A DNA stretch of 64,000 nucleotides, from positions 62,001 to 126,000 of the forward strand of contig NZ_JAIPUS010000006.1 of NCBI RefSeq assembly GCF_020055675.1, given 5' to 3'. Position 1 is the first letter of the stretch. Each line of letters opens with the position of its first letter. Positions 1 to 64,000 of this stretch are shown one piece after another. The stretch is from Marivita sp. Lineage in GTDB: Bacteria; Pseudomonadota; Alphaproteobacteria; Rhodobacterales; Rhodobacteraceae. The translations under genes were made by a program, and so were the position numbers. Under the pieces are notes generated by a model, which was not told the origin of the DNA, did not search any database, and was given only the letters and a program-made list of their open reading frames with translations.

Positions 1-299
1 GACATGCGCATGAACAGGTTATCCCGCGTGATCCCGGCGTTGTTGACCAGGATATCGACACTGCCCATCGCCTCGGCCGCCTGCTTCGGCAGCGCCGCAA
101 CCGCCTCTGGATCGCTCAGGTTGCAGGGCAGGACATGGGCGCGGTCGCCCAGCGCGGCGGCAAGTGTTTCCAATGGTTCGGTACGGGTGCCGGACAGGCC
201 GACCGTCGCCCCCGCGCCGTGCAAGGCGCGGGCGATTTCACCGCCGATGCCCCCCGAAGCGCCAGTGATCAGCGCGGTTTTGCCTGTCAGATCGAACAT
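1..299 (-). CDS. fabG: 3-oxoacyl-[ACP] reductase FabG, 3' part outside the window
   Basis: Short-chain dehydrogenase that reduces 3-oxoacyl-ACP with NADPH in fatty acid synthesis. The visible first ~99 codons start with MFDLTGKTALITGASGGIGG, which carries the Rossmann TGxxxGIG cofactor motif, and later show the VNNAG motif and ITRDNLFMRM, typical of FabG. The catalytic Ser-Tyr-Lys region lies beyond base 1. It is downstream of fabD on the same strand with a 75-bp gap, the usual fabD-fabG order. The family is certain; FabG rather than another SDR rests on the neighbour and the ITRDNL motif. Confidence 0.93.
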   Translation of the reverse strand, partial: MFDLTGKTALITGASGGIGGEIARALHGAGATVGLSGTRTEPLETLAAALGDRAHVLPCNLSDPEAVAALPKQAAEAMGSVDILVNNAGITRDNLFMRM

Positions 300-374
300 G
301 TCGAGGTCCTTTTCATCATTTTCCACCCATATGCGCAAAGCGTCTACGCGCGGAGTATCAATTCGCGAAGCCGG

Positions 375-1310
375 TCAGCCGTTCTCTGACGCCGCCTTTA
401 CATCGGTGGCGGTGCCCACTGCCCGCGTCGCGACGCTGCGGTCGATCCGGCGGACCATCCCGATCAGCGCCTTGCCCGCACCGATTTCCCAGAAATCGTC
501 AACACCTTGTTCCACCATCCAGGCCACCGACTCGCGCCAGCGGACGGCGCCGGTGATCTGATCGGCCAGAAGGCTGCGGATGCGGTCGGGTTCGCTCACG
601 GCTTCGGCCAAAACATTGGCGACAACGGGAACCGACGGCGCGCGGATGTCCACATCCGCCAAGGCGTTTTCCATCGCCTTGGCGGCCGGGGCCATCAACG
701 CGCAATGGAACGGCGCGCTGACCGGCAGCAGCATCGCACGCTTGGCGCCTGCCTCTCTCGCGAGATCGACCGCGCGCTCCACGGCTGCCTTGTGGCCGGA
801 CACCACGACCTGCGCCGGATCATTGTCATTGGCCGCAGCGCAAACCTCGCCCTGGCTGGCGGCCTCGGCAACCTTGCGCACCTCTTCCAGGCCCAGTCCA
901 AGTATCGCTGCCATCGCCCCTTGGCCAACCGGCACCGCGTCCTGCATTGCCGCGCCCCGGGCGCGCAGCAAGCGCGCGGCATCGGTCACCGACAACGCGC
1001 CCGCCGCGGTCAGGGCCGAGTATTCGCCCAGCGAATGCCCCGCGACATAGGACGCCTGCATCACTGTAATGCCTTCTGCCTCAAGGGCACGGATCGCGGC
1101 GATCGATGTGGCCATCAACGCCGGTTGCGCGTTTGCCGTCAGGGTCAATGTCTCGATATCGCCGTCCCAGATCACCGCGCTCAGCTTTTCTCCCAGCGCC
1201 TCGTCAACCTCTTCGAAGACAATGCGCGCAGCGGGATAGGCCTCGGCCAGGTCGCGCCCCATCCCGATGGTCTGGGCCCCTTGCCCGGGAAAAAGAAATG
1301 CTCGGCTCAT
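375..1310 (-). CDS. fabD: Malonyl-CoA:ACP transacylase FabD
   Basis: Transfers malonyl from CoA to acyl carrier protein to feed fatty acid elongation. The protein is 311 residues, normal for the family, and begins MSRAFLFPGQGAQ. The nucleophile motif GHSLGEYSAL contains the active serine, and the later APFHCALM stretch carries the catalytic histidine. The reading frame is open further upstream, but the ATG at 1310 is preceded by GGAGA and matches the family N-terminus, so the longer form is rejected. It is probably transcribed with fabG. The 151-bp gap to the divergent cytochrome gene should hold the promoter. Confidence 0.96.
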   Translation of the reverse strand: MSRAFLFPGQGAQTIGMGRDLAEAYPAARIVFEEVDEALGEKLSAVIWDGDIETLTLTANAQPALMATSIAAIRALEAEGITVMQASYVAGHSLGEYSALTAAGALSVTDAARLLRARGAAMQDAVPVGQGAMAAILGLGLEEVRKVAEAASQGEVCAAANDNDPAQVVVSGHKAAVERAVDLAREAGAKRAMLLPVSAPFHCALMAPAAKAMENALADVDIRAPSVPVVANVLAEAVSEPDRIRSLLADQITGAVRWRESVAWMVEQGVDDFWEIGAGKALIGMVRRIDRSVATRAVGTATDVKAASENG

Positions 1311-1461
1311 GACAGTCTCCAGCTTTTGTCGGCCCAAGCCATTACAGCCCGTGGTCACGCGACGCAACGCTGCCGCACGATTTCTGTGCGCTGGCGAAGA
1401 TTGAACCACGCGAGCCACGCGGTAGGTGTGCCGTACCGCGACATGACACCGGAGTCGATCC

Positions 1462-2670
1462 ATGCACGCCACCAACACACGGTCCAGCTACGGCGCGGTC
1501 ACCAAGACGTTTCACTGGCTGACCGCGCTGGGCATATTCATCGTGATCCCGCTGGGCATCATCGCAAACCGCCTGCCTTATGACACCGCAGAACAACTGG
1601 CCGACAAGGCATGGCTGTTCTCCTTGCACAAAACGGTGGGCGTGACGCTGTTTTTCGTGGCATTGGCACGGATCCTCTGGGCGTTGAGCCAGCCGAAACC
1701 AGTACCGGTGCATCCCGATCGCACCACAGAAACCCTGTTGGCCGAGATCGTGCATTGGTTGCTCTATGGCTCTCTGGTGCTTGTGCCGCTGTCAGGGTGG
1801 ATCCATCACGCCGCGACCGAGGGTTTCGCGCCGATCTGGTGGCCGTTCGGTCAGAATCTTCCTCTCGTTCCGGAAAACCAGCAGGTGTCGGGGATCGCGG
1901 CAGGGCTGCATATCATTTTCGAACGGGTGCTGATCGGGTCGCTTCTGCTGCACATCGCCGGCGCCGTGAAGCACGCGGTGGTCGACAAGGATCACACGCT
2001 GGCGCGGATGTTGCCGGGACGATCGGTGCCGGACAGTGCCGAAAGCGCGCCTCGCAGGAAAGTCCTGGCACCGGTTTTCGCAGTGGTCATCTGGGCGGCT
2101 GCGATTGGACTTGGCAGCGCGCTTGGCCTGTACCAAGACCATGGTGCAATCGCCGCCGAAGCCCCCGCACTGCAACAGGTGGACAGCGAATGGGTGGTCG
2201 AGAGCGGCACACTCGGCATCACGGTGCAGCAAATGGGATCAGCCGTGTCCGGGTCGTTTGCTGACTGGACAGCCGATATCGGTTTCAACGAGAGCATCGA
2301 CAGCGGCAAGGCGGGGACGGTGACCGTGGAAATCGCTATTCCGTCCCTGACGCTTGGATCGGTCACGCAGCAGGCTTTGGGCCCGGATTATTTTGCCAGC
2401 GCGCAATACCCCACGGCACGGTTCAGCGCGGACATCCTGAACACCGACGAGGGGTATGTTGCCGACGGCACCTTGACGCTACGCGGCGTGGAACAGGCGG
2501 TGTCGCTGCCCTTTGACCTGTCGCTGAACGACAATGTGGCGACGATGGAGGGGAGCACTGTTCTCGACCGGAGGCCTTTCGGGATCGGAGAGAACATGAC
2601 CGATGAAAGCCAACTGGCCTTCGAGGTGACTGTGGATGTCGCCCTGACAGCGGAACGGGGTGCAGAGTAG
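1462..2670 (+). CDS. Cytochrome b561 - YceI domain fusion protein
   Basis: A 402-residue two-part protein. Residues ~8-185 form a four-helix di-haem cytochrome b561 with candidate haem histidines in FHWLTALG, SLHKTVGV, IVHWLLYG and LHIIFERVL. A fifth hydrophobic helix (~205-225) is followed by a periplasmic YceI-like lipocalin domain (~240-400), a fold that binds polyprenyl or quinone-like lipids. The architecture suggests electron transfer between a membrane quinone pool and an isoprenoid bound in the periplasm; that role is inferred. The ATG at 1462 has a weak GGAGT upstream. It is divergent from fabD. Confidence 0.9.
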   Translation: MHATNTRSSYGAVTKTFHWLTALGIFIVIPLGIIANRLPYDTAEQLADKAWLFSLHKTVGVTLFFVALARILWALSQPKPVPVHPDRTTETLLAEIVHWLLYGSLVLVPLSGWIHHAATEGFAPIWWPFGQNLPLVPENQQVSGIAAGLHIIFERVLIGSLLLHIAGAVKHAVVDKDHTLARMLPGRSVPDSAESAPRRKVLAPVFAVVIWAAAIGLGSALGLYQDHGAIAAEAPALQQVDSEWVVESGTLGITVQQMGSAVSGSFADWTADIGFNESIDSGKAGTVTVEIAIPSLTLGSVTQQALGPDYFASAQYPTARFSADILNTDEGYVADGTLTLRGVEQAVSLPFDLSLNDNVATMEGSTVLDRRPFGIGENMTDESQLAFEVTVDVALTAERGAE

Positions 2671-2731
2671 CCTTTGACCAATGGTCATGTGTCGACCGGC
2701 AATTGCAAGGTGGCATGATCGGCGTGACCAT

Positions 2732-2787
2732 TGAACGACCCCCGACAGAGGGCCGTTCAGTGGTCGGGTCGCGCGACATTGCGCGAC
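2732..2787. terminator. Paired hairpins between convergent genes
   Basis: Two inverted repeats fill the gap between the b561-YceI gene and the M20 gene, which converge here. One has stems 2732-2741 and 2750-2759 (TGAACG-A-CCC against GGG-C-CGTTCA, one mismatch). The other is 2768-2787 (GTCGCGC, six-base loop, GCGCGAC). No long T tract follows either, so factor-independent termination is not proven. Confidence 0.5.
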
Positions 2788-2800
2788 GCCTATCCGGTCA

Positions 2801-3964
2801 TCACGCTGCCGGCATCCGTTGTTCCACGATTTCGGCCCACCACGAGCAGCCCGCCGGGATCGCCTCATCGTTGAAGTTGTATTCCGGATGGTGCACCGAT
2901 GCGCCGTCTCCGTTGCCGACAAGGATATAGGCCCCGGGACGCTCTTCGAGCATGAACGCGAAATCTTCGCCTCCCATCACGAGATCCGCATCGTCGCAGG
3001 CTCCGGCGATCGACGTGGCAACGCTGGCCGCGAATTCGGTCTGTTCGTCGTGATTGACCATGACCGGGTAGCCTCTGTGATAGGTCACATCGACCGTGCC
3101 GCCGAACGTGTCGGCAATCCCTGCACAGACGCTCTTGATCCGTCTTTCCGCAAGGTCACGCATCTCGGTCGACATGGTGCGCACGGTCCCCTTGAGCTGT
3201 ACGCGCTGCGGGATCACGTTGAATGCCTTGCTTGATGTCTCGAAGGAGGTGACGGACACCACCACCTGGTCGGTCGGATCGGCATTGCGGCTGGCGATGG
3301 TCTGCAACGCCAGCACCGCTTGCGATGCCATAACGGTGGTATCGATGGTCTCATGCGGCTTGGCCGCGTGACCGCCCTTGCCCTCGAAGGTGATGTCGAA
3401 CTGGTCGGTTGCGGCAAAAAATGCGCCGGGCCGGATCGCAAAGCTGCCCACCGGTTTGCCCGGCCAGTTGTGCATGCCATAGACCTCCTGGATGCCCCAG
3501 CGATCCATCATGCCATCGTCGCACATTTCCTTGCCGCCGCCGCCGCCTTCTTCGGCGGGCTGGAAGATCACGACAACCGTGCCATCGAAATTGCGCGTCT
3601 CGCTCAGGTACTTGGCCGCGCCCAACAACATCGCCGTGTGGCCGTCATGGCCGCAGGCATGCATCGCGCCATCGGTCTTGGACTTGTAGTCCAGCCCGGT
3701 CTGTTCGTGAATCGGCAGCGCGTCCATATCGGCGCGCAAGCCGATCACCTTGCCGGATGCATTGCTCTTGCCCTTGATCACACCGACAACACCCGTGCGC
3801 CCGATCCCGGTGACGATCTCGTCGCAGCCGAATTCCTTGAGACGGTCCGCCACCAAAGCGCTGGTGCGGTGCGTTTCGAACAGGATCTCGGGGTTTTCGT
3901 GCAGATCGCGTCGCCACGCGGTGATCTCGTCGTGCAGTTCGGCAAATCGGTTCTTGACCGGCAT
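2801..3964 (-). CDS. M20 family amidohydrolase (hippurate hydrolase-like)
   Basis: Metal-dependent aminoacylase of the M20D / hippurate hydrolase group (387 residues), expected to cleave N-acyl amino acids in the cytoplasm. Signature motifs are LRADMDALPI, MHACGHDGH and FQPAEEGGGGGKEM, which supply the metal-binding Cys/His/Glu residues, and a late GGEDFAFML. The in-frame ATG at 3973 sits directly against AAGG; the ATG at 3964 has 9-base spacing and begins MPVKNRF, so it is preferred. It lies last in a minus-strand series with an FAD oxidoreductase, an ArgE-like enzyme and a peptide ABC ATPase, which fits use of acylated or peptide-derived amino acids. The substrate is not determinable here. 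Confidence 0.9.
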   Translation of the reverse strand: MPVKNRFAELHDEITAWRRDLHENPEILFETHRTSALVADRLKEFGCDEIVTGIGRTGVVGVIKGKSNASGKVIGLRADMDALPIHEQTGLDYKSKTDGAMHACGHDGHTAMLLGAAKYLSETRNFDGTVVVIFQPAEEGGGGGKEMCDDGMMDRWGIQEVYGMHNWPGKPVGSFAIRPGAFFAATDQFDITFEGKGGHAAKPHETIDTTVMASQAVLALQTIASRNADPTDQVVVSVTSFETSSKAFNVIPQRVQLKGTVRTMSTEMRDLAERRIKSVCAGIADTFGGTVDVTYHRGYPVMVNHDEQTEFAASVATSIAGACDDADLVMGGEDFAFMLEERPGAYILVGNGDGASVHHPEYNFNDEAIPAGCSWWAEIVEQRMPAA

Positions 3965-4049
3965 GTTGGTCATCCTTGTGTTGAGTGGAACGGAGTCTCA
4001 GCCCCGGAACGTGACCCAGACCGCTCCGGGCTTCAAGTGGATCCGACGC

Positions 4050-5399
4050 CTAGAGTGCCGGACCCAGATCCATTCGGCTCCCGTCGCTGAACCGCGACAG
4101 GCGGAACCGGCCAAGATCGTGGCCCGGTGCCGCGCCGCAGACCAGATCGGCCAGCACGCGGCCCATTCCCGGACCGATGCCAAACCCGTGCCCGCTCATT
4201 CCCGTGCCGATGGTCAGGCCGGGGATCGCATCGACACGGTCCACGACCGGCACCACGTCCGGAAGTGTGTCGATCATCCCGGCCCACATCGCGCGGTAGC
4301 GGATCGGCCCGACCTGCGGGAACAGTCGTTCGACGGAAGCCGCCACTTTGCGCAGTTTGGCGCTGTTGGGCTTCGGGTTCAGAACGCGCATCCTTTCGAA
4401 GGGGCTGACCTCGTCCGCCTGCCACTGGCGCCTGGTTGTCCAGGCATCCGGATATCCGCCGGGAGCCGCGGGATAAAAGCGCGTTCCGAACGGATCGGCC
4501 CGGAGCTGTGCGGCGTATTTCGGCAGCGCCCGGACAGCGTCCGGTCCGATGAACAGCTCGTGAAAGCCGCCCGCCGCCAATGACGCACCGCCATCGGCGC
4601 GCATGCGAAAGGCGAAATCTGCCGCCGCCGCGGCGCCCTGATGCGGCAAGGCCACCGGCTCCGTCGCCCCGGCGCTTGCACGAACGGATAATTGCGGGAT
4701 TGCCACCCCGTGCGCCCGCAGGAACAAGGACGACCAGGCACCTCCGGCAACCACGACATCGCAACAGGCAATGCGCCCGGCCTCGGAATGGACACCGGTG
4801 ACCCGTCCGCCTTCGAGATCGAGCTTGCGGGCCGCGCAACCCTCGACGATCACCGCGCCTTCGCGCACGGCGATACCCGCCAGCGCCGGCACCGTGACCC
4901 AAGGCTCGGCCCGCATGTCGGAAGGCGTGGTCAGCGCCCCGTGGATGCCTGATTTCGCCAGGTCCGGAAAACGCGCCTTCAGCGCCGAACGGTCCAGAAG
5001 TTCGGTATCCACCCCCTGCGCTGTCGCATGCGGCAGCCAGTTGGCAAAGCTCTGAAGCTCGGTCTCGCTCTCGGCGAGATAGGTCACACCCGACCGCACC
5101 AGCCCGATATCGACATTGGTCTGCGCCGCCAGCTCGGTCCAGAGATGGTTTGCCTCGACCATGATCGGCAGTTCCTGCGGATCGCGTCCCTGCTGGCGGA
5201 TCCAGCCCCAGTTGCGCGAGGATTGCTCTGCCGCAATGCGCCCTTTTTCCAAAAGCACAACGCGGCGCCCCTTGCGCGCCAGGAACAGCGCCGTGCACAC
5301 CCCGATAACCCCGCCACCGATCACCACAACGTCGGTTTCGCGCGGCGGCGGTCCGGGAAACGCGATGGGCGTGGCGTCCGAGATCGGAAATGGCATCAT
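4050..5399 (-). CDS. FAD-dependent amino-acid oxidoreductase (DAO family)
   Basis: A 449-residue DAO-fold flavoprotein related to D-amino acid dehydrogenases. The dinucleotide-binding motif VVVIGGGVIGVCTALFLARK lies at residues ~24-43, followed by a Glu (LLEKG) for the FAD ribose. The C-terminal TGMSGHGFGIGPGMGRVLAD is the conserved FAD-contact loop. It probably oxidises an amino acid or N-substituted amino acid and passes electrons to oxygen or the quinone pool. The first codons overlap the end of the argE-like gene by 4 bp (ATGA), so the two are translationally coupled. The exact substrate is unknown. Confidence 0.9.
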   Translation of the reverse strand: MMPFPISDATPIAFPGPPPRETDVVVIGGGVIGVCTALFLARKGRRVVLLEKGRIAAEQSSRNWGWIRQQGRDPQELPIMVEANHLWTELAAQTNVDIGLVRSGVTYLAESETELQSFANWLPHATAQGVDTELLDRSALKARFPDLAKSGIHGALTTPSDMRAEPWVTVPALAGIAVREGAVIVEGCAARKLDLEGGRVTGVHSEAGRIACCDVVVAGGAWSSLFLRAHGVAIPQLSVRASAGATEPVALPHQGAAAAADFAFRMRADGGASLAAGGFHELFIGPDAVRALPKYAAQLRADPFGTRFYPAAPGGYPDAWTTRRQWQADEVSPFERMRVLNPKPNSAKLRKVAASVERLFPQVGPIRYRAMWAGMIDTLPDVVPVVDRVDAIPGLTIGTGMSGHGFGIGPGMGRVLADLVCGAAPGHDLGRFRLSRFSDGSRMDLGPAL

Positions 5400-6562
5400 G
5401 CGGACAGATGCTCCAGCAGTCGCTCCATGAACGCCTGCCCTTGCTTGAACTGGGCCAGCGTAATGTATTCATCTGGCTGATGCGCCACGGCGATATCACC
5501 GGGCCCACAGACCACAACAGAATATCCGGCGGCCTGGAAATGGCTCGCCTCGGTCCCGTAAGAGACATGCTTCGTGCCGTTATCTCCCGTGAGTTGGCGC
5601 ACCAGCGTTTCCGCTTTGCTGCCATCCTTGGGCTTGAAGGGCGGCAGGGAAAAGGCGGGGGTGATCTCGATCCAGGCCTCGGGGCGCACGGCTTTCATTT
5701 CGGCCTCGACCTCTGCGGCGGCGGCGCGCAGCTTGCCTTCCCAATGCTCCAGGGTTTCTCCCGGCACGACCCGAAAACCAAGACCGAATTCGCAATCCTT
5801 GGCGGTGATGTTATGGGCTGTGCCACCCGAGATCTGGCCGACATGCACATTCGTGTAAGGCGGATCGAACTGCGCCGCGACGGGTCCCGGCGTGGCAGCG
5901 GCGCTTTCGGCGTTCATCCGGTTCGCCCATTCGATCAGCTTGGCCCCGTACATGATCGCGCTGACGCCCGTATGCATGATCGATGAATGCACTTCGAATC
6001 CGTGGACATGCACCCAGAACGTCGTGCCCCCCTTGTGCCCCGTCACCGCCTTGAGCATCGTCGGTTCGCCGACAATCACCGTGTCGGCGCGCGGCACCCT
6101 GCCCTGCATCGCCTCGATCAATGGCGGCGCGCCGGCGCATCCCACTTCTTCGTCATAGCTCAGGGCGATCTGCACGGGCCGCAAGACGCCGCGCGCCTGC
6201 GCCTCGACCAGTGCCCAGATCGCCAGCGCGTCAAACCCTTTCATGTCGGTGGTTCCGCGCCCGTACAGCTTGCCGTCCCTTTCGGTCACTGTGAACGGAT
6301 CGGTGGTCCATGGCTGGCCATCAACCGGGACAACATCGGTATGGCCTGACAGGATCACGCCGCCCGGCAGTTCGGGTCCGACATGGGCAAAAAGCGCCGC
6401 CTTGCCCGGGTCGTCAGCTTTGACATGCCGGTGGCAGGTGATTCCGTGATCTGCAAGATAACCCTCGACCCAATCGATGAGCGGCAAGTTCGTGTCGCGG
6501 CTGACCGTTGGGAATTTCACCAGATGGTCAAGAATCTCGCGGGGGGACAATCGTGTCTGCAT
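5396..6562 (-). CDS. argE: Acetylornithine deacetylase (ArgE, M20 family)
   Basis: Zinc hydrolase (388 residues) that removes the acetyl group from N-acetylornithine or related N-acyl amino acids. Motifs in order: LSGHTDVVPVDG (metal His and Asp), YGRGTTDMKG (bridging Asp), YDEEVGCAG (catalytic Glu pair) and IVGEPT. The frame is open upstream to ~6703, but family homology starts at MQTRLSPREI, so the ATG at 6562 is used. The bases before it belong to a decayed gene and give only a weak ribosome site. Because it sits with catabolic genes rather than arginine biosynthesis genes, a scavenging role is possible. Confidence 0.88.
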   Translation of the reverse strand: MQTRLSPREILDHLVKFPTVSRDTNLPLIDWVEGYLADHGITCHRHVKADDPGKAALFAHVGPELPGGVILSGHTDVVPVDGQPWTTDPFTVTERDGKLYGRGTTDMKGFDALAIWALVEAQARGVLRPVQIALSYDEEVGCAGAPPLIEAMQGRVPRADTVIVGEPTMLKAVTGHKGGTTFWVHVHGFEVHSSIMHTGVSAIMYGAKLIEWANRMNAESAAATPGPVAAQFDPPYTNVHVGQISGGTAHNITAKDCEFGLGFRVVPGETLEHWEGKLRAAAAEVEAEMKAVRPEAWIEITPAFSLPPFKPKDGSKAETLVRQLTGDNGTKHVSYGTEASHFQAAGYSVVVCGPGDIAVAHQPDEYITLAQFKQGQAFMERLLEHLSA

Positions 6563-6566
6563 GTGT

Positions 6567-6990
6567 TCACTCTGCGTCGGATGACATAAGGTAGTCCGCG
6601 TAGACCGTGTGATGATCCGATGGCCGGACATCATCGAATTTGCGTTGCAGCGCAACCGGCCCCGCCGTGCGGGCAACATCACGTGTCCGAGACAGATGGT
6701 CAATGGCTCCGAACAGGTGCAGCCCGCGGTTCAGGTGACAGGTGGCGCCCGGCGTCCGGTCGAAGATCGCGCGCCCGGGTCCTCCAGAATGTCCACCCTG
6801 CGGGAACCGTGCAGCGTATCCAGGTCGCCAACCATAAAGACGGTCTTTCCGGCGTCGATCCACGGGCGCATGCGAGCCCGGACCGGCGCAGGCGATTTCA
6901 GGCGGTTGGACCGGCCGGACTATTCGCAATGCATGTTCACGACGCGGACCCGCACGGTGCTGCCCCGATCTTGGACCCGTACCATGCGGC
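6567..6990 (-). pseudogene. Decayed endonuclease/exonuclease/phosphatase family gene
   Basis: Translation on the minus strand gives the C-terminal half of an EEP-fold hydrolase, but broken. From ~6955 the frame reads VRVRVVNMHCE and then a TAG stop (6920-6922). The same frame continues with WIDAGKTVFMVGDLDTLHGS, the family's GD(L/F)N-like motif. Near 6775 the reading must change frame to continue as RAIFDRTPGATCHLNRGLHL and GAIDHL, ending in PSDHHTVYADYL before a TGA at 6567. The N-terminal half is missing because the ABC ATPase gene ends at 7020. It is thus 5'-truncated with one stop and one frameshift. An intact but distant EEP gene lies at 14713-15744. Confidence 0.78.
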
Positions 6991-7019
6991 GCGCGCCCCC
7001 GGGATGCGGCCCGGTACGA

Positions 7020-8840
7020 TCAATACCCGCTGTCTGTCACCAGCACCTTGTGACCGGGTTCCACCTCGCGGTAGACCGATGGTTCGGGTTGGTAATCGAG
7101 CCCATGAATGGGCGACGGGATCGGTTTGAAGTTCAGGTCCTTCTCCGACTTGCGCCTTTGTGGATCGGCAATCGGCACCGCTTTCATCAAGGCTTGGGTA
7201 TAGGGGTGCTGCGGGTTTTCGAACACCGCGCGGCGGGGGCCGATCTCTACAATACGGCCCAGGTACATAACGCCGACATGATGGCTGACCCGCTCGACCA
7301 CCGCCATGTCATGGCTGATGAAGAGATAGGAAATGCCCAGCTCTGCCTGCAATTCCATCATCAGGTTCAACACCTGTGCCTGCACCGACACATCGAGCGC
7401 CGACACCGCCTCATCCGACACGATCAGCTTGGGGTTCAGCGCCAGCGCGCGCGCAATGGCGATGCGTTGCCGTTGCCCGCCCGACAATTCATGCGGGTAG
7501 CGCTGCATGAAGCTGCGCGGCAGTTCCACGCGGTCGAACAGCATTTCGACCCGTTCGCGCATTTCCTTGGAGGTTCCCATGCCATAATTGCGCATCGGCT
7601 CGGACACCTGGTCGGCCAATTGCATCTGCGGATTCAGCGATGCGAAGGGATCCTGGAACACCATCTGCATGTCGCTGCGCGCCTGGCGCAGGCCGGTCTG
7701 GCCCAGTGCCATGATATCCTTGCCCTCAAGAAAGATGCTGCCCTCCAGCGGTTCCACCAGTCGAAGGATCGATCGTCCGGCCGTGGATTTTCCGCATCCC
7801 GATTCCCCGACAAGGCTCAGAGTCTGTCCCTTGTTCACCGAAAACGACAGGTCCTCGACGGCATGGACATTGGCGACCGTGCGCCGGAAGAACCCGCCTT
7901 TCACCGGAAACCGCGTCGTCAGGTTCTTGACGTCGAGAAGCACCTCTTCGGACCCGGTGATCGGCGGCACATCGGACCCGTCCCGGCCTAACAGGCGCAT
8001 CGGACGCGGCAAGTCGGTGCCTGCCATCTCTCCGAGCTTGGGCACTGCGGCCAACAATGACTGGGTGTAGGGGTGTTGCGGGTTTTCGAAGATCTCCTGG
8101 ACCGTGCCTTCTTCGACCTTGTTGCCCCGGAACATGACAACAACGCGGTCGGCCATCTGCGCCACCACGGCCATGTCATGCGTGATGAATATCACCGCCG
8201 TGCCGGTTTCCCGCTTGAGACGGTCCATCAGGGCCAGGATTTCCGCCTGGATGGTCACGTCGAGTGCCGTGGTCGGCTCGTCCGCGATGAGAAGGCGCGG
8301 CTCGCACGCCAAGGCCATCGCGATCACCACGCGCTGCCGCATCCCGCCCGACAGCTCGTGCGGGAACTGTTTCAGACGACGCTCGGGTTCGGGGATTCGC
8401 ACCTGCCGCATCAGGTCCAGAGCGCGCGCCTCGGCCTGGGCCCGGCTCATGCCCTTGTGCAGGCGCAGGCCTTCGGTCAATTGCTTGCCAACGGTAAAGA
8501 CCGGATTGAGTGCGGTCATCGGCTCCTGGAAGATCATCCCGATCTCGTTGCCGCGGATCGTGCGCATCAGGTCCTGATCCGTATCGGAAAGATCGACGGT
8601 TCCCTTTTCCTTGCGATCGAACAGCATGTGGCCGCCCGTAACCTCGCCACCGCCGTATTGAACAAGGCGCATCAAGGCGAGGGACGACACCGATTTGCCG
8701 GATCCCGATTCCCCAACCACACAGACGGTTTCGCCCGGGTTGATCTCGAACGAGACATCCTCGACACCGACAACCGTCCCCGATTTGGTCTGGAATTCAA
8801 CCCGAAGATTATCAATCTTGGCGATGCTGCCATCCGGCAT
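7020..8840 (-). CDS. Double-domain peptide ABC transporter ATPase (DppD-DppF type)
   Basis: A 606-residue fusion of two oligopeptide ABC ATPase domains that would energise the permeases encoded divergently at 10915-12925. Domain 1 has Walker A GESGSGKS, signature LSGGMRQR, Walker B LLIADEPTTALD and H-loop ITHD. Domain 2 has GESGCGKST, LSGGQRQR, LIVSDEAVSALD and ISHD. An oligopeptide-type C-terminal segment (NPQHPYTQ) follows each domain. The ATG at 8840 follows AAAGGATCGCGCTC and is preferred to an ATG 30 bases upstream. Domain 2 has an Ala after the Walker B Glu (DEAVSALD), common in this subfamily. The 263-bp divergent gap to the binding-protein gene is AT-enriched near 8950 and should hold both promoters. 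Confidence 0.93.
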   Translation of the reverse strand: MPDGSIAKIDNLRVEFQTKSGTVVGVEDVSFEINPGETVCVVGESGSGKSVSSLALMRLVQYGGGEVTGGHMLFDRKEKGTVDLSDTDQDLMRTIRGNEIGMIFQEPMTALNPVFTVGKQLTEGLRLHKGMSRAQAEARALDLMRQVRIPEPERRLKQFPHELSGGMRQRVVIAMALACEPRLLIADEPTTALDVTIQAEILALMDRLKRETGTAVIFITHDMAVVAQMADRVVVMFRGNKVEEGTVQEIFENPQHPYTQSLLAAVPKLGEMAGTDLPRPMRLLGRDGSDVPPITGSEEVLLDVKNLTTRFPVKGGFFRRTVANVHAVEDLSFSVNKGQTLSLVGESGCGKSTAGRSILRLVEPLEGSIFLEGKDIMALGQTGLRQARSDMQMVFQDPFASLNPQMQLADQVSEPMRNYGMGTSKEMRERVEMLFDRVELPRSFMQRYPHELSGGQRQRIAIARALALNPKLIVSDEAVSALDVSVQAQVLNLMMELQAELGISYLFISHDMAVVERVSHHVGVMYLGRIVEIGPRRAVFENPQHPYTQALMKAVPIADPQRRKSEKDLNFKPIPSPIHGLDYQPEPSVYREVEPGHKVLVTDSGY

Positions 8841-9103
8841 GAGCGCGATCCTTTTGCAGAAGTTGCACAATTGCTAAACGACGCTCGGGCAAAGTCAAAC
8901 GCTCTGTAAGCGGACGCGACGCAAACCGACCTCGGGGCTTGCATTTCGGAATAAAAAATTGTTTCGATGTGCCCCTAGTGGATGTGGAGCGCGTGGTCAG
9001 CGGTGGGTCTTGGTGATCTTGAACAGCAGGAGCCGCCGCGCTTCGGCGCTTTTCCCGGCAACAAGAACGACACGGGAAAACTGTGTCCAACAAGGAGAGA
9101 CGA

Positions 9104-10804
9104 ATGAAACTCACAACCCTTCTCATGGGGGCCGCTGCGGCTGTCGCCCTTGCCCCTGCCGCGTTCGCAGAACGTGGATCGGACGGTGAAGTCCGGATCA
9201 TCTACTGGCAAGCGCCCTCCATCATGAATGCGTTCCTGTCGGGCGGCACGAAGGATGTCGAAGCCGCCTCGATGGTCATTGAACCGCTTGCGCGTTACGA
9301 TCCGGACGGAAATCTCGTGCCGTGGCTGGTCGAAGAACTGCCGACCGTCCAGAATGGCGGCATCAGCGAAGACCTGACCTCGATCACATGGAACATCACG
9401 CCCGGCCTGACATGGTCCGATGGCACGCCGTTCACTTCCGAGGACGTCAAGTTCACCTACGAATATTGCACCGATCCCGAAGGCGGCTGCGCGCAGGTGA
9501 CGAAATTCCAAGGCGTGGAGAGCGTCGAGACACCTGACGAAACCACTGTTGTCGTGACTTTCGACGGCCCGACCCCGAACCCCTATGGCCCGTTTGTCGG
9601 TGGCGAAAGCCCGATCCTCCAGAAGGCACAGTTCGAAAACTGCGTGGGCGCGGCTGCATCGACCTGCACCGAGGAAAATTTCAACCCGATCGGCACCGGC
9701 CCGTTCGTTGTTGATGAATTCAAGCCGAACGATGTGATTTCCATGTCGGCGAACGAGAATTATCGCGACCCGGACAAGCCCGCTTTTGCATCGGTCACCT
9801 TCAAGGGGGGCGGTGATGCGCGCGCTGCGGGTCAGGCCGTGATGGAAACCGGAGAATTTGACTACGCCTGGAACCTGCAACTGGCCCCTGACGTGATCGC
9901 CGCGATGGAAGAAGGCGGACAGGGCGTCGCCGTTGCCGGGTTCGGACCGCTGCTCGAACGCATCATGGTCAACCAGACGGACCCCGACCCCAACTTGCCC
10001 GAGGGCGAACGCTCCACCGCGGCGCACCCTCATCCCTTCCTGCGCGAACCGGCGGTGTACAAGGCCATGTCGATGGCAATCGACCGCCCGCTGCTGGTGG
10101 AAATCGGGTATGGTCAGGCCGGTCGGGTCGGCTGTTCCTGGGTCCCGGCCCCCGAGGCATTCGCGTCCACGTTCGAGGGCTGCGACGTTCAGGACATCGA
10201 AGGCGCCAAGGCGCTGCTGGATGAAGCCGGCATCGTCGACACGGATGGCGACGGCGTGCGCGAACACAATGGCGAGCCGCTCTCGATCCTGTACCAGAGC
10301 TCGACCAACGCGGTGCGTCAGGATTTCCAGGCGCTGATCAAGGAATGGTGGGAGCAGATCGGCTTTGAAGTCGAGCTGCGCAACGTCGACAGCTCGGTGT
10401 TTTTCGGCGGTGACCCGGGCAGCCCGGACACCTTCCAGAAGTTCTATGCGGACGTTGAGATGTACGCCAACACCTTCAACGGCACCGACCCGCAGAGCTA
10501 TCTCGGCAACGGCCTGTGCGACAAGGCTCCGCGCCCCGAAACCCAGTGGCAAGGCGAGAACATCAGCCGCTTCTGCATGGAAGAGTATGATGCGTTGCAT
10601 GCCGAGTTGACCGAAACCGCCGACATGGCAGAGCGTCAGCGGATCGGTCGGGAACTGAGCGCGATGATGACCGACAATGGCGGCATGATCCCGCTGGTGC
10701 ACCGTGGTCGCCTGTCTGCCCACTCCAACACGCTGGGCGGCGTTGATCTCAATGTCTGGGACAGCGAATTGTGGAACGTCGCAGACTGGTATCGCATGGA
10801 CTGA
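9104..10804 (+). CDS. Peptide ABC transporter substrate-binding protein
   Basis: Periplasmic family-5 solute-binding protein (566 residues) for peptides or similar solutes. It starts MKLTTLLMGAAAAVALAPAA, a clear Sec signal peptide cut near AFA. The SBP_bac_5 body includes WNITPGLTWSDGTPFTSEDV and KAMSMAIDRPLL. The ATG at 9104 has a strong AAGGAGAG upstream; an upstream in-frame start at 9083 is less likely. The gene is followed by two hairpins before the permease, which may make the binding protein more abundant than the membrane parts. Confidence 0.94.
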   Translation: MKLTTLLMGAAAAVALAPAAFAERGSDGEVRIIYWQAPSIMNAFLSGGTKDVEAASMVIEPLARYDPDGNLVPWLVEELPTVQNGGISEDLTSITWNITPGLTWSDGTPFTSEDVKFTYEYCTDPEGGCAQVTKFQGVESVETPDETTVVVTFDGPTPNPYGPFVGGESPILQKAQFENCVGAAASTCTEENFNPIGTGPFVVDEFKPNDVISMSANENYRDPDKPAFASVTFKGGGDARAAGQAVMETGEFDYAWNLQLAPDVIAAMEEGGQGVAVAGFGPLLERIMVNQTDPDPNLPEGERSTAAHPHPFLREPAVYKAMSMAIDRPLLVEIGYGQAGRVGCSWVPAPEAFASTFEGCDVQDIEGAKALLDEAGIVDTDGDGVREHNGEPLSILYQSSTNAVRQDFQALIKEWWEQIGFEVELRNVDSSVFFGGDPGSPDTFQKFYADVEMYANTFNGTDPQSYLGNGLCDKAPRPETQWQGENISRFCMEEYDALHAELTETADMAERQRIGRELSAMMTDNGGMIPLVHRGRLSAHSNTLGGVDLNVWDSELWNVADWYRMD

Positions 10805-10815
10805 TGCCCTGGTTT

Positions 10816-10841
10816 GGGTGCGTGACATCACGCACCCTACG
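10816..10841 (-). repeat. GTAG-headed REP-like hairpin, copy 1
   Basis: Read on the minus strand the element is CGTAG followed by the stem GGTGCGTG, loop ATGT, stem CACGCACC. The perfect inverted repeat spans 10816-10837 on the plus strand. The same head and stem recur at 24421-24445 with a different loop. A GTAG tetranucleotide 5' of a short hairpin is the form of REP sequences handled by TnpA-REP (RAYT) transposases; no such gene is in this window. Confidence 0.65.
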
Positions 10842-10848
10842 CTTGCCC

Positions 10849-10885
10849 GGCAAGGTGCGTGCGTGCACGCATCTTGCCAGTTTTT
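10849..10885 (+). terminator. Terminator-like stem-loop after the binding-protein gene
   Basis: GGCAAG (10849-10854) pairs with CTTGCC (10873-10878) around an inner perfect palindrome TGCGTGCACGCA (10860-10871), and TTTTT follows at once. This is the best factor-independent terminator form in the window. Its position between the binding protein and the first permease suggests partial termination (an attenuator) rather than the operon end. Confidence 0.55.
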
Positions 10886-10914
10886 CCAAGACTCATGCCC
10901 CGAGGCGCCACACG

Positions 10915-11952
10915 ATGCTGACCTTTGCCGTCCGACGACTTGTCCTCGCCGTTCCGACGCTTCTGTTCATCAGTTTTGTCATTTTCATGCTTTTGCAACT
11001 CGCCCCCGGCGACCCGATGGCGCAGGTTCCGCTGACCGTCCCGCCAGAGGTCAAGCAGAAGATGCGCGAAGCGCTTGGCGTCGGGGAACCCGCGCTGGTG
11101 CAATACTGGAAATGGTTGGTGCAGGTCTTCTGGACCGAACCGAAAGTGTTCATCGACTGGGCCACACGGTCCAGCGGTCTTCTGGGCTGGCTGCCGGATA
11201 CGCAGCTTTACCAGGACGAACTGCGCGTGATCTCCTGGCAGACCCGGTCGCCGGTCATGGACACCGTCATCCAGCGCATCCCGCAAACGCTCTGGGTTGT
11301 CGGCATGGCGTATGTCGTGGGCATCCTGATCGCCCTGCCCATCGGCATCTATTCGGCCTACAGGCAATATTCGGTTTTCGATCAATCGGGCACTTTCATC
11401 ACGATGATCGGCTTTTCGATCCCGCCGTTCTTCACCGGCCCGTTGCTCATCGTCATTTTCTCGGTGCAACTGGGCTGGTTCCCGTCGATCTATGACACGA
11501 CGCATATCGTGAATGACTGGGCCAGCTTCAAGTTTCAACTGCAACAGATGATCCTGCCGGTGATGGTGCTGGCGTTGCAGACCACGGCTCAGATCAGTCG
11601 CTACATGCGCGCTTCGATGCTCGACAATCTCAACCAGGATTATGTCCGCACCGCCCGCGCCAAGGGGCTGTCGGAGGCCGTTGTCGTCACCGTCCACGTC
11701 CTGCGCAATTCGATGATCCCGGTCATCACCGTCATCGCGCTCAACGTGCCGGCCATCTTCGGCGGTGCGATCATCACGGAGAACGTGTTCAAGGTAAACG
11801 GCCTTGGCCAACTGCTCATCACGGCGCTGTTCGCCAGCGATCTGCCGATGGTAATGACAATCACGTTTATTTTCGCCTTCCTCATCGTCATGTTCAACCT
11901 GATCGCCGATATCCTGTACGGCCTTCTCGACCCGAGAATCCGCTATGACTGA
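10915..11952 (+). CDS. Peptide ABC transporter permease, DppB type
   Basis: Inner-membrane permease (345 residues) with the N-terminal signature MLTFAVRRLVLAVPTLLFIS and APGDP of the DppB/OppB family. About six membrane segments are visible, and the EAA loop region (RTARAKGLSEAVV) contacts the ATPase. It has a longer first periplasmic loop (~65-115) rich in Trp, as in long-form DppB proteins. The frame is open from 10771, but that part overlaps the binding-protein gene, so the ATG at 10915 is used. It overlaps the next permease by 8 bases. Confidence 0.93.
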   Translation: MLTFAVRRLVLAVPTLLFISFVIFMLLQLAPGDPMAQVPLTVPPEVKQKMREALGVGEPALVQYWKWLVQVFWTEPKVFIDWATRSSGLLGWLPDTQLYQDELRVISWQTRSPVMDTVIQRIPQTLWVVGMAYVVGILIALPIGIYSAYRQYSVFDQSGTFITMIGFSIPPFFTGPLLIVIFSVQLGWFPSIYDTTHIVNDWASFKFQLQQMILPVMVLALQTTAQISRYMRASMLDNLNQDYVRTARAKGLSEAVVVTVHVLRNSMIPVITVIALNVPAIFGGAIITENVFKVNGLGQLLITALFASDLPMVMTITFIFAFLIVMFNLIADILYGLLDPRIRYD

Positions 11953-12925
11953 TCCCCTCCCCGCGTCCCCCGCCCCGATCGAAGCGCTGGCCGACAAAGG
12001 CCCGCTGGCACCGCCACGCAGCCAGTGGAAAGACGTGTGGGACCAGTTCCGCAAACACAAGGGCGCAATGTTCGGCGGTGGATTTCTGATTTTCATCACC
12101 ATTGCGGTGCTGATCGGGCCATTGATCTGGCAGGTCGACGCGCAAAAGCTCGACATTCGCAACAAGGACATGCGGCCGATCTGGACCGCACTTCTGGACA
12201 GCTCTGCCAAGGTGTCCTGGACCCGGCCCTTCGGCACCGACCAGCTGGGGCGCGACCAGTTTGCCCAGATCCTTCAGGGGGGTCGCATCTCGATGGCTGT
12301 GGGATGGGCCGCAATGGTCCTGAGCCTTGTCATCGGCACGACTGTCGGCGTTCTCGCCGGGTTCGTGAAAAAGGCTGACGGCATTCTGATGCGCCTGACG
12401 GACCTGTTCCTGTCCCTGCCGATCCTGCCGATGCTGCTGGTCGCGGTGACCCTGTTCCGCCAGCCCTTGCGCCAGGCGTTCGGGCCCGAAGGCGGCATGT
12501 TCGTCCTGATCGTCGCGATCATCGCGGTGACAAGCTGGATGCCAACGGCCCGGATCGTGCGCGGCGACATCCTTGCCCTGAAGGAGCGCGAATTCATCCT
12601 TGCCGCGCGCTCCATCGGCACCACGCCGTTCAAGATCGTGCAGCGCCACCTGCTGCCGAATGTCCTGTCACCGATCATGGTGTCGGCCACGCTGGGCCTT
12701 GCCACCGCGATCATCACCGAATCCGCGCTCAGCTTTCTTGGGGTCGGGTTCCCGTCCGACTTCCCCACCTGGGGCAAGATGCTGGCGGATGCCGTGTCGC
12801 GGATGCAGCAATACCCCGAACGCGTGATGCTGCCGGGGCTGTTCATCTCCTTGACGGTCTTGTCGGTGAACTACCTCGGCGACGGCCTGCGTGACGCGCT
12901 CGACCCGCGCATCCGGGGGCGCTGA
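11945..12925 (+). CDS. Peptide ABC transporter permease, DppC type
   Basis: Second permease (326 residues) of the peptide importer. After a short N-terminal extension, one helix (residues ~42-62) precedes the periplasmic segment with FGTDQLGRDQFAQI, the hallmark of DppC/OppC. The EAA motif reads REFILAARSIG, and the C-terminus DGLRDALDPRIRGR is typical. Its ATG overlaps the stop of the upstream permease (ATGACTGA), so translation is coupled. It ends the plus-strand operon that began with the binding protein. Confidence 0.93.
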   Translation: MTDPLPASPAPIEALADKGPLAPPRSQWKDVWDQFRKHKGAMFGGGFLIFITIAVLIGPLIWQVDAQKLDIRNKDMRPIWTALLDSSAKVSWTRPFGTDQLGRDQFAQILQGGRISMAVGWAAMVLSLVIGTTVGVLAGFVKKADGILMRLTDLFLSLPILPMLLVAVTLFRQPLRQAFGPEGGMFVLIVAIIAVTSWMPTARIVRGDILALKEREFILAARSIGTTPFKIVQRHLLPNVLSPIMVSATLGLATAIITESALSFLGVGFPSDFPTWGKMLADAVSRMQQYPERVMLPGLFISLTVLSVNYLGDGLRDALDPRIRGR

Positions 12926-13240
12926 CGCAACTGGCGGAGTCCTTGGGCCGAAAAGGCCCTCTGGTCCCCGCCAACGGCGGACCGGGGGCACCCCCCCCAC
13001 CGGTCCGCGTCAAGAGCCAACGCAGCCTCGCTCATTGCAAATAAAACCAGAAACCCCGCGATGCGCAGATCACCAGAAGACTGGTTCGGGCAAACTCACC
13101 ACGAAAGAACGGCATTCCACAGGTCCTGACCGGTCCGGAATTCTCTCCCGGCCAGCCGCGCGCGCCTCCGGTCTCCAGCCCTTGTCGAGACAACAGCCTC
13201 CCGCCATCTGACACGTCAATCAGATGAAAGGAGCGACCCC
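12926..13240 (+). other. Intergenic region after the peptide transporter
   Basis: No gene was found in these 315 bases. A small hairpin GGGCC-GAAAA-GGCCC lies at 12945-12959. A larger one, CGGACCGG, 14-base loop, CCGGTCCG, lies at 12978-13007; both could end the upstream operon, although neither has a T tract. The distal part (from ~13030) is less GC-rich and should hold the promoter of the YeeE-like gene, which has an AAAGGAG ribosome site just before its ATG. Confidence 0.5.
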
Positions 13241-14293
13241 ATGTTCGAATCTCTTGGCTTCGAGACCCTTACGGCGCCGCAAGCGGCGGTCGGGCTTGGG
13301 GTGATCCTGGGTGCCGCCTTCGGCGCCCTGGCCGAGCGCACGAAATTCTGCTTTCGTCGCGCTTTGGTTGGTGAAGACCGCAAGCAGGCAATGGGCGTCT
13401 GGATGACCGCGCTGGCCGTGGCTGTACTTGGCACGCAGGCCGGTGTGCTGACCGGCGCGATCAGCTTTGACACTCACCGCTTGCTGGCAGGGGACCTTCC
13501 GGTCCTCGCCATTGCCCTGGGCGGTCTGATGTTCGGCGCGGGCATGGTGCTCACACGCGGCTGTGTCTCGCGACTGACGATCCTGTCTGCCAGTGGCAAC
13601 CTGCGCGGCGTCTTTGTCCTGCTGGTGTTTGCCATCACCGCCCATGCCACGCTCAAGGGCATCCTTGCGCCCCTGCGCACCACGCTGGGCTCTGCCACCC
13701 TACCCTTGGGCGAAACAGTGTCCCTCGCTGCTCTGCCCGGTGGCGCGCTGCTCTCGTCTGCGCTGATCGCCCTGGCCGCCCTGGCCATTGCACTGCGGTC
13801 GGGCAACCGGGTCAGCGCGCTTGTCATGGCCGCGCTGCTTGGTGCGCTGGTGCCTGCCGGGTGGATCGGCACGGGTTATGTGCTCTACGATGATTTTGAC
13901 CCGGTCGCCCTGCAAAGCCTGTCGTTCACCGCCCCCTTCGCCGACACGCTGTTCTGGACCGTCGCGTCCAGCTCGATACCCGCCACTTTCGGCGTCGGGC
14001 TGATTGGTGGCGTCCTCGCCGGGTCCCTCGTGACGTCCCTCGCGTTTGGCAGCTTCCGGTGGCATTCCTTCAGCGCCCCGGCCGAAACCGGCCGCTATGC
14101 TGGCGGTGCCGTGCTGATGGGCGTCGGTGGCGTGCTGGCCGGAGGCTGCACAGTGGGCGCGGGTCTGGGCGGAGTGCCGACGCTTTCCATCGCCGCCCTT
14201 TTGGCCATCCTGTCCATCGCAGCCGGTGCTTTCCTGGCAAATGCGCTGCTGACACCTGCCCGGCGCGACGCCTATGCGCAACCGGCTGAATAA
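13241..14293 (+). CDS. YeeE/YedE family sulfur-compound transporter
   Basis: Integral membrane protein (350 residues) of the YeeE/YedE (TsuA-like) family, which imports thiosulfate or related sulfur compounds. Around ten hydrophobic segments are visible. Three conserved cysteine motifs, KFCFRRAL, TRGCVSRL and AGGCTVGAGL, match the cysteines that relay thiosulfate in TsuA. A good AAAGGAG lies ahead of the ATG. No rhodanese or TusA-like partner is adjacent, so the actual sulfur substrate is open. Confidence 0.88.
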   Translation: MFESLGFETLTAPQAAVGLGVILGAAFGALAERTKFCFRRALVGEDRKQAMGVWMTALAVAVLGTQAGVLTGAISFDTHRLLAGDLPVLAIALGGLMFGAGMVLTRGCVSRLTILSASGNLRGVFVLLVFAITAHATLKGILAPLRTTLGSATLPLGETVSLAALPGGALLSSALIALAALAIALRSGNRVSALVMAALLGALVPAGWIGTGYVLYDDFDPVALQSLSFTAPFADTLFWTVASSSIPATFGVGLIGGVLAGSLVTSLAFGSFRWHSFSAPAETGRYAGGAVLMGVGGVLAGGCTVGAGLGGVPTLSIAALLAILSIAAGAFLANALLTPARRDAYAQPAE

Positions 14294-14296
14294 GGC

Positions 14297-14662
14297 TCAG
14301 ATGTCGATCTCGCCCTCTTCCGGCGGCGGCAAGCTGTCGAGAGGGGGCGCATCCTTTTTCCTCCTGAGCAGGATGTCCCCGTTAGGAAGCACGACCGGCG
14401 GGTCATAGGCCGACCAATCCTCGACCTGCTCCATCAAGTCGCGCAGGGCCGGTCCCATTTCCTCGGCGAAACTGCGGATCGCCGGTTCCATGTCCTTGGC
14501 CAGCCCTTCAAGCTCTCGAAGCGCCGGTTCCATCTCGTCCATGAGCCCCCGAAAAAAGAGCTTTGCCCCCTCCTCCATGAGGCTGGTGCCCTCATCCTCC
14601 TGCGCAGAGGCTGCGGATGTCGTGATGGCCAGAGCCAGTGCAATGCTGGAAATCTGTTTCAT
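14297..14662 (-). CDS. Small secreted protein of unknown function
   Basis: A 121-residue protein with a signal peptide (MKQISSIALALAITTSAASA, cut before QEDEG). The mature part is an acidic, amphipathic segment (MEEGAKLFFRGLMDEMEPAL onward) with repeated E-x-x-P-A-(L/I)-R motifs: MEPALREL, MEPAIRSF, MGPALRDL, an about 18-20 residue pattern. It ends in a Pro- and Glu-rich tail. Similar short periplasmic proteins occur in Rhodobacteraceae without a known role. The frame is open upstream, but the signal peptide fixes the start. The gene converges on the YeeE-like gene with only 3 bases between. Confidence 0.8.
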   Translation of the reverse strand: MKQISSIALALAITTSAASAQEDEGTSLMEEGAKLFFRGLMDEMEPALRELEGLAKDMEPAIRSFAEEMGPALRDLMEQVEDWSAYDPPVVLPNGDILLRRKKDAPPLDSLPPPEEGEIDI

Positions 14663-14712
14663 GGTTCGGATATAAGCCACATGACAGACGATTGCACCCT
14701 TGGGTGCAGACC

Positions 14713-15744
14713 CTACAGATCGATATCCAGAGACACCGGATAGTGATCCGACCCCGTCAGCAAGGCCTGCCGCAATTCGGGTGCCGTCCAGCAAGCCGGA
14801 TCGTCGAATGGATGCCAGATCCGCCAGCGACGCGCCTCGGCCCGAAGATCGGGGGAAACCATCACGTAATCCAGAAGCGCTTGCAAATACCGCTCTTCCT
14901 GCGGGATATAAAATCGCGCCGTGGTCGGCTGTGCCACAATCCGCCGCGACAACGCCCGCGCCGCATGTGGATCGAACAAGGCAAGATCGCCGCGTCCCAA
15001 GACAATCTCGACCGAACTGCGCCCGAAAAGGTCTTCGTATTCATCCAGCCCGGGACCGTCATTCAGATCCCCCAGCAAGATGACCGGCTCCGCCTTCGCC
15101 AGATGCTCTTCGACCCGTGCGCGCACCCAGATCGCCTGCGCCAATTGTTTGCGCCGGTTCGCGATCGACAGGCGCATCACGTCGTTGCGATTTGCCGCGC
15201 CATGTGGCGCCTTGGATTTCAAATGCGTGCCGATCAGGCGGATCATCTGCCCCGTCGCGCGCACCGTCATCGCCACTTCGAACGGCGGCTTGGAAAACAC
15301 CACCTTGTCTTCCGTCGCGTCCACGTCGAGATCAATGCGAAAGGTCCCGTCAAAACGCGGCGCACCCTCGCCCGGCGGCATACCGGGCACCGGCGCAGGT
15401 CCCTTGGGATCATGCGCTGCCGAGAGCATGACGGGGTCGTACATCAACGCGATTTCCTGCCGGGTGTCATTGGCAAACCCCATCACCGCCTTGCAGGCAC
15501 GCAGATCAAAGACGCTGGCAAAGGTCTCAAGCGCCCGGACAGTGTCGCGCCGGCGGTTGGTGTCCGGGGCCTCGATCACCAGCACCGCATCCGCATCCAT
15601 CGCCGTAAAGACAATCCCGAGCGCCTCGATCTGCATGGCCTTGGTCACGTCATGCCGCACCGACCAGCTATCATCGGCAACCAGCCTGCCATCGTCGTCG
15701 AACAGCACATCGAACCACTCGACATTGTAGGTGGCGATCCGCAT
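14713..15744 (-). CDS. Endonuclease/exonuclease/phosphatase family hydrolase
   Basis: A 343-residue EEP-fold phosphodiesterase. It begins MRIATYNVEWFD (the usual N-terminal Asn of the fold), has VILLGDLNDGPG with the metal-site Asp/Asn, an LIGTHLKSK stretch with a catalytic His, and ends in LTGSDHYPVSLDIDL with the final Asp-His pair. The substrate could be nucleic acid, phosphoinositide or another phosphodiester and cannot be chosen from sequence. The start ATG overlaps the stop of the upstream TerB-DnaJ gene (ATGA). The longer open frame upstream of it is discarded. Confidence 0.9.
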   Translation of the reverse strand: MRIATYNVEWFDVLFDDDGRLVADDSWSVRHDVTKAMQIEALGIVFTAMDADAVLVIEAPDTNRRRDTVRALETFASVFDLRACKAVMGFANDTRQEIALMYDPVMLSAAHDPKGPAPVPGMPPGEGAPRFDGTFRIDLDVDATEDKVVFSKPPFEVAMTVRATGQMIRLIGTHLKSKAPHGAANRNDVMRLSIANRRKQLAQAIWVRARVEEHLAKAEPVILLGDLNDGPGLDEYEDLFGRSSVEIVLGRGDLALFDPHAARALSRRIVAQPTTARFYIPQEERYLQALLDYVMVSPDLRAEARRWRIWHPFDDPACWTAPELRQALLTGSDHYPVSLDIDL

Positions 15745-16427
15745 CACGCGTTTTCCCGGGCCGAGATCTCTTCCCAGGCGCGATTGATGTCGATCAGGCG
15801 GCGTTCGGACAGCTTCACGGCCTCCTCCGGCACGCCGCGCGCGATCATGCGATCGGGATGGCTTTCGCGCACCAACATCCGCCATGTCGCGCGAATCTCG
15901 TCCAGCGGCATTTCGGGATCGACCCCCAGCACATCAAAAGGATCCCGCTGCGCGTCCGGCACGAAACGCGACTTGAGCTGTTTGAACGATCCTGCCGGCA
16001 ATTCGAATATCTGCGCCACGCGGTGCAGGAACGCGTCCTCGCCATCATGATACGTCCCGTCCGCCATGGCGATATGAAACAATCCCTCCATCAGGTCGCA
16101 CAGCGTGCCCTGATCGTTTCCGAACATGGTGCGGATGCGCTTGGCATAATCCTCGAACCCCGCCACGTCCTGCCGTGCAAGATTGAAAACGCGTGCAGCG
16201 CCCGCCTCGTCCTCCCTGGGGATGTGAAAAACCTCGCGAAAAGCCATGACCTCGTCACGGGTCACACGCCCGTCTGCCTTGGCCATCTTGGCCGACAGGG
16301 CGATCACCGCGATGGTGAAAGCAACGGTTTTCTCCGGCGGTGTGCGCAAACGGTCGAACACCGCAGCCAGCCCCTCGCCCGACGCGAGGGACGAAAGGGC
16401 TTCCGAAATGCGCGACCAGATCGACAT
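15744..16427 (-). CDS. TerB-like plus DnaJ domain protein (DjlA-type co-chaperone)
   Basis: Residues ~25-140 form an all-helical TerB-like domain (KMAKADGRVTRDEV, AMADGTYHDGEDAF, with the acidic metal-site pattern). Residues ~165-225 form a J domain (DPFDVLGVDPEMPLDEIRAT, with the HPD motif in RESHPDRMI). This matches DjlA, which stimulates DnaK ATPase, but the N-terminal membrane anchor of classical DjlA is missing. It is 227 residues long and coupled to the EEP hydrolase by a 4-bp overlap. Confidence 0.9.
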   Translation of the reverse strand: MSIWSRISEALSSLASGEGLAAVFDRLRTPPEKTVAFTIAVIALSAKMAKADGRVTRDEVMAFREVFHIPREDEAGAARVFNLARQDVAGFEDYAKRIRTMFGNDQGTLCDLMEGLFHIAMADGTYHDGEDAFLHRVAQIFELPAGSFKQLKSRFVPDAQRDPFDVLGVDPEMPLDEIRATWRMLVRESHPDRMIARGVPEEAVKLSERRLIDINRAWEEISARENA

Positions 16428-16469
16428 GGCTACAGTTTACGTCAAAACGCCAGCTCTGTCAGTGCGGCA

Positions 16470-16949
16470 TCAGAGCCGTTTCTGCATCAGGACAAGGTCA
16501 ATCCAGCGCTCGAACTTGAAGCCCACCTCGGGCAGCACGGCAATCTCGGTAAAGCCGATGGCGGCATGAAAGGCGCGGCCTGCCGGATTTTCTCCGCTGA
16601 CGGCAGCAATCAGCGAATGCACGCCCTCGCGGCGCGCCTCTGCCGCCAGCGCGCTCATCAACGCACGCCCCGCACCGCACCCCCGCGCCTGTGGCGCAAG
16701 TGCGATCGAATGTTCCTTGGTCCGCGCATAGCCGGGACCACCGCGAAACGGGAAATACCTGGCATAGCCCGCCGCAACGCCCGCCACCTCGACGACAAGA
16801 AACGCCCGCCCCCGCGCCGCGATATCGTCCTGCACGGCCTGCAGGCTCTTGCGCTCGGTGGTGAACGTGATGCTTGTGGTGTCGATCATATCGTTCAGGA
16901 TCGCCATCACCACCCCGGCATCCCCGGGACGCGCGGGGCGGATGATCAT
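16470..16949 (-). CDS. GNAT N-acetyltransferase (phosphinothricin/methionine-sulfone type)
   Basis: A 159-residue GNAT acetyltransferase beginning MIIRPARPGDAGVVMAILND. It has the acetyl-CoA pyrophosphate loop ALAPQARGCGAGRALMSAL and the family ending SGENPAGRAFHAAIGFTE. Closest in style to Pat/MnaT enzymes, which acetylate the amino group of phosphinothricin or methionine sulfone. The start overlaps the stop of the VOC gene by 4 bases (ATGA). Substrate assignment is tentative. Confidence 0.88.
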   Translation of the reverse strand: MIIRPARPGDAGVVMAILNDMIDTTSITFTTERKSLQAVQDDIAARGRAFLVVEVAGVAAGYARYFPFRGGPGYARTKEHSIALAPQARGCGAGRALMSALAAEARREGVHSLIAAVSGENPAGRAFHAAIGFTEIAVLPEVGFKFERWIDLVLMQKRL

Positions 16950-17560
16950 GTCAGGATGCGCCGCCCGCTGCCAGTCAGGAACACCGCCTCCATCATCCGC
17001 TCGGGCCGGGTGCGAAACGCCACGCGGTCATCGTCGAACACCGGCGCCAGGCGCGTTTTCAGATCGTCCACATCAGGCCCACAGATCGTCAACCTCTCGA
17101 GCCGCAGCGCCGCAGCGGGCAGCGTCATTCCCGGCGGCGTGTCGGTGTGCCACTGGATGATCGCGGGAAACTGGCCGCCGAACGGCAAACGCCCATCCGG
17201 CGGCACCAGCATGCTCCAGCTCAGATCACCGCGCGTCAGATGCACCGGCGCCCCGGCCTCGGGAAACGCGTCCTGCGCCGCCGCGATGTCATCACAGCGC
17301 AGGATCCATTTGTCGAGCCGCGCCGCACCGGTGAACTCATCGAGCCCGAACCAACGCGGATATTCCGGCGCGGGCTGGGACGGGTCAAGGGCGATGGCCT
17401 CGAGATACAGCCCGTCCTCCAGCCCGAGCAGGTGGTTATGCGTCGCGTAATGCGCATGCTCCCCACCGGGCAAAAGCGGCACGCCAAGCGCCGCCTCGCC
17501 ATGCGCCACCGCCTCGGCCAGGGTCTCCCCCGCCACTGCGACATGATCCAAAGTGAACAT
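16946..17560 (-). CDS. VOC / glyoxalase-like domain protein
   Basis: A 204-residue protein of the glyoxalase-like (Glyoxalase_3) group. The N-terminal MFTLDHVAVAGETLAEAVAH is the first vicinal-oxygen-chelate beta-alpha unit with a metal-type His. HYATHNHLLGLEDGLYLEAI follows with candidate His/Glu ligands. Enzyme activity is not known for this subgroup. It is co-transcribed with the GNAT gene. A cluster of hairpins separates it from the mutase gene upstream, so it needs its own promoter within 17561-17620. Confidence 0.82.
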   Translation of the reverse strand: MFTLDHVAVAGETLAEAVAHGEAALGVPLLPGGEHAHYATHNHLLGLEDGLYLEAIALDPSQPAPEYPRWFGLDEFTGAARLDKWILRCDDIAAAQDAFPEAGAPVHLTRGDLSWSMLVPPDGRLPFGGQFPAIIQWHTDTPPGMTLPAAALRLERLTICGPDVDDLKTRLAPVFDDDRVAFRTRPERMMEAVFLTGSGRRILT

Positions 17561-17587
17561 CAGAACCGACCTCCCCGGTTTCTTTGT

Positions 17588-17606
17588 TTTTCAAATATCC
17601 CGGGGG
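17588..17606 (-). repeat. Intergenic motif CCCCCGGGATATTTGAAAA, copy 1
   Basis: Read on the minus strand this is CCCCCGGGATATTTGAAAA followed by ACAAAGAAA. The identical 19-mer occurs on the plus strand at 28912-28930, again next to a hairpin and between genes. Here it lies just upstream of the VOC gene and downstream of the mutase hairpins. Confidence 0.6.
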
Positions 17607-17622
17607 GTCGTTCATTGCGGCG

Positions 17623-17693
17623 CCATTGGTGCAAGCCCAATGGACGACGGGGCAGAGCCCCCGGCCTGTCGGATCGGCGACGCCGATCCGACA
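17623..17693 (-). terminator. Three consecutive hairpins downstream of the mutase gene
   Basis: From the mutase stop outward: TGTCGGATCGGCG-A-CGCCGATCCGACA, a 13-bp perfect stem (17667-17693), starts 7 bases after the stop codon. GGGGC-AGA-GCCCC (17649-17661) and CCATTGG-7-CCAATGG (17623-17643) follow. The first is the likely 3' end or stabilising structure of the mutase mRNA. Confidence 0.65.
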
Positions 17694-17699
17694 CCAGGC

Positions 17700-19829
17700 T
17701 CACCCCCGCGCCTCGCGGATGAGCCGCAGTATATCCTGCGCCGCCTCGGGGATGTTCGTCCCGGGTCCGAAGATCGCCTTCACGCCCGCATCCTGAAGGA
17801 ACTTGTAATCCTGCTGCGGGATCACCCCGCCGCAGATCACGAGGATGTCGCCCGCGCCTTGCGCCTTGAGCTCCTTGACAAGCTCCGGGGCCAATGTCTT
17901 GTGCCCAGCGGCCTGACTCGAGATCCCGATCACATGAACATCGTTGTCGATCGCATCCTGCGCCGCCTCGGCGGGCGTCTGGAACAATGGCCCCACATCC
18001 ACGTCAAAGCCGATATCCGCGAACGCGGTCGCGATCACCTTGGCGCCCCGGTCGTGGCCGTCCTGCCCCATCTTGACCACCAGCATCCGCGGGCGTCGGC
18101 CTTCGTCCTCGGCAAACGCCTCGACCGAGCGCTGAATCGCGGCAAAGCCCTCGTCGCCTTCGTAGGCTGCGCCATAGACGCCTGCCAAGGTCTTGACCTC
18201 GGCCCGGTGGCGGCCAAACACTTTTTCCATCGCCATGCTGATTTCTCCGACTGATGCGCGTGCCCGCGATGCCTCGACCGCCGCCTCCAGAAGATTGCCG
18301 CCGTCCTTCGCGCGCCGCTCCAATTCCGCCAAGGCCCTGTCACAGGCCGCCTGATCGCGGTTGCCGCGAATCGTCTTGAGCCTGTCGATCTGGGACTGGC
18401 GCACCTTGACGTTATCCACATCCAGGATATCCAGTTCGTCCTCGGTCTCGCGACGGTACTTGTTGACGCCGACGATCACATCCTCGCCCCGGTCGATCAG
18501 CGCCTGGCGCGTGGCCGCCGTTTCCTCGATGCGCAGCTTTGGCATGCCGCTGGCCACTGCCTTGGTCATGCCGCCCATCTCGTCCACCTCCGCGATCAAC
18601 TTCCAGGCTTCCTCGGCCAGATCATGGGTCAGCTTTTCAACATAATAGGACCCCGCAAGCGGATCGACGACATTCGTCACACCGGTTTCTTCCTGCAAGA
18701 TCAACTGCGTGTTGCGTGCAATGCGGGCGGAAAACTCTGTTGGCAGCGCAATCGCCTCGTCCAGCGCGTTGGTGTGCAGGCTTTGCGTGCCGCCCAGGAC
18801 CGCGCTCATTGCCTCATAGGCGGTGCGGATCACATTGTTGTAAGGATCTTGCTCGGCCAGGCTCACACCAGAGGTCTGACAATGCGTGCGCAGTACCTTT
18901 GAGCGGTCGTTCTTGGCCCCGAGTTCGGTCATGATCCGGTGCCACAGAAGCCGCGCCGCACGCAGCTTGGCCGCCTCCATGAAAAAGTTCTTTCCAATCG
19001 CAAAGAAGAACGACAGCCGCCCGGCGAAGCGATCCACATCCATGCCGCGCGCCATGGCGGTCTGGACGTATTCCTTGCCGTCGGCCAGCGTGTAGGCCAG
19101 TTCCTGAACGAGGTTCGCGCCCGCCTCCTGCATGTGGTAGCCGGAAATGCTGATCGAGTTGAATCGCGGCATCTCGTTGCTGGTGTACTCGATGATATCC
19201 GCGATGATCCGCATCGAGGGCTCGGGTGGGTATACATAGGTATTCCGCACCATGAATTCCTTGAGGATGTCGTTCTGAATGGTGCCGGACAGGACCGACC
19301 TGTCGTGCCCCTGCTCTTCGCCCGCGACGATGAAATTGGCAAGGATCGGGATCACCGCGCCATTCATCGTCATCGACACCGACACCTGATCCAGCGGAAT
19401 GCCGTCGAAAAGGATCTTCATGTCCTCGACGCTGTCGATCGCCACGCCTGCCTTGCCGACATCGCCCGTGACCCGCTCGTGATCGCTGTCATAGCCCCGA
19501 TGCGTCGCCAGATCGAAGGCAACCGACACCCCCTGCTGACCGGCAGCCAGGTTGCGGCGGTAAAAGGCATTCGATTCCTCGGCCGTGGAAAAGCCCGCAT
19601 ATTGCCGGATCGTCCAGGGACGGCCGGCGTACATCGTCGCCTTGACGCCGCGCGTGAACGGGGCCTCGCCGGGGATGGACCCCAGATGCGGCAGCCCATC
19701 CACATCCTCTTCGGTATAAAGCGGCTGGACATCGATACCTTCCAGCGTTTTCCATGTCAGCGCGTCCAGCGGTTTGCCGCGAAGTTCTTTTTCCGCAAGC
19801 TGGCGCCATGTGTCTTTCTTGGCTGTCAT
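17700..19829 (-). CDS. scpA: Methylmalonyl-CoA mutase
   Basis: Adenosylcobalamin-dependent enzyme that interconverts (R)-methylmalonyl-CoA and succinyl-CoA, the last step of propionyl-CoA assimilation. At 709 residues it is a full single-chain mutase: a TIM-barrel substrate domain ([20 protein letters not shown], with the Tyr and Arg of the active site) and a C-terminal B12 domain with [12 protein letters not shown], whose His binds cobalt, and later [11 protein letters not shown]. The ATG at 19829 ([10 protein letters not shown]) is used; one 12 bases upstream touches AAAGG too closely. It may have its own promoter, because the DUF4174-like gene is divergent 160 bp away. Confidence 0.96.
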
Positions 19830-19988
19830 TTGGCGTGTCATCCTTTTGTCTGCGCCCGCGTGTCGCCGATCCATGGCGTCCCGCGCGGCGGTGAGGGTCT
19901 GATGGGCGTTCGTCCGATGGTCACTTTTTTGCACCCCGCCCCGTTTCGAGCCTTCGCATTGGGCGATCCACGCCCTATGTGTCCAAGC

Positions 19989-20465
19989 ATGAACAAGATA
20001 TTATCCCTGATGCTGGCCGGCATGATGACGCTGTCCTCCGCCGCGTGGACACAAGAGCGGGAAAACGAGGCCACGATCGACGATATGTCAGTGGACATGA
20101 TCCGCTCCGCGCAGGACGTGACGCTGTCCGATTTCCTGTGGATCAAGCGCCCCATCGTCGTTTTCGCCGATAGCCCCGCCGACCCGAGATACGTCCAGCA
20201 GATGCAGTTGCTGCTTGACGAGCTGGAAGCGCTCGACGCGCGCGATGTCGTCATCATCACCGACACCGACCCCGATGACCGGTCTTCCATCCGCACCCAG
20301 CTGAGGCCGCGTGGCTTCATGCTGGCGGTGATCGGCAAGGATGGAAAGGTCGAACAGCGCAAGCCGCTGCCGTGGAGCGTCCGTGAAATCAGCCGCGCCA
20401 TCGACAAGATGCCGATGCGCCAACAGGAAATCAATGACCGCACGGACGGCCTGCCACGGGGGTAA
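19989..20465 (+). CDS. DUF4174-like periplasmic protein
   Basis: A 158-residue protein with a signal peptide ([20 protein letters not shown]) and a thioredoxin-like core lacking Cxx[33 protein letters not shown] and [20 protein letters not shown] match the DUF4174 pattern. The frame is open far upstream only because it runs antisense to the mutase. It is the only plus-strand gene between pccA and the mutase, so it splits that pathway locus. Function unknown. Confidence 0.85.
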
Positions 20466-20525
20466 GGCCAGTCCCCATGCCCCGAAGGCAGATCGCCTGA
20501 TATCGTCAACACCAGAGGCACGCGC

Positions 20526-22526
20526 CTATTCGAACTCCATGATGATATCATCCACGGCCAGACTGTCGCCCGGATCGGCATTGATCTTCAAAACAGTGCC
20601 TCTGCGTTCGGCGCGCAAGATGTTTTCCATCTTCATCGCTTCGACGGTGCACAGCGCCTGCCCTTCTTGAACCTCGTCGCCTTCACCGACATCGATTTTC
20701 ACGATCAGGCCCGGCATCGGGCACAGCAGCATTTTCGATGTATCCGGCGGCACTTTCTCGGGCATCCTGCGTGCAAGTTCCGCCTGACGCGCCGTGCGGA
20801 CGTGGACCTTGAGGTCCGCGCCCCGCGTGCGGATGCGGAACCCGCCCGAGACCTTGCCGACCTTCATCACCAGCGGAGCGTCGTTCACCGTCATCCGTGC
20901 CAGTTGATCGCCCGGCGTCCAGGCCCCTGCAACGCGCAATTCGGTACCATCCGCAAAGCGAACGGTCGCGCCGCTCTGATCCGCCGCAATGGTCACGTCG
21001 AAATCCCGCTCCTGCAACGCGACATTCCAGTCATCTCCGACCTGGCGTTCGTGATTGTCGAGCGTGCCTGAAATCCGCGCGCGGCGAATCTCGGCGACGC
21101 GGTTCATCGCGGCACAGGCAGCGACGACCCGTTTCAGCGCCGTGTCGTCCAGTGTCACCCCGTCAAAGCCGTCGGGATATTCCTCCTCGATGAAGGCGGT
21201 GGTCATTTCGCCGGCGATGAACTTGGGATGATCCATAACGGCAGCGACGAAAGGCAGGTTGTGGCCAATGCCCTCGACCTCGAACCTGTCGAGCGCATTG
21301 CGCATCATCTCGATCGCTTTGCCGCGGGTCGGGGCCCAGGTGCACAGCTTTGCGATCATCGGATCGTAGTACATGCTGATCTCGCCACCCTCGAACACGC
21401 CGGTGTCGTTGCGCACGATGCCATCGCCCAGCGGCCCTTCCTCGGGTGGGCGATAGCGGGTCAGGCGGCCAATCGACGGCAGAAAGCCGCGGTAAGGGTC
21501 TTCGGCGTAAAGCCGGTTCTCGATGGCCCAGCCATTGATTTTCACATCATCCTGCTTGATCGACAGCGCCTCGCCATTGGCGATGCGGATCATCTGTTCG
21601 ACCAGATCGACGCCCGTGATAAGTTCGGTCACGGGGTGTTCCACCTGCAACCGCGTATTCATTTCAAGGAAAAAGAAGTTCCGGTTGCCATCGACGATGA
21701 ATTCCACCGTCCCGGCGCTGGTGTAGCCCACGGCCTTTGCCAGAGCGACGGATTGCTCGCCCATCGCCTTGCGTGTGTCTTCATCCAGGAACGGGCTGGG
21801 CGCTTCTTCGACAACCTTCTGGTTCCGGCGCTGGATCGAACATTCCCGTTCGTTCAGGTAGATGCCGTTGCCATGCGCATCACACAGCACCTGGATTTCG
21901 ATATGACGCGGCTGGGTGATGAATTTCTCGATGAAGATGCGGTCGTCGCCAAAGGATGACGCGGCTTCGTTCTTGGACGACTGGAACCCTTCGCGCGCCT
22001 CATCGTCGTTCCACGCGATCCGCATGCCTTTGCCGCCGCCTCCGGCGCTGGCCTTGATCATCACCGGATAGCCGATCTCGCTCGAAATACGCACCGCCTC
22101 CTCGGCGTCCTCGATCAGGCCCATGACACCCGGCACCGTGGACACATCGGCCTCCTGCGCGATCTTCTTGGAGGTGATCTTGTCCCCCATCGCTTCGATC
22201 GCCCCCTTGGGCGGCCCGATGAAGGCCACGCCTTCAGCTTCGAGCGCCTCGGCGAATTTCGGGTTTTCCGACAGGAACCCGTAGCCCGGATGCACCGCCT
22301 GCGCTCCGGTCTGGCGGATCGCGTCCATCACCTTGTCGATCACGATATAGGACTGGTTCGCCTGTGGCGGGCCGATATGCACCGCCTCGTCGGCCATCTC
22401 GACATGCAGCGCGTGTTTGTCGGCATCCGAATAGATCGCGACGGTCTTGATGCCCATCTTGCGGGCGGTCTTGATCACCCGGCAGGCAATCTCGCCCCGG
22501 TTGGCAATCAGGATCTTGTCGAACAT
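20526..22526 (-). CDS. pccA: Propionyl-CoA carboxylase alpha subunit (biotin carboxylase + BCCP)
   Basis: Carries out the ATP-dependent carboxylation of biotin and delivers it to the beta subunit. Of 666 residues, 1-~450 are biotin carboxylase (MFDKILIANRGEIACRVIKT; ATP-grasp KASAGGGGKGMR; MNTRLQVEHPVTE). A linker (BT) domain follows, and the C-terminal biotinyl domain carries EAMKMEN, whose Lys is biotinylated. The ATG at 22526 follows AAAGGGAC. It is separated from pccB by four small genes on the same strand, unlike the compact pccBA order in many bacteria. Confidence 0.96.
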   Translation of the reverse strand: MFDKILIANRGEIACRVIKTARKMGIKTVAIYSDADKHALHVEMADEAVHIGPPQANQSYIVIDKVMDAIRQTGAQAVHPGYGFLSENPKFAEALEAEGVAFIGPPKGAIEAMGDKITSKKIAQEADVSTVPGVMGLIEDAEEAVRISSEIGYPVMIKASAGGGGKGMRIAWNDDEAREGFQSSKNEAASSFGDDRIFIEKFITQPRHIEIQVLCDAHGNGIYLNERECSIQRRNQKVVEEAPSPFLDEDTRKAMGEQSVALAKAVGYTSAGTVEFIVDGNRNFFFLEMNTRLQVEHPVTELITGVDLVEQMIRIANGEALSIKQDDVKINGWAIENRLYAEDPYRGFLPSIGRLTRYRPPEEGPLGDGIVRNDTGVFEGGEISMYYDPMIAKLCTWAPTRGKAIEMMRNALDRFEVEGIGHNLPFVAAVMDHPKFIAGEMTTAFIEEEYPDGFDGVTLDDTALKRVVAACAAMNRVAEIRRARISGTLDNHERQVGDDWNVALQERDFDVTIAADQSGATVRFADGTELRVAGAWTPGDQLARMTVNDAPLVMKVGKVSGGFRIRTRGADLKVHVRTARQAELARRMPEKVPPDTSKMLLCPMPGLIVKIDVGEGDEVQEGQALCTVEAMKMENILRAERRGTVLKINADPGDSLAVDDIIMEFE

Positions 22527-22655
22527 GTCTGTCCCTTTCTGTCTGTCTTTTCTTGGCCGCCGGCGCGACCCGCGGCGATAGAACGAAAAAGACCGCCGCA
22601 GCCTGACGGCGCGACGGTCCAATTCCCGAATGAATGTGAGTGGTAGCGCGCTGCG

Positions 22656-22871
22656 TCAGCAGCGTTCGGGATAGGCCTGGCAGTAGGCGACATTGCCGGC
22701 TGCGCCGACGGCTGCACCCGTTGCGGTATCCCCGCCGGTTGCGACCGCTGTGCCCGCACCGGCCGCACCGCCCAGAAGCGCCTGCTCGCCCAGCGTGTCG
22801 CCGCAGGCGGAAACGCCAAGCAGCGCACAGACGACGAGGATGGATTTGCGGCTGAGACCAGTCTGTTCCAT
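22656..22871 (-). CDS. Small lipoprotein with a glycine/alanine-rich stretch
   Basis: A 71-residue protein with a lipobox: SILVVCALLGVSAC, with cleavage before the Cys-Gly. The mature part is mostly Gly/Ala/Thr (LLGGAAGAGTAVATGGDTAT), a glycine-zipper-like segment that can insert in membranes, ending in NVAYCQAYPERC. The ATG at 22871 has AGAAGGAA upstream, which falls inside a predicted hairpin (22878-22912). It sits just upstream of pccA. Function unknown. Confidence 0.8.
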   Translation of the reverse strand: MEQTGLSRKSILVVCALLGVSACGDTLGEQALLGGAAGAGTAVATGGDTATGAAVGAAGNVAYCQAYPERC

Positions 22872-22877
22872 GAGTGT

Positions 22878-22912
22878 GTTCCTTCTCGAAAGAGTACCTG
22901 TCGTGAAGGAAC
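22878..22912 (-). promoter_or_regulatory. Hairpin that can hide the ribosome site of the small lipoprotein
   Basis: On the minus-strand mRNA, GTTCCTTC (22905-22912) can pair over 8 bases with GAAGGAAC (22878-22885), which contains the Shine-Dalgarno sequence of the lipoprotein gene. The loop is 19 bases. It could be an RNA switch or thermosensor, or chance; only the complementarity is visible. Confidence 0.4.
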
Positions 22913-23208
22913 GCATCGGATTGGCCGCCTGTTCCAGCCCCGATCCGGATGGTGCCAGGTTTGAGAAAAACTTTGCCGTTCGGTGTAACATTCTGATGTA
23001 AAATGAAAAATGTCAGGCGTTTGACCTGGGGTATGGCCAAACCGCCCGACAGGCACAGGGTAGCTGAGAAAACCTGGCGCAAACTGCCAACGCCAAGTCA
23101 CCAGGAACGCGGGCAGCGTGCCACAATCGCCCAACGGATCAATCGACCGTTTGCGGCAACTTGCCGTTTCGGCCTGTTCCCGCTTAAAGTGTCCCGGCGT
23201 CAGCGATT
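22913..23208 (-). other. Intergenic stretch upstream of the small lipoprotein
   Basis: No credible gene in this ~300-base stretch (337 bases counting the hairpin). Around 22960-23010 it is notably AT-richer than its surroundings and is the likely promoter for the lipoprotein and perhaps pccA. The rest shows no repeat or motif I can name. Confidence 0.4.
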
Positions 23209-23568
23209 TCATGCCCACATTCCGTCTTCGAACGCCTCAGGAAAGCTGGCGCGCGCCGCTTTTTCGTCGATGATCAGCTGCGCGTCATAGCTTTCGGGAT
23301 CAAAGGGGTCGTCATAGGGCAGCACCTCGCGTGCGAACAGCCAGCTCAGCCGCCCGGCATCGAGATTGCCGCGCTCGAACGGTGCGTCGCCGAAATGCGC
23401 CCACAATGCGCCCATGAAGGCCAGATCGGCGCGTTTGTCCGGCGCGCGGCGGTCGCGATAGCGGTCCCGCCGGATAAGAGGCGTGGCACCCTTTGGATTG
23501 GGCCGCCGGATGGTGAACTGGAAATCCGTTCCGGGAAGCCGCCCCGGAAAGCCGCGATGCTTCAGCAT
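23209..23568 (-). CDS. Conserved-looking hypothetical protein
   Basis: A 119-residue soluble protein with no signal peptide or membrane segment. It is basic at the N-terminus (RRDRYRDRRAPDKRAD) and acidic with aromatic patches later (FMGALWAHFGD, LPYDDPFDPESYDAQLIIDE). The codon pattern fits its neighbours and the gene lies in the run of small genes between pccB and pccA. No family was recognised. The ATG lacks a strong ribosome site, so the true start could differ. Confidence 0.65.
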   Translation of the reverse strand: MLKHRGFPGRLPGTDFQFTIRRPNPKGATPLIRRDRYRDRRAPDKRADLAFMGALWAHFGDAPFERGNLDAGRLSWLFAREVLPYDDPFDPESYDAQLIIDEKAARASFPEAFEDGMWA

Positions 23569-23631
23569 GGGACAACCCCTGCGCGCATCGGCGAAAAGGG
23601 GGCGGACGTCTGTGCCCGCCCCGTTTTCAGT

Positions 23632-23778
23632 TTACTTGTATTTGCCGGTTTGAACGGGCTCGTGGCTGATCGGTTCCGGATCGATGACCACAAACTCTTC
23701 TTCAGCCTGCTGTTGTGCACACGCCGAGAGCGCTGCAAAAAGGCCGGCTGCGGCAAGAAGCTTGATGCTCTTGGACAT
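23632..23778 (-). CDS. 48-residue lipoprotein
   Basis: Minus-strand reading gives MSKSIKLLAAAGLFAALSAC, a signal peptide with lipobox LSAC, then AQQQAEEEFVVIDPEPISHE and a short tail ending GTK-like YK. The ATG is preceded by AGGAGAACAAG, an excellent ribosome site, so it is very likely a real gene despite its size. It lies between DUF6497 and the hypothetical gene in the pccB-pccA interval. The mature peptide is only about 29 residues. Function unknown. Confidence 0.82.
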   Translation of the reverse strand: MSKSIKLLAAAGLFAALSACAQQQAEEEFVVIDPEPISHEPVQTGKYK

Positions 23779-23998
23779 CTTGTTCTCCTGTCAGGTTCAG
23801 TAAAGGACCCAACAAAACCAGATGATGGTCCTGCCTGTCCTCGGTTCGAGGTAAAGACTGCTTGGGTGCAGTCCTCTTCAGGATATCCTGAAATCCGGGC
23901 CGAAAGATATCCACAGCCCAAGACAACGCCGCGCTGTGGCGCAAAAGACTCAAACCGTTTCCAACTGGACAGACGGTCCGCAAGATTTTGTAGTCGCA

Positions 23999-24406
23999 TT
24001 AAAAAAGCTCCAAGATGCAGGTCTCGTCTTCTATGCGATACGCTTCGAAAAATTGCACGACTTCGGGATTGGTAATACCGAATTCGGTTTCGGTCCTGGC
24101 CAGGGAAATCACGATCTGTCTGGGCTGCGGCCCGGTATCGGCGATGCGGGGAATCGCATACGCCTCGCACAGATGCTGCATGTCCACCTCCACGTCATCA
24201 TAGGCGCGCCCCTCCTGCCCGATCTCGGGCGCGATGAAACGAAACCGGTAGACAAGCCCCGCGCCGGGCCGGTCCCAAAGCATTTCCTGGAACATCACGG
24301 GCTGGCCCGAAGGCACGGAGAGAGGCTCATCAGACGCGCACGCAGCTGTCCCGCCAAGTGCCATTGCACCCATGACGAGACATTGCCCAGCTCCTCCAAT
24401 CGCCAT
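23999..24406 (-). CDS. DUF6497-like secreted protein
   Basis: A 135-residue protein with an N-terminal hydrophobic signal (MAIGGAGQCLVMGAMALGG, cut near ACA). The mature domain has VPSGQPVMFQEMLWDRPGAG, YRFRFIAP, DMQHLCEAYAIPRI and ITNPEVVQFFEAYRIEDETC; this pattern resembles DUF6497 proteins common in Rhodobacteraceae. The ATG at 24406 follows GGGAGG. It is 48 bases downstream of pccB, with a REP-like hairpin in that gap. Function unknown. Confidence 0.78.
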   Translation of the reverse strand: MAIGGAGQCLVMGAMALGGTAACASDEPLSVPSGQPVMFQEMLWDRPGAGLVYRFRFIAPEIGQEGRAYDDVEVDMQHLCEAYAIPRIADTGPQPRQIVISLARTETEFGITNPEVVQFFEAYRIEDETCILELF

Positions 24407-24420
24407 TGACGGCCTCCCTC

Positions 24421-24445
24421 CGTAGGGTGCGTGCTCACACGCACC
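24421..24445 (+). repeat. GTAG-headed REP-like hairpin, copy 2
   Basis: CGTAG followed by GGTGCGTG, loop CTCA, CACGCACC. Head and both stem arms are identical to the copy at 10816-10841; only the loop differs. It lies between pccB and the DUF6497 gene. Confidence 0.65.
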
Positions 24446-24453
24446 AGCGCCGC

Positions 24454-25986
24454 TCAAAGCGGAATGTTGTCGTGCTTCTTCCAGGGCATGTCCTGCTTTT
24501 TCGACCGCAGCGCGGCGAACGCCCGCGCGACACGTTTGCGGGTGCTGCGCGGCTGGATCACCTCGTCAATAAAGCCGCGTTCCGCCGCGACAAATGGATT
24601 GGCGAAGCGGTCTTCGTATTCGGCGGCATGGGCGGCGATCTTTGCCTCATCGCCCAAATCCGACCGGTGGATGATCTCGGTCGCGCCTTTCGCGCCCATC
24701 ACGGCAATCTCGGCTGTCGGCCAGGCATAATTCACATCCGCCCGCAGGTGCTTGGACGCCATGACGACATACGCCCCGCCATAGCTTTTGCGGGTGATGA
24801 CCGTGACTTTCGGCACCGTCGCTTCGCCATAGGCATAGAGCAGCTTTGCCCCGTGCTTGATCACGCCGTTATACTCCTGCGACGTTCCCGGCAGGAAGCC
24901 GGGCACATCCACCAACGTCAGGATCGGGATACCGAAACAATCACAGAACCGCACAAAGCGCGCAGCCTTGCGGGCGCTGTCGATGTCCAGCACCCCTGCC
25001 AGAACCATCGGCTGGTTCGCGACAATCCCCACCGTCTGTCCTTCCAGGCGGACAAAGCCGGTCACGATGTTCTTGGCGAAGTCTTCCTGTATCTCGTAAA
25101 AATCACCCTCATCCGCGATCTTCTGGATCAGCTCTTTCATGTCATAGGGTGTGTTGGGATTCTCAGGAACCAGCGTGTCCAGCGATGACTCCACCCGGTC
25201 GACGTCATCGAAGAACGGGCGCCTGGGGGCGGGCTGCTGGTTGTTGAGCGGCAGGAAATCCACCAGGCGCCGCACCTCGGCGAGCGCCTCTACATCATTG
25301 TCGAACGCGGCATCCGCGACCGAGGATTTCCTGGTATGCGTCGCCGCGCCGCCCAGCTCTTCTGCGGTGACCTGTTCGTTGGTGACGGTTTTCACCACGT
25401 CAGGCCCGGTGACGAACATGTATGAACTGTCCTTCACCATGAAGATAAAGTCGGTCATGGCCGGGCTGTAGACCGCCCCGCCCGCGCATGGCCCCATGAT
25501 CACGCTGATCTGCGGCACCACGCCCGAGGCCATGATGTTGCGCTGGAACACCTCGCCATAGCCGGCCAGGCTGTCGACACCTTCCTGGATACGTGCGCCG
25601 CCTGAATCGTTGATCCCGATCACCGGCGCGCCGTTCTGCATCGCCATGTCCATGATCTTGCAGATCTTCATCGCATGGGTCGCAGACACCGATCCGCCCA
25701 GGACGGTGAAGTCCTGACTGAAGACATAGACCATCCGGCCATTGATCGTGCCCCAGCCGGTGACAACGCCGTCGCCCGCCGGGCGGTTCTTTTCCATCCC
25801 GAAATCGGTGCAGCGATGGGTGACGAACATGTCGTATTCTTCAAAGCTGCCTTCATCCAGCAACAGCTCGACCCGTTCGCGTGCCGTCAGCTTGCCGCGC
25901 GCGTGCTGTGCGTCGATGCGTTTTTGCCCACCACCCATGCGGGCGTCGGCGCGGCGGGTCTCCAACTCTTGCAGAATATCTTTCAT
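24454..25986 (-). CDS. pccB: Propionyl-CoA carboxylase beta subunit (carboxyltransferase)
   Basis: Transfers the carboxyl group from biotin to propionyl-CoA, making (S)-methylmalonyl-CoA. The 510-residue acyl-CoA carboxyltransferase starts [20 protein letters not shown]. It contains [20 protein letters not shown] (first oxyanion Gly-Gly), [34 protein letters not shown] and [11 protein letters not shown] (second oxyanion site). The ATG at 25986 matches the family start; the frame extends 51 bases further without homology. Tandem TTTGCAAA operators lie 63-118 bases upstream, so PccR control is likely. Confidence 0.96.
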
Positions 25987-26048
25987 GGACCATCCCTTTT
26001 TGCCTTTCGCACGACCATACTGTGGTGCGGCACGCACTCAAGAGAAAA

Positions 26049-26104
26049 TGAGCAAATTTGCAAACCATGGAAAGACTTCTGCTTGCTATTTGCAAATTTG
26101 CAAA
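26049..26104. promoter_or_regulatory. PccR-type operators upstream of pccB
   Basis: Perfect TTTGCAAA occurs at 26057-26064, preceded by a degenerate TGAGCAAA. A perfect tandem TTTGCAAATTTGCAAA lies at 26089-26104. This 8-mer is the core of the reported binding motif of the propionyl-CoA regulator PccR in Rhodobacter. The sites lie in the gap between pccB and the divergent MFS gene and could control both. Confidence 0.8.
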
Positions 26105-26162
26105 TTGTATCGTTACGCCGCCTCATATGGACATTCCCGGAGACCGGGCGTAGCGATATCCA

Positions 26163-27392
26163 ATGAGTTACATCTCAAAGGTCCGCTTCCTCGACCGCGC
26201 CACACCGCCGCATATTGTCACACTGATCCTGCTCGCGGGGCTGTCGGCGCTTGTGATGAACATCTTTCTGCCCTCCCTGCCCAACATGACCGCCTATTTC
26301 GACACCGAGTACCGACTGATGCAGCTGTCGGTGGCGGTCTATCTTGGCGTGAACGCGGTGCTGCAAATCCTGATCGGGCCGATCTCGGACAAGCTCGGTC
26401 GCCGCCCGGTGATCCTTTGGGGCCTTGGCGGGTTTTGCCTTGCCACGCTGGGCTGCATCTATGCACCCGATGTCTACACCTTCCTTGCGTTTCGGATGGC
26501 GCAAGCGGTGATCGTCACCGCGATGGTCCTGTCGCGCGCCGTGGTGCGCGATTGCGTGCCGCAAGACCAGGCCGCGTCGATGATCGGCTACGTGACAATG
26601 GGTATGGCGGTGGTGCCGATGATCGGCCCGGCCTTTGGCGGCATTCTCGACGAAATGTTCGGCTGGCAGTCGAACTTCTGGCTGCTCTTCATCCTTGGCC
26701 TGGGCATGTTCTGGCTTTCCTGGGCCGACCTTGGCGAGACCGCCAGCGTCAGCGGCATGTCCATGACCGCGCAATTCGCGCAATACCCCGAGCTTCTGAC
26801 CAGCCCGCGTTTCTGGGGTTATGCGCTTGCCGCCGGCATGTCCTCGGGCGCGTTCTTTGCCTACCTGGGCGGTGCGCCCTTTGTCGGCACCGAAGTGTTC
26901 GGCATGTCACCGGCCATCCTGGGTTTCTTCTTCGGCGCACCCGCGATCGGCTATTTCCTCGGCAATTTCATCTCGGGGCGCTATTCGGCGCGGATCGGCG
27001 TCAACCGCATGGTCTTTGCTGGCACGCTGATCAACGCGGCTGGCATACTTCTGTCCATAAGCGTCTTCTGGCTGGGCTTTGGCACCGAATGGAGTTTCTT
27101 CGGCTTCATGACCTTCGTCGGCCTTGGCAACGGCATGACAATCCCCAACGCCACCGCAGGCATGCTGTCGGTGCGTCCCCATCTGGCCGGCACGGCAAGC
27201 GGTTTGGGCGGCGCAATCATGCTGGGCGGAGGCGCGGGCCTGTCCGCCCTGGCCGGCGCGCTCTTGGTGCCGGGATCGGGCCCGTGGCCGCTTTTGTGGA
27301 TCATGCTTGCCACCGCGATCTTTGCGATCTTCGCGATTCAGCTGGTGATCTGGCGGTCGGCGCGGCTTGCCGGGCTGGACAGCGCCGGATGA
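26163..27392 (+). CDS. MFS multidrug efflux transporter, Bcr/CflA type
   Basis: A 409-residue major facilitator with twelve hydrophobic segments. The loop 2-3 motif GPISDKLGRRPVILWGL and the helix-4 RMAQAVIVTAMVLSRAVVRD are those of Bcr/CflA drug:proton antiporters. The ATG has no strong ribosome site. It lies between two sets of PccR-type operators and directly upstream of pccR with a 53-bp gap, so it could instead export a propionate-related metabolite; that is speculation from position only. Confidence 0.88.
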   Translation: MSYISKVRFLDRATPPHIVTLILLAGLSALVMNIFLPSLPNMTAYFDTEYRLMQLSVAVYLGVNAVLQILIGPISDKLGRRPVILWGLGGFCLATLGCIYAPDVYTFLAFRMAQAVIVTAMVLSRAVVRDCVPQDQAASMIGYVTMGMAVVPMIGPAFGGILDEMFGWQSNFWLLFILGLGMFWLSWADLGETASVSGMSMTAQFAQYPELLTSPRFWGYALAAGMSSGAFFAYLGGAPFVGTEVFGMSPAILGFFFGAPAIGYFLGNFISGRYSARIGVNRMVFAGTLINAAGILLSISVFWLGFGTEWSFFGFMTFVGLGNGMTIPNATAGMLSVRPHLAGTASGLGGAIMLGGGAGLSALAGALLVPGSGPWPLLWIMLATAIFAIFAIQLVIWRSARLAGLDSAG

Positions 27393-27393
27393 A

Positions 27394-27431
27394 TTTGCAA
27401 ACTCGGCAGTGACGCGCTGCAAAGCTGCAAA
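27394..27431. promoter_or_regulatory. PccR-type operators upstream of pccR
   Basis: One perfect TTTGCAAA (27394-27401) overlaps the end of the MFS gene region, and a tandem GCTGCAAAGCTGCAAA (27416-27431) keeps the same 8-base period with two changed bases per unit. It lies 14 bases before the pccR ATG, as expected for autoregulation. Confidence 0.7.
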
Positions 27432-27445
27432 TCCCCGAGGCTGAC

Positions 27446-28843
27446 ATGTCGACTCAAAAACTTTATGCCGGTGCCAAGCTGCGCGAGATCCGCACCCGAC
27501 TGGGCATGACCCAGCGCGATTTCTCGACCAAGATGGGCGTGTCCCTGCCCTATCTGAACCAGATGGAAAACAACAAGCGCCCGCTGTCCACCACGGTGGT
27601 GCTGGCCCTTGCGCAGGAATTCGGAATCGATGTGACCGAATTGGGCCAGGGGGATGCCGAGCGCATGATTTCAGACATGCGCGAGGCGCTGGCCGATCCG
27701 ATCTTCTCGGACGCCACCCCCCCGATTGCCGATCTTCGCCTGACCGCATCGAACGCGCCGGGATTGGCGCGGGCCTTTCTCGAACTGCACAGCGCCTACA
27801 GGCAGACCCATGAACGGCTCGCGTCGCTGGACGAGGCCCTGGGGCGCGAGGGCGCGCAGTTGCAGCCCTCACCCTGGGAAGAGGTGCGCGATTTCTTTCA
27901 CTATTGCGACAACTACATCGACGCCGTGGACCGCGCCGCCGAGCGGGTGGCCACCAAGCTGACCGGATCGGACCGCGTGCGCGCCGCCATTCGCGGGCTC
28001 GAACACGAAGGGCTGCATGTCCGTTTCGCCAACATGCCCGAGCTGCGCCGCTTTGACGAATTACGGCAGGAAGTGACCGTGTCGTCGCTGGCCGCGCCCG
28101 AAACCCAGACTTTCCAGATGATGCTGCAACTGGCGCTGGCACGTCATGGCAAGCTGCTGGATGCAACGCTCGATCTGGGCCGGTTCCAGTCCGACGCGGC
28201 CCGCGACATCGCGCGGCTGGGTCTGGCCAATTATTTCGCCGGGGCCGCGGTGATGCCCTACGGGCAATTCCTGCACAGCGCTCATGAAACCCGCCACGAC
28301 CTGGAATTGATGGCACGGCGGTTCGGGGCGTCGATCGAACAGGTGGCGCACCGGCTGTCGACCCTGCAACGCCCCGGGGCCAAGGGGATCCCGTTCTTTT
28401 TCGTTCGCGTCGACCAGGCCGGCACGATCACCAAGCGGCACAGCGCCACGCGCTTGCAATTTGCCCGCTTCGGCGGGGCCTGTCCGCTGTGGAACGTGCA
28501 CCGCGCCTTCGAGACTCCGGGCCGGTTCCTGCGGCAATTGGCCGAAACGCCGGATGGGGTGCGCTATATCTCTCTCGCACGGGATGTCTCCAAGACCGGG
28601 GGGCATTTCGGCGCGCCCGTGCGGCGCTACGCGATCGCGCTTGGCTGCGAGGTGAAACATGCCGGCGCGCTGGTCTACGCCGACGGGCTGGACCTCGCCC
28701 GCGATGGCGCCTTCGAGCCGATCGGGATTTCCTGCCGGATTTGTGAACGCTCGAATTGTCATCAAAGATCGGTCCCGCCGCTGGAGCGCAAGCTGACGAT
28801 CCAGACGCACCGGCGGGGCATCCTGCCCTACGAGTTGATTTGA
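27446..28843 (+). CDS. pccR: Short-chain fatty acyl-CoA regulator (PccR/ScfR family)
   Basis: A 465-residue transcription factor. An XRE-type helix-turn-helix (residues ~5-60: LREIRTRLGMTQRDFSTKMG, then SLPYLNQMENNKRPLS) is followed by an IrrE/ImmA-like central region (AAVMPYGQFLHSAHETRHDL) and a C-terminal domain with CRICERSNCHQRSVPPLERK, matching the conserved cysteine motif of the ScfR family. Known relatives sense propionyl-CoA or acetyl-CoA state and act on pcc or glyoxylate genes. The nearby pccB and TTTGCAAA sites make PccR the best assignment. Confidence 0.9.
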   Translation: MSTQKLYAGAKLREIRTRLGMTQRDFSTKMGVSLPYLNQMENNKRPLSTTVVLALAQEFGIDVTELGQGDAERMISDMREALADPIFSDATPPIADLRLTASNAPGLARAFLELHSAYRQTHERLASLDEALGREGAQLQPSPWEEVRDFFHYCDNYIDAVDRAAERVATKLTGSDRVRAAIRGLEHEGLHVRFANMPELRRFDELRQEVTVSSLAAPETQTFQMMLQLALARHGKLLDATLDLGRFQSDAARDIARLGLANYFAGAAVMPYGQFLHSAHETRHDLELMARRFGASIEQVAHRLSTLQRPGAKGIPFFFVRVDQAGTITKRHSATRLQFARFGGACPLWNVHRAFETPGRFLRQLAETPDGVRYISLARDVSKTGGHFGAPVRRYAIALGCEVKHAGALVYADGLDLARDGAFEPIGISCRICERSNCHQRSVPPLERKLTIQTHRRGILPYELI

Positions 28844-28883
28844 GCAGCAAGGATGCAGTGACGCATCGTCTGTTCCCACCTGC

Positions 28884-28930
28884 GGAACCACTTGGAGGTT
28901 CCACCCCCAAACCCCCGGGATATTTGAAAA
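28884..28930 (+). repeat. Hairpin plus CCCCCGGGATATTTGAAAA motif, copy 2
   Basis: GGAACC-ACTTGGA-GGTTCC (28884-28902) forms a hairpin 41 bases after the pccR stop. The 19-mer CCCCCGGGATATTTGAAAA follows at 28912-28930. The arrangement (hairpin, then 19-mer) mirrors 17588-17643 on the other strand. It may be the terminator of pccR between convergent genes. Confidence 0.6.
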
Positions 28931-28940
28931 CCAGAGAAGA

Positions 28941-29603
28941 TCAGGACGCGGCGACGGGCCAGCGCTGTGCGAGGCAGGCCATGAGTGCATGGTCAGTAGC
29001 GTCAATCGGGCCTGTCGCACCGGGACGGAACCGCAGGCGAAAGCTGTGCAGGAGTGTCTCCCGCGGGACAGCAGCCTTATAGCCGAAGCGCCGCGCGTTC
29101 TCAAAGAAATCGCCGTTGCCATGCGGCTCTGGCCAGATCGACAGCCCCTGCCGGGCCAGCCGCAGCCAGTCGAACCTTGGTCCGGGATCGGTCTTGCGGC
29201 CCGGTGCCATGTCCGAATGGCCGATGACCCGTTCGGGGGGGATGCCGTGGCGGGTCATTATCTCCGCGACCAGGCGCTCCAGCCGATCCATCTGGCAAGC
29301 GGCGAACGGCGTGTGACCGGTATTGGCGATCTCGATCCCGATGGAACGGGAGTTCACGTCGTCGACCGGCCCCCACGCCCCGGCGCCGGCGTGCCAGGCG
29401 CGGGCGTCTTCGTCGACCAATTGCCAAAGCGTGCCATCGGATGCCAAGACGTAATGCGCCGAAACCTGTGCCTGCGGATCGCAGAGCCAATCGCGCGCCG
29501 TCGCGGCACATTCCATCGCCGTGTAGTGCAAGACGATCAGGTCAGGCCGCGCGCCGCCACGGCGCGGGCCGCAATTCGGCGATGGGTGCCAGAGCGGCGT
29601 CAG
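28941..29603 (-). CDS. N-acetylmuramoyl-L-alanine amidase (AmpD-like), possible CTG start
   Basis: Amidase_2 domain zinc enzyme of murein recycling (about 220 residues). Motifs: LIVLHYTAM (first zinc His), SRSIGIEIANTGH and RVIGHSDMAPGRKTDPGPRF (second His and Asp). There is no ATG or GTG in frame ahead of the domain; the natural family start (xTPLWHPSPN) falls on a CTG at 29601-29603, which overlaps the TGA of the upstream gene as CTGA, exactly where an ATGA coupling would normally be. Either a non-standard CTG start or a base change/error explains this. Confidence 0.82.
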   Translation of the reverse strand: MTPLWHPSPNCGPRRGGARPDLIVLHYTAMECAATARDWLCDPQAQVSAHYVLASDGTLWQLVDEDARAWHAGAGAWGPVDDVNSRSIGIEIANTGHTPFAACQMDRLERLVAEIMTRHGIPPERVIGHSDMAPGRKTDPGPRFDWLRLARQGLSIWPEPHGNGDFFENARRFGYKAAVPRETLLHSFRLRFRPGATGPIDATDHALMACLAQRWPVAAS

Positions 29604-30331
29604 TTGCGGACCGCGCGGAACGGGGCCGGGTCCCAGTTGCAGGCAAACCCGTCCCCATCGGGGTCGAGGGTCTTGCGATCCCGCTCCGGGCCACCGGCGG
29701 CAAGAAACGCCTCCTGCGCGAGATCTGACGAGGCGAAGCCGGCACAATTGCGCAGATGCCGGTTTTCAGACGCAAAGGACGAGCGGCGATAGATCGGCGC
29801 GCCCTTGGGATTGTCGGTCTGCAGCGCGTAGGCCACGATATTCGGCGCATCCGTCCCCGGGCGTGTGGGCAGCGCCTCGGGCTGGATGACCTGGTAGCGC
29901 GAGCGGTTCTGCGCGATCAGGGCTGCGTCGCTTTCGATACTGCGCGTGTTGGACACGGCGTCGAAATCATTCTCGGTGGAGATGCCGGCGGCATTTTCCA
30001 CCGGCTGCGGCGCCGGGTTGCCGGGTGAGGCGTTGACCGGATCAACACCCGAATTTGCGCGACGGGCCGCGAGGGCCGCGTCGTCCAGGGGGCCTGTCGC
30101 CGAGAGCGGCGCGCCGGTCACCGGCGCGGGCGGCGTGATCGTCGTGGCCGGTTCACGACCTTCGAGCACTTGATCGCGGCGCTGTTGGTAGCTGTCGTAA
30201 TCGTCGAAGCCGACGCCGCTGTTCGGCACCTCCGTGGAACAGGCCGCGAGCGCCAAAAGCACGAGGCCGCCGATCGACGCACGGGTCAGACGTCGGGAGT
30301 GTGGGGATTTTCTGCTCATGTCCTGGCTCAT
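29600..30331 (-). CDS. Lipoprotein with excalibur-like calcium-binding motif
   Basis: A 243-residue protein with lipobox LALAAC after a basic N-terminus (RKSPHSRRLTRA). A long disordered, Ala/Pro/Asn-rich middle follows. The C-terminus NCAGFASSDLAQEAFLAAGG ... RKTLDPDGDGFACNWDPAPF has a DxDxDG calcium-loop of the excalibur type. Two in-frame ATGs (30331 and 30319) are possible. The stop overlaps the start of the amidase, and gatA ends 10 bases upstream, so the order gatC-gatA-lipoprotein-amidase looks like one operon. The role is probably at the envelope. Confidence 0.8.
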   Translation of the reverse strand: MSQDMSRKSPHSRRLTRASIGGLVLLALAACSTEVPNSGVGFDDYDSYQQRRDQVLEGREPATTITPPAPVTGAPLSATGPLDDAALAARRANSGVDPVNASPGNPAPQPVENAAGISTENDFDAVSNTRSIESDAALIAQNRSRYQVIQPEALPTRPGTDAPNIVAYALQTDNPKGAPIYRRSSFASENRHLRNCAGFASSDLAQEAFLAAGGPERDRKTLDPDGDGFACNWDPAPFRAVRN

Positions 30332-30341
30332 CTGGCGCGTG

Positions 30342-31826
30342 TTACCACCATTGGGCGGGTTTCGCCACAAACCCGGCCGCGCGTTCCAGAGCGTAGGCGG
30401 TGTTCAGCAAATCGCCCTCTTCCCACGGCCGGCCGATCAGTTGCAGACCAAGCGGCAGCCCGGTGGTGTCCAGCCCGACCGGAACAGATATGCCGGGCAG
30501 CCCGGCAAGGTTCACGGTGACGGTGAACACGTCATTGAGATACATCTGGACCGGATCATCCTGCTTGCGGCCCAGTTCGAACGCCGCCGAGGGGGTGGCG
30601 GGTGTCAGGATCGCGTCGACGCCCTGGGCGAAGACATCCTCGAAGTCCTTCTTGATGAGCGTGCGAACCTTGCGGGCCCGGTTGTAATAGGCGTCGTAAA
30701 AGCCGGCCGACAGCACATATGTGCCGACCATCACGCGGCGTTGCACTTCGGGGCCAAAGCCTTCGGCGCGAGTCTTCTCGTACATCTCGGTGATGCCGTC
30801 GCCCTGGGACAGCTTGGCGCGATGGCCATAGCGCACGCCGTCATAGCGCGCGAGGTTCGACGACGCCTCGGCGGGCGCGATGACGTAATAGGCGGGCAAC
30901 GCGTATTTTGTATGCGGCAAGGAGATATCCTTCACCACGGCGCCCGCGTCCTCGAGCATCTTGCGGCCCTCGGCCCAAAGCGCCGCGATCTCGTCGGGCA
31001 TCCCGTCCATCGTGTATTCGCGCGGGATGCCGATGGTCTTGCCGCGGATGTCGCCGGTCAGCATCGCCTCGAAGTTGGGCACGGGCAAATCGGCGCTGGT
31101 GCTGTCCTTGGGATCATGGCCGCACATCGCCTCAAGCATGATCGCGGCGTCGCGCACATCCTTGGTCATCGGGCCGGCCTGGTCCAGCGACGAGGCGAAG
31201 GCAACGATGCCCCAGCGCGAGCAGCGGCCATAGGTGGGCTTGATGCCGGTAATGCCGGTGAAGGCGGCGGGCTGGCGGATCGACCCGCCGGTGTCGGTGC
31301 CGGTGGCAGCGAGGCAGAGGTCAGCGGCGACGGCAGCGGCCGACCCACCGGACGAGCCGCCCGGCGTGAGCGCGGTGTCGTCCCCATTGCGCCGCCACGG
31401 ATTGACCGCGTTGCCATAGGTCGAGGTTTCGTTGCTGCTTCCCATGGCAAACTCGTCCATGTTGAGCTTGCCCAGCATCACCGCGCCGGCATCGAACAGC
31501 TTGCCTGACACGGTGCTTTCGTATTCGGGTGTGAAGCCGTTCAGAATCGCGCTGGCGGCCTGGCTTGGCACGCCCTTGGTGCAGAACAGGTCCTTGATGC
31601 CAAGCGGGATGCCGCAAAGGTCGGGTGCGTCGCCGGCCTTGATCCGGTCATCGGCGGATTTGGCCTGGCCAATCGCCACTTCGGGCGTCTTGTGCACGAC
31701 CGCGCCCAGGGTCACGGCACGGTCCACCGCCGACAGGCAGGCTTCGGTCAAGTCGACGCTGGTCACGTCCCCCTTGCGCAGCGCGTCGCGGGCTTCGGAA
31801 ATCTTGAGCTTGCTCAGGTCGGTCAT
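30342..31826 (-). CDS. gatA: Asp-tRNA(Asn)/Glu-tRNA(Gln) amidotransferase subunit GatA
   Basis: Glutaminase/amidase subunit of GatCAB, which converts misacylated Glu-tRNA(Gln) or Asp-tRNA(Asn). The 494-residue amidase-signature enzyme has Lys in IPLGIKDLF, the [13 protein letters not shown] serine cluster and [16 protein letters not shown] with the nucleophile Ser, forming the Ser-cisSer-Lys triad. Its ATG overlaps the TAA of gatC (TAATG). gatB is not in the window. Confidence 0.97.
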
Positions 31827-32113
31827 TATTCCACCACCTTCGGAACCGCGAAAAACCCTTCGCGCGCGTCGGGGGCGTTGGCCAGGACCTTGTCCTGCAT
31901 GCCGCCGTCGGTCACCCCGTCCTCGCGCCGCTTGAGCCGCATCGGTTCCACGCTGACCATCGGCTCGACGCCGTCGACATCGACCTCGTTCAGCTGCTCG
32001 ATAAAGCCGAGAATATTCGAGAATTCCTGTGCCAGCGCGGGCAGCGCATCGTCTTCGACACGGATGCGCGCAAGCTTGGCCACACGGGCGGCGGTTTCGG
32101 TATCGATGGACAT
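31826..32113 (-). CDS. gatC: Asp-tRNA(Asn)/Glu-tRNA(Gln) amidotransferase subunit GatC
   Basis: A 95-residue small subunit that clamps GatA to GatB. It starts [20 protein letters not shown], with the typical helix, then [20 protein letters not shown] and the C-terminal REDGVTDGG ... [17 protein letters not shown] ending that is nearly invariant in the family. It is followed by gatA with a 1-bp overlap. The 85-bp gap to bchJ upstream is the probable promoter. Confidence 0.97.
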
Positions 32114-32198
32114 GAGGCACCCTTCGGATCGCGATACAGACTGTCAACCTGCCTTTAGCGGTCCGGGATGAGGGGTTCAAGTGGAAGCGATGCGGCCG

Positions 32199-32789
32199 TC
32201 ACCCGCGCGTGACCACGAACCGGCAGGCGCCGTGCCCGGTGACGGCGCAGCAGGCGGTTTCCGTGCAACGGCAGTCGGGCGCGACAAGGGTTTGGTAGAG
32301 CTGGGTGAAAACCGCGGAATGCCAATGGCAGAGCGGTATCGGGCTGTGTTCGCCGCGCACGATGGGGTTCTGCGCAATTTCAAACACCCAGGGCGTGACG
32401 ACCCGGAAATGGCCGGAACCTGCAAAGGTCCAGGCGTGTTTGGCAATTGCCCTGGACAGGGCGCGCGCCGCCAAACCCGCCGGCAGCGCCCTGAGGGCGC
32501 GCTGTGCAAGGACGGGGATGCGATGCGCGAGGATATACCGGGCCGTCGCGTGCCCGGCCTCGGACGCCAACAGCGGCGCCATTTCAGGCGCGTCACGGCG
32601 CAAGGCCTGATGCAGGCGCGCCGCTTGGCCCTCGGGGATCATCTGCGACCCGTCCGGCACCATGTCCACGCCCGCATCGGCCAGCATCCGCGCGACTTGC
32701 GCCTGCCCACCGATGCCTTCGATCTGCGGCAGAAGCTGCAAGATGGCGTTGGGACCGATCACGCCTTCGGTCTGCACCCCGTCAGACAT
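32199..32789 (-). CDS. bchJ: BchJ, bacteriochlorophyll 4-vinyl reductase-type protein
   Basis: A 196-residue BchJ protein with a V4R domain in its C-terminal half. After [20 protein letters not shown] come [35 protein letters not shown] and a Cys-rich segment ([20 protein letters not shown]) that fits the V4R metal-binding pattern. BchJ affects reduction of the 8-vinyl group of chlorophyll precursors; its direct catalytic role is debated. The start overlaps the bchE stop by 8 bases, so the genes are coupled and share the bchE promoter. Confidence 0.9.
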
Positions 32790-34446
32790 CTTCCATTTGC
32801 TGCGTTCCGCCACCGCAGGCCTTTACCTCGGCCCCGTTTGGCATCTTGAAGCTTTGTGTCCGATCGGCCGACCGCTCTTTCATTTGCGCCTTCACCGCTT
32901 CGCGCCGTTCGGCCGCCTTGGCGGCCTTGTCAGCGCTGGCCTCCCAATCCTCCATCTGCGCCTCGGCGATGGTCCGGGTCTCGTCGAAGTGGAAATCGAG
33001 GTTGTTCTTCGATTGCGGCCCGGTATAGCCGACCTTGCCCAGATCATAGAAGGTGCGCGCAAAGCCCGCTTTCAGGAAGGCCTTGAGACAGCCCAGCAGG
33101 TAGCGCCGCCGGAACCCGGTGCCGCGCCACGGGTAATGGAACAGCGCCTTGCGCATGTAGAAGCGACGGTAATTCTTCATCACGCCGTCCAGCAATTCGC
33201 CCCGCTCCATCGCGGCCGGCTTCATGATCGGCGTGACAAAGTTGTAGCGCGAGAAGTCGAAGACCTCGACCTTGTCCTTCAAGTCCTGGAACAGCGGTGT
33301 AAAGGGCCACGGCGTATACATCGCCCAGTTCGCCAGATCCGGCTGCCAGTCCCACGCCATCTGGAAGGTCTCTTCCAGCGTTTCGGCGGTCTCATTGTCC
33401 AGACCCACGATGAATTGCGCCTCGACAAGGATATCCGCCTCGCGCAACAGGCGCACCGCTTCCTTGTTCTCGGCGACGGTGGTTTCCTTGTTGAACTGGT
33501 CCAGCTTCATCTGCGCCGCCGCTTCGGTGCCCAGTGACACATGTACCAGCCCCGCCTTGCGGTAGAACTTGAGCAGATCGCGGTCGCGGTAGATGTCGGT
33601 CACGCGGGTGTTGATGCCCCATTTGACCTTGTCGGGCAGGCCGCGGTCGATCAGTTCCTGGCAGAAGGCGACGAATTTCTTCTTGTTGATCGACGGTTCC
33701 TCGTCGGCAAGGATGAAGAAGCCGACGCCGTGATTTTCGACCAGGTCCTCGATCTCGTCCACCACGTCCTTGGGGTCGCGCACGCGGTAATCGCGCCAGA
33801 ACTTCCACTGCGAACAGAAGGAACAGGTGAACGGACAGCCGCGTGCAAGGTTGGGGATCGCGACGCGCGTGTTCAGCGGGATGTAGATGTATTTCGACCA
33901 TTCCAGAACGGTCCAGTCCGGCTTGATCTTGGTCAGGTCCTTGACCGTGCTCGCCGCCGGGGTCGCGACGATCCGGTCACCGTCCTGGAATGCCAGACCC
34001 TTGATCTTGTGCTTGTCGGCAGGCCAGCGCCCGTCCTCGATGGCGAGCATCAGCTCGGTGCAGATCTCCTCGCCCTCGCCGCGCACGATGACGTCGACCC
34101 AGGGCGCCTCGGACAGGACCTGCTTGTACATGAAGGTGGCATGCACGCCGCCCAGCATCCGCACCGCGTCGGGCACTACGTCCTTGGCGACCTTGAGCAC
34201 ATCCTCGGCCCGGTAGATCGACGGCGTGATCGCAGTGACACCGACCACATCGGGCTGAATGTCTTCCATTTGCTTCGCCAGATCGGCATCCGAGAGATTG
34301 TCGGTCATCGCATCGACAAAATGGATGTCATCGAATCCGGCCTGCCGCAGGTGGCCCGACAGGTAGGCGACCCAGGCCGGTGGCCAGGTGCCCGCGATCT
34401 CTGCGCCGCCGGAGCGGTAATTCGGGTGGACAAACAAGATGCGCAT
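32782..34446 (-). CDS. bchE: BchE, anaerobic Mg-protoporphyrin IX monomethyl ester cyclase
   Basis: Oxygen-independent enzyme that forms ring E of bacteriochlorophyll. At 554 residues it has an N-terminal cobalamin-binding-like domain ([31 protein letters not shown]) and a radical SAM domain with the CPFTCSFC cluster motif (CxxxCxxC) for the 4Fe-4S centre. A C-terminal basic/Ala tail ([20 protein letters not shown]) follows. Needing SAM, B12 and anoxic conditions, it is usually induced at low oxygen, which fits the FNR-like box and two PpsR-type boxes upstream. Confidence 0.96.
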
Positions 34447-34463
34447 GACGGGTCTCCCTGATG

Positions 34464-34481
34464 TGTCACTTCAAGTTGACA
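34464..34481. promoter_or_regulatory. PpsR/CrtJ box 1 at bchE
   Basis: A perfect TGT-N12-ACA palindrome frame (TGTCACTTCAAGTTGACA), 18-35 bases upstream of the bchE start codon. PpsR (CrtJ) represses photosynthesis genes under air through paired sites of this form. Confidence 0.75.
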
Positions 34482-34488
34482 TATTGAT

Positions 34489-34506
34489 TGTCCATTTTGA
34501 TTGACA
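34489..34506. promoter_or_regulatory. PpsR/CrtJ box 2 at bchE
   Basis: A second perfect TGT-N12-ACA (TGTCCATTTTGATTGACA). It starts 7 bases after box 1 ends, close to the ~8-bp spacing known for cooperative PpsR/CrtJ binding. It overlaps the FNR-like box. Confidence 0.75.
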
Positions 34507-34514
34507 CAGATCAA
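34501..34514. promoter_or_regulatory. FNR-like box at bchE
   Basis: TTGAC-ACAG-ATCAA differs from the FNR consensus TTGAT-N4-ATCAA at one base. Its centre is ~61 bases upstream of the bchE ATG. The first six bases are shared with PpsR box 2, so the activator and repressor could exclude each other. Confidence 0.72.
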
Positions 34515-34585
34515 ACCGCAGTGACCTCTTTTCGGCGGTGTTGGGTGTGCTAGCCTGCGCCTGATCTGGAGAAAGGAAATATGGA

Positions 34586-35278
34586 ATGAATATCATTTGG
34601 CTGGGCCACGCGGGATTCCGCATCGAGATTGGTGATCAGGTGCTGCTGATCGACCCGTGGCTGAACGGCAATCCGATGATGGAAGGGCAGGATCATGGCG
34701 CCGCCGTTGCGGGTGCGACGCATATCCTCGTGACACATGGGCATTTCGACCACACCAACGGCGTCGCGGAATTGTCCAGAAACACCGGCGCGCCCCTGTC
34801 AGGGATCGTCGAGCTGGCCGGGCGGCTGCACGCCGATGGCGCGGTCGAGGGACATGCCTTCAACAAGGGCGGGACGATCACGCTGGGCAATGTGGCGGTG
34901 ACGCTGGTGCCTGCCTCGCACTCATCAACAATGCCTGTGGACGGCCGCAGCGCTTATATGGGCATGGAAACCGGCTTTGTCATTCGCGGCGAAGGCCGCA
35001 CGATCTATGTCTCGGGCGACACCTCGATCATGGCCGACATGGACTGGATCGGGGACCTTTACAAACCCGATATCGGCATTCTTTCAGCGGGGGGGTACTA
35101 TACCATGGATATGGCCGGGGTCGCCTATGCGGCAAAGCGCTATTTCAACTTCAAGACGCTGGTTCCCTGTCACTACCGCACCTTCCCGGCACTCGAACAA
35201 TCCGCCGAAGGGCTGATCCGCGCTCTGCCCGATGTGGACGTGATCGAACCACAAGTGATGCAGCCGATCGCGCTCTGA
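34586..35278 (+). CDS. UPF0173-type metal-dependent hydrolase (metallo-beta-lactamase fold)
   Basis: A 230-residue MBL-fold hydrolase of the UPF0173/YtkL type. The zinc motif is VTHGHFDHTNG, other ligands lie in VPASHSS and VSGDTSI, and the final His in VPCHYRTFP. The start MNIIWLGHAGFRIE is typical; AAAGGAAA lies upstream. The substrate is unknown. It is divergent from bchE (139-bp gap holding the PpsR and FNR sites) and convergent with the sulfhydrylase gene. Confidence 0.9.
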   Translation: MNIIWLGHAGFRIEIGDQVLLIDPWLNGNPMMEGQDHGAAVAGATHILVTHGHFDHTNGVAELSRNTGAPLSGIVELAGRLHADGAVEGHAFNKGGTITLGNVAVTLVPASHSSTMPVDGRSAYMGMETGFVIRGEGRTIYVSGDTSIMADMDWIGDLYKPDIGILSAGGYYTMDMAGVAYAAKRYFNFKTLVPCHYRTFPALEQSAEGLIRALPDVDVIEPQVMQPIAL

Positions 35279-35284
35279 TCCGGG

Positions 35285-35353
35285 GGCAAGCCTGTTCGAA
35301 CAGGCTTGCCGCATTTTCGAAAATGCGGGCAAGGGCTTTCGAAAGCCCTTGCC
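35285..35353. repeat. Three abutting TTCGAA-centred palindromes, cluster 1
   Basis: Three perfect palindromes lie end to end: 35285-35310 (26 bp, arm GGCAAGCCTGTTC), 35309-35328 (20 bp, arm CCGCATTTTC) and 35328-35353 (26 bp, arm GGCAAGGGCTTTC). Each has TTCGAA at the centre. They fill the 77-bp gap between two convergent genes and probably act as a two-way terminator. A related cluster lies at 37872-37937. Confidence 0.8.
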
Positions 35354-35355
35354 GC

Positions 35356-36645
35356 TCATCCTGCCGCGGACAGCGCCTGGTCGAGATCCGCGATCAGGTC
35401 TTTGGGATCCTCGATGCCGATGGAAATCCGCACCACGTTCGGCGCAGCCCCTGCCGCTATTTGCTGTTCCTCGGTCAACTGCCGATGCGTGGTCGAGGCG
35501 GAATGGATGACGAGGCTACGCGTATCGCCCAGGTTGGCGACATGGCTGAAGATCTCAAGCGACTCCACCAGCTTTACACAGGCGTCATAGCCGCCCTTGA
35601 GTGCCACGGTGAACAACCCGCCCGCGCCCTTGGGGCAAATCTTCTCGACACGGTGATTATAGGGCGACGAGGGTAGCCCGGCATATGTCACCGCCTCGAC
35701 CGCGTCATGGGTTTCCAGCCAACTTGCCACGGTCATCGCGTTCTCGACATGCTTCTGCATCCGCAACGACAGCGTCTCGATCCCCATCATCGTGTAATGC
35801 GCCGCCTGCGGATTCAACGTCATGCCCAGGTCACGCAGTCCGATGGCGATGCCATGAAACGTAAAGGCGAGCGGGCCAAAGGTCTCGGCGAATTTCAGAC
35901 CATGATAGGCCGGCTCGGGCTCGCTCAGCGACGGGAACTTGTCGGATGCGGTCCAGTCGAATTTACCCGAATCCACAACGCAGCCGCCCGTGACAGTGCC
36001 GTTGCCCGTGAGAAATTTGGTCATGGAATGCACAACCAGCGTGGCACCGTGTTCGATCGGGCGACAGAGGTAGGGCGTCGCCGAGGTGTTGTCGACGATG
36101 AGCGGGATGCCGGCGTCATCGCTGATCCGCGCGATGGCGTCCAGATCGGTGATGTAGCCGCCCGGATTGGCGATGGATTCGCAGAACACCGCGCGGGTGT
36201 CGTCGTTGATCGCCGCTTTCACTGCATCCGGGTCGTCGAAATCCACGAAGGTCGCGGACCAGCCGAAGCGTCTGATCGTGTGGCTGAACTGCGTGACCGT
36301 CCCGCCGTAAAGGCGCGTCGACGCGACGATGTTCTTGCCCGGCCCCATCAGCGGAAACAGCGCCATGATCTGCGCCGCGTGTCCCGAAGAACAGCAGACC
36401 GCACCCGCCCCGCCCTCGAGCGTCGCCATGCGTTCCTGCAACGCGGCCACGGTCGGGTTGGTCAGACGCGAGTAAATATACCCCACCTCTTGCAGGTTGA
36501 AGAGCGCCGCCGCGTGATCGGCATCGCGAAACACGTAGGCCGTGGTCTGGTAGATCGGCGTCTGCCGCGCACCGGTCGCCGGGTCCGGCCGCGCACCGGC
36601 GTGAATCTGTAGCGTGTCGAAGCCGTACTCGGGTCCGTCTGTCAT
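35356..36645 (-). CDS. metY: O-acetylhomoserine sulfhydrylase (aminocarboxypropyltransferase)
   Basis: PLP enzyme of the Cys/Met-metabolism family (429 residues) that makes homocysteine from O-acetylhomoserine and sulfide. It starts MTDGPEYGFDTLQIHAGARP. It contains QTPIYQTTAYVF, YSRLTNPTVAALQERMATLE and the PLP-lysine motif VVHSMTKFLTGNG. The ATG at 36645 has AAGAGGAAA upstream. The frame runs upstream to 36843 without homology. The 210-bp divergent gap to the quinone oxidoreductase holds its leader; no clear riboswitch was seen. Confidence 0.94.
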   Translation of the reverse strand: MTDGPEYGFDTLQIHAGARPDPATGARQTPIYQTTAYVFRDADHAAALFNLQEVGYIYSRLTNPTVAALQERMATLEGGAGAVCCSSGHAAQIMALFPLMGPGKNIVASTRLYGGTVTQFSHTIRRFGWSATFVDFDDPDAVKAAINDDTRAVFCESIANPGGYITDLDAIARISDDAGIPLIVDNTSATPYLCRPIEHGATLVVHSMTKFLTGNGTVTGGCVVDSGKFDWTASDKFPSLSEPEPAYHGLKFAETFGPLAFTFHGIAIGLRDLGMTLNPQAAHYTMMGIETLSLRMQKHVENAMTVASWLETHDAVEAVTYAGLPSSPYNHRVEKICPKGAGGLFTVALKGGYDACVKLVESLEIFSHVANLGDTRSLVIHSASTTHRQLTEEQQIAAGAAPNVVRISIGIEDPKDLIADLDQALSAAG

Positions 36646-36855
36646 GGATCGTTTCCTCTTGGATGCTGCTGTTGCCCCAAGGATTAGGCCATCACGGGAT
36701 GGCTCACAACTGTTCGTGCCGGGAAAGAATGACAACCCGACCCGCGCCCCGCCGATGAAACCCGTGTTTTGCTCGCGGCACCTGCGGGCGAACAGCGTTC
36801 CGCGGGCTTGCAGTACCGGATTGTTCTGCGACACTCCAAGCAATCGAAACGCAAG

Positions 36856-37860
36856 ATGGACCAGCCCATGCCCCTCCCCGCCGAGATGACCGCAATCGAG
36901 ATTTCACAGCCTGGCGGACCCGAGGTCCTGCGCCCCACGACGGTGGCGGTGCCGCACCCGAAGGCCGGCGAGATCGTGATAAAGGTGGCCTGCGCCGGAG
37001 TGAACCGGCCCGATGCCCTGCAACGCGCAGGTGCCTATAATCCGCCGCCGGGCGCCTCGCCGCTTCCAGGATTGGAGGCGGCGGGCCACGTGGCGGCGGT
37101 CGGCCATGGCGTTTTCCGGTGGAAAGTCGGCGACGCGGTCACGGCGCTTTTGCCCGGAGGCGGCTATGCGGAATACGTCGCAACCAGCGCCGATCATGCG
37201 CTGCCGGTGCCGGATGGCATGGCGCTGGACCAGGCGGCCGCGCTCTGCGAGACGTTTTTCACCGTGTGGTCGAATGTCTTCAAACGCGGCGGCTTGCAGG
37301 CCGGGGAGCGGTTTCTCGTGCATGGCGGCTCAAGCGGAATCGGCACCACGGCGATCCAGATGGCGTCCTTGCGCGGCGCCCGCGTGTTCACCACGGCGGG
37401 GTCCAAGGAAAAATGTGATGCCTGCCTTGAACTGGGCGCCGAAGCCGCGTGGAATTATCGCGAGGTGGATTTCGTCGACAAGATGCGCGGGATGGGCGCC
37501 GCAGACGTGATTCTCGACATGGTGGGCGGCGATTACATATCGCGCAACCTCAAGTCGCTGGCAGAGGATGGCCGTCTGGTCCAGATCGCCTTTCTTCACG
37601 GATCCAAAGCGGAGGTGAATTTCGCGCCGATGATGATGAAGCGGCAGACGATCACCGGTTCAACTTTGCGCCCTCAATCGGTTGCCGCCAAAGCCGCCAT
37701 CGCGCGGGAGCTCGAGGCGGAGATCTGGCCGCATTTGGCTGCCGGACGGATCGGACCCGTGATGGACAGCACCTTTGCCTTGGCGGACGCGGCGCAGGCG
37801 CATGCGCGCCTGGAAGGCTCCACCCATATCGGGAAAATCATTCTGAGCGTGACCGGCTGA
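36856..37860 (+). CDS. NAD(P)H-quinone oxidoreductase, zeta-crystallin/PIG3 type
   Basis: A 334-residue medium-chain dehydrogenase/reductase without the structural-zinc Cys set. The N-terminal MTAIEISQPGGPEVLRP and CAGVNRPDALQRAG match PIG3-like quinone reductases. The nucleotide loop is VHGGSSGIGTTAIQMA, and LDMVGGDYISRNLKSLAEDG follows. Three in-frame ATGs (36856, 36868, 36886) are close together and the ribosome site does not decide between them. It reduces quinones or related enones with NADPH. It converges on glpK. Confidence 0.88.
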   Translation: MDQPMPLPAEMTAIEISQPGGPEVLRPTTVAVPHPKAGEIVIKVACAGVNRPDALQRAGAYNPPPGASPLPGLEAAGHVAAVGHGVFRWKVGDAVTALLPGGGYAEYVATSADHALPVPDGMALDQAAALCETFFTVWSNVFKRGGLQAGERFLVHGGSSGIGTTAIQMASLRGARVFTTAGSKEKCDACLELGAEAAWNYREVDFVDKMRGMGAADVILDMVGGDYISRNLKSLAEDGRLVQIAFLHGSKAEVNFAPMMMKRQTITGSTLRPQSVAAKAAIARELEAEIWPHLAAGRIGPVMDSTFALADAAQAHARLEGSTHIGKIILSVTG

Positions 37861-37871
37861 TACCGGGCTGC

Positions 37872-37937
37872 AAGAGCTTTCCAAAGCTCTTTTCACGCGG
37901 TTTCGAAACCGCGTTGCAAGCCGCTTCGAAGCGGCTT
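37872..37937. repeat. Three consecutive TTCGAA-type palindromes, cluster 2
   Basis: AAGAGCTTTCCAAAGCTCTT (37872-37891, centre TTCCAA), ACGCGGTTTCGAAACCGCGT (37895-37914, perfect) and AAGCCGCTTCGAAGCGGCTT (37918-37937, perfect) follow each other with 3-base spacers. They lie between the convergent quinone reductase and glpK genes. Arm sequences differ from cluster 1, but the count, centre and location are the same. Confidence 0.78.
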
Positions 37938-37953
37938 CCAACGCGTCCGAAGC

Positions 37954-39468
<1,515 letters not shown>

Positions 39469-39556
39469 GGGCAGCGAGCCTCCTCATGGTGACGTGCGAT
39501 GTCGGTCCAGTTTTTCAGGACGCTGGGAAAGGATCAAACAGGAAAGGAATAAAGGG

Positions 39557-39585
39557 GATCGGGGCGCAACACGCGCGCCCCGATC
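39557..39585 (-). terminator. Stem-loop between glpV and glpK
   Basis: GATCGGGGCGC (39557-39567) and GCGCCCCGATC (39575-39585) form an 11-bp perfect stem with a 7-base loop, starting ~10 bases after the glpV stop. On the minus strand a moderately T-rich tail (CCCTTTATTCCTTT) follows. It may reduce glpK expression relative to the binding protein, or protect the glpV mRNA 3' end. Confidence 0.6.
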
Positions 39586-39595
39586 GAAAGGCAAT

Positions 39596-41302
39596 TTACT
39601 GCCAGGACTTGATCAGCTCGTCATAGGCGATGGTTGACGGCTCAGGATCTTCGTTTTCGAGCTTCGGCTTCGGAGCGCCCGGCTCGGCCAGCCAGAACTC
39701 GGCACCCTTTTCCTCGTTCATGACGGGACCGAGATCACCCTGCACACCGGCCCGTTCGAGACGCTCCAGCACTTGCTCTTGCTCTTCACACAGACCGTCG
39801 AGCGCTTCCTTGGCGGATTTGGCACCCGAGGACGCATCGCCGATGTTCTGCCACCACAATTGCGCGAGACGCGGATAGTCCGGAATGTTGAAGCCCGTAT
39901 CCGTCCAGTTTTCACGCTCCGGTGACCGGTAGAATTCGACCAGCCCGCCGAGACGCGGTGCGCGTTCGGTGAAGCTTTCATGATCCAGCGTGCTTTCGCG
40001 GATGAAGGTCAGGCCATAATGCGACTTTTCAACGTCCACCGTCTTGGAGGCGATGAACTGAGCGTAGAGCCACGCGGCCTGCGCCCGGTCCACCGGAGTG
40101 GACTTCATCAGCGTGGCCGATCCCACATCTTGGTAGCCGATCTTCATGCCCTCTTCCCAGTAGGCCCCGTGCGGGCTGGGCGCGAGACGCCACTTGGGTG
40201 TGCCGTCCTCGTTCATCACCGGCAGGTCGGGATCGACCAGCGACGCGACGAATGTCGTGTAGAGGAACATCTGTTGCGCAACACGTCCCTGCCCCGGAAC
40301 CGGACCCGCTTCGGAGAAGGTCATGCCGGGGGCCTGGGGTGGAGCGTAGTTTTCCAGCCAATCGACATATTTCTCGATCGCATAGACCGCGGCGGGGCTG
40401 TTCGTTGCACCACCGCGCGCCATGCAGGAGCCGACGGGCTGAAAGTCGTCATTGACGCGAATGCCCCATTCGTCGACCGGGGTCCCGTTGGGCAGACCCT
40501 TGTCGCCCATGCCGGCCATCGACATCCATGCATCGGTGAAACGCCAGCCGAGGCTTGGGTGGCGGCGACCGTAATCCATGTTTCCATACACGGTCTGGCC
40601 GTCGATTTCCCGGCCGGTGAAGAATTCCGCGATGTCCTCGTAGGCGGACCAGTTCACCGGAACACCCAGTTCGTAGCCATATTCCTCTTCGAAGGCGGCC
40701 ATGATGTCCGGGTCGGTAAACCAGTCATGACGGAACCAGTAGAGGTTCGCGAACTGCTGGACCGGAAGCTGGTACAGCTTGTCATCCGGGCCGGTGGCCG
40801 AGGCGGTGCCGATGAAATCTTCAAGATCGAGGTCCGGATTCGTCACCTCGGCGCCTTCGCCGGCCATCCAGTCTGTCAGATTGCGCACCTGCTGGTAGCG
40901 CCAGTGCGTGCCGATCAGGTCGGCGTCATTGACATACATGTCGTAGACATTCTCGCCGGTCTGCATCTGAGTCTGGAGCCGCTCGACCACATCGCCTTCG
41001 CCGATCAGGTCGTGAGAGACCTCGATACCGGTGATCGCGGTGAACGCCGGCGCAAGCACCTGGCTTTCGTATTCATGTGTCGCGATGGTTTCCGAAACCA
41101 CGTTGATCGACATGCCCTGATACGGCTCTGCAGCGTCGATAAACCACTGCAATTCCGCTTCCTGGTCCGCGCGCGACAGCGCAGACCGTTCGATTTGTTC
41201 ATCCAGAAAGGCGCGCGCGGCATCCATGTCGGCAAAGGCAGGGCTGCCCCCGATCATGAGCGCAAGCCCCAAGGCTGTGCTGGATTTGTAAAGACGGTTC
41301 AT
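39596..41302 (-). CDS. glpV: Glycerol ABC transporter substrate-binding protein GlpV
   Basis: Periplasmic binding protein (568 residues, long for the class) with signal peptide MNRLYKSSTALGLALMIGGS, cut near AFA. The body shows an extracellular-solute-binding pattern (SQVLAPAFTAITGIEVSHDL; QTGENVYDMYVNDADLIGTH) and ends in a charged segment (KPKLENEDPEPSTIAYDELI). Gene order after glpS-T-P-Q-U matches the rhizobial glycerol importer glpSTPQUV, which supports glycerol as substrate. Confidence 0.92.
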   Translation of the reverse strand: MNRLYKSSTALGLALMIGGSPAFADMDAARAFLDEQIERSALSRADQEAELQWFIDAAEPYQGMSINVVSETIATHEYESQVLAPAFTAITGIEVSHDLIGEGDVVERLQTQMQTGENVYDMYVNDADLIGTHWRYQQVRNLTDWMAGEGAEVTNPDLDLEDFIGTASATGPDDKLYQLPVQQFANLYWFRHDWFTDPDIMAAFEEEYGYELGVPVNWSAYEDIAEFFTGREIDGQTVYGNMDYGRRHPSLGWRFTDAWMSMAGMGDKGLPNGTPVDEWGIRVNDDFQPVGSCMARGGATNSPAAVYAIEKYVDWLENYAPPQAPGMTFSEAGPVPGQGRVAQQMFLYTTFVASLVDPDLPVMNEDGTPKWRLAPSPHGAYWEEGMKIGYQDVGSATLMKSTPVDRAQAAWLYAQFIASKTVDVEKSHYGLTFIRESTLDHESFTERAPRLGGLVEFYRSPERENWTDTGFNIPDYPRLAQLWWQNIGDASSGAKSAKEALDGLCEEQEQVLERLERAGVQGDLGPVMNEEKGAEFWLAEPGAPKPKLENEDPEPSTIAYDELIKSWQ

Positions 41303-41371
41303 AGATATCCTCCCGAAAGTGAACCAAGGGTTTGTTGGGCACCGGATGCATCCGATGCCTGAAATCCGGCG

Positions 41372-41653
41372 TCAGACGTAGCGGAACACCGCCGCGGCAT
41401 AGGCCAGACATACGATCAGCGCGTAGGGCTGAAGCTCGGGGCCCATGAAACCCAGCCAGGCCAGGTTGATGAAGGCAGAACCGAGCAGCGTGATGAACAA
41501 TCTGTCACCCCGCGTCGTTTGGATCCGCAAGATACCGGTGCGCGGCGTCTCGGGAAATTTGATTGCCAGGATTGTGAAGACGATCAGCAGGCTCGCGATG
41601 ACAAGGAAGAAAATCGCGGTCGGCCATGTCCATGCCATCCATGAAAGGTCCAT
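41372..41653 (-). CDS. glpU: GlpU, small membrane protein of the glycerol importer (DUF2160)
   Basis: A 93-residue protein with two to three hydrophobic helices (TAIFFLVIASLLIVFTILAI; ALIVCLAYAAAVFRYV) and a conserved cytoplasmic loop KFPETPRTGILRIQTTRGDR. It is the DUF2160 family member always placed between the permeases and binding protein in glp ABC operons. Its function is not established; it may help assemble or couple the permease. Confidence 0.9.
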   Translation of the reverse strand: MDLSWMAWTWPTAIFFLVIASLLIVFTILAIKFPETPRTGILRIQTTRGDRLFITLLGSAFINLAWLGFMGPELQPYALIVCLAYAAAVFRYV

Positions 41654-41714
41654 CAGAAGATCCTCCGTGTATTCACGTGTGTCATCTTGGGCGTTTCGTC
41701 ACAGGTCATCCGCA

Positions 41715-42581
41715 TCACACCCTCCCCAGGGCAAAGCCCTTGGCGATGTAGTTACGCACGAAATAGATCACGAGCGCGCCGGGGATGATCGTCAGCACAC
41801 CCGCGGCGGCCAACACGCCCCAATCCACGCCGCTTGCGCCGACGGTCCGTGTCATCGTCGCAGCGATGGGTTTGGCGTCCACGCTGGTCAGGGTGCGTGA
41901 CAGCAGCAATTCGACCCACGAGAACATGAAGCAGAAGAACGCGGCGACCCCGATGCCCGACGAGATCAGGGGCATGAAGATGCGGGTAAAGAAGCGGCCG
42001 AAACTGTAGCCGTCCAGATAGGCAGTTTCGTCGATTTCCTTGGGCACGCCGCGCATGAACCCTTCGAGGATCCAGACCGCCAGCGGCACGTTGAACAAGG
42101 TATGCGCCAAGGCCACCGCAATATGCGTGTCGAACAGCCCGACCGAGGAATAAAGCTGGAAGAACGGCAGCGCGAACACCGCGGGCGGCGCCATGCGGTT
42201 GGTCAACAGCCAGAAAAACAGGTGCTTGTCACCCACGAAATGATAGCGGCTGAAGGCATAGGCCGCAGGCAACGCGACGGCCAGCGAAATCACCGTGTTC
42301 ATCGTCACGTAGATGATCGAGTTGATATAGCCCGTGTACCAGCTCGCGTCGGTCAGGATCGTGCGGTAATTGTCGAACGTGAACGTCTGGGGCCAGAGCG
42401 TGAAGGAACTCAGGATCTCGGCATTGGTCTTGAAGCTCATGTTCAGCAGCCAGTAGATCGGCAGCATCAGGAACAGCAGGTACAAGCCCATGACTATGGC
42501 CGACCCGTTCACCTTGACGCGTTTGCGGGTTCCGCCTGCCGTCAGATCTCCGGGAATATCGGTGGTTGTCGTGTCAGCCAT
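41715..42581 (-). CDS. glpQ: Glycerol ABC transporter permease GlpQ
   Basis: A 288-residue MalG-type inner-membrane permease with six predicted helices. A cytoplasmic N-terminus rich in Thr precedes KVNGSAIVMGLYLLFLMLPI. The EAA loop reads KEIDETAYLDGYSFGRFFTR, and the C-terminus RNYIAKGFALGRV is usual for sugar/polyol permeases. It starts 3 bases after the glpP stop. Confidence 0.93.
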   Translation of the reverse strand: MADTTTTDIPGDLTAGGTRKRVKVNGSAIVMGLYLLFLMLPIYWLLNMSFKTNAEILSSFTLWPQTFTFDNYRTILTDASWYTGYINSIIYVTMNTVISLAVALPAAYAFSRYHFVGDKHLFFWLLTNRMAPPAVFALPFFQLYSSVGLFDTHIAVALAHTLFNVPLAVWILEGFMRGVPKEIDETAYLDGYSFGRFFTRIFMPLISSGIGVAAFFCFMFSWVELLLSRTLTSVDAKPIAATMTRTVGASGVDWGVLAAAGVLTIIPGALVIYFVRNYIAKGFALGRV

Positions 42582-42584
42582 TGT

Positions 42585-43453
<869 letters not shown>

Positions 43454-43454
<1 letters not shown>

Positions 43455-44554
43455 CACGCGGCCTCCCCAACCGATTGCGACCCGTCGGGCGCCACGCGCC
43501 AGTCGTTCACATAAACATTCACATGCGCCGGATCGAAGCTCACGCGGGTCATGTCCGCCCCGATGACGTCGTCCTCATTGGCGATTATGTTGATCTCGTG
43601 ACCTTCGAACGTGGCGCGCACGATCTTGTGGCGGCCCACATCCTCGACCCGTTGGATGCTCACCGGCAAGCCGTCGGTCCTGCTCAGTTTCACGAATTCC
43701 GGGCGCACACCGATCTCGACCTTGCTGCCCTGCATTGACCTGTAGCCGCCGCCCAGCGGGATCGTCGAACCGCCGACACGCGCCTCGGTGCCCTGCACGT
43801 CCGCCGTCAGGACATTCATCCCCGGCGAGCCGATGAAATACCCGACAAAGGTATGTTCCGGCCGCTCGAACAGTTCTTCGGGCGTGCCGATCTGCACCAC
43901 GCGACCGTCATACATCACGACCACCTTGTCGGCGAAGGTCAGCGCTTCGGTCTGATCGTGGGTGACATAGATCATCGTATGGCCGAATTCGTGATGCAGC
44001 GATTTGAGCTGCGTGCGCAGTTCCCACTTCATGTGCGGGTCGATCACGGTCAGCGGTTCATCGAAAAGCAGCGCATTCACGTCCTCGCGGACCATACCGC
44101 GGCCAAGGCTGATCTTCTGCTTGGCATCGGCTGTCAGCCCGCGCGCCTTTTTCGACAGCACGTCCTCCATGCCGATCATTCGGGCGATGTTGTTCACCCG
44201 CTCGGCCACGTAGGCCTCGTCCCGGCCCCGATTGCGCAATGGAAAGGCAAGGTTATCGTGCACCGTCATGGTGTCGTAAACGACCGGGAACTGGAACACC
44301 TGCGCGATGTTGCGCTTTGCCGTGGGGGAGTGGGTGACGTCCTGCCCATTGAAAAGGATGCGTCCCTGGCTTGGTTGAAGAAGCCCCGATATGATGTTGA
44401 GAAGGGTGGATTTTCCGCAACCGGACGAACCGAGCAGGGCGTAGGCCGCACCATCGTCCCAGTCATGGTTCAATTCCTTGAGGGCGTAATCCGCCTCATT
44501 GGCCGGGTTGGCCAGATAGGAATGGGCGAGGTTGTCGAGGGTGATCTTGGCCAT
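43454..44554 (-). CDS. glpT: Glycerol ABC transporter ATPase GlpT (degenerate signature motif)
   Basis: A 366-residue ABC ATPase with a C-terminal TOBE-like domain. Walker A GSSGCGKST, Q-loop VFQFP, Walker B ALLFDEPLTVID and H-loop VTHDQ are intact. The LSGGQ signature is replaced by LTADAKQKISLGRG. Its partner GlpS has the opposite pattern (good signature, missing H-loop His). In the dimer the GlpT nucleotide site would pair with the good GlpS signature, giving one competent ATP site. Confidence 0.93.
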
Positions 44555-44566
44555 CTTTACCTCTCC

Positions 44567-45655
44567 TTAAGCCGCGAGCGCGTAGGATGCGGGCGCAACG
44601 AGCTTGCCGCGTTCATCGAATATGTAGACATGCCGCGGGTCCAGCCACACCGTCAGGTCTTCACCCAGCGCCAGGTTGTGAACGCCGTGGATCAGGCCGA
44701 CCCAGCGTTCGCCATGATGGTCGAGATGGACAAACGTCTCTGACCCGGTCAGCTCTGTCACCGTCAGGCGTGTGGTGAACGACATCGCATCGGGCACGTG
44801 CTGACCGATCTCGATGTGGTTGGGGCGGAACCCGGCGGTGTAATTGCCATCTGGCACCTCGGCCAACCGGCCCTGTACCGGTGTCGATTGCCCGTCTCCG
44901 AAGGTCAACTTCGTTCCGGTCTTGGTGATGGGCAGGAAATTCATCGGCGGATCGCTGAACACCCGCGCTGTTGTGGCATCGACCGGCTGGCGGTACACCT
45001 CTGGTGTCGGTCCGAACTGCGTCACGCGGCCTTCCCACAGCGTTGCCGTGTTGCCCCCCAGAAGCAGCGCTTCTTCCGGCTCCGTGGTCGCATAGACAAA
45101 GATCGATCCGGACTTTTCAAAGATCTTCGGGATCTCGATCCGCAATTCCTCGCGCAGCTTGTAGTCCAGGTTGGCCAGCGGTTCATCGAGAAGGACGAGA
45201 CCTGCATTCTTGACCAGCGCGCGGGCCAAAGCGCAGCGCTGTTGTTGGCCACCGGACAATTCCAACGGCTTGCGGTCCAGCATCGGGGTCAGCCGCATCA
45301 ACTCTGCCGTTTCGCGCACGCGGCGATCGATCTCCGAATTGTCGACCCCCATCAGCTTCATCGGAGAGGCGATATTGTCATAGACGGACATCGACGGGTA
45401 ATTGATGAACTGCTGGTAAACCATCGCCACCCTGCGGTCTTGAACACGCTGGCCTGTCACGTCGTGGCCTTGCCAGATGATCTGGCCGGTCGCGGGCTGG
45501 TCCAGCCCTGCCATCAATCGCATCAGCGAGGTCTTGCCCGACAGGGTCGGCCCCAGAAGGACGTTCATCGTGCCTTTTTCAAGCGTCAGGTCCGTGGGGT
45601 AGATATGCGTCTGCCCCTCCACGACCTTCGACACGCCTTTCAGCTCGAGTGTCAT
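44567..45655 (-). CDS. glpS: Glycerol ABC transporter ATPase GlpS (H-loop His missing)
   Basis: A 362-residue ABC ATPase with TOBE-like C-terminus. Walker A GPTLSGKT, signature LSGGQQQRCALARAL and Walker B VLLDEPLANLD are normal, but the switch region reads VYATTEPEEA where GlpT and relatives have a His (VTHDQ-EA). The start at 45655 (MTLELKGVSKVVEG) lies 10 bases after the glpD stop; the open frame upstream overlaps glpD and is rejected. It pairs with GlpT. Confidence 0.93.
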   Translation of the reverse strand: MTLELKGVSKVVEGQTHIYPTDLTLEKGTMNVLLGPTLSGKTSLMRLMAGLDQPATGQIIWQGHDVTGQRVQDRRVAMVYQQFINYPSMSVYDNIASPMKLMGVDNSEIDRRVRETAELMRLTPMLDRKPLELSGGQQQRCALARALVKNAGLVLLDEPLANLDYKLREELRIEIPKIFEKSGSIFVYATTEPEEALLLGGNTATLWEGRVTQFGPTPEVYRQPVDATTARVFSDPPMNFLPITKTGTKLTFGDGQSTPVQGRLAEVPDGNYTAGFRPNHIEIGQHVPDAMSFTTRLTVTELTGSETFVHLDHHGERWVGLIHGVHNLALGEDLTVWLDPRHVYIFDERGKLVAPASYALAA

Positions 45656-45665
45656 ACCAGCATCC

Positions 45666-47261
45666 TTATTCTGCGGCCTTGGGCATGGCCCGACGATGCG
45701 CCGACATCCAGGTTTCCAAGTCCTTGATCTGGTCACCGCGCAATCGCAGGCCCAGCTTGTTGCGCCGCCAGACCACGTCTTCGGCGCTGCGCGCGTATTC
45801 ACGTTCCATGAGCCAGAGGATTTCCGCCTCGGTGAGCGTCGCGCCGAAATCACGGCCCAGATCGCTTTTCCGTGTCGCGTCGCCCAGCACCGCATCCGCC
45901 TCGGTGCCATAGGCGCGCACGAGCCGCCTGGCCCAGAAGTCGTCCAGGAAAGGATACTGCGCCCGCAGGTTCGCAACAAGCGTGTCCACTTCATCCACCG
46001 CGAAATCGCCGCCCGGCAGGGTCACACCTGCCGTCCACGGACCCTTGACCCCGGGCAAATGCTCACCGATCTTTTCAAGTGCGCTTTCGGCAAGGCGGCG
46101 ATAGGTGGTGATCTTGCCGCCAAAGATGTTCAGAACCGGCGCACCACCCGTCGCGTCGACCTTCAATGTATAGTCACGTGTCGCCGCAGTCGCGCTAGAC
46201 GCGCCATCGTCGTAGAGCGGGCGAACCCCCGAATAGGTCCAGACAACATCATCGTCCGTCAGGTCGCGCTTCAGATACTGGTTCGCGAAGTTGAGAAGGT
46301 AGGACTGCTCCTCGGGTGTACAGACAGGTTTGTCCGACGGCTCGGTGTGTTCGGCATCGGTGGTGCCGATCAGGGTGAAATCCGTCTCATAGGGGATGGT
46401 GAAGATGATCCGCCCATCCGTGCCCTGGAAAAAATAGCATTTGTCGTGGTCATAGAGCTTGCGCGTGACGATGTGCGAGCCGCGAACAAGGCGCACCCCT
46501 TCCGTCGAATTGAGCCGCACCTTGGTCTGGATGATGTCGCCCACCCACGGGCCGCCCGCGTTCACCAGCATGCGGGCATAGTGGGTCTGAACTTCATAAT
46601 TTTCGGTATTTTGCGTTTCGACGCGCCATAGATCCCCGTCCCGCGCTGCAGACACCACCTTGGTGCGCGGCAGGATCGACGCGCCGCGCGCTTCTGCATC
46701 GCGCGCATTCAGAATGACGAGCCGCGAGTCCTCTATCCAGCAATCGGAATATTCAAAGGCCTTCTCGAACCGATCATCAAGCGGCGCGCCCTCTGGCGCG
46801 CTGGTCAGATCAAGGGTCCGGGTACTCGGCAAAATCTTTCGACCGCCAAGGCTGTCGTAGATAAAAAGCCCAAGACGAATAAGCCACGCCGGCCGCCGCC
46901 CCTTCATCCAGGGCATCACGTAACCCAGCAGGCGCGAGGTCGGGGTATCCGACTCGAACCTCATATCCTCATGATATGGAAGGACAAACCGCATTGGCCA
47001 GCTGATGTGCGGCATCGCTTTCAACAAAACTTCCCGCTCGATCAACGCTTCGCGGACCAGCCGGAATTCAAAATATTCGAGGTATCGCAACCCGCCGTGA
47101 AACAGCTTGGTTGACGACGACGACGTGGCGGAGGCCAGATCGTTCATCTCGGCCAAGATCACGGTCAGACCACGACCGGATGCGTCCCGGGCGATGCCAC
47201 ATCCATTGATGCCGCCACCAATGACGAAAAGGTCTACAGGTTCGCTGGAATGGTCGATCAC
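45666..47261 (-). CDS. glpD: Glycerol-3-phosphate dehydrogenase, FAD-dependent
   Basis: Membrane-associated flavoenzyme (531 residues) that oxidises glycerol 3-phosphate to dihydroxyacetone phosphate and passes electrons to quinone. The FAD-binding motif is DLFVIGGGINGCGIARDASG at residues ~10-29, followed by the class motif SSSTKLFHGGLRYLEYFEFR. The start codon is GTG (47259-47261 on the complement) with GGGGAGGTGGTG upstream. First gene of the glp operon, divergent from glpR. Confidence 0.96.
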   Translation of the reverse strand: MIDHSSEPVDLFVIGGGINGCGIARDASGRGLTVILAEMNDLASATSSSSTKLFHGGLRYLEYFEFRLVREALIEREVLLKAMPHISWPMRFVLPYHEDMRFESDTPTSRLLGYVMPWMKGRRPAWLIRLGLFIYDSLGGRKILPSTRTLDLTSAPEGAPLDDRFEKAFEYSDCWIEDSRLVILNARDAEARGASILPRTKVVSAARDGDLWRVETQNTENYEVQTHYARMLVNAGGPWVGDIIQTKVRLNSTEGVRLVRGSHIVTRKLYDHDKCYFFQGTDGRIIFTIPYETDFTLIGTTDAEHTEPSDKPVCTPEEQSYLLNFANQYLKRDLTDDDVVWTYSGVRPLYDDGASSATAATRDYTLKVDATGGAPVLNIFGGKITTYRRLAESALEKIGEHLPGVKGPWTAGVTLPGGDFAVDEVDTLVANLRAQYPFLDDFWARRLVRAYGTEADAVLGDATRKSDLGRDFGATLTEAEILWLMEREYARSAEDVVWRRNKLGLRLRGDQIKDLETWMSAHRRAMPKAAE

Positions 47262-47338
47262 CGCTCACCACCTCCCCTTGGGTCACGTATTGAGCTCGAT
47301 TTATGCAGCCGGCATGCGATTCATGCAAGGAGGTTTTT

Positions 47339-47357
47339 TTCGTTTTTGTTCGTTTTT
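47339..47357. promoter_or_regulatory. TTCGTTTTT direct repeats between glpD and glpR
   Basis: TTCGTTTTT occurs at 47339-47347 and 47349-47357, a 10-base period (one helical turn), in an unusually T-rich stretch for this genome. TTCG-containing direct repeats are typical DeoR-family operators, so this is the likely GlpR site governing both directions. Confidence 0.6.
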
Positions 47358-47488
47358 CTTTATCCGGTTGATTTTGAGGGATATTTCGCATTGGCAATCG
47401 ACGGTGTTTGGTCTTTAGAATGTCCAGACCACTTGACCGGTGACGACGCCGTCACCGCCTCCGCAATCCAGTTTGAACGAGTCCGCCG

Positions 47489-48271
47489 ATGTCTCATGCT
47501 TTCCGCCACCGCGACATTCTCGAAATCGCGCGAAAAAACGGGAAGGTCACGGTCGAAGGTCTCGCACAGCATTTCGGCGTGACGCTGCAAACGATCCGCC
47601 GTGACCTGTCCGACCTCGCCGAGGAGGGTCGGCTGGAGCGGGTGCATGGCGGCGCGATGCTCCCGTCAAGCACCAGCAATATCGGCTACGAGCAGCGCCG
47701 CGTCCTCAACGCAAAGGCAAAAGCCGCGATGGCCAAATCCTGCGCGAACCGTATCCCGAACAATATCTCGCTTTTCCTGAACATCGGCACCAGCACCGAG
47801 GCCGTGGCCCGCGAGCTGCGCAATCACCGCAACCTGCTGGTCGTGACCAACAACATGAACGTTGCCAATATTCTTGCCGAAACACAGGAATGCGAAGTGG
47901 TTGTCACGGGCGGCAACCTGCGGCGCGCCGACGGTGGGCTGGTTGGCAAACTCGCGACAGAGACCATCCTGCAATTCAAGTTCGACTTGGCCATCATTGG
48001 CTGCTCCGCCCTGGACGAGGATGGTGATCTGCTCGATTTCGATATCCAGGAGATCGGGGTGAGCCAAACGATCCTGCAACAATCGCGGAGAACCTTCCTC
48101 GTCGCCGACGCTTCCAAGCTCAAACGTAGCGCACCGGCCCGGATCGCGTCCTTGTCGGAGGTGGACACCCTGTTCACCGACGCGCCGCTTCCCGATCCCC
48201 TGCCCCGCAAATGCGCCGAATGGAAAACCGACGTGGTGGTAACATCCGGGGCTGGCCAGACAGCGCTTTGA
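47489..48271 (+). CDS. glpR: DeoR-family glycerol regulator GlpR
   Basis: A 260-residue repressor. The DeoR winged helix-turn-helix occupies residues ~6-60 (DILEIARKNGKVTVEGLAQH; GVTLQTIRRDLSDLAEEGRL) with the family motif RVHGGAML. The C-terminal ligand domain includes NIGTSTEAVARELRNHRNLL and DLAIIGCSALDEDGDLLDFD. By homology it senses glycerol 3-phosphate. It is divergent from the glp operon with a 227-bp shared control region. Confidence 0.94.
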   Translation: MSHAFRHRDILEIARKNGKVTVEGLAQHFGVTLQTIRRDLSDLAEEGRLERVHGGAMLPSSTSNIGYEQRRVLNAKAKAAMAKSCANRIPNNISLFLNIGTSTEAVARELRNHRNLLVVTNNMNVANILAETQECEVVVTGGNLRRADGGLVGKLATETILQFKFDLAIIGCSALDEDGDLLDFDIQEIGVSQTILQQSRRTFLVADASKLKRSAPARIASLSEVDTLFTDAPLPDPLPRKCAEWKTDVVVTSGAGQTAL

Positions 48272-48524
48272 ACTATCCGCGTCAGGGTCGGGACAAGATC
48301 AGCCGCGATATCGACTTTTCCCCGGATGATGCAACTGTCCACCTCGTCCGGCTGGCGGCGCGAGACGGGCGTCGGCCATCATGAACGCCGCGCCGCTCAA
48401 GGTTTCGAAATGCCCCGATTTGGGCGGCGCACTAGGCGCTGATGCGGTCCAAGCGTGAAAAACTAGATTCCCGGTTCGTTTCGCAGCAAGATAAATGGCG
48501 ATTGCTCCGAAAAGGAATTTCAAC

Positions 48525-49838
48525 ATGACACTTATTCAAAACGAACAGGAACAGGACGATGACACCGGGCTCAACCTTCTGGTCGAGGATGAAAACGTTC
48601 AGTTGATCTCATCAAAGATCGAGCAGGCAAGAGAACTGGTCGATGCAAACGACCCGCAAAAAGCGATCGAACTGTGCCAGGAAATCCTTGACCTGGGAGA
48701 CCTGCCCGTGCCGTTCGCAGCGAAGGCGGCAGGGGTGCTGAGGTCGCTTGGCCAGATCGAGGCCGCCGACAAGATCAAGACCGTGATCGTCGAAGAGCTT
48801 GACCGCGTACATCACAGGTTGAAAAGCCCCGAATACGCCCTTTTGCCCGCCGCCGGTGTGCTCGCGGATCTTGGGGAGGCAGAGGCCGCTGACGAATTGG
48901 GACAAAAGGCTATCGAGGCCGAGCCCGACAACCAACTCGTTGTCGCCGGGTATCTGTCTATCCTGGCCACGGTTAACCGACCGGAAAAAGCGCGGGACGT
49001 CGCAATGACCTTCCTGAAGGCGCATGATCAACCTGTGTTGCCAGCCATCCATCTGGGCATGATTCTGTCAAAAGTCGGTTTCAACGGTGCCGCGCTGGCC
49101 TGCCTGGAATACGCGAAAGCGAACTGCAAGACCAAGACCGAGACCGCAAGGGTCGAGTACCTGCTTGCGTCACATGGATCCCCAGCATCCGCCCTTGATC
49201 AGCACGGCATGGCAGTCGAGCTTTTCGACAGTTTTGCGGTGTCCTACGATCAGCAATTGAATCTGCTTGGAAACAACGGACCAAACCTGATTTTCACCAC
49301 GCTGGAAAAACTTGAATTCGACAAGGCAAAGACGCGCAGGATCCTCGATGCGGGGTGTGGAACCGGGCTGTGTTCGGCATTTCTGCGCGACTATGCCTCC
49401 GAGCTGATCGGTATCGACCTGTCGATCAAGATGCTCGAAGTCGCCCGCGAAAAGGAAGGATATCACTTTTTGGCGCGCACCGATCTTTCGGTCTTGGAAA
49501 CCTACCCTGAAGGCCGTTTCGACATGATCGTCTGCGCTGATGTTCTTGTCTATTTCGGAGCCCTCGACACCATTTTCTACAACTTCAACAAAACTCTGCA
49601 CCCCGGCGGCTGGCTGCTTGTGACTGTCGAACACGAAGAGGATCCATCCGTCAGAACGGGCTACAAGCTTTATTCCACTGGGCGGTACAAGCATTCCGAT
49701 TCCTATTTGACCGAAACGCTCAAGGATATCGGCTTTCCGAAACCGAAACTGATAACTCACGCCCGGTTGCGCAACGACATGGGCCATCCGATTAAAGGGA
49801 CGGTTTTCGCGGTTCAAAAACCGGCTCTGCTGCTCTGA
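48525..49838 (+). CDS. TPR-containing SAM-dependent methyltransferase
   Basis: A 437-residue protein. Residues ~25-230 are helical TPR-like repeats (ARELVDANDPQKAIELCQEI; LPAAGVLADLGEAEAADELG). Residues ~240-435 are a class I methyltransferase with ILDAGCGTGLCSAFLRDYAS (SAM site), the acidic IGIDLSIKML and MIVCADVLVYFG. The ATG at 48525 has AAAAGGAA upstream. The target is unknown. It lies at the edge of the T6SS genes, but on its own promoter, so membership of that system is only suggested by position. The 253-base gap before it holds no clear gene. Confidence 0.85.
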   Translation: MTLIQNEQEQDDDTGLNLLVEDENVQLISSKIEQARELVDANDPQKAIELCQEILDLGDLPVPFAAKAAGVLRSLGQIEAADKIKTVIVEELDRVHHRLKSPEYALLPAAGVLADLGEAEAADELGQKAIEAEPDNQLVVAGYLSILATVNRPEKARDVAMTFLKAHDQPVLPAIHLGMILSKVGFNGAALACLEYAKANCKTKTETARVEYLLASHGSPASALDQHGMAVELFDSFAVSYDQQLNLLGNNGPNLIFTTLEKLEFDKAKTRRILDAGCGTGLCSAFLRDYASELIGIDLSIKMLEVAREKEGYHFLARTDLSVLETYPEGRFDMIVCADVLVYFGALDTIFYNFNKTLHPGGWLLVTVEHEEDPSVRTGYKLYSTGRYKHSDSYLTETLKDIGFPKPKLITHARLRNDMGHPIKGTVFAVQKPALLL

Positions 49839-49884
49839 GGGACTGGGCCGGGGTCTGGACCCTCGGATTTTAAAGCACGCCGAC

Positions 49885-50748
49885 CTACAACGCGCCGGCC
49901 TGGATCCACTCATCGAGTTTTTGGCGGCTGACCTCGAAATGCATGCTGTCTTCGCGTCCCCAGGAGGCCCCCCAGACCCACCCTTCCTTGCGGAAGAAAT
50001 CGGCCAGAATTGTTAACCCCAACTGGGTCTTGCCATCGCCCAGCGTATCGAGCACGCCGTCGATGTTCAGGTCGACGGCCAGCCCGAAGGCATGCGTCGA
50101 AGCGCGGCCACGGGTTCCGCGAATTTGCCTGACACAGAGCGACCCGGCTGTATCGATTCGCGCGTAGAGATCGGGGTCGGTCACGCGGATTTCTTCGAAG
50201 ACGCGGCGCAGGGACTCCGCTGCCGGCTTGAGCAACCGTACCCGGATCGGACCCACATCCTCGAGCACGAGTTTGCTCTTGAGCCGCGGGTTGGTCATTT
50301 CCTCGCAGCGGTTGGACAGGTTTTCGCGCGGCGGGCCGAACACCCGCGCAAGATAACTCGGCCCCGCGATGGTCAGACCCTCGTTTACCTTGCGGCGGTT
50401 GGCGATCAACACCACCTGCGCGTAAGCGTCGATGATATCGTTCTCGCCATTACGCCGAAACGTTTCGTCATCGTTGGACGGAGCCATCGTCGCGTTCTGG
50501 CTTGGCGCAGGCGCACGGGAGGCCGCCGAGGCGGTTGAGGCAACCTTTGCCAATTCCTGCGTCAGATCTTCCAACCGGATTTGCAGATCCTCGACCTGCT
50601 GGTTCAGAATCTCGATTTCGATGCGCGCCCCGGAATCGATGGCGGGACCGGCGAAATCTTCTTGCTGAAGCAGCTTGGGCACGAAGATCCAGATGATCGG
50701 CGCGAGAATGATCGCAATGCCAAGGATAATCGCCGGAAGCAGGCGCAT
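49885..50748 (-). CDS. M15 (VanY-type) D-Ala-D-Ala carboxypeptidase/endopeptidase, membrane-anchored
   Basis: A 287-residue protein with an N-terminal membrane helix (MRLLPAIILGIAIILAPIIW), a coiled coil (~40-70: IEIEILNQQVEDLQIRLEDL) and a C-terminal M15_4 zinc peptidase with RASTHAFGLAVDLN and DSMHFE, giving the His, Asp and His ligands. It would cut peptidoglycan cross-links from the periplasmic side. The ATG at 50748 is preferred to a GTG three codons upstream. Next to T6SS genes it recalls TagX, an M15 enzyme that opens the murein for T6SS assembly; that link is inference. Confidence 0.85.
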   Translation of the reverse strand: MRLLPAIILGIAIILAPIIWIFVPKLLQQEDFAGPAIDSGARIEIEILNQQVEDLQIRLEDLTQELAKVASTASAASRAPAPSQNATMAPSNDDETFRRNGENDIIDAYAQVVLIANRRKVNEGLTIAGPSYLARVFGPPRENLSNRCEEMTNPRLKSKLVLEDVGPIRVRLLKPAAESLRRVFEEIRVTDPDLYARIDTAGSLCVRQIRGTRGRASTHAFGLAVDLNIDGVLDTLGDGKTQLGLTILADFFRKEGWVWGASWGREDSMHFEVSRQKLDEWIQAGAL

Positions 50749-50866
50749 GGGCCACACTGCCTTTCACAAAAAATTTTGTCGAATTAAACCGGATTCCGGC
50801 TTTCAAGCCAAGGATAAACCGGCATCCCGACCCAAATCGAAAGGCTCAAATCATTCTGAACCGGTC

Positions 50867-50938
50867 GGACCGGTCAATCGTCACGGCAGTATGCAACGGC
50901 CCCAACCGCGCGCCGCATTGTCCGGCTGGACCGGTCAA
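50867..50938. repeat. Paired GGACCGGTCAA repeats upstream of the OmpA-like gene
   Basis: CCGGTCGGACCGGTCAA (ending 50877) and CCGGCTGGACCGGTCAA (ending 50938) match at 15 of 17 bases and start 61 bases apart, near six helical turns. The core GACCGGTC is a palindrome. They lie between the divergent M15 and OmpA-like genes and could be operators for an unknown regulator. Confidence 0.5.
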
Positions 50939-51012
50939 AATCATTGCCGGTGGATCGCAGCTGGGCTAGACTTTTTGCACCAACGCTTTTTCATTCGAGG
51001 ACATGTATTGCT

Positions 51013-51606
51013 ATGTCGTATATTCAATCACGTTTCGTAATAGCCGTTGCCGTAACGCTGGCGATGCCGCTTGCAACCAAAACTTATGCACAGGATGCAA
51101 CCGCGGATGAAATGACCGCAGACGAGATCACCAAGGCATTCGAAAAACAAAGGACGCGCGGATTGGTGCTGGTTCCCTCCGAGTCCTCCGATCAGACCGA
51201 CGCGGAAACTCCGGGGACCACTGTCACGTCGAACACCACTGCTGAGACAGGGTACAACGAAGTCGAAAAATCCGATCAAGTGAATATCAAGATCACCTTC
51301 GACTTCGACAGCGCGACATTGCGTGACGATCAGAAGCCGCAGCTTGCCACGCTGTGCCAAGTGATGCAGTCGGTCGATGTGCAACTCTTCCAGATCGTCG
51401 GTCACACCGACAGCTCGGGGTCTGCATCCTACAATGAAAACCTGTCTCTGCTGCGTGCGAAAGAGGTGAAGCGGCATCTCGTGAATGAATGCGGAATCGC
51501 AGAGACCCGGCTCGAGGCAATCGGCATGGGCGAGACTGTGCCCTTCGATCCAAACGATCCCCGCAGCGACGAGAATCGCCGGGTGGAATTCCAAGCGCTT
51601 GGTTAA
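51013..51606 (+). CDS. OmpA-family periplasmic protein
   Basis: A 197-residue protein with a signal peptide ending near TYA-QD. The middle is acidic and Thr-rich, and the C-terminal OmpA domain (residues ~95-195) has KITFDFDSATLRDDQKPQLA, IVGHTDSSGSASYNENLSLL and DENRRVEFQ. The domain binds peptidoglycan through the conserved Asp and Arg. It is 33 bases upstream of ppkA on the same strand, so it may anchor or signal for the T6SS; this is inferred. Confidence 0.87.
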   Translation: MSYIQSRFVIAVAVTLAMPLATKTYAQDATADEMTADEITKAFEKQRTRGLVLVPSESSDQTDAETPGTTVTSNTTAETGYNEVEKSDQVNIKITFDFDSATLRDDQKPQLATLCQVMQSVDVQLFQIVGHTDSSGSASYNENLSLLRAKEVKRHLVNECGIAETRLEAIGMGETVPFDPNDPRSDENRRVEFQALG

Positions 51607-51639
51607 TGACTTCGGTCACCGTCTGAACCCGGAGTCATC

Positions 51640-53820
51640 ATGACAGAAAGCCGACCAGGAGATCTTTTCAAGCCCGGCGACCTGGTGAACAACACGTACC
51701 GTGTCGAAGCTCTTCTGGGCCGCGGTGGGACATCCGATGTCTACCGGGCCCGTTCGGAGATCTCGGGTCGGCTTGTTGCACTGAAGGTTCTCAAATCGGA
51801 GTTTTCCTCAAACGAGGATTACCTCCTTTTGCTGACGCGCGAAGAAGCCATGCGCGAAATCCGGCACGACGCAATCGTCCGGTACTCGGAGAACCACCGC
51901 ACGGCAGACGGCCATGTCTACCTTCTGATCGACTATGTCGACGGGCCGGGCATGGACAAGAAGCTCAAGGAAGGACCGATGTCCTCCGAAGACCTTCTCG
52001 TGATCTGTCGACGGGTCGCGGAAGGCCTGGAGGCTGCGCATGAGCGCAAGATTTTTCACAGGGATCTGTCGCCTGACAACATCATCCTGCGTGACAATGA
52101 CCCGGCACAGGCGGTGATCATCGATTTCGGGATCGCCAAGGACACCAACCCGGGCGCGGAAACCATCGTCGGCAACGAATTCGCCGGAAAATACGCCTAC
52201 GCGGCGCCCGAGCAATTGTCCGGCAAGACCGACGCCCGCACGGATATCTATTCGCTTGGTGCGTCACTGCTTGCCAACTTCCGCGGCAGGTCTCCCGATG
52301 TTGGCCGCAACCCGATGGAGGTCGTTCACAAGAAGGCCGAGGCACTCGATACCAAGGGGGTGCCCGAGCCTCTCAAGTCCATTCTGGACAAGATGACCAA
52401 TCCCAATCCCGACGACCGTTTCGAAAGTGCCGCCGCCGTGCTGGCCGCTTTGGACGGCGAACCCTTCGACCCGCCCAAGCAAGACAGGCTTTCGGACGAA
52501 ACCGTGATCGCGCCAATCGCAGCCGCAGCAAAAGCCGCGTCAGAGCCTGCGCCGGAGATCGTTGCCGCTGGCGAAAGATCGACACCGCCGACAGGGACAA
52601 AACCTGCGTCGGACAAAAAAAAGAGCGGCGCATTGATCCCGATGGTCATCGGTGGGGTCGTCGCGGCCGGTGTGGCCGGGGCCTTCGCCATGGGGGTGTT
52701 CACTCCGGCGCCCACCCTGCCCCTGGCGGATCCGTACCGGCTCTCTGTTGCCAAGGCCCGGGACGCCGCGCCGCGTGCCGTTGGCTTCGTGCCCAACGAG
52801 GACATGGCAACCAACCTCCGTGAACAGATCCGTGCACTGGACGGAACCTTTGATCTGACGCTTGCCAACGGTGCCATTGCCGAAAGTTGGGGCCAGGACG
52901 TTCTGGCGGTCGTCGATGCAATCGACGACATGGAAATCTGGCGCATTTCGCTGTCGGGTGATTCCGCAGAAGTGGAAGGATCAACCACGAGCAAGCCGAT
53001 CTACGACCAGGTTCAGGCCGCTTTCGACGCCGGGATCATGGGCGCGCTGAACGGGGAACCGTCGCTGACACTGGATGAAATCATACTCGCGCCACAACAG
53101 CTTGATCCGATCCTGAAGACCTTTGCGGATTGCGGACCGCTGTCGCTGGCGGACCGACCCATGGCCGGCTACGGGCCGGACAGCCCGGTTATCGTGACTG
53201 GTGTCATGTCCAGCCCGCAAAGCCGCGACGCGCTCGGCAATGCGATGTCGCCGGTGGTTGGCGGGCGGCCGCTTGATCTGAATGTGGAAATTCTGAACAA
53301 CACCCTGTGCCTGATCGAAAACGTGATGCCGAAAGCGCCATCAAGCGCGATCGACATGGCGTTCTACCACGGGGACAAGGGCAATACCCCGAACCCGACC
53401 GGGGAGTTCGTGGTCGGTGAAAACCCGGTCATAGACATCGACCTGCCCGCCGGCGTCACCGACGGGTATCTTTCGGTGTCGGTGCTGGATGTGTCCGGGG
53501 ATGTCTACCATCTTCTGCCCAATCTGAACCGACCCGACAATTCCGTCGAGGGCCTGCGTGACGCAGAGACGGGACCGATGTCGATCCGCGTCGCCTATTC
53601 CATCGGCGAGGCGAGGGACCCGGCGTTTCGCGTCGATGACTCGACCTTGGGGAAATCCAAGATACTGGTCATTCACTCCAGTGAACCGTTGTTCAACGAG
53701 ATGCGGCCGACAAGTGAATCCGCGTCGAGCTATTCCGAAGCGATCCTGACACAAGACCGAAACCCTGCCTCGCGGATCTATTCGCTGGACAGCCGCATCC
53801 TGGAAACCCTGTCACGGTAA
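51640..53820 (+). CDS. ppkA: T6SS-associated Ser/Thr protein kinase PpkA
   Basis: A 726-residue membrane kinase. The cytoplasmic kinase domain (residues ~18-275) has LGRGGTSDVY, VALKVL (Lys49), HRDLSPDN (140-147), DFG (162-164) and APE. After an Ala/Pro linker one membrane helix spans ~331-354 (IPMVIGGVVAAGVAGAFAMG). The periplasmic part holds a BON/OmpA-like sensor region (FDLTLANGAIAESWGQDV) and a DUF4384-like end (GYLSVSVLDVSGDVYHLLPN). By analogy with Pseudomonas it phosphorylates the FHA protein TagH to fire the T6SS. pppA and tagF face it as antagonists. Confidence 0.9.
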   Translation: MTESRPGDLFKPGDLVNNTYRVEALLGRGGTSDVYRARSEISGRLVALKVLKSEFSSNEDYLLLLTREEAMREIRHDAIVRYSENHRTADGHVYLLIDYVDGPGMDKKLKEGPMSSEDLLVICRRVAEGLEAAHERKIFHRDLSPDNIILRDNDPAQAVIIDFGIAKDTNPGAETIVGNEFAGKYAYAAPEQLSGKTDARTDIYSLGASLLANFRGRSPDVGRNPMEVVHKKAEALDTKGVPEPLKSILDKMTNPNPDDRFESAAAVLAALDGEPFDPPKQDRLSDETVIAPIAAAAKAASEPAPEIVAAGERSTPPTGTKPASDKKKSGALIPMVIGGVVAAGVAGAFAMGVFTPAPTLPLADPYRLSVAKARDAAPRAVGFVPNEDMATNLREQIRALDGTFDLTLANGAIAESWGQDVLAVVDAIDDMEIWRISLSGDSAEVEGSTTSKPIYDQVQAAFDAGIMGALNGEPSLTLDEIILAPQQLDPILKTFADCGPLSLADRPMAGYGPDSPVIVTGVMSSPQSRDALGNAMSPVVGGRPLDLNVEILNNTLCLIENVMPKAPSSAIDMAFYHGDKGNTPNPTGEFVVGENPVIDIDLPAGVTDGYLSVSVLDVSGDVYHLLPNLNRPDNSVEGLRDAETGPMSIRVAYSIGEARDPAFRVDDSTLGKSKILVIHSSEPLFNEMRPTSESASSYSEAILTQDRNPASRIYSLDSRILETLSR

Positions 53821-53838
53821 CCCGGTCGGACTTCCCGG

Positions 53839-54564
53839 TCAGGTCACGTCCACGACGATGAGCGTGATGTTGTCGGCCCCGCCGCCGTCGAGGGCGATCT
53901 GGATCAGTCGGTCAACCACGGTTTCGATCGGTTCCTTGTTCATCACGTCCTCGATCATCCTGAACGTGGCGTATTTGGTCAAACCGTCAGAGCATATCAG
54001 GAAACGATCGCCCGGTTCGACAGCTCCGCGGACCTTGTCGAGTTCCAGCGTGTCGCCCACGCCCACAGCGCGGGTGATGGCGTTCGCTTGCGGGTGATGC
54101 TCGGCCTCGTCCCAGGTCATCTGGCCCGATGCCACGAGGCTGGCCACCAGTGAATGATCGGCGGTCAGCATCTGGATCTCGCGGTGGCGCAGCCGGTAGA
54201 TGCGACTGTCACCGGCCCAGATCCCGACGAAATGCGAATTGGCCAACATGAGGCTGGCCACGGTCGCCCCGATGGTGGGCACGCCACGGGCCGCCGCCTC
54301 TTGCCGGATCAACTCATGCGCCGTCTGGATGGCGTGCCGCAGCGCGTGCATACGATCGGTCGCCGACAGGCCGGGTTCGATCGTCGCGATCAGGTCGGTG
54401 ATAAGTCGGCTTGCATAGTCACCCGCCTCATGTCCGCCCATGCCATCCGAGACGACCCAGATACTTTGCTCCGGCAGGGCGAGAACGGAATCCTCGTTGA
54501 CCTTGCGCTTGAGACCGACGTGACTGCGCGCGTTGAAACGGACCTGAGGGCCAACAACATTCAT
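53839..54564 (-). CDS. pppA: PP2C-type protein phosphatase PppA
   Basis: A 241-residue PPM phosphatase. Metal and phosphate motifs are VGLKRKVNEDSVLAL, VVSDGMGGHEAGDYAS, WAGDSRIYRLR and DNITLIVVDVT. It reverses PpkA phosphorylation of the FHA protein and so turns the T6SS down. The ATG at 54564 overlaps the stop of tagF by 4 bases (ATGA); sequence upstream of it in frame belongs to tagF. It converges on ppkA with an 18-bp gap. Confidence 0.93.
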   Translation of the reverse strand: MNVVGPQVRFNARSHVGLKRKVNEDSVLALPEQSIWVVSDGMGGHEAGDYASRLITDLIATIEPGLSATDRMHALRHAIQTAHELIRQEAAARGVPTIGATVASLMLANSHFVGIWAGDSRIYRLRHREIQMLTADHSLVASLVASGQMTWDEAEHHPQANAITRAVGVGDTLELDKVRGAVEPGDRFLICSDGLTKYATFRMIEDVMNKEPIETVVDRLIQIALDGGGADNITLIVVDVT

Positions 54565-55244
54565 GAAATGCACTCTTTCCAAAAATCGGCGGTCAGATCG
54601 AACAAACCTTGCATGGTCGATCCGACCGGCAAACCGTTGCACACCATGAGCCGTGCGTCCTCGTCCATCGTGGTGCTCCAGATTGTCGGGGTATCAAAGG
54701 ACCTGGCGAGCAGCGCCGTCGACAGGGAAGCGGCGATCTGATCGGTGTCACCTGCGCGGCACACCACCGACGACCCGGCTGCGATCTGGCAGGTGGACCC
54801 GCCTTGCGCAGTCGCAAGCCGAATGTCAGACAGCTTGCTCTCCAGCGTTTGCTTGCTGATATCCTCGTCGAGCACCGACAGAGAAAGAGTTTCCAGCGCT
54901 TCAAAGATCTTGGCGTACCGGAAATGCGCCTCCAGGGCCGGGACGGACGCGGACAAGGGCCCCATCAGTGTCAGGGGAAAGCGCCGGCCGACACGGTCGA
55001 CAGATGGCATCAAGACCCCCATGATCCCGCTGGGACCGGCCACCCCGGGAGACAGGCAGAAGCGCCAGATCGGCACGGACATGTAAAGCTCATCCCACCC
55101 TGAGCCATATGCGTGCGCCCCGGAGACGAGGCATCTTTGCAGCCAGTCGTCCCAGACAGAGGAAAACCCGGGTGGCGTGTTGATGCGGAGAAAATCACCG
55201 ACTGACGGGATCTTCCCGAAGACTCCGAACGGGGCAGAGCGCAT
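54561..55244 (-). CDS. tagF: T6SS-associated protein TagF
   Basis: A 227-residue TagF (DUF2094) protein, starting MRSAPFGVFGKIPSVGDFLR; the FGKxPxxGDF motif defines the family. Later WDDWLQRCL and GPSGIMGVLMPSVDRVGRRF are also typical. TagF represses T6SS assembly after translation, in some bacteria by binding the FHA protein. In other species it is fused to the PppA phosphatase; here the two are separate but coupled by overlap. The start overlaps the tssM stop (ATGA). Confidence 0.93.
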   Translation of the reverse strand: MRSAPFGVFGKIPSVGDFLRINTPPGFSSVWDDWLQRCLVSGAHAYGSGWDELYMSVPIWRFCLSPGVAGPSGIMGVLMPSVDRVGRRFPLTLMGPLSASVPALEAHFRYAKIFEALETLSLSVLDEDISKQTLESKLSDIRLATAQGGSTCQIAAGSSVVCRAGDTDQIAASLSTALLARSFDTPTIWSTTMDEDARLMVCNGLPVGSTMQGLFDLTADFWKECIS

Positions 55245-58200
55245 CAGAACGTCTTCGGGCAGTTGAACTTCGAGAGCGCCGGCAGCGCAAACGGGTTCAG
55301 GACTGATCCGGCCTGAAGTTGGAAGATCGAAATGCGGCCACCGACATTGAAGATGACGCGCTTGCGATCCTCGACATTCGTGCGCCGCACCTCGGCGGCA
55401 TCCAGCAGCCGGAACCACGCCCATGGACCGTCCTTCTGAAGGGTACTTTCCACGCTTTGCGATGAAGGGGCAAAGGTGATCCGGGCCAGGCCGACACCGC
55501 CGGGCCATTCAAGCGCAACCGGCGTTGGCGCGCCGCTGCGATGAGCGAACGGCACTTGTTTGCCATGCACATCGAGAAGAACCGATTCCGCCTTCGGATC
55601 CAAAGCCTGCGGCATCATCTGGAACTGGATATTCGGCGTGCCGCCGGCAAAGAACGCCTCTCGAATCTCGGCTGCGTGTTGCAGTTGTTCGAGCACGGTC
55701 GGGCTGATGCCAAGATCAACTTCGTTCACCTGTTTCCACGACCAAGGCCGCGTGCGGGTGTCGATGTACTGAATGAGGTTTTCGGTCACGAAGCTGTCGA
55801 TCAGGCCCGCCGGTCCGAAAAGCTTTTGAAAGTCGGCGATGGCAACATCTGCACGGGCACGCCGATTGAACGGATAACGGTCATTCAAAGCCTTTTCGCA
55901 GAAGGGCAGGATGTTCGACTGCCAGCTTGCATTGAGGCCGGAACGGGTATTGTCGGAGGTGATGCCCGATGATCCCGAGGCGATCTGTGTCGCCCAGCGC
56001 TCCAGCGGACCATCTGCACGCGCGGCGGCGTCTTGGAACCGACGGATCGCGGCACCACCTTCGCTGCTGGTCGACGAGCCCGAGAAACTCATCTTATTGA
56101 GTTCCTGGTAAAGCTCCGTCAGCAGGCCGATCAGTTCATCGAGGCGGGATGGCAGTCCCGGTTCGGGTGCCTGCGTCAGTTGATGCAACCACGCGAAGCG
56201 GTCTTCGACATAAGACCCGGGAGGTTTCGGCGCGGGTTCGCCCGCCGCCCTGGCCGAGTTCGACAGCGCCTCCAGCAGCATTCGCGTGCGGAAGCCTGCC
56301 CGCGTCTGCATATCGCGTTCGGCAATCGCGGTCGCCCCTTCGGCCAGCGCACCGGTCGCGCCCGAGCGATCCTCGGTCAAGCGTGTTTCTTCCGAGATCG
56401 CCTCTAGAAGGTTCACGATGGGCGAGGTCGGCCCCGAGAGCACATTCGTTACCTCGACGGCATGGCTCAGAGATTCCATCGGAATGATATCGACGTCCCC
56501 GAGAAGAGCGTCGTAAGCCGCGATATAGTCGTTGTAGTACAGATCCAGCACGTCGCGGCTGAGGGCCGCGAGCGCCTGTTCGGTCTGGTCGGCAACGCCA
56601 CGCGGCCCGAGAACCCAGCTTTCCCGCTGAATCCGCTCGGCGACACCCAGCGCCTCGCCAAGGAACACATCGTTGAAGCCGTTATAGGTGAAGATTCCGT
56701 CCACGCCATCGGTCAGTGGCTTGCCAGAGGATCGGACCAGCACCCGCGACACGGCCGGACCGGCTGCGTCGGTGATCCGCCATTTCGGCAGCGCAACTGC
56801 AGCCGGGCTGTTTATGATGCCGTTATAGACGCGCTGTGCCAGCGGCATTTCCGACAGAAGTGTCTGAACCTGCTCGACCAAGGGGCCGTTCAGTTCGATC
56901 TCCTGCATGGGTTGATCGAGAAGCGCATCGAGATGCATGGCGAGATCCTGGCGGAGTTCCTCGCGGGCCGGTCCCGGGAAGGACAATTCCCAGTCAATCA
57001 ACATCCATTCTTTCACCAGGTCCTGGTTCATCGGCCCTTGCAGGCCGAGCATGAGGTAGATCTTGAGCGCCTCGTAGAGAACATCGGGGTTGTTCATGTT
57101 CCCGCTGATCTGCTCTTCCAGCCGCAGCAAGAGCCGCGGCAGCAGGCGCTGGTTCATTGCGCGACGGTAGGTTTGCGCGGCCTGGGAGCCAATGACATCG
57201 CCCTGGTAGAGACCATATGTCAGGCGCCGCTCGGGCGCGGGGTCGGACAGGGTCGGGTTGGTGGGCATGTCGCGCAGCCCGTTCAGGGCTGCAACCACGG
57301 GGACAAGATCTGTGTCGCCGATGGGGCTGCCTGGCAGTGAATTGGTGGCAGAGGTGTATTCCGCGACATGCGCATTTGCCCGGGCGATAAGCTCGGTGTT
57401 GCCTTGAAAGGACCGCACGAGAAGGGCTCCGGTCCCGGTGGCCACCATGATCGTCGCGATGATCGCGGCCCATTTGGTGATCTTGTAACGCCGTTCGACC
57501 GTGTCATCTGCCGAGACGAGCCCCGCCTCGCGGAATATCACGCTCTCGAAAAGCCGCGTGAGGAAATAGGACCGACCCGCGCCCTGCCCGGTGCCGATGG
57601 CTTGTCGACCAATGCCGAAGGTGCGCGCCATGCTGAGCATCAACCTGTCAATCGGTGTGCCCTCCTGGGTGCCCGAGGTGAAATAGACCCCGCGCAGCAT
57701 CTGGCGATGCTGATAGCGGTTTTCCTGAAAAACTTCGGTCAGAAACGCCTTGGCGACGCTGCGCATCGACGCGACCTGCGACGGGAAGCCCGCGACAAGC
57801 GTGCGCCGTTGAGGATCGGTTTCCGCCTGCATTCGTTCGAGCGACTGGGAATTCAAGCGCTCCAGCAGGGCCGCGAATTCCGCGTCGAACCCGGCACTCG
57901 GCGACGCTTCGGCCTTGCCTTTCTCCAGCGGAAACGTGAAGCCCCAGACCTGTTCGCGGTCTTCCTTGCCTAGATTGTCATGGAATTCGGTAAAGCCGGC
58001 AATCAGGTCGGCCTTGGTAAAAAGGACATAGACCGGGAAGCGCACACCCAGTTTGTCCCGCAGTTCGGTCAGTCGGGCGCGTATGGCGGCGGCATGGCCC
58101 TTCTGGGTCATTTCGTCCTGAAGCGCCAGATCGCTGAGACTGATTGCGATGATTGCCCCGTTGACCGGCTGACGCTTGCGATATCGTTTCAGCAGGTTGA

Positions 58201-58798
58201 GAAACCCCATCCAGGCCGCATTGTCGACCTGCGCGTCGCTCTCTTGCGTCGTGTAGCGTCCGGCGGTGTCGATCAGGACGGCGTTGTTGGTGAACCACCA
58301 ATCGCAGTTGCGGGTTCCGCCCACTCCCCCGATGGCGGTCTTGCCGATCTCATCGGCAAGTGGGAATTGCAGGCCGGAATTGACGATCGCCGTTGTCTTT
58401 CCGGCACCCGGCGGGCCGATCATGATGTACCAGGGCAATTCGTTCAGGTGCTTGCGCCCGTTCTTGGATTTGCGCAGGGCGGACATCGCCGACTTGAGCT
58501 TGTCACGTAGTTCGGTGATCTCCTCGGTGGCGACATCGTCGCCCATGTCGACGCTTTCGGCGATCTCTTCTGTCATCGCCTTTTCGCGCCGGCGCCTGAG
58601 CAAAAAGATCGTCAGACCAATGGCCCCAAAGACCAGGGCAAACAATCCCACCAGCAGCAGTCGCGGCACGCCCCCTGCTAGCGGCCGGCTTTGGTCGGAC
58701 CCGATCAGCGGCCCAAGATACCAAACGAGTACAGACAGCGCGAGCGCGGCAAAGAACAGGCCGAAATAGATGGATGTGAAGAAACGTAAAAACTTCAT
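55244..58798 (-). CDS. tssM: T6SS membrane complex subunit TssM (IcmF)
   Basis: A 1184-residue inner-membrane protein that spans the periplasm in the TssJLM complex. Two N-terminal helices (~10-32 and 46-67) flank a short loop, then a cytoplasmic NTPase-like domain with intact Walker A GPPGAGKTT (128-136) and VLIDTAGRY. A third helix (~KWAAIIATIMVATGTGALLV) precedes the long periplasmic part. TssM proteins often lose Walker A; here it is kept. It overlaps tssL (ATGA) and tagF at its ends. Confidence 0.96.
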   Translation of the reverse strand: MKFLRFFTSIYFGLFFAALALSVLVWYLGPLIGSDQSRPLAGGVPRLLLVGLFALVFGAIGLTIFLLRRRREKAMTEEIAESVDMGDDVATEEITELRDKLKSAMSALRKSKNGRKHLNELPWYIMIGPPGAGKTTAIVNSGLQFPLADEIGKTAIGGVGGTRNCDWWFTNNAVLIDTAGRYTTQESDAQVDNAAWMGFLNLLKRYRKRQPVNGAIIAISLSDLALQDEMTQKGHAAAIRARLTELRDKLGVRFPVYVLFTKADLIAGFTEFHDNLGKEDREQVWGFTFPLEKGKAEASPSAGFDAEFAALLERLNSQSLERMQAETDPQRRTLVAGFPSQVASMRSVAKAFLTEVFQENRYQHRQMLRGVYFTSGTQEGTPIDRLMLSMARTFGIGRQAIGTGQGAGRSYFLTRLFESVIFREAGLVSADDTVERRYKITKWAAIIATIMVATGTGALLVRSFQGNTELIARANAHVAEYTSATNSLPGSPIGDTDLVPVVAALNGLRDMPTNPTLSDPAPERRLTYGLYQGDVIGSQAAQTYRRAMNQRLLPRLLLRLEEQISGNMNNPDVLYEALKIYLMLGLQGPMNQDLVKEWMLIDWELSFPGPAREELRQDLAMHLDALLDQPMQEIELNGPLVEQVQTLLSEMPLAQRVYNGIINSPAAVALPKWRITDAAGPAVSRVLVRSSGKPLTDGVDGIFTYNGFNDVFLGEALGVAERIQRESWVLGPRGVADQTEQALAALSRDVLDLYYNDYIAAYDALLGDVDIIPMESLSHAVEVTNVLSGPTSPIVNLLEAISEETRLTEDRSGATGALAEGATAIAERDMQTRAGFRTRMLLEALSNSARAAGEPAPKPPGSYVEDRFAWLHQLTQAPEPGLPSRLDELIGLLTELYQELNKMSFSGSSTSSEGGAAIRRFQDAAARADGPLERWATQIASGSSGITSDNTRSGLNASWQSNILPFCEKALNDRYPFNRRARADVAIADFQKLFGPAGLIDSFVTENLIQYIDTRTRPWSWKQVNEVDLGISPTVLEQLQHAAEIREAFFAGGTPNIQFQMMPQALDPKAESVLLDVHGKQVPFAHRSGAPTPVALEWPGGVGLARITFAPSSQSVESTLQKDGPWAWFRLLDAAEVRRTNVEDRKRVIFNVGGRISIFQLQAGSVLNPFALPALSKFNCPKTF

Positions 58799-60237
58799 GA
58801 TTCCCGCTCCTGAACCAGAACGACCTCGATGCGCCGGTTTTTGGCGCGCCCCTCGCGCGTGCCATTGTCGGCGATCGGTTCGGCGTCGGCACGGCCTTCG
58901 GCGCTGAGACGGGACTCGTCGTCCATGGTCGTGGCCATCGACGCCATCACCGATTTGGCCCGCGCCAGCGACAGGTGCATGTTCGACGGGAACCGCGAAG
59001 AGCGTATCGGGATATTGTCGGAGTGCCCGACGACGATGACCTGGCCCTGCTCATCGTTCAGCGCCGTCGCGACTCGCTGGATCGGATCCCGAAACCGGTC
59101 CACAAGCGTGTCAGACCCGGACCCGAACATGCCGGACCCGGTCACGCGGATGACAAGCGTGTTGCCCTTGCCGAACACGTTGACGAGTCCTTCGTCGATT
59201 TCGGGCTGCAGGAAGGCCACGACCTTTTCAAGCCGCACCTCCTTGGTATCGACAGGCGGCGGGGGTGGTGGCGGCGCGCGCCGTTCGAGTTCTGCCACCG
59301 GTCCGGCATCCACGATGGACAACTGGCCGATCAGGTTTTCCGTCCGGTTCGACAGGATATAGCTTAGACCCGCGAATTCGGACACCAGCAGGATTGCCAT
59401 CGCGCCCAGCGCGATCCAGACCGGTTTCCAGGCTGACAGCGCACGATAGGGTTTGTCTATTCCCTTCCAGTTCGGGGACAGGTCACGCTCGAGCGCGCCG
59501 CGCTGGTTGCGGATCAGCGACGCGAGCCCGGATCGGATACGGGCATGTTTGTCCGGACCGCCCTGCTCGACCCTTAGACGCCCCTCGAATCCGAGCGACA
59601 GGCACATATACATGAATTCAAGAAGATCGATGTTGTTGGCGGGCTCTTTCTCTAGCCGGGCCAGGAGGTCGTAAAACCGGTCGCCGCCCACCGTCTCTCG
59701 ATGGAATGTGCCGACCATGGATTGCAGACCCCAACTGGACTGTCCTCCCCAGGGCGTGTTCAACACGACGTCGTCCAGTGTCGCACAGAGCGAATAGCGT
59801 GCAGCCTTGACCGTCTGAGCCGGAATTCCCGCCTGCAAGGCGCGGTTTTCGAAGGCGCGCACCTCGGAGACGACCGAGTGGCGCAGCTTGTCTGCGTCCA
59901 TGTGCTGCGCACGGTTGCGAATGCGGCTGATCAGGGAGAACAGGGGCGCCGCACAGGCATTGAGCCGGTTCAGGCCTGTCAGGACCTGTTCCTGTGCATC
60001 CTGTCGAGCTTTTGACGGATTGTCCGGGCCCGCCTGCGACGATGGGCCGGAGGGAATGCCAAATGTATCTGTGTCGGGATGCCCTGTCGACTGCGTCTCG
60101 TGCTGAGGCTGCGATGCGGCGGAGGGCGCATGGGGCGGCGATGGCGTTTGTGGGGCCATGCGGCGTCCGCCCGGATTGGGTTTGATCACCGTTCTGTCGG
60201 TGTCATCCGGTTCGGCAAACGGGTCTTCGTCAGACAT
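58795..60237 (-). CDS. tssL: T6SS membrane complex subunit TssL with OmpA-type C-terminus
   Basis: A 480-residue 'evolved' TssL. Residues 1-80 are Pro/Ser-rich and probably disordered. The DotU domain covers ~85-265 (LFSLISRIRNRAQHMDADKL; ATLDDVVLNTPWG; GGDRFYDLLARL; LGFEGRLRVEQGG), one helix spans ~272-294, a Pro run (APPPPPPPVD) follows, and an OmpA-like peptidoglycan-binding domain closes it (345-478: IVVGHSDNIPIRSSRFPSNM ... GREGRAKNRRIEVVL-like). The OmpA part lets TssL bind murein itself, so no separate TagL is needed. Confidence 0.95.
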   Translation of the reverse strand: MSDEDPFAEPDDTDRTVIKPNPGGRRMAPQTPSPPHAPSAASQPQHETQSTGHPDTDTFGIPSGPSSQAGPDNPSKARQDAQEQVLTGLNRLNACAAPLFSLISRIRNRAQHMDADKLRHSVVSEVRAFENRALQAGIPAQTVKAARYSLCATLDDVVLNTPWGGQSSWGLQSMVGTFHRETVGGDRFYDLLARLEKEPANNIDLLEFMYMCLSLGFEGRLRVEQGGPDKHARIRSGLASLIRNQRGALERDLSPNWKGIDKPYRALSAWKPVWIALGAMAILLVSEFAGLSYILSNRTENLIGQLSIVDAGPVAELERRAPPPPPPPVDTKEVRLEKVVAFLQPEIDEGLVNVFGKGNTLVIRVTGSGMFGSGSDTLVDRFRDPIQRVATALNDEQGQVIVVGHSDNIPIRSSRFPSNMHLSLARAKSVMASMATTMDDESRLSAEGRADAEPIADNGTREGRAKNRRIEVVLVQERES

Positions 60238-60251
60238 CGCAGCAGCCTTTT

Positions 60252-61592
60252 CTAGCTATTCCGTATCGCCCACAGCTCCATGTCAAGTCCCGGGTATTGT
60301 CCTGACACATGCACGGCGATGCCACCGGATGTTGTCATCTTGCCCCAGTACGGACTGTCGGCGTCGAGTTCAAAATACACTTTTCCTGCCTGATAAGGGA
60401 CCTGTCTTGGCGCGACAGGCAAGGGCCTCAGGGTAATGCCCGGCAGGGCCGAATTCACAAGTTGGCGTATCTCTTCAACGGGTCCGATCTTGGACTGGCC
60501 CGCAAAATGTCGTCTTATGTCTTCCGCCGGCATATCGGCTTTCACGGCCAGCACGAAACCCGCGGTCGAAAGCAGCTTGCGATCCGCGATGAGACCGACA
60601 CTGATCCCGTACTTGCGTTCTTCCAGGTTGATGTGCACCGCAGATTGTTCAAGCACCGCGCTCAGGTATTGGCGCAATACGCGCATGACCGGAAGAAAGG
60701 TCGCCGGCTGGTCGGCGTGCGTATAAGGCGGAAGCTTGGGAACTTCCTTGTTTTCGGCCATGAAAGACGCAAGTTCGCCCACCAGCGTGACACAGGCCCG
60801 ATAGACGGTTTCGGGGTGAACATTCTCGATGTTCGCGAAATGGCGAAAGATCGGCAGCGCCCGGTTGACGGTCATGAGCAGAAGGAAATCCGAGATATCC
60901 GCCGCGCCCTTGGCAGGCCCGCTTTCGGACAGGCGACCCGCAAGCGCCTGCATCCTGTGAGACAAAAGTCCCTCCAGTTCGCTGACGAACCCGGCCAGGC
61001 TCGGCGCCGCCCGAATGTCGACACAACTTGGAATGAAGGCGCGATCAAGAAGAATTTCCCTGTCGGGGCGCACCTCGATGATGCGTGCGATCGGGATTGC
61101 CAGCATGTCCGCAAGATCATCGACCTCGAGCGCGAATTGCAGGCGCAGCTTGCCAACACCGATGGTCACGCCCTTCCTGACCGCCCCCATCACATCCGTG
61201 ATCTCGATCTCCGACGGGCGCAAGCGACTGGCCGAATTGCCGCTATCGCTCAGGTCGACCTCGGTCGCGCCCTGGCGTCGCTGCGGGATCGTCAGGACAA
61301 CCACGCAGTCCTTGATGTTTTCGGGTACGTCCAATGACGGCGGATGATCCTCTGCCTGCGGGACGCGGAAGACCGTTCCATCCTGGGTCAGCCCGGCACA
61401 GGATTTCACCGCGAATTTCCCGATCTTGAGCGCTTCTTCATCGATCTCAAGCTCGCTGAAACCCCATGCGTAGGGGATGACACGGCGTGCCAGCCCCGCA
61501 ACCAGCGCTTCGGTGTAGCGGTCAGCCTGCTGAAAATGGTGGGGCTGTAGAAACAGCCCTTCCGTCCAAAGCACTTTGTTGTCCCAGGACAC
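60252..61592 (-). CDS. tssK: T6SS baseplate subunit TssK
   Basis: A 446-residue TssK that joins the baseplate to the TssLM membrane complex. The N-terminus SWDNKVLWTEGLFLQPHHFQ is diagnostic. Later DISDFLLLMTVNRALPIFRH and FELDADSPYWGKM are also conserved. The start codon is GTG at 61592 (complement CAC) after GGGGGAACTTGA. It is 14 bases upstream of tssL in the same operon. Confidence 0.95.
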   Translation of the reverse strand: MSWDNKVLWTEGLFLQPHHFQQADRYTEALVAGLARRVIPYAWGFSELEIDEEALKIGKFAVKSCAGLTQDGTVFRVPQAEDHPPSLDVPENIKDCVVVLTIPQRRQGATEVDLSDSGNSASRLRPSEIEITDVMGAVRKGVTIGVGKLRLQFALEVDDLADMLAIPIARIIEVRPDREILLDRAFIPSCVDIRAAPSLAGFVSELEGLLSHRMQALAGRLSESGPAKGAADISDFLLLMTVNRALPIFRHFANIENVHPETVYRACVTLVGELASFMAENKEVPKLPPYTHADQPATFLPVMRVLRQYLSAVLEQSAVHINLEERKYGISVGLIADRKLLSTAGFVLAVKADMPAEDIRRHFAGQSKIGPVEEIRQLVNSALPGITLRPLPVAPRQVPYQAGKVYFELDADSPYWGKMTTSGGIAVHVSGQYPGLDMELWAIRNS

Positions 61593-61628
61593 TCAAGTTC
61601 CCCCGTCATTCTGCGTGCAAAGCCACGC

Positions 61629-63062
61629 TTATTTTAGTTTTTCGAGTTGCTCCTTGTACGCCCGAGCGAACTCTCGGCTGAACAGCTCGTGAAAATCATT
61701 TTCGGCCTGATCGGATATCTGGGCATACATCTTTTCGTATACTTCCCAGTATCGGGCCTTTTTTCCTTTAAACATACTTCCAATCGCGGTGGATGTCTCA
61801 ATCTGACCCGACAAGACCTGCGGATCAAGCTTGGCGAGCACTCCTTTGATCGCCGCCTCCATACCGGTGACCATGGCGATTTCATGTGCCTTGATGTCAT
61901 CGAGCGCCTGTTCGACTGCCGATTCAGGACTCAGGTAGCCTTTTGCCTTGGGTTTCACCAAGGCGATTACCGCATCATCCTCGCTCAGCGCGAACTTGAG
62001 CGGGTTGTTTCCGCCCGAACTGATCATTGTCTGGTCAATGCGAAATTCCGATTTGATCGAGGTGCGGGTCATCAGAACCTCGCGCAGGCCCACGATCATC
62101 ATGCGCAGCACACGGCCCATACGCGCCATCGCGCGTTCCAAATCGGCATCCTCGATGACAAGATCTTCAGCATCGAGCGCCGCGATGAACGCCCGTGCCG
62201 CCGACTGGTCGCCGCCCTGTGCGGGAAGCTCGGTCTGCTCGGCTCCTTTTACCGCTGCGGGCGGCGGTGCGGGTTCCGAGTCTTGGGACCTGTTTTCGCG
62301 GTCGACCGCAGCGGGCGCTGCCGGTACATCCGGTATCTCGGGCATGTCGCCGGGCGGGGGCGCCCCGCTTTCGGCGTCATCGGGTTCAAGCAAGTCGTCC
62401 CAGTCGTCGGGGATAAGTCTGGCCGATGGTGTATAGCTGTCCGTCACCGACGGGTTGTGCATCGGAACGGATGCACCTTCCCCCTCGCGGCCGTCTTTCG
62501 GTTGCTTGAAGAACTCGTCTTCGTCTTCACCGAGCGGTGGCAGAAGATCGTCTATCGGATCAGAGGCCTCGACGTTTTTGGGACCGGTAGGTCCCCCTTC
62601 AGAGCCAAGCAGGTCATCCAGAAAATCGCCATCCGGGTTCGGATCATCCAGCATCGCCAGAGGATCGGGCGACTGATCGGCCCTCCCGTGGGAAATGCCG
62701 CTCTGGTTTGGCGGCGGCGGTGCCAGATCATCGATATCCGGCAGTTCCTGTCCAATCTCGATGACCAGCTCGTACCCGCCGGCCGATAACACATCGCCAT
62801 TGTTCAGTGTCGTCGGTGTCCGGCCGAGCGGCGCCTTGGAATAATTCAGGAACGTTCCATTGGTGGAGAAATCGACGATCACGATCTTCCCGTTGTGGTC
62901 CTCGATCACAAAATGGTTTTTCGACAGCATCCGGTCCGGGTCCGGGAGAACCAGATCGTTTCCCGGTCCCCGGCCGACGGTCAGGCTGCCGCCCTTCATC
63001 GGAACCGGACGACCGTCGCCCGGCACCATGCCCGATGATTGGAACCTTAAAGTCACCGTCAT
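61629..63062 (-). CDS. tagH: T6SS FHA-domain protein TagH (Fha)
   Basis: A 477-residue FHA protein, the likely substrate and reader of PpkA. The N-terminal FHA domain (~25-95) has GR in LTVGRGPGNDLVLPD, SKNH and the STNGTF loop, all phosphothreonine-contact residues. The middle (~110-290) is acidic and Pro-rich. The C-terminal domain (RVLRMMIVGLREVLMTRTSI; MEAAIKGVLAKLDPQVLSGQ) is that of TagH/VasC. AGGAGG lies upstream; the ATG at 63062 is used, but a GTG one codon earlier is also possible. Confidence 0.94.
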   Translation of the reverse strand: MTVTLRFQSSGMVPGDGRPVPMKGGSLTVGRGPGNDLVLPDPDRMLSKNHFVIEDHNGKIVIVDFSTNGTFLNYSKAPLGRTPTTLNNGDVLSAGGYELVIEIGQELPDIDDLAPPPPNQSGISHGRADQSPDPLAMLDDPNPDGDFLDDLLGSEGGPTGPKNVEASDPIDDLLPPLGEDEDEFFKQPKDGREGEGASVPMHNPSVTDSYTPSARLIPDDWDDLLEPDDAESGAPPPGDMPEIPDVPAAPAAVDRENRSQDSEPAPPPAAVKGAEQTELPAQGGDQSAARAFIAALDAEDLVIEDADLERAMARMGRVLRMMIVGLREVLMTRTSIKSEFRIDQTMISSGGNNPLKFALSEDDAVIALVKPKAKGYLSPESAVEQALDDIKAHEIAMVTGMEAAIKGVLAKLDPQVLSGQIETSTAIGSMFKGKKARYWEVYEKMYAQISDQAENDFHELFSREFARAYKEQLEKLK

Positions 63063-63071
63063 CACGCGCGG

Positions 63072-63380
63072 TCAGCCTCCTACAAGCACGGTGAATTCAC
63101 CTTTCAAGATCACGCCGCCGCAGGCAACAGTGTCTCCTACCCGGGCTGCGGGTATCTTGCTGATCAAGACCGACATCGACCCCTTCAAGATCGGATGCGG
63201 AAAGGCCGGGTTGCACAAGTCCGTCATCCGCGCCGCCGGAAGTTTACCGACAAGCACGGTCGCGCAACACGGCGGAATGATCGGGAGCGGCACCGGAACC
63301 GGCACGGGCGGGGCCGGCGGCGGACCGGGCGTAAAGCATGTATGAAGATCCAGCATTCTGGCTTGTGGCATTCCCGGCAT
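63072..63380 (-). CDS. PAAR-domain spike-tip protein
   Basis: A 102-residue PAAR protein that would sharpen the VgrG spike. PAAR-type repeats are visible: ATVLVGKLPAARMTDLCNPA and ISKIPAARVGDTVACGG, with His/Cys zinc-site candidates (H in MLDLHTCF, Cys in CCATV and ACGG). A Pro-rich insert (PGPPPAPPVPVPVPLP) follows the first segment. No toxin domain is attached, so it is a bare tip or an adaptor for effectors elsewhere. It starts right after the stop of the next gene (TAGATG-like junction). Confidence 0.92.
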   Translation of the reverse strand: MPGMPQARMLDLHTCFTPGPPPAPPVPVPVPLPIIPPCCATVLVGKLPAARMTDLCNPAFPHPILKGSMSVLISKIPAARVGDTVACGGVILKGEFTVLVGG

Positions 63381-63980
63381 CTAGACACCCTCTTGCTTGT
63401 CATGGCGCTTTCCATTGCCACCGCGCCCGATATCCAGCGCGCGGGCGATCAGCATCTCGAGGTGATGCTCGAAAGTGTCGGCCGTGTCGGCAAGCGATTT
63501 CATGTTCATGCACAACACCGATGCCGAAACCGCATTGTGCGGCGCCCCCGCGTTGGCAAGTTCGCCCTCGCCCAAACTCCCCTCGGCATAGGCGGCCGCC
63601 ATCGCACAATACACGGTATCGTCGTCGATATCGGCCAGTTCCATCGCCTGGCGCGCGGCCTCGCGGTTCTCGGCATCGGGCTTGAACACCCAGCGCTCAG
63701 CCGCGGCCAGCGGTACCGGCGGCTGATGGCTGTCATGCCCGACCAGGTCGCGTGCGGCCAGACAGCTCCACCAAACCGCCTCTCGCGGCGGCAGCGCGAC
63801 AGCCAGCATATGCAGCATATCCAGAAACTCTCCGTCTTCCTGCAATGCCTGAAGCATCTGCGGAACCGAGGCGCTGGCCGGAAGCGCGGGCTGCGACCGG
63901 AGCTTCGCATTACCCATGGCAAGCATCCGCGCCGCAGGCTCGTCCGCTATCTTCTTTAGGTCATCGAACCGGAATTCCAT
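63381..63980 (-). CDS. DUF6931-like T6SS-linked protein
   Basis: A 199-residue, mostly helical, soluble protein. PREAVWWSCLAARDLVGHDS and AERWVFKPDAENREAARQAM resemble the DUF6931 family seen beside PAAR genes in Rhodobacteraceae T6SS loci. No signal peptide or catalytic motif is seen. Its position directly before the PAAR gene suggests an adaptor or chaperone that helps load the tip or an effector; this is inferred. Only 20 bases remain upstream in the window. Confidence 0.75.
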   Translation of the reverse strand: MEFRFDDLKKIADEPAARMLAMGNAKLRSQPALPASASVPQMLQALQEDGEFLDMLHMLAVALPPREAVWWSCLAARDLVGHDSHQPPVPLAAAERWVFKPDAENREAARQAMELADIDDDTVYCAMAAAYAEGSLGEGELANAGAPHNAVSASVLCMNMKSLADTADTFEHHLEMLIARALDIGRGGNGKRHDKQEGV

Positions 63981-64000
63981 ACCGCGTGCGTCCTCAATTG

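Follow-up and report, generated by a model that had tools for sequence, protein, structure and literature searches.

One step of bacteriochlorophyll synthesis is served by two unrelated enzymes, the oxygen-requiring AcsF and the oxygen-sensitive BchE. The bchE locus described here raises the question of what could tell such an organism when the second enzyme should be made. We analyzed a window of 64,000 nucleotides located on contig C12 in the 3.6-Mb genome of a Rhodobacteraceae bacterium of the Marivita type. We propose that the bchEJ control region is probably a compact FnrL/PpsR operator, where FnrL would act as a class II activator at low oxygen and PpsR would exclude both FnrL and the polymerase. 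The control region itself is real, conserved and mostly explained.

Predicted binding sites and genes at the bchE locus

An earlier reading of this DNA, made from the letters alone, had placed two perfect TGT-N12-ACA boxes and an overlapping FNR-like box in front of bchE. Both TGT-N12-ACA boxes are exact and lie where that reading had put them (34464-34481 and 34489-34506, with a gap of 7 bp at 34482-34488). The FNR box TTGACACAGATCAA (34501-34514) is likewise exact, and six of its bases, 34501-34506, are common with the second PpsR box. The 139-bp promoter region attributed to a bacteriochlorophyll gene corresponds to positions 34447-34585, between two start codons and before bchE (TIGR02026). 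The features of the locus are as follows.

32199..32813, minus strand: bchJ, 4-vinyl reductase family (TIGR02019 189 bits, cut-off 74), with a 32-bp overlap with the end of bchE
32782..34446, minus strand: bchE (TIGR02026 817 bits, cut-off 481), with Pfam B12-binding and Radical_SAM domains and a CxxxCxxC motif at residue 204
34464..34481, minus strand: proximal PpsR box TGTCAACTTGAAGTGACA, exact, predicted to span -15 to +3
34466, minus strand: predicted transcription start of bchEJ, placed 7 bases after the -10-like element, which puts the FNR centre at exactly -41.5
34473..34478, minus strand: predicted -10 element CAACTT, with the conserved A and T and a TG (34480-34481) set one base upstream
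34489..34506, minus strand: distal PpsR box TGTCAATCAAAATGGACA, exact, predicted to span -40 to -23, with 34501-34506 shared with the FNR box
34501..34514, minus strand: FNR box, TTGATCTGTGTCAA on the bchE strand, exact match, centre at 34507.5, predicted to lie at -41.5 from the transcription start
34586..35278, plus strand: gene of a metallo-beta-lactamase-fold hydrolase (PRK00685 family; NF001911 212 bits), divergent to bchE

Read on the bchE strand, the region thus presents the FNR box, the distal PpsR box that overlaps it by six bases, the 7-bp gap, the proximal PpsR box, a purine-rich stretch for ribosome binding and the start codon. Operators of PpsR/CrtJ are TGT-N12-ACA palindromes, often in two copies, and two exact copies stand here 7 bp apart; the box of the FNR regulon, TTGAY-N4-RTCAA, is also matched exactly. 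The boxes are predicted, overlapping sites for the oxygen-sensing activator FnrL and the pigment-gene repressor PpsR.

The product of bchE is the oxygen-sensitive (anaerobic) Mg-protoporphyrin IX monomethyl ester cyclase. A bchJ match is found downstream of bchE in all 76 named loci that we compared, and bchJ is probably the second gene of a bchEJ operon. The divergent hydrolase gene is not thought to take part in the mechanism. Another contig, C8, holds bchF, a ppaA/aerR-like gene, ppsR, bchG, bchC, crtD, crtA and acsF. The wider neighbourhood of bchE also includes a regulator of the ScfR/RamB type with a short-chain fatty acyl-CoA regulator domain (window positions 27446-28843).

Rarity of the box pair

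How often such boxes are met by chance had been overestimated, since the sequence-only reading counted one TGT-N12-ACA box per 4 kb and dinucleotide shuffles give 7.04 per 64 kb, that is about one per 9 kb. Single boxes are not in excess: the window has 10 of them against the 7.04 expected, and 19 of 100 shuffles reach 10. The claim that the pair goes beyond chance holds, as a pair with exactly this 7-bp gap is found a single time in the 3.6 Mb of the genome, and a reversed-pattern control has none. When the gap was allowed to vary from 4 to 14 bp, four pairs were found in the whole genome and again none in the reversed-pattern control. The other three are all on contig C8, over the beginning of bchG immediately behind ppsR (gap of 6), before bchC (gap of 8) and before crtD (gap of 6), the crtD-side pair overlapping the mechanically called start of a divergent frame. 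The pair is rare and regulon-specific in this genome. The 6-bp-gap pair directly after ppsR straddles the bchG start codon itself (L102:2924-2965; G000:C8:106819-106860), which suggests that bchG may be under PpsR control.

The strict FNR pattern is matched 27 times in the genome and once in the control. Contig C8 has none of these matches; a looser one, TTGATCCACTTCAA, is seen there at C8:127945. Since C8 is the site of the three other pairs, bchE is the only one of the four pair-bearing places to have an FNR box. Within the window, FNR-like boxes with at most one mismatch are about as frequent as expected (6 versus 5.48), and the one in front of bchE is the only exact one. As only the bchE pair has an FNR box, and as the contig that carries acsF and the three other pairs is without a strict one, a testable rule emerges for how a phototroph living in air could decide when to make an oxygen-sensitive enzyme.

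Regulator genes

Absence of ppsR and fnrL from the genome had been named as a fatal observation for the proposal; both genes are present. The FnrL protein (L106) scores 459 bits against NF045989 (cut-off 300) and displays the N-terminal cysteines CHDC...CARC and an ETVSR recognition helix. The genome has 15 Crp-helix matches, 10 of them above the cut-off, and among the ten proteins examined only L106 has the FNR-type cysteine set together with E-x-x-S-R. In L107 and L110 the helix reads E-V-V-S-R but the FnrL-type cysteines are lacking, and L112 and L113 look like proteins of the GntR and DeoR types, not Crp.

PpsR, encoded in the same genome as bchE, reaches 474 bits against TIGR02040 (cut-off 275). 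Its gene is preceded by a PpaA/AerR-like gene for a B12-binding protein, with a B12-binding score of 31.8, just below the Pfam cut-off of 32.1, and with no match to an NCBIfam model at the threshold used. A single short BLUF-domain protein is also encoded, in a 156-aa frame (L210; G000:C9:244182-244448); a full AppA antirepressor is longer than this. Counted from a later start codon, PpsR has cysteines at positions 259 and 430, 171 residues apart, the second one near the DNA-binding end. Cysteine 259 aligns to a cysteine of the solved PpsR of Rhodobacter sphaeroides. The cysteines of the CrtJ redox pair, C249 and C420, are likewise 171 residues apart (PMC5362033).

Conservation among relatives

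We took the best 80 of 579 confirmed bchE loci and 20 more from a search of 61 genomes, and the resulting 100 loci, less 6 identical promoter duplicates, gave 94 distinct bchE promoters. Conservation of the boxes, on which the earlier proposal had been made to depend, was found in the relatives examined: in this sample of the best 80 of 579 plus 20, the FNR box is present in 88 of 94 promoters, and 86 of these 88 also have one or both PpsR boxes in register. The strict FNR box lies 62-103 bases before the start codon in the 88, and at 66-70 in 71 of them (best 80 of 579 plus 20). The six promoters without it are L066, L067, L075 and L076, of Sphingomonadales type or labelled Alphaproteobacteria, and the distant BchE-like L100 and L101.

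The two PpsR boxes are kept differently. Among the 88 FNR-bearing promoters (best 80 of 579 plus 20), 21 have both boxes, 47 the proximal one only, 18 the distal one only and 2 neither. The distal box is thus intact in 39 and not in 49, and the proximal one is in register in 68, with a gap of 7 bp in 57, of 6 in 7 and of 8 in 4. We also used a second sample with one genome per genus (248 genomes, bchE in 48). A strict FNR box is present in 44 of the 47 loci with upstream sequence, L207 being the one locus that has no such sequence, and at least one PpsR box accompanies it in 42 of the 44. The 48 loci divide into 9 with both boxes, 15 with the distal only, 18 with the proximal only, 2 with neither, 3 without a strict FNR box and 1 without upstream sequence. 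At L200 and L203, a PpsR box is found along with a mismatched FNR-like box. At L143 (G234:C62), bchE is above the family cut-off and neither an FNR nor a PpsR box is found in the 300 bases before the gene.

The distal box that overlaps the FNR box is present at 24 of the 48 genus-sampled bchE genes. Written as one 26-base pattern, the composite of FNR and distal boxes occurs 49 times in the 248 genomes, with no control match in the table. Twenty-four of the 49 are before bchE; the 25 elsewhere include copies in front of a bchE that has decayed and of a bchC-like gene, and one on the opposite strand of a bchE promoter region. At the decayed gene (L180:1501-1821; G282:C26), only residues 1-83 are matched and the frame is broken, so that the operator outlives the gene. 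At the bchC-like frame (L170 near 1501; G236:C44:13669-13694), the FNR box overlaps a PpsR pair with an 8-bp gap. A sequence resembling TTGAT-N3-TGTCAARAAAC, which recurs in the family and lies near 1501 in L165, L172 and L192, stands beside a frame that may encode polyphosphate kinase 2 and is unrelated to bchE.

The upstream neighbour of bchE varies among the 76 named loci (the divergent hydrolase in 5, ppsR in 25, other genes in 46). The boxes stay while this neighbour changes, which argues that they belong to bchE. The double-box form is seen in 16 of the 51 named loci without ppsR upstream versus none of the 25 with ppsR (Fisher p 8e-4), a difference confounded with ancestry; among the 51, the flank of L079 is too short for a verdict.

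Promoter anatomy and predicted start

Aligned on the FNR box, the 88 promoters (best 80 of 579 plus 20) display a second conserved pattern, an A at column 37 and a T at column 41. The pattern is also found without the proximal PpsR box: in the 20 such loci of the best 80 of 579 plus 20, the A (position 2) is present in 20 and the T (position 6) in 16, and in the genus sample both are present in 14 of 17 loci lacking that box. Class II promoters dependent on CRP/FNR proteins have the activator box centred near -41.5. If the conserved A and T at 34473-34478 belong to a -10 element, the FNR box would be centred at -41.5, which is the class II place.

A scan for consensus sigma-70 promoters gave none on the bchE strand and one match on the opposite strand (34567-34596). 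This absence is compatible with an activator-dependent promoter and is no proof of one. We also considered, and rejected, the possibility that the distal ACA belongs to a TTGACA hexamer at -35: in the 20 loci without the proximal box (best 80 of 579 plus 20), the position-2 A of a -10 element located 15-18 bases downstream (alignment columns 42-45) is found in only 0, 3, 0 and 2 of 20. As for direct mapping, a search of the open-access literature gave no bchE transcription start, including in the available part of PMC6199135.

Proposed mechanism and alternative explanations

We propose that FnrL, active when oxygen is scarce, would bind the FNR box and, being centred at -41.5, would act as a class II activator that recruits RNA polymerase. 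PpsR, bound to its two boxes with their 7-bp gap, would cover both the -35/FNR and the -10/start regions and so shut the promoter. It would exclude the polymerase and also, via the six shared bases, FnrL, half of whose site is concerned. The result would be an AND-NOT gate that allows bchE expression only under low oxygen and with PpsR off the promoter. From the anatomy of the promoter we infer where transcription starts, that activation is of class II and that PpsR occludes FnrL; which signal releases PpsR is likewise an inference.

A direct competition between FnrL and PpsR had been predicted from the overlap. It is plausible on this ground, but it is not universal: 49 of the 88 FNR-bearing promoters (best 80 of 579 plus 20) do not have an intact overlapping box, nor does the locus presumed to be that of R. 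sphaeroides. Competition via shared bases is hence no general requirement and, as the FNR box stays where the overlapping box is not intact, the overlap is not needed by every member.

One could assume, at the extreme, that the boxes match such short and degenerate motifs by chance. A single TGT-N12-ACA is indeed a common find (10 in the window for 7.04 expected), but the pair is rare in the genome and zero in the control and its register is conserved, so that we rejected this idea, whose probability is negligible. It is also very improbable that the boxes serve the divergent hydrolase gene. The 139-bp region is common to both genes, but the hydrolase is divergent in only 5 of the 76 named loci, and elsewhere the boxes persist at a nearly fixed distance from bchE; this candidate was rejected too. 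More weight must be given to the hypothesis that the overlap is incidental, with repression exerted chiefly at the proximal box, which covers the -10 region, so that the two proteins need not compete. As the FNR half-site GTCAA resembles the PpsR half-site TGTCAA, a distal PpsR-like box would arise easily. Supporting this idea, 47 of the 88 promoters (best 80 of 579 plus 20) have the FNR and proximal boxes only, as does the presumed R. sphaeroides locus, and on the tree at least 21 changes of state are counted for the distal box and at least 13 for the proximal one. The FNR-overlapping distal box is repeatedly lost or gained. On the other hand, 18 of the 88 have the distal box only and just 2 have neither (Fisher p 3e-6; best 80 of 579 plus 20), and this class is also scarce in the genus sample (2 of 44, p 5e-4). 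Pairs on the tree for the loss of one box against the keeping of the other lean the same way, 2.8 opposite versus 0.1 same of 8, which are too few to test. Promoters thus behave as if at least one PpsR box were needed, a tendency strong in the raw counts and with too few pairs on the tree. Moreover, the distal ACA lies outside the FNR box and is yet kept in 43 of the 88 promoters, other offsets from 14 to 34 having ACA in 0-3 of 88 each (best 80 of 579 plus 20). The shared T goes with an intact distal ACA in these 88 promoters (Fisher p 7e-5; best 80 of 579 plus 20); on the tree, 9 independent pairs, with an average of 1.9 in agreement and 0.5 in disagreement, are too few to decide. Altogether, we regard an incidental overlap as rather unlikely.

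Two further alternatives concern the proteins. Another member of the CRP/FNR family, CrpK- or Dnr-like, could be the main user of the FNR box. The genome has 15 Crp-helix matches (10 over the cut-off), L107 and L110 have E-V-V-S-R without the FnrL cysteines, and CrpK activates bchE in R. sphaeroides via the same bases (PMC4263372). Nevertheless, only L106 combines FNR-type cysteines with E-x-x-S-R, far above the FnrL cut-off, and L112 and L113 look GntR- and DeoR-type, which makes this alternative improbable. The other one is that FnrL alone gives the oxygen signal and PpsR reports light, through antirepressors of the PpaA/AerR or LOV/BLUF types, in a gate that would read 'low oxygen AND dark'. 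In Dinoroseobacter shibae, PpsR represses in the light and a blue-light LOV protein is the antirepressor (PMC10890935), and our genome has the PpaA/AerR-like B12-binding gene before ppsR and one short BLUF protein. Against it, PpsR keeps two cysteines with the 171-residue spacing of the CrtJ redox pair, and FnrL-dependent activation of bch genes is reported in D. shibae (PMC5398030). We consider a light signal quite possible without favouring it, and the earlier statement that PpsR blocks under air is uncertain for this organism. As it concerns only the signal that releases PpsR, this alternative is compatible with the FnrL/PpsR operator proposed above.

A broader scenario can be drawn, which we put forward as a speculation with little chance of being entirely right. 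The PpsR half-site TGTCAA would double as an FNR half-site, and a TTGAY eight bases upstream would be enough to make a mutually exclusive switch. Marine Rhodobacteraceae with bchEJ outside the photosynthesis cluster may in this way have given the cyclase a hard-wired AND-NOT gate that would be lacking in the cluster, acsF included. One other genome has this composite in front of a bchC-like gene. The region also offers a 51-bp model of base sharing between an activator and a repressor; promoters with both boxes, with the distal one alone and with the proximal one alone are natural variants that can be compared.

Comparison with known systems

The closest parallel can be drawn with R. sphaeroides, where FnrL and PpsR both bind the orthologous promoter in vivo (PMC2908626, PMC4344238, PMC4263372), in agreement with the dual control predicted by the sequence-only reading. 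An FnrL ChIP-chip analysis gave a site before bchEJGP, TTGACatgcATCAA (PMC2908626), and changing the T at -57 removes about 90% of the FnrL-driven lacZ activity of bchE with induced FnrL (PMC4263372). PpsR ChIP-seq at bchEJ gave two motifs, one of them TGTCAACTGAAATGGACACA, with an expression entry of -9.60 for the comparison with the ppsR deletion (PMC4344238). Our locus L136 contains the published FNR sequence, whose TCAA has its T at -57, as well as the two PpsR motifs, the second about 0.5 kb upstream, and we take it to be R. sphaeroides for this reason. In R. sphaeroides bchE (RSP_0281), the mutation-tested FNR site is at -67 from the start codon, as compared with -68 here, and a PpsR box, one of the ChIP-seq motifs, stands in the same register as our proximal box. 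The difference is that the FNR half-site there is ATCAA without PpsR overlap, whereas a second box lies here 7 bp away with six bases in the FNR site. In Rhodobacter-related strains bchE is also inside the photosynthesis cluster (PMC6052148), while here it is on a different contig from the cluster.

The effect of FnrL on bchE differs between published data sets, which are inconsistent. In global expression data for an R. sphaeroides fnrL mutant, bchE is unchanged or goes opposite to activation, and only lacZ fusions showed activation (PMC4263372). Elsewhere bchE is listed as FnrL-activated in R. capsulatus and FnrL-repressed in R. sphaeroides, and the available part of this R. capsulatus FnrL study names no direct FnrL site at bchE (PMC4634722).

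For the box pair, the model is R. capsulatus bchC, with two cooperatively bound CrtJ boxes 8 bp apart over the -35 and -10 regions (PMC5362033, PMC6199135). The 7-bp gap resembles that of this pair (PMC6199135) and agrees with the bchC-type tandem, whose gap is about 8 bp, in line with the cooperative spacing invoked by the sequence-only reading. The bchC gene of our own genome has a pair with the 8-bp gap of its R. capsulatus counterpart. The CrtJ palindromes of R. capsulatus bchC, at -47 to -30 and -21 to -4 (PMC5362033), are placed much as the two boxes here, 6-7 bp further upstream than the positions predicted for these. Unlike bchE here, no FNR box is mentioned for R. capsulatus bchC in the available parts of these papers, and the bchC of our genome is on contig C8, without a strict FNR box. 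At R. capsulatus bchEJGP, a CrtJ ChIP-seq peak with the CrtJ consensus is seen at bchE in aerobic and photosynthetic cells (PMC5362033), but the CrtJ motifs in this and similar promoters are described as 45 to 500 bp apart (PMC6199135).

In the marine roseobacter D. shibae, the bchF promoter has its -10 and -35 elements covered by PpsR boxes, which recalls the present arrangement; the differences are four predicted boxes between bchF and ppaA, a light-linked repression and, in the available part of the report, no mention of an FNR overlap (PMC10890935). PpsR is described there as a light-linked repressor, and the paper reports an absence of oxygen-dependent control of the cluster, although a study that it cites reports that FnrL activates bch genes in D. 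shibae (PMC5398030). A D. shibae bchE insertion still makes bacteriochlorophyll and accumulates MPE, whereas the acsF insertion strain is yellow and contains MPE alone (PMC10890935). These phenotypes fit BchE as a secondary enzyme in air.

Double control of bchE is thus already known from FnrL and PpsR binding and the FNR-site mutation in R. sphaeroides, and from the CrtJ peak in R. capsulatus. In the available parts of the open-access literature searched, we found no published description of an FNR/PpsR overlap at bchE. What is new in comparison with these systems is no new type of control but a compact variant, in which a second PpsR box is set inside the FNR site and which is kept in many marine relatives.
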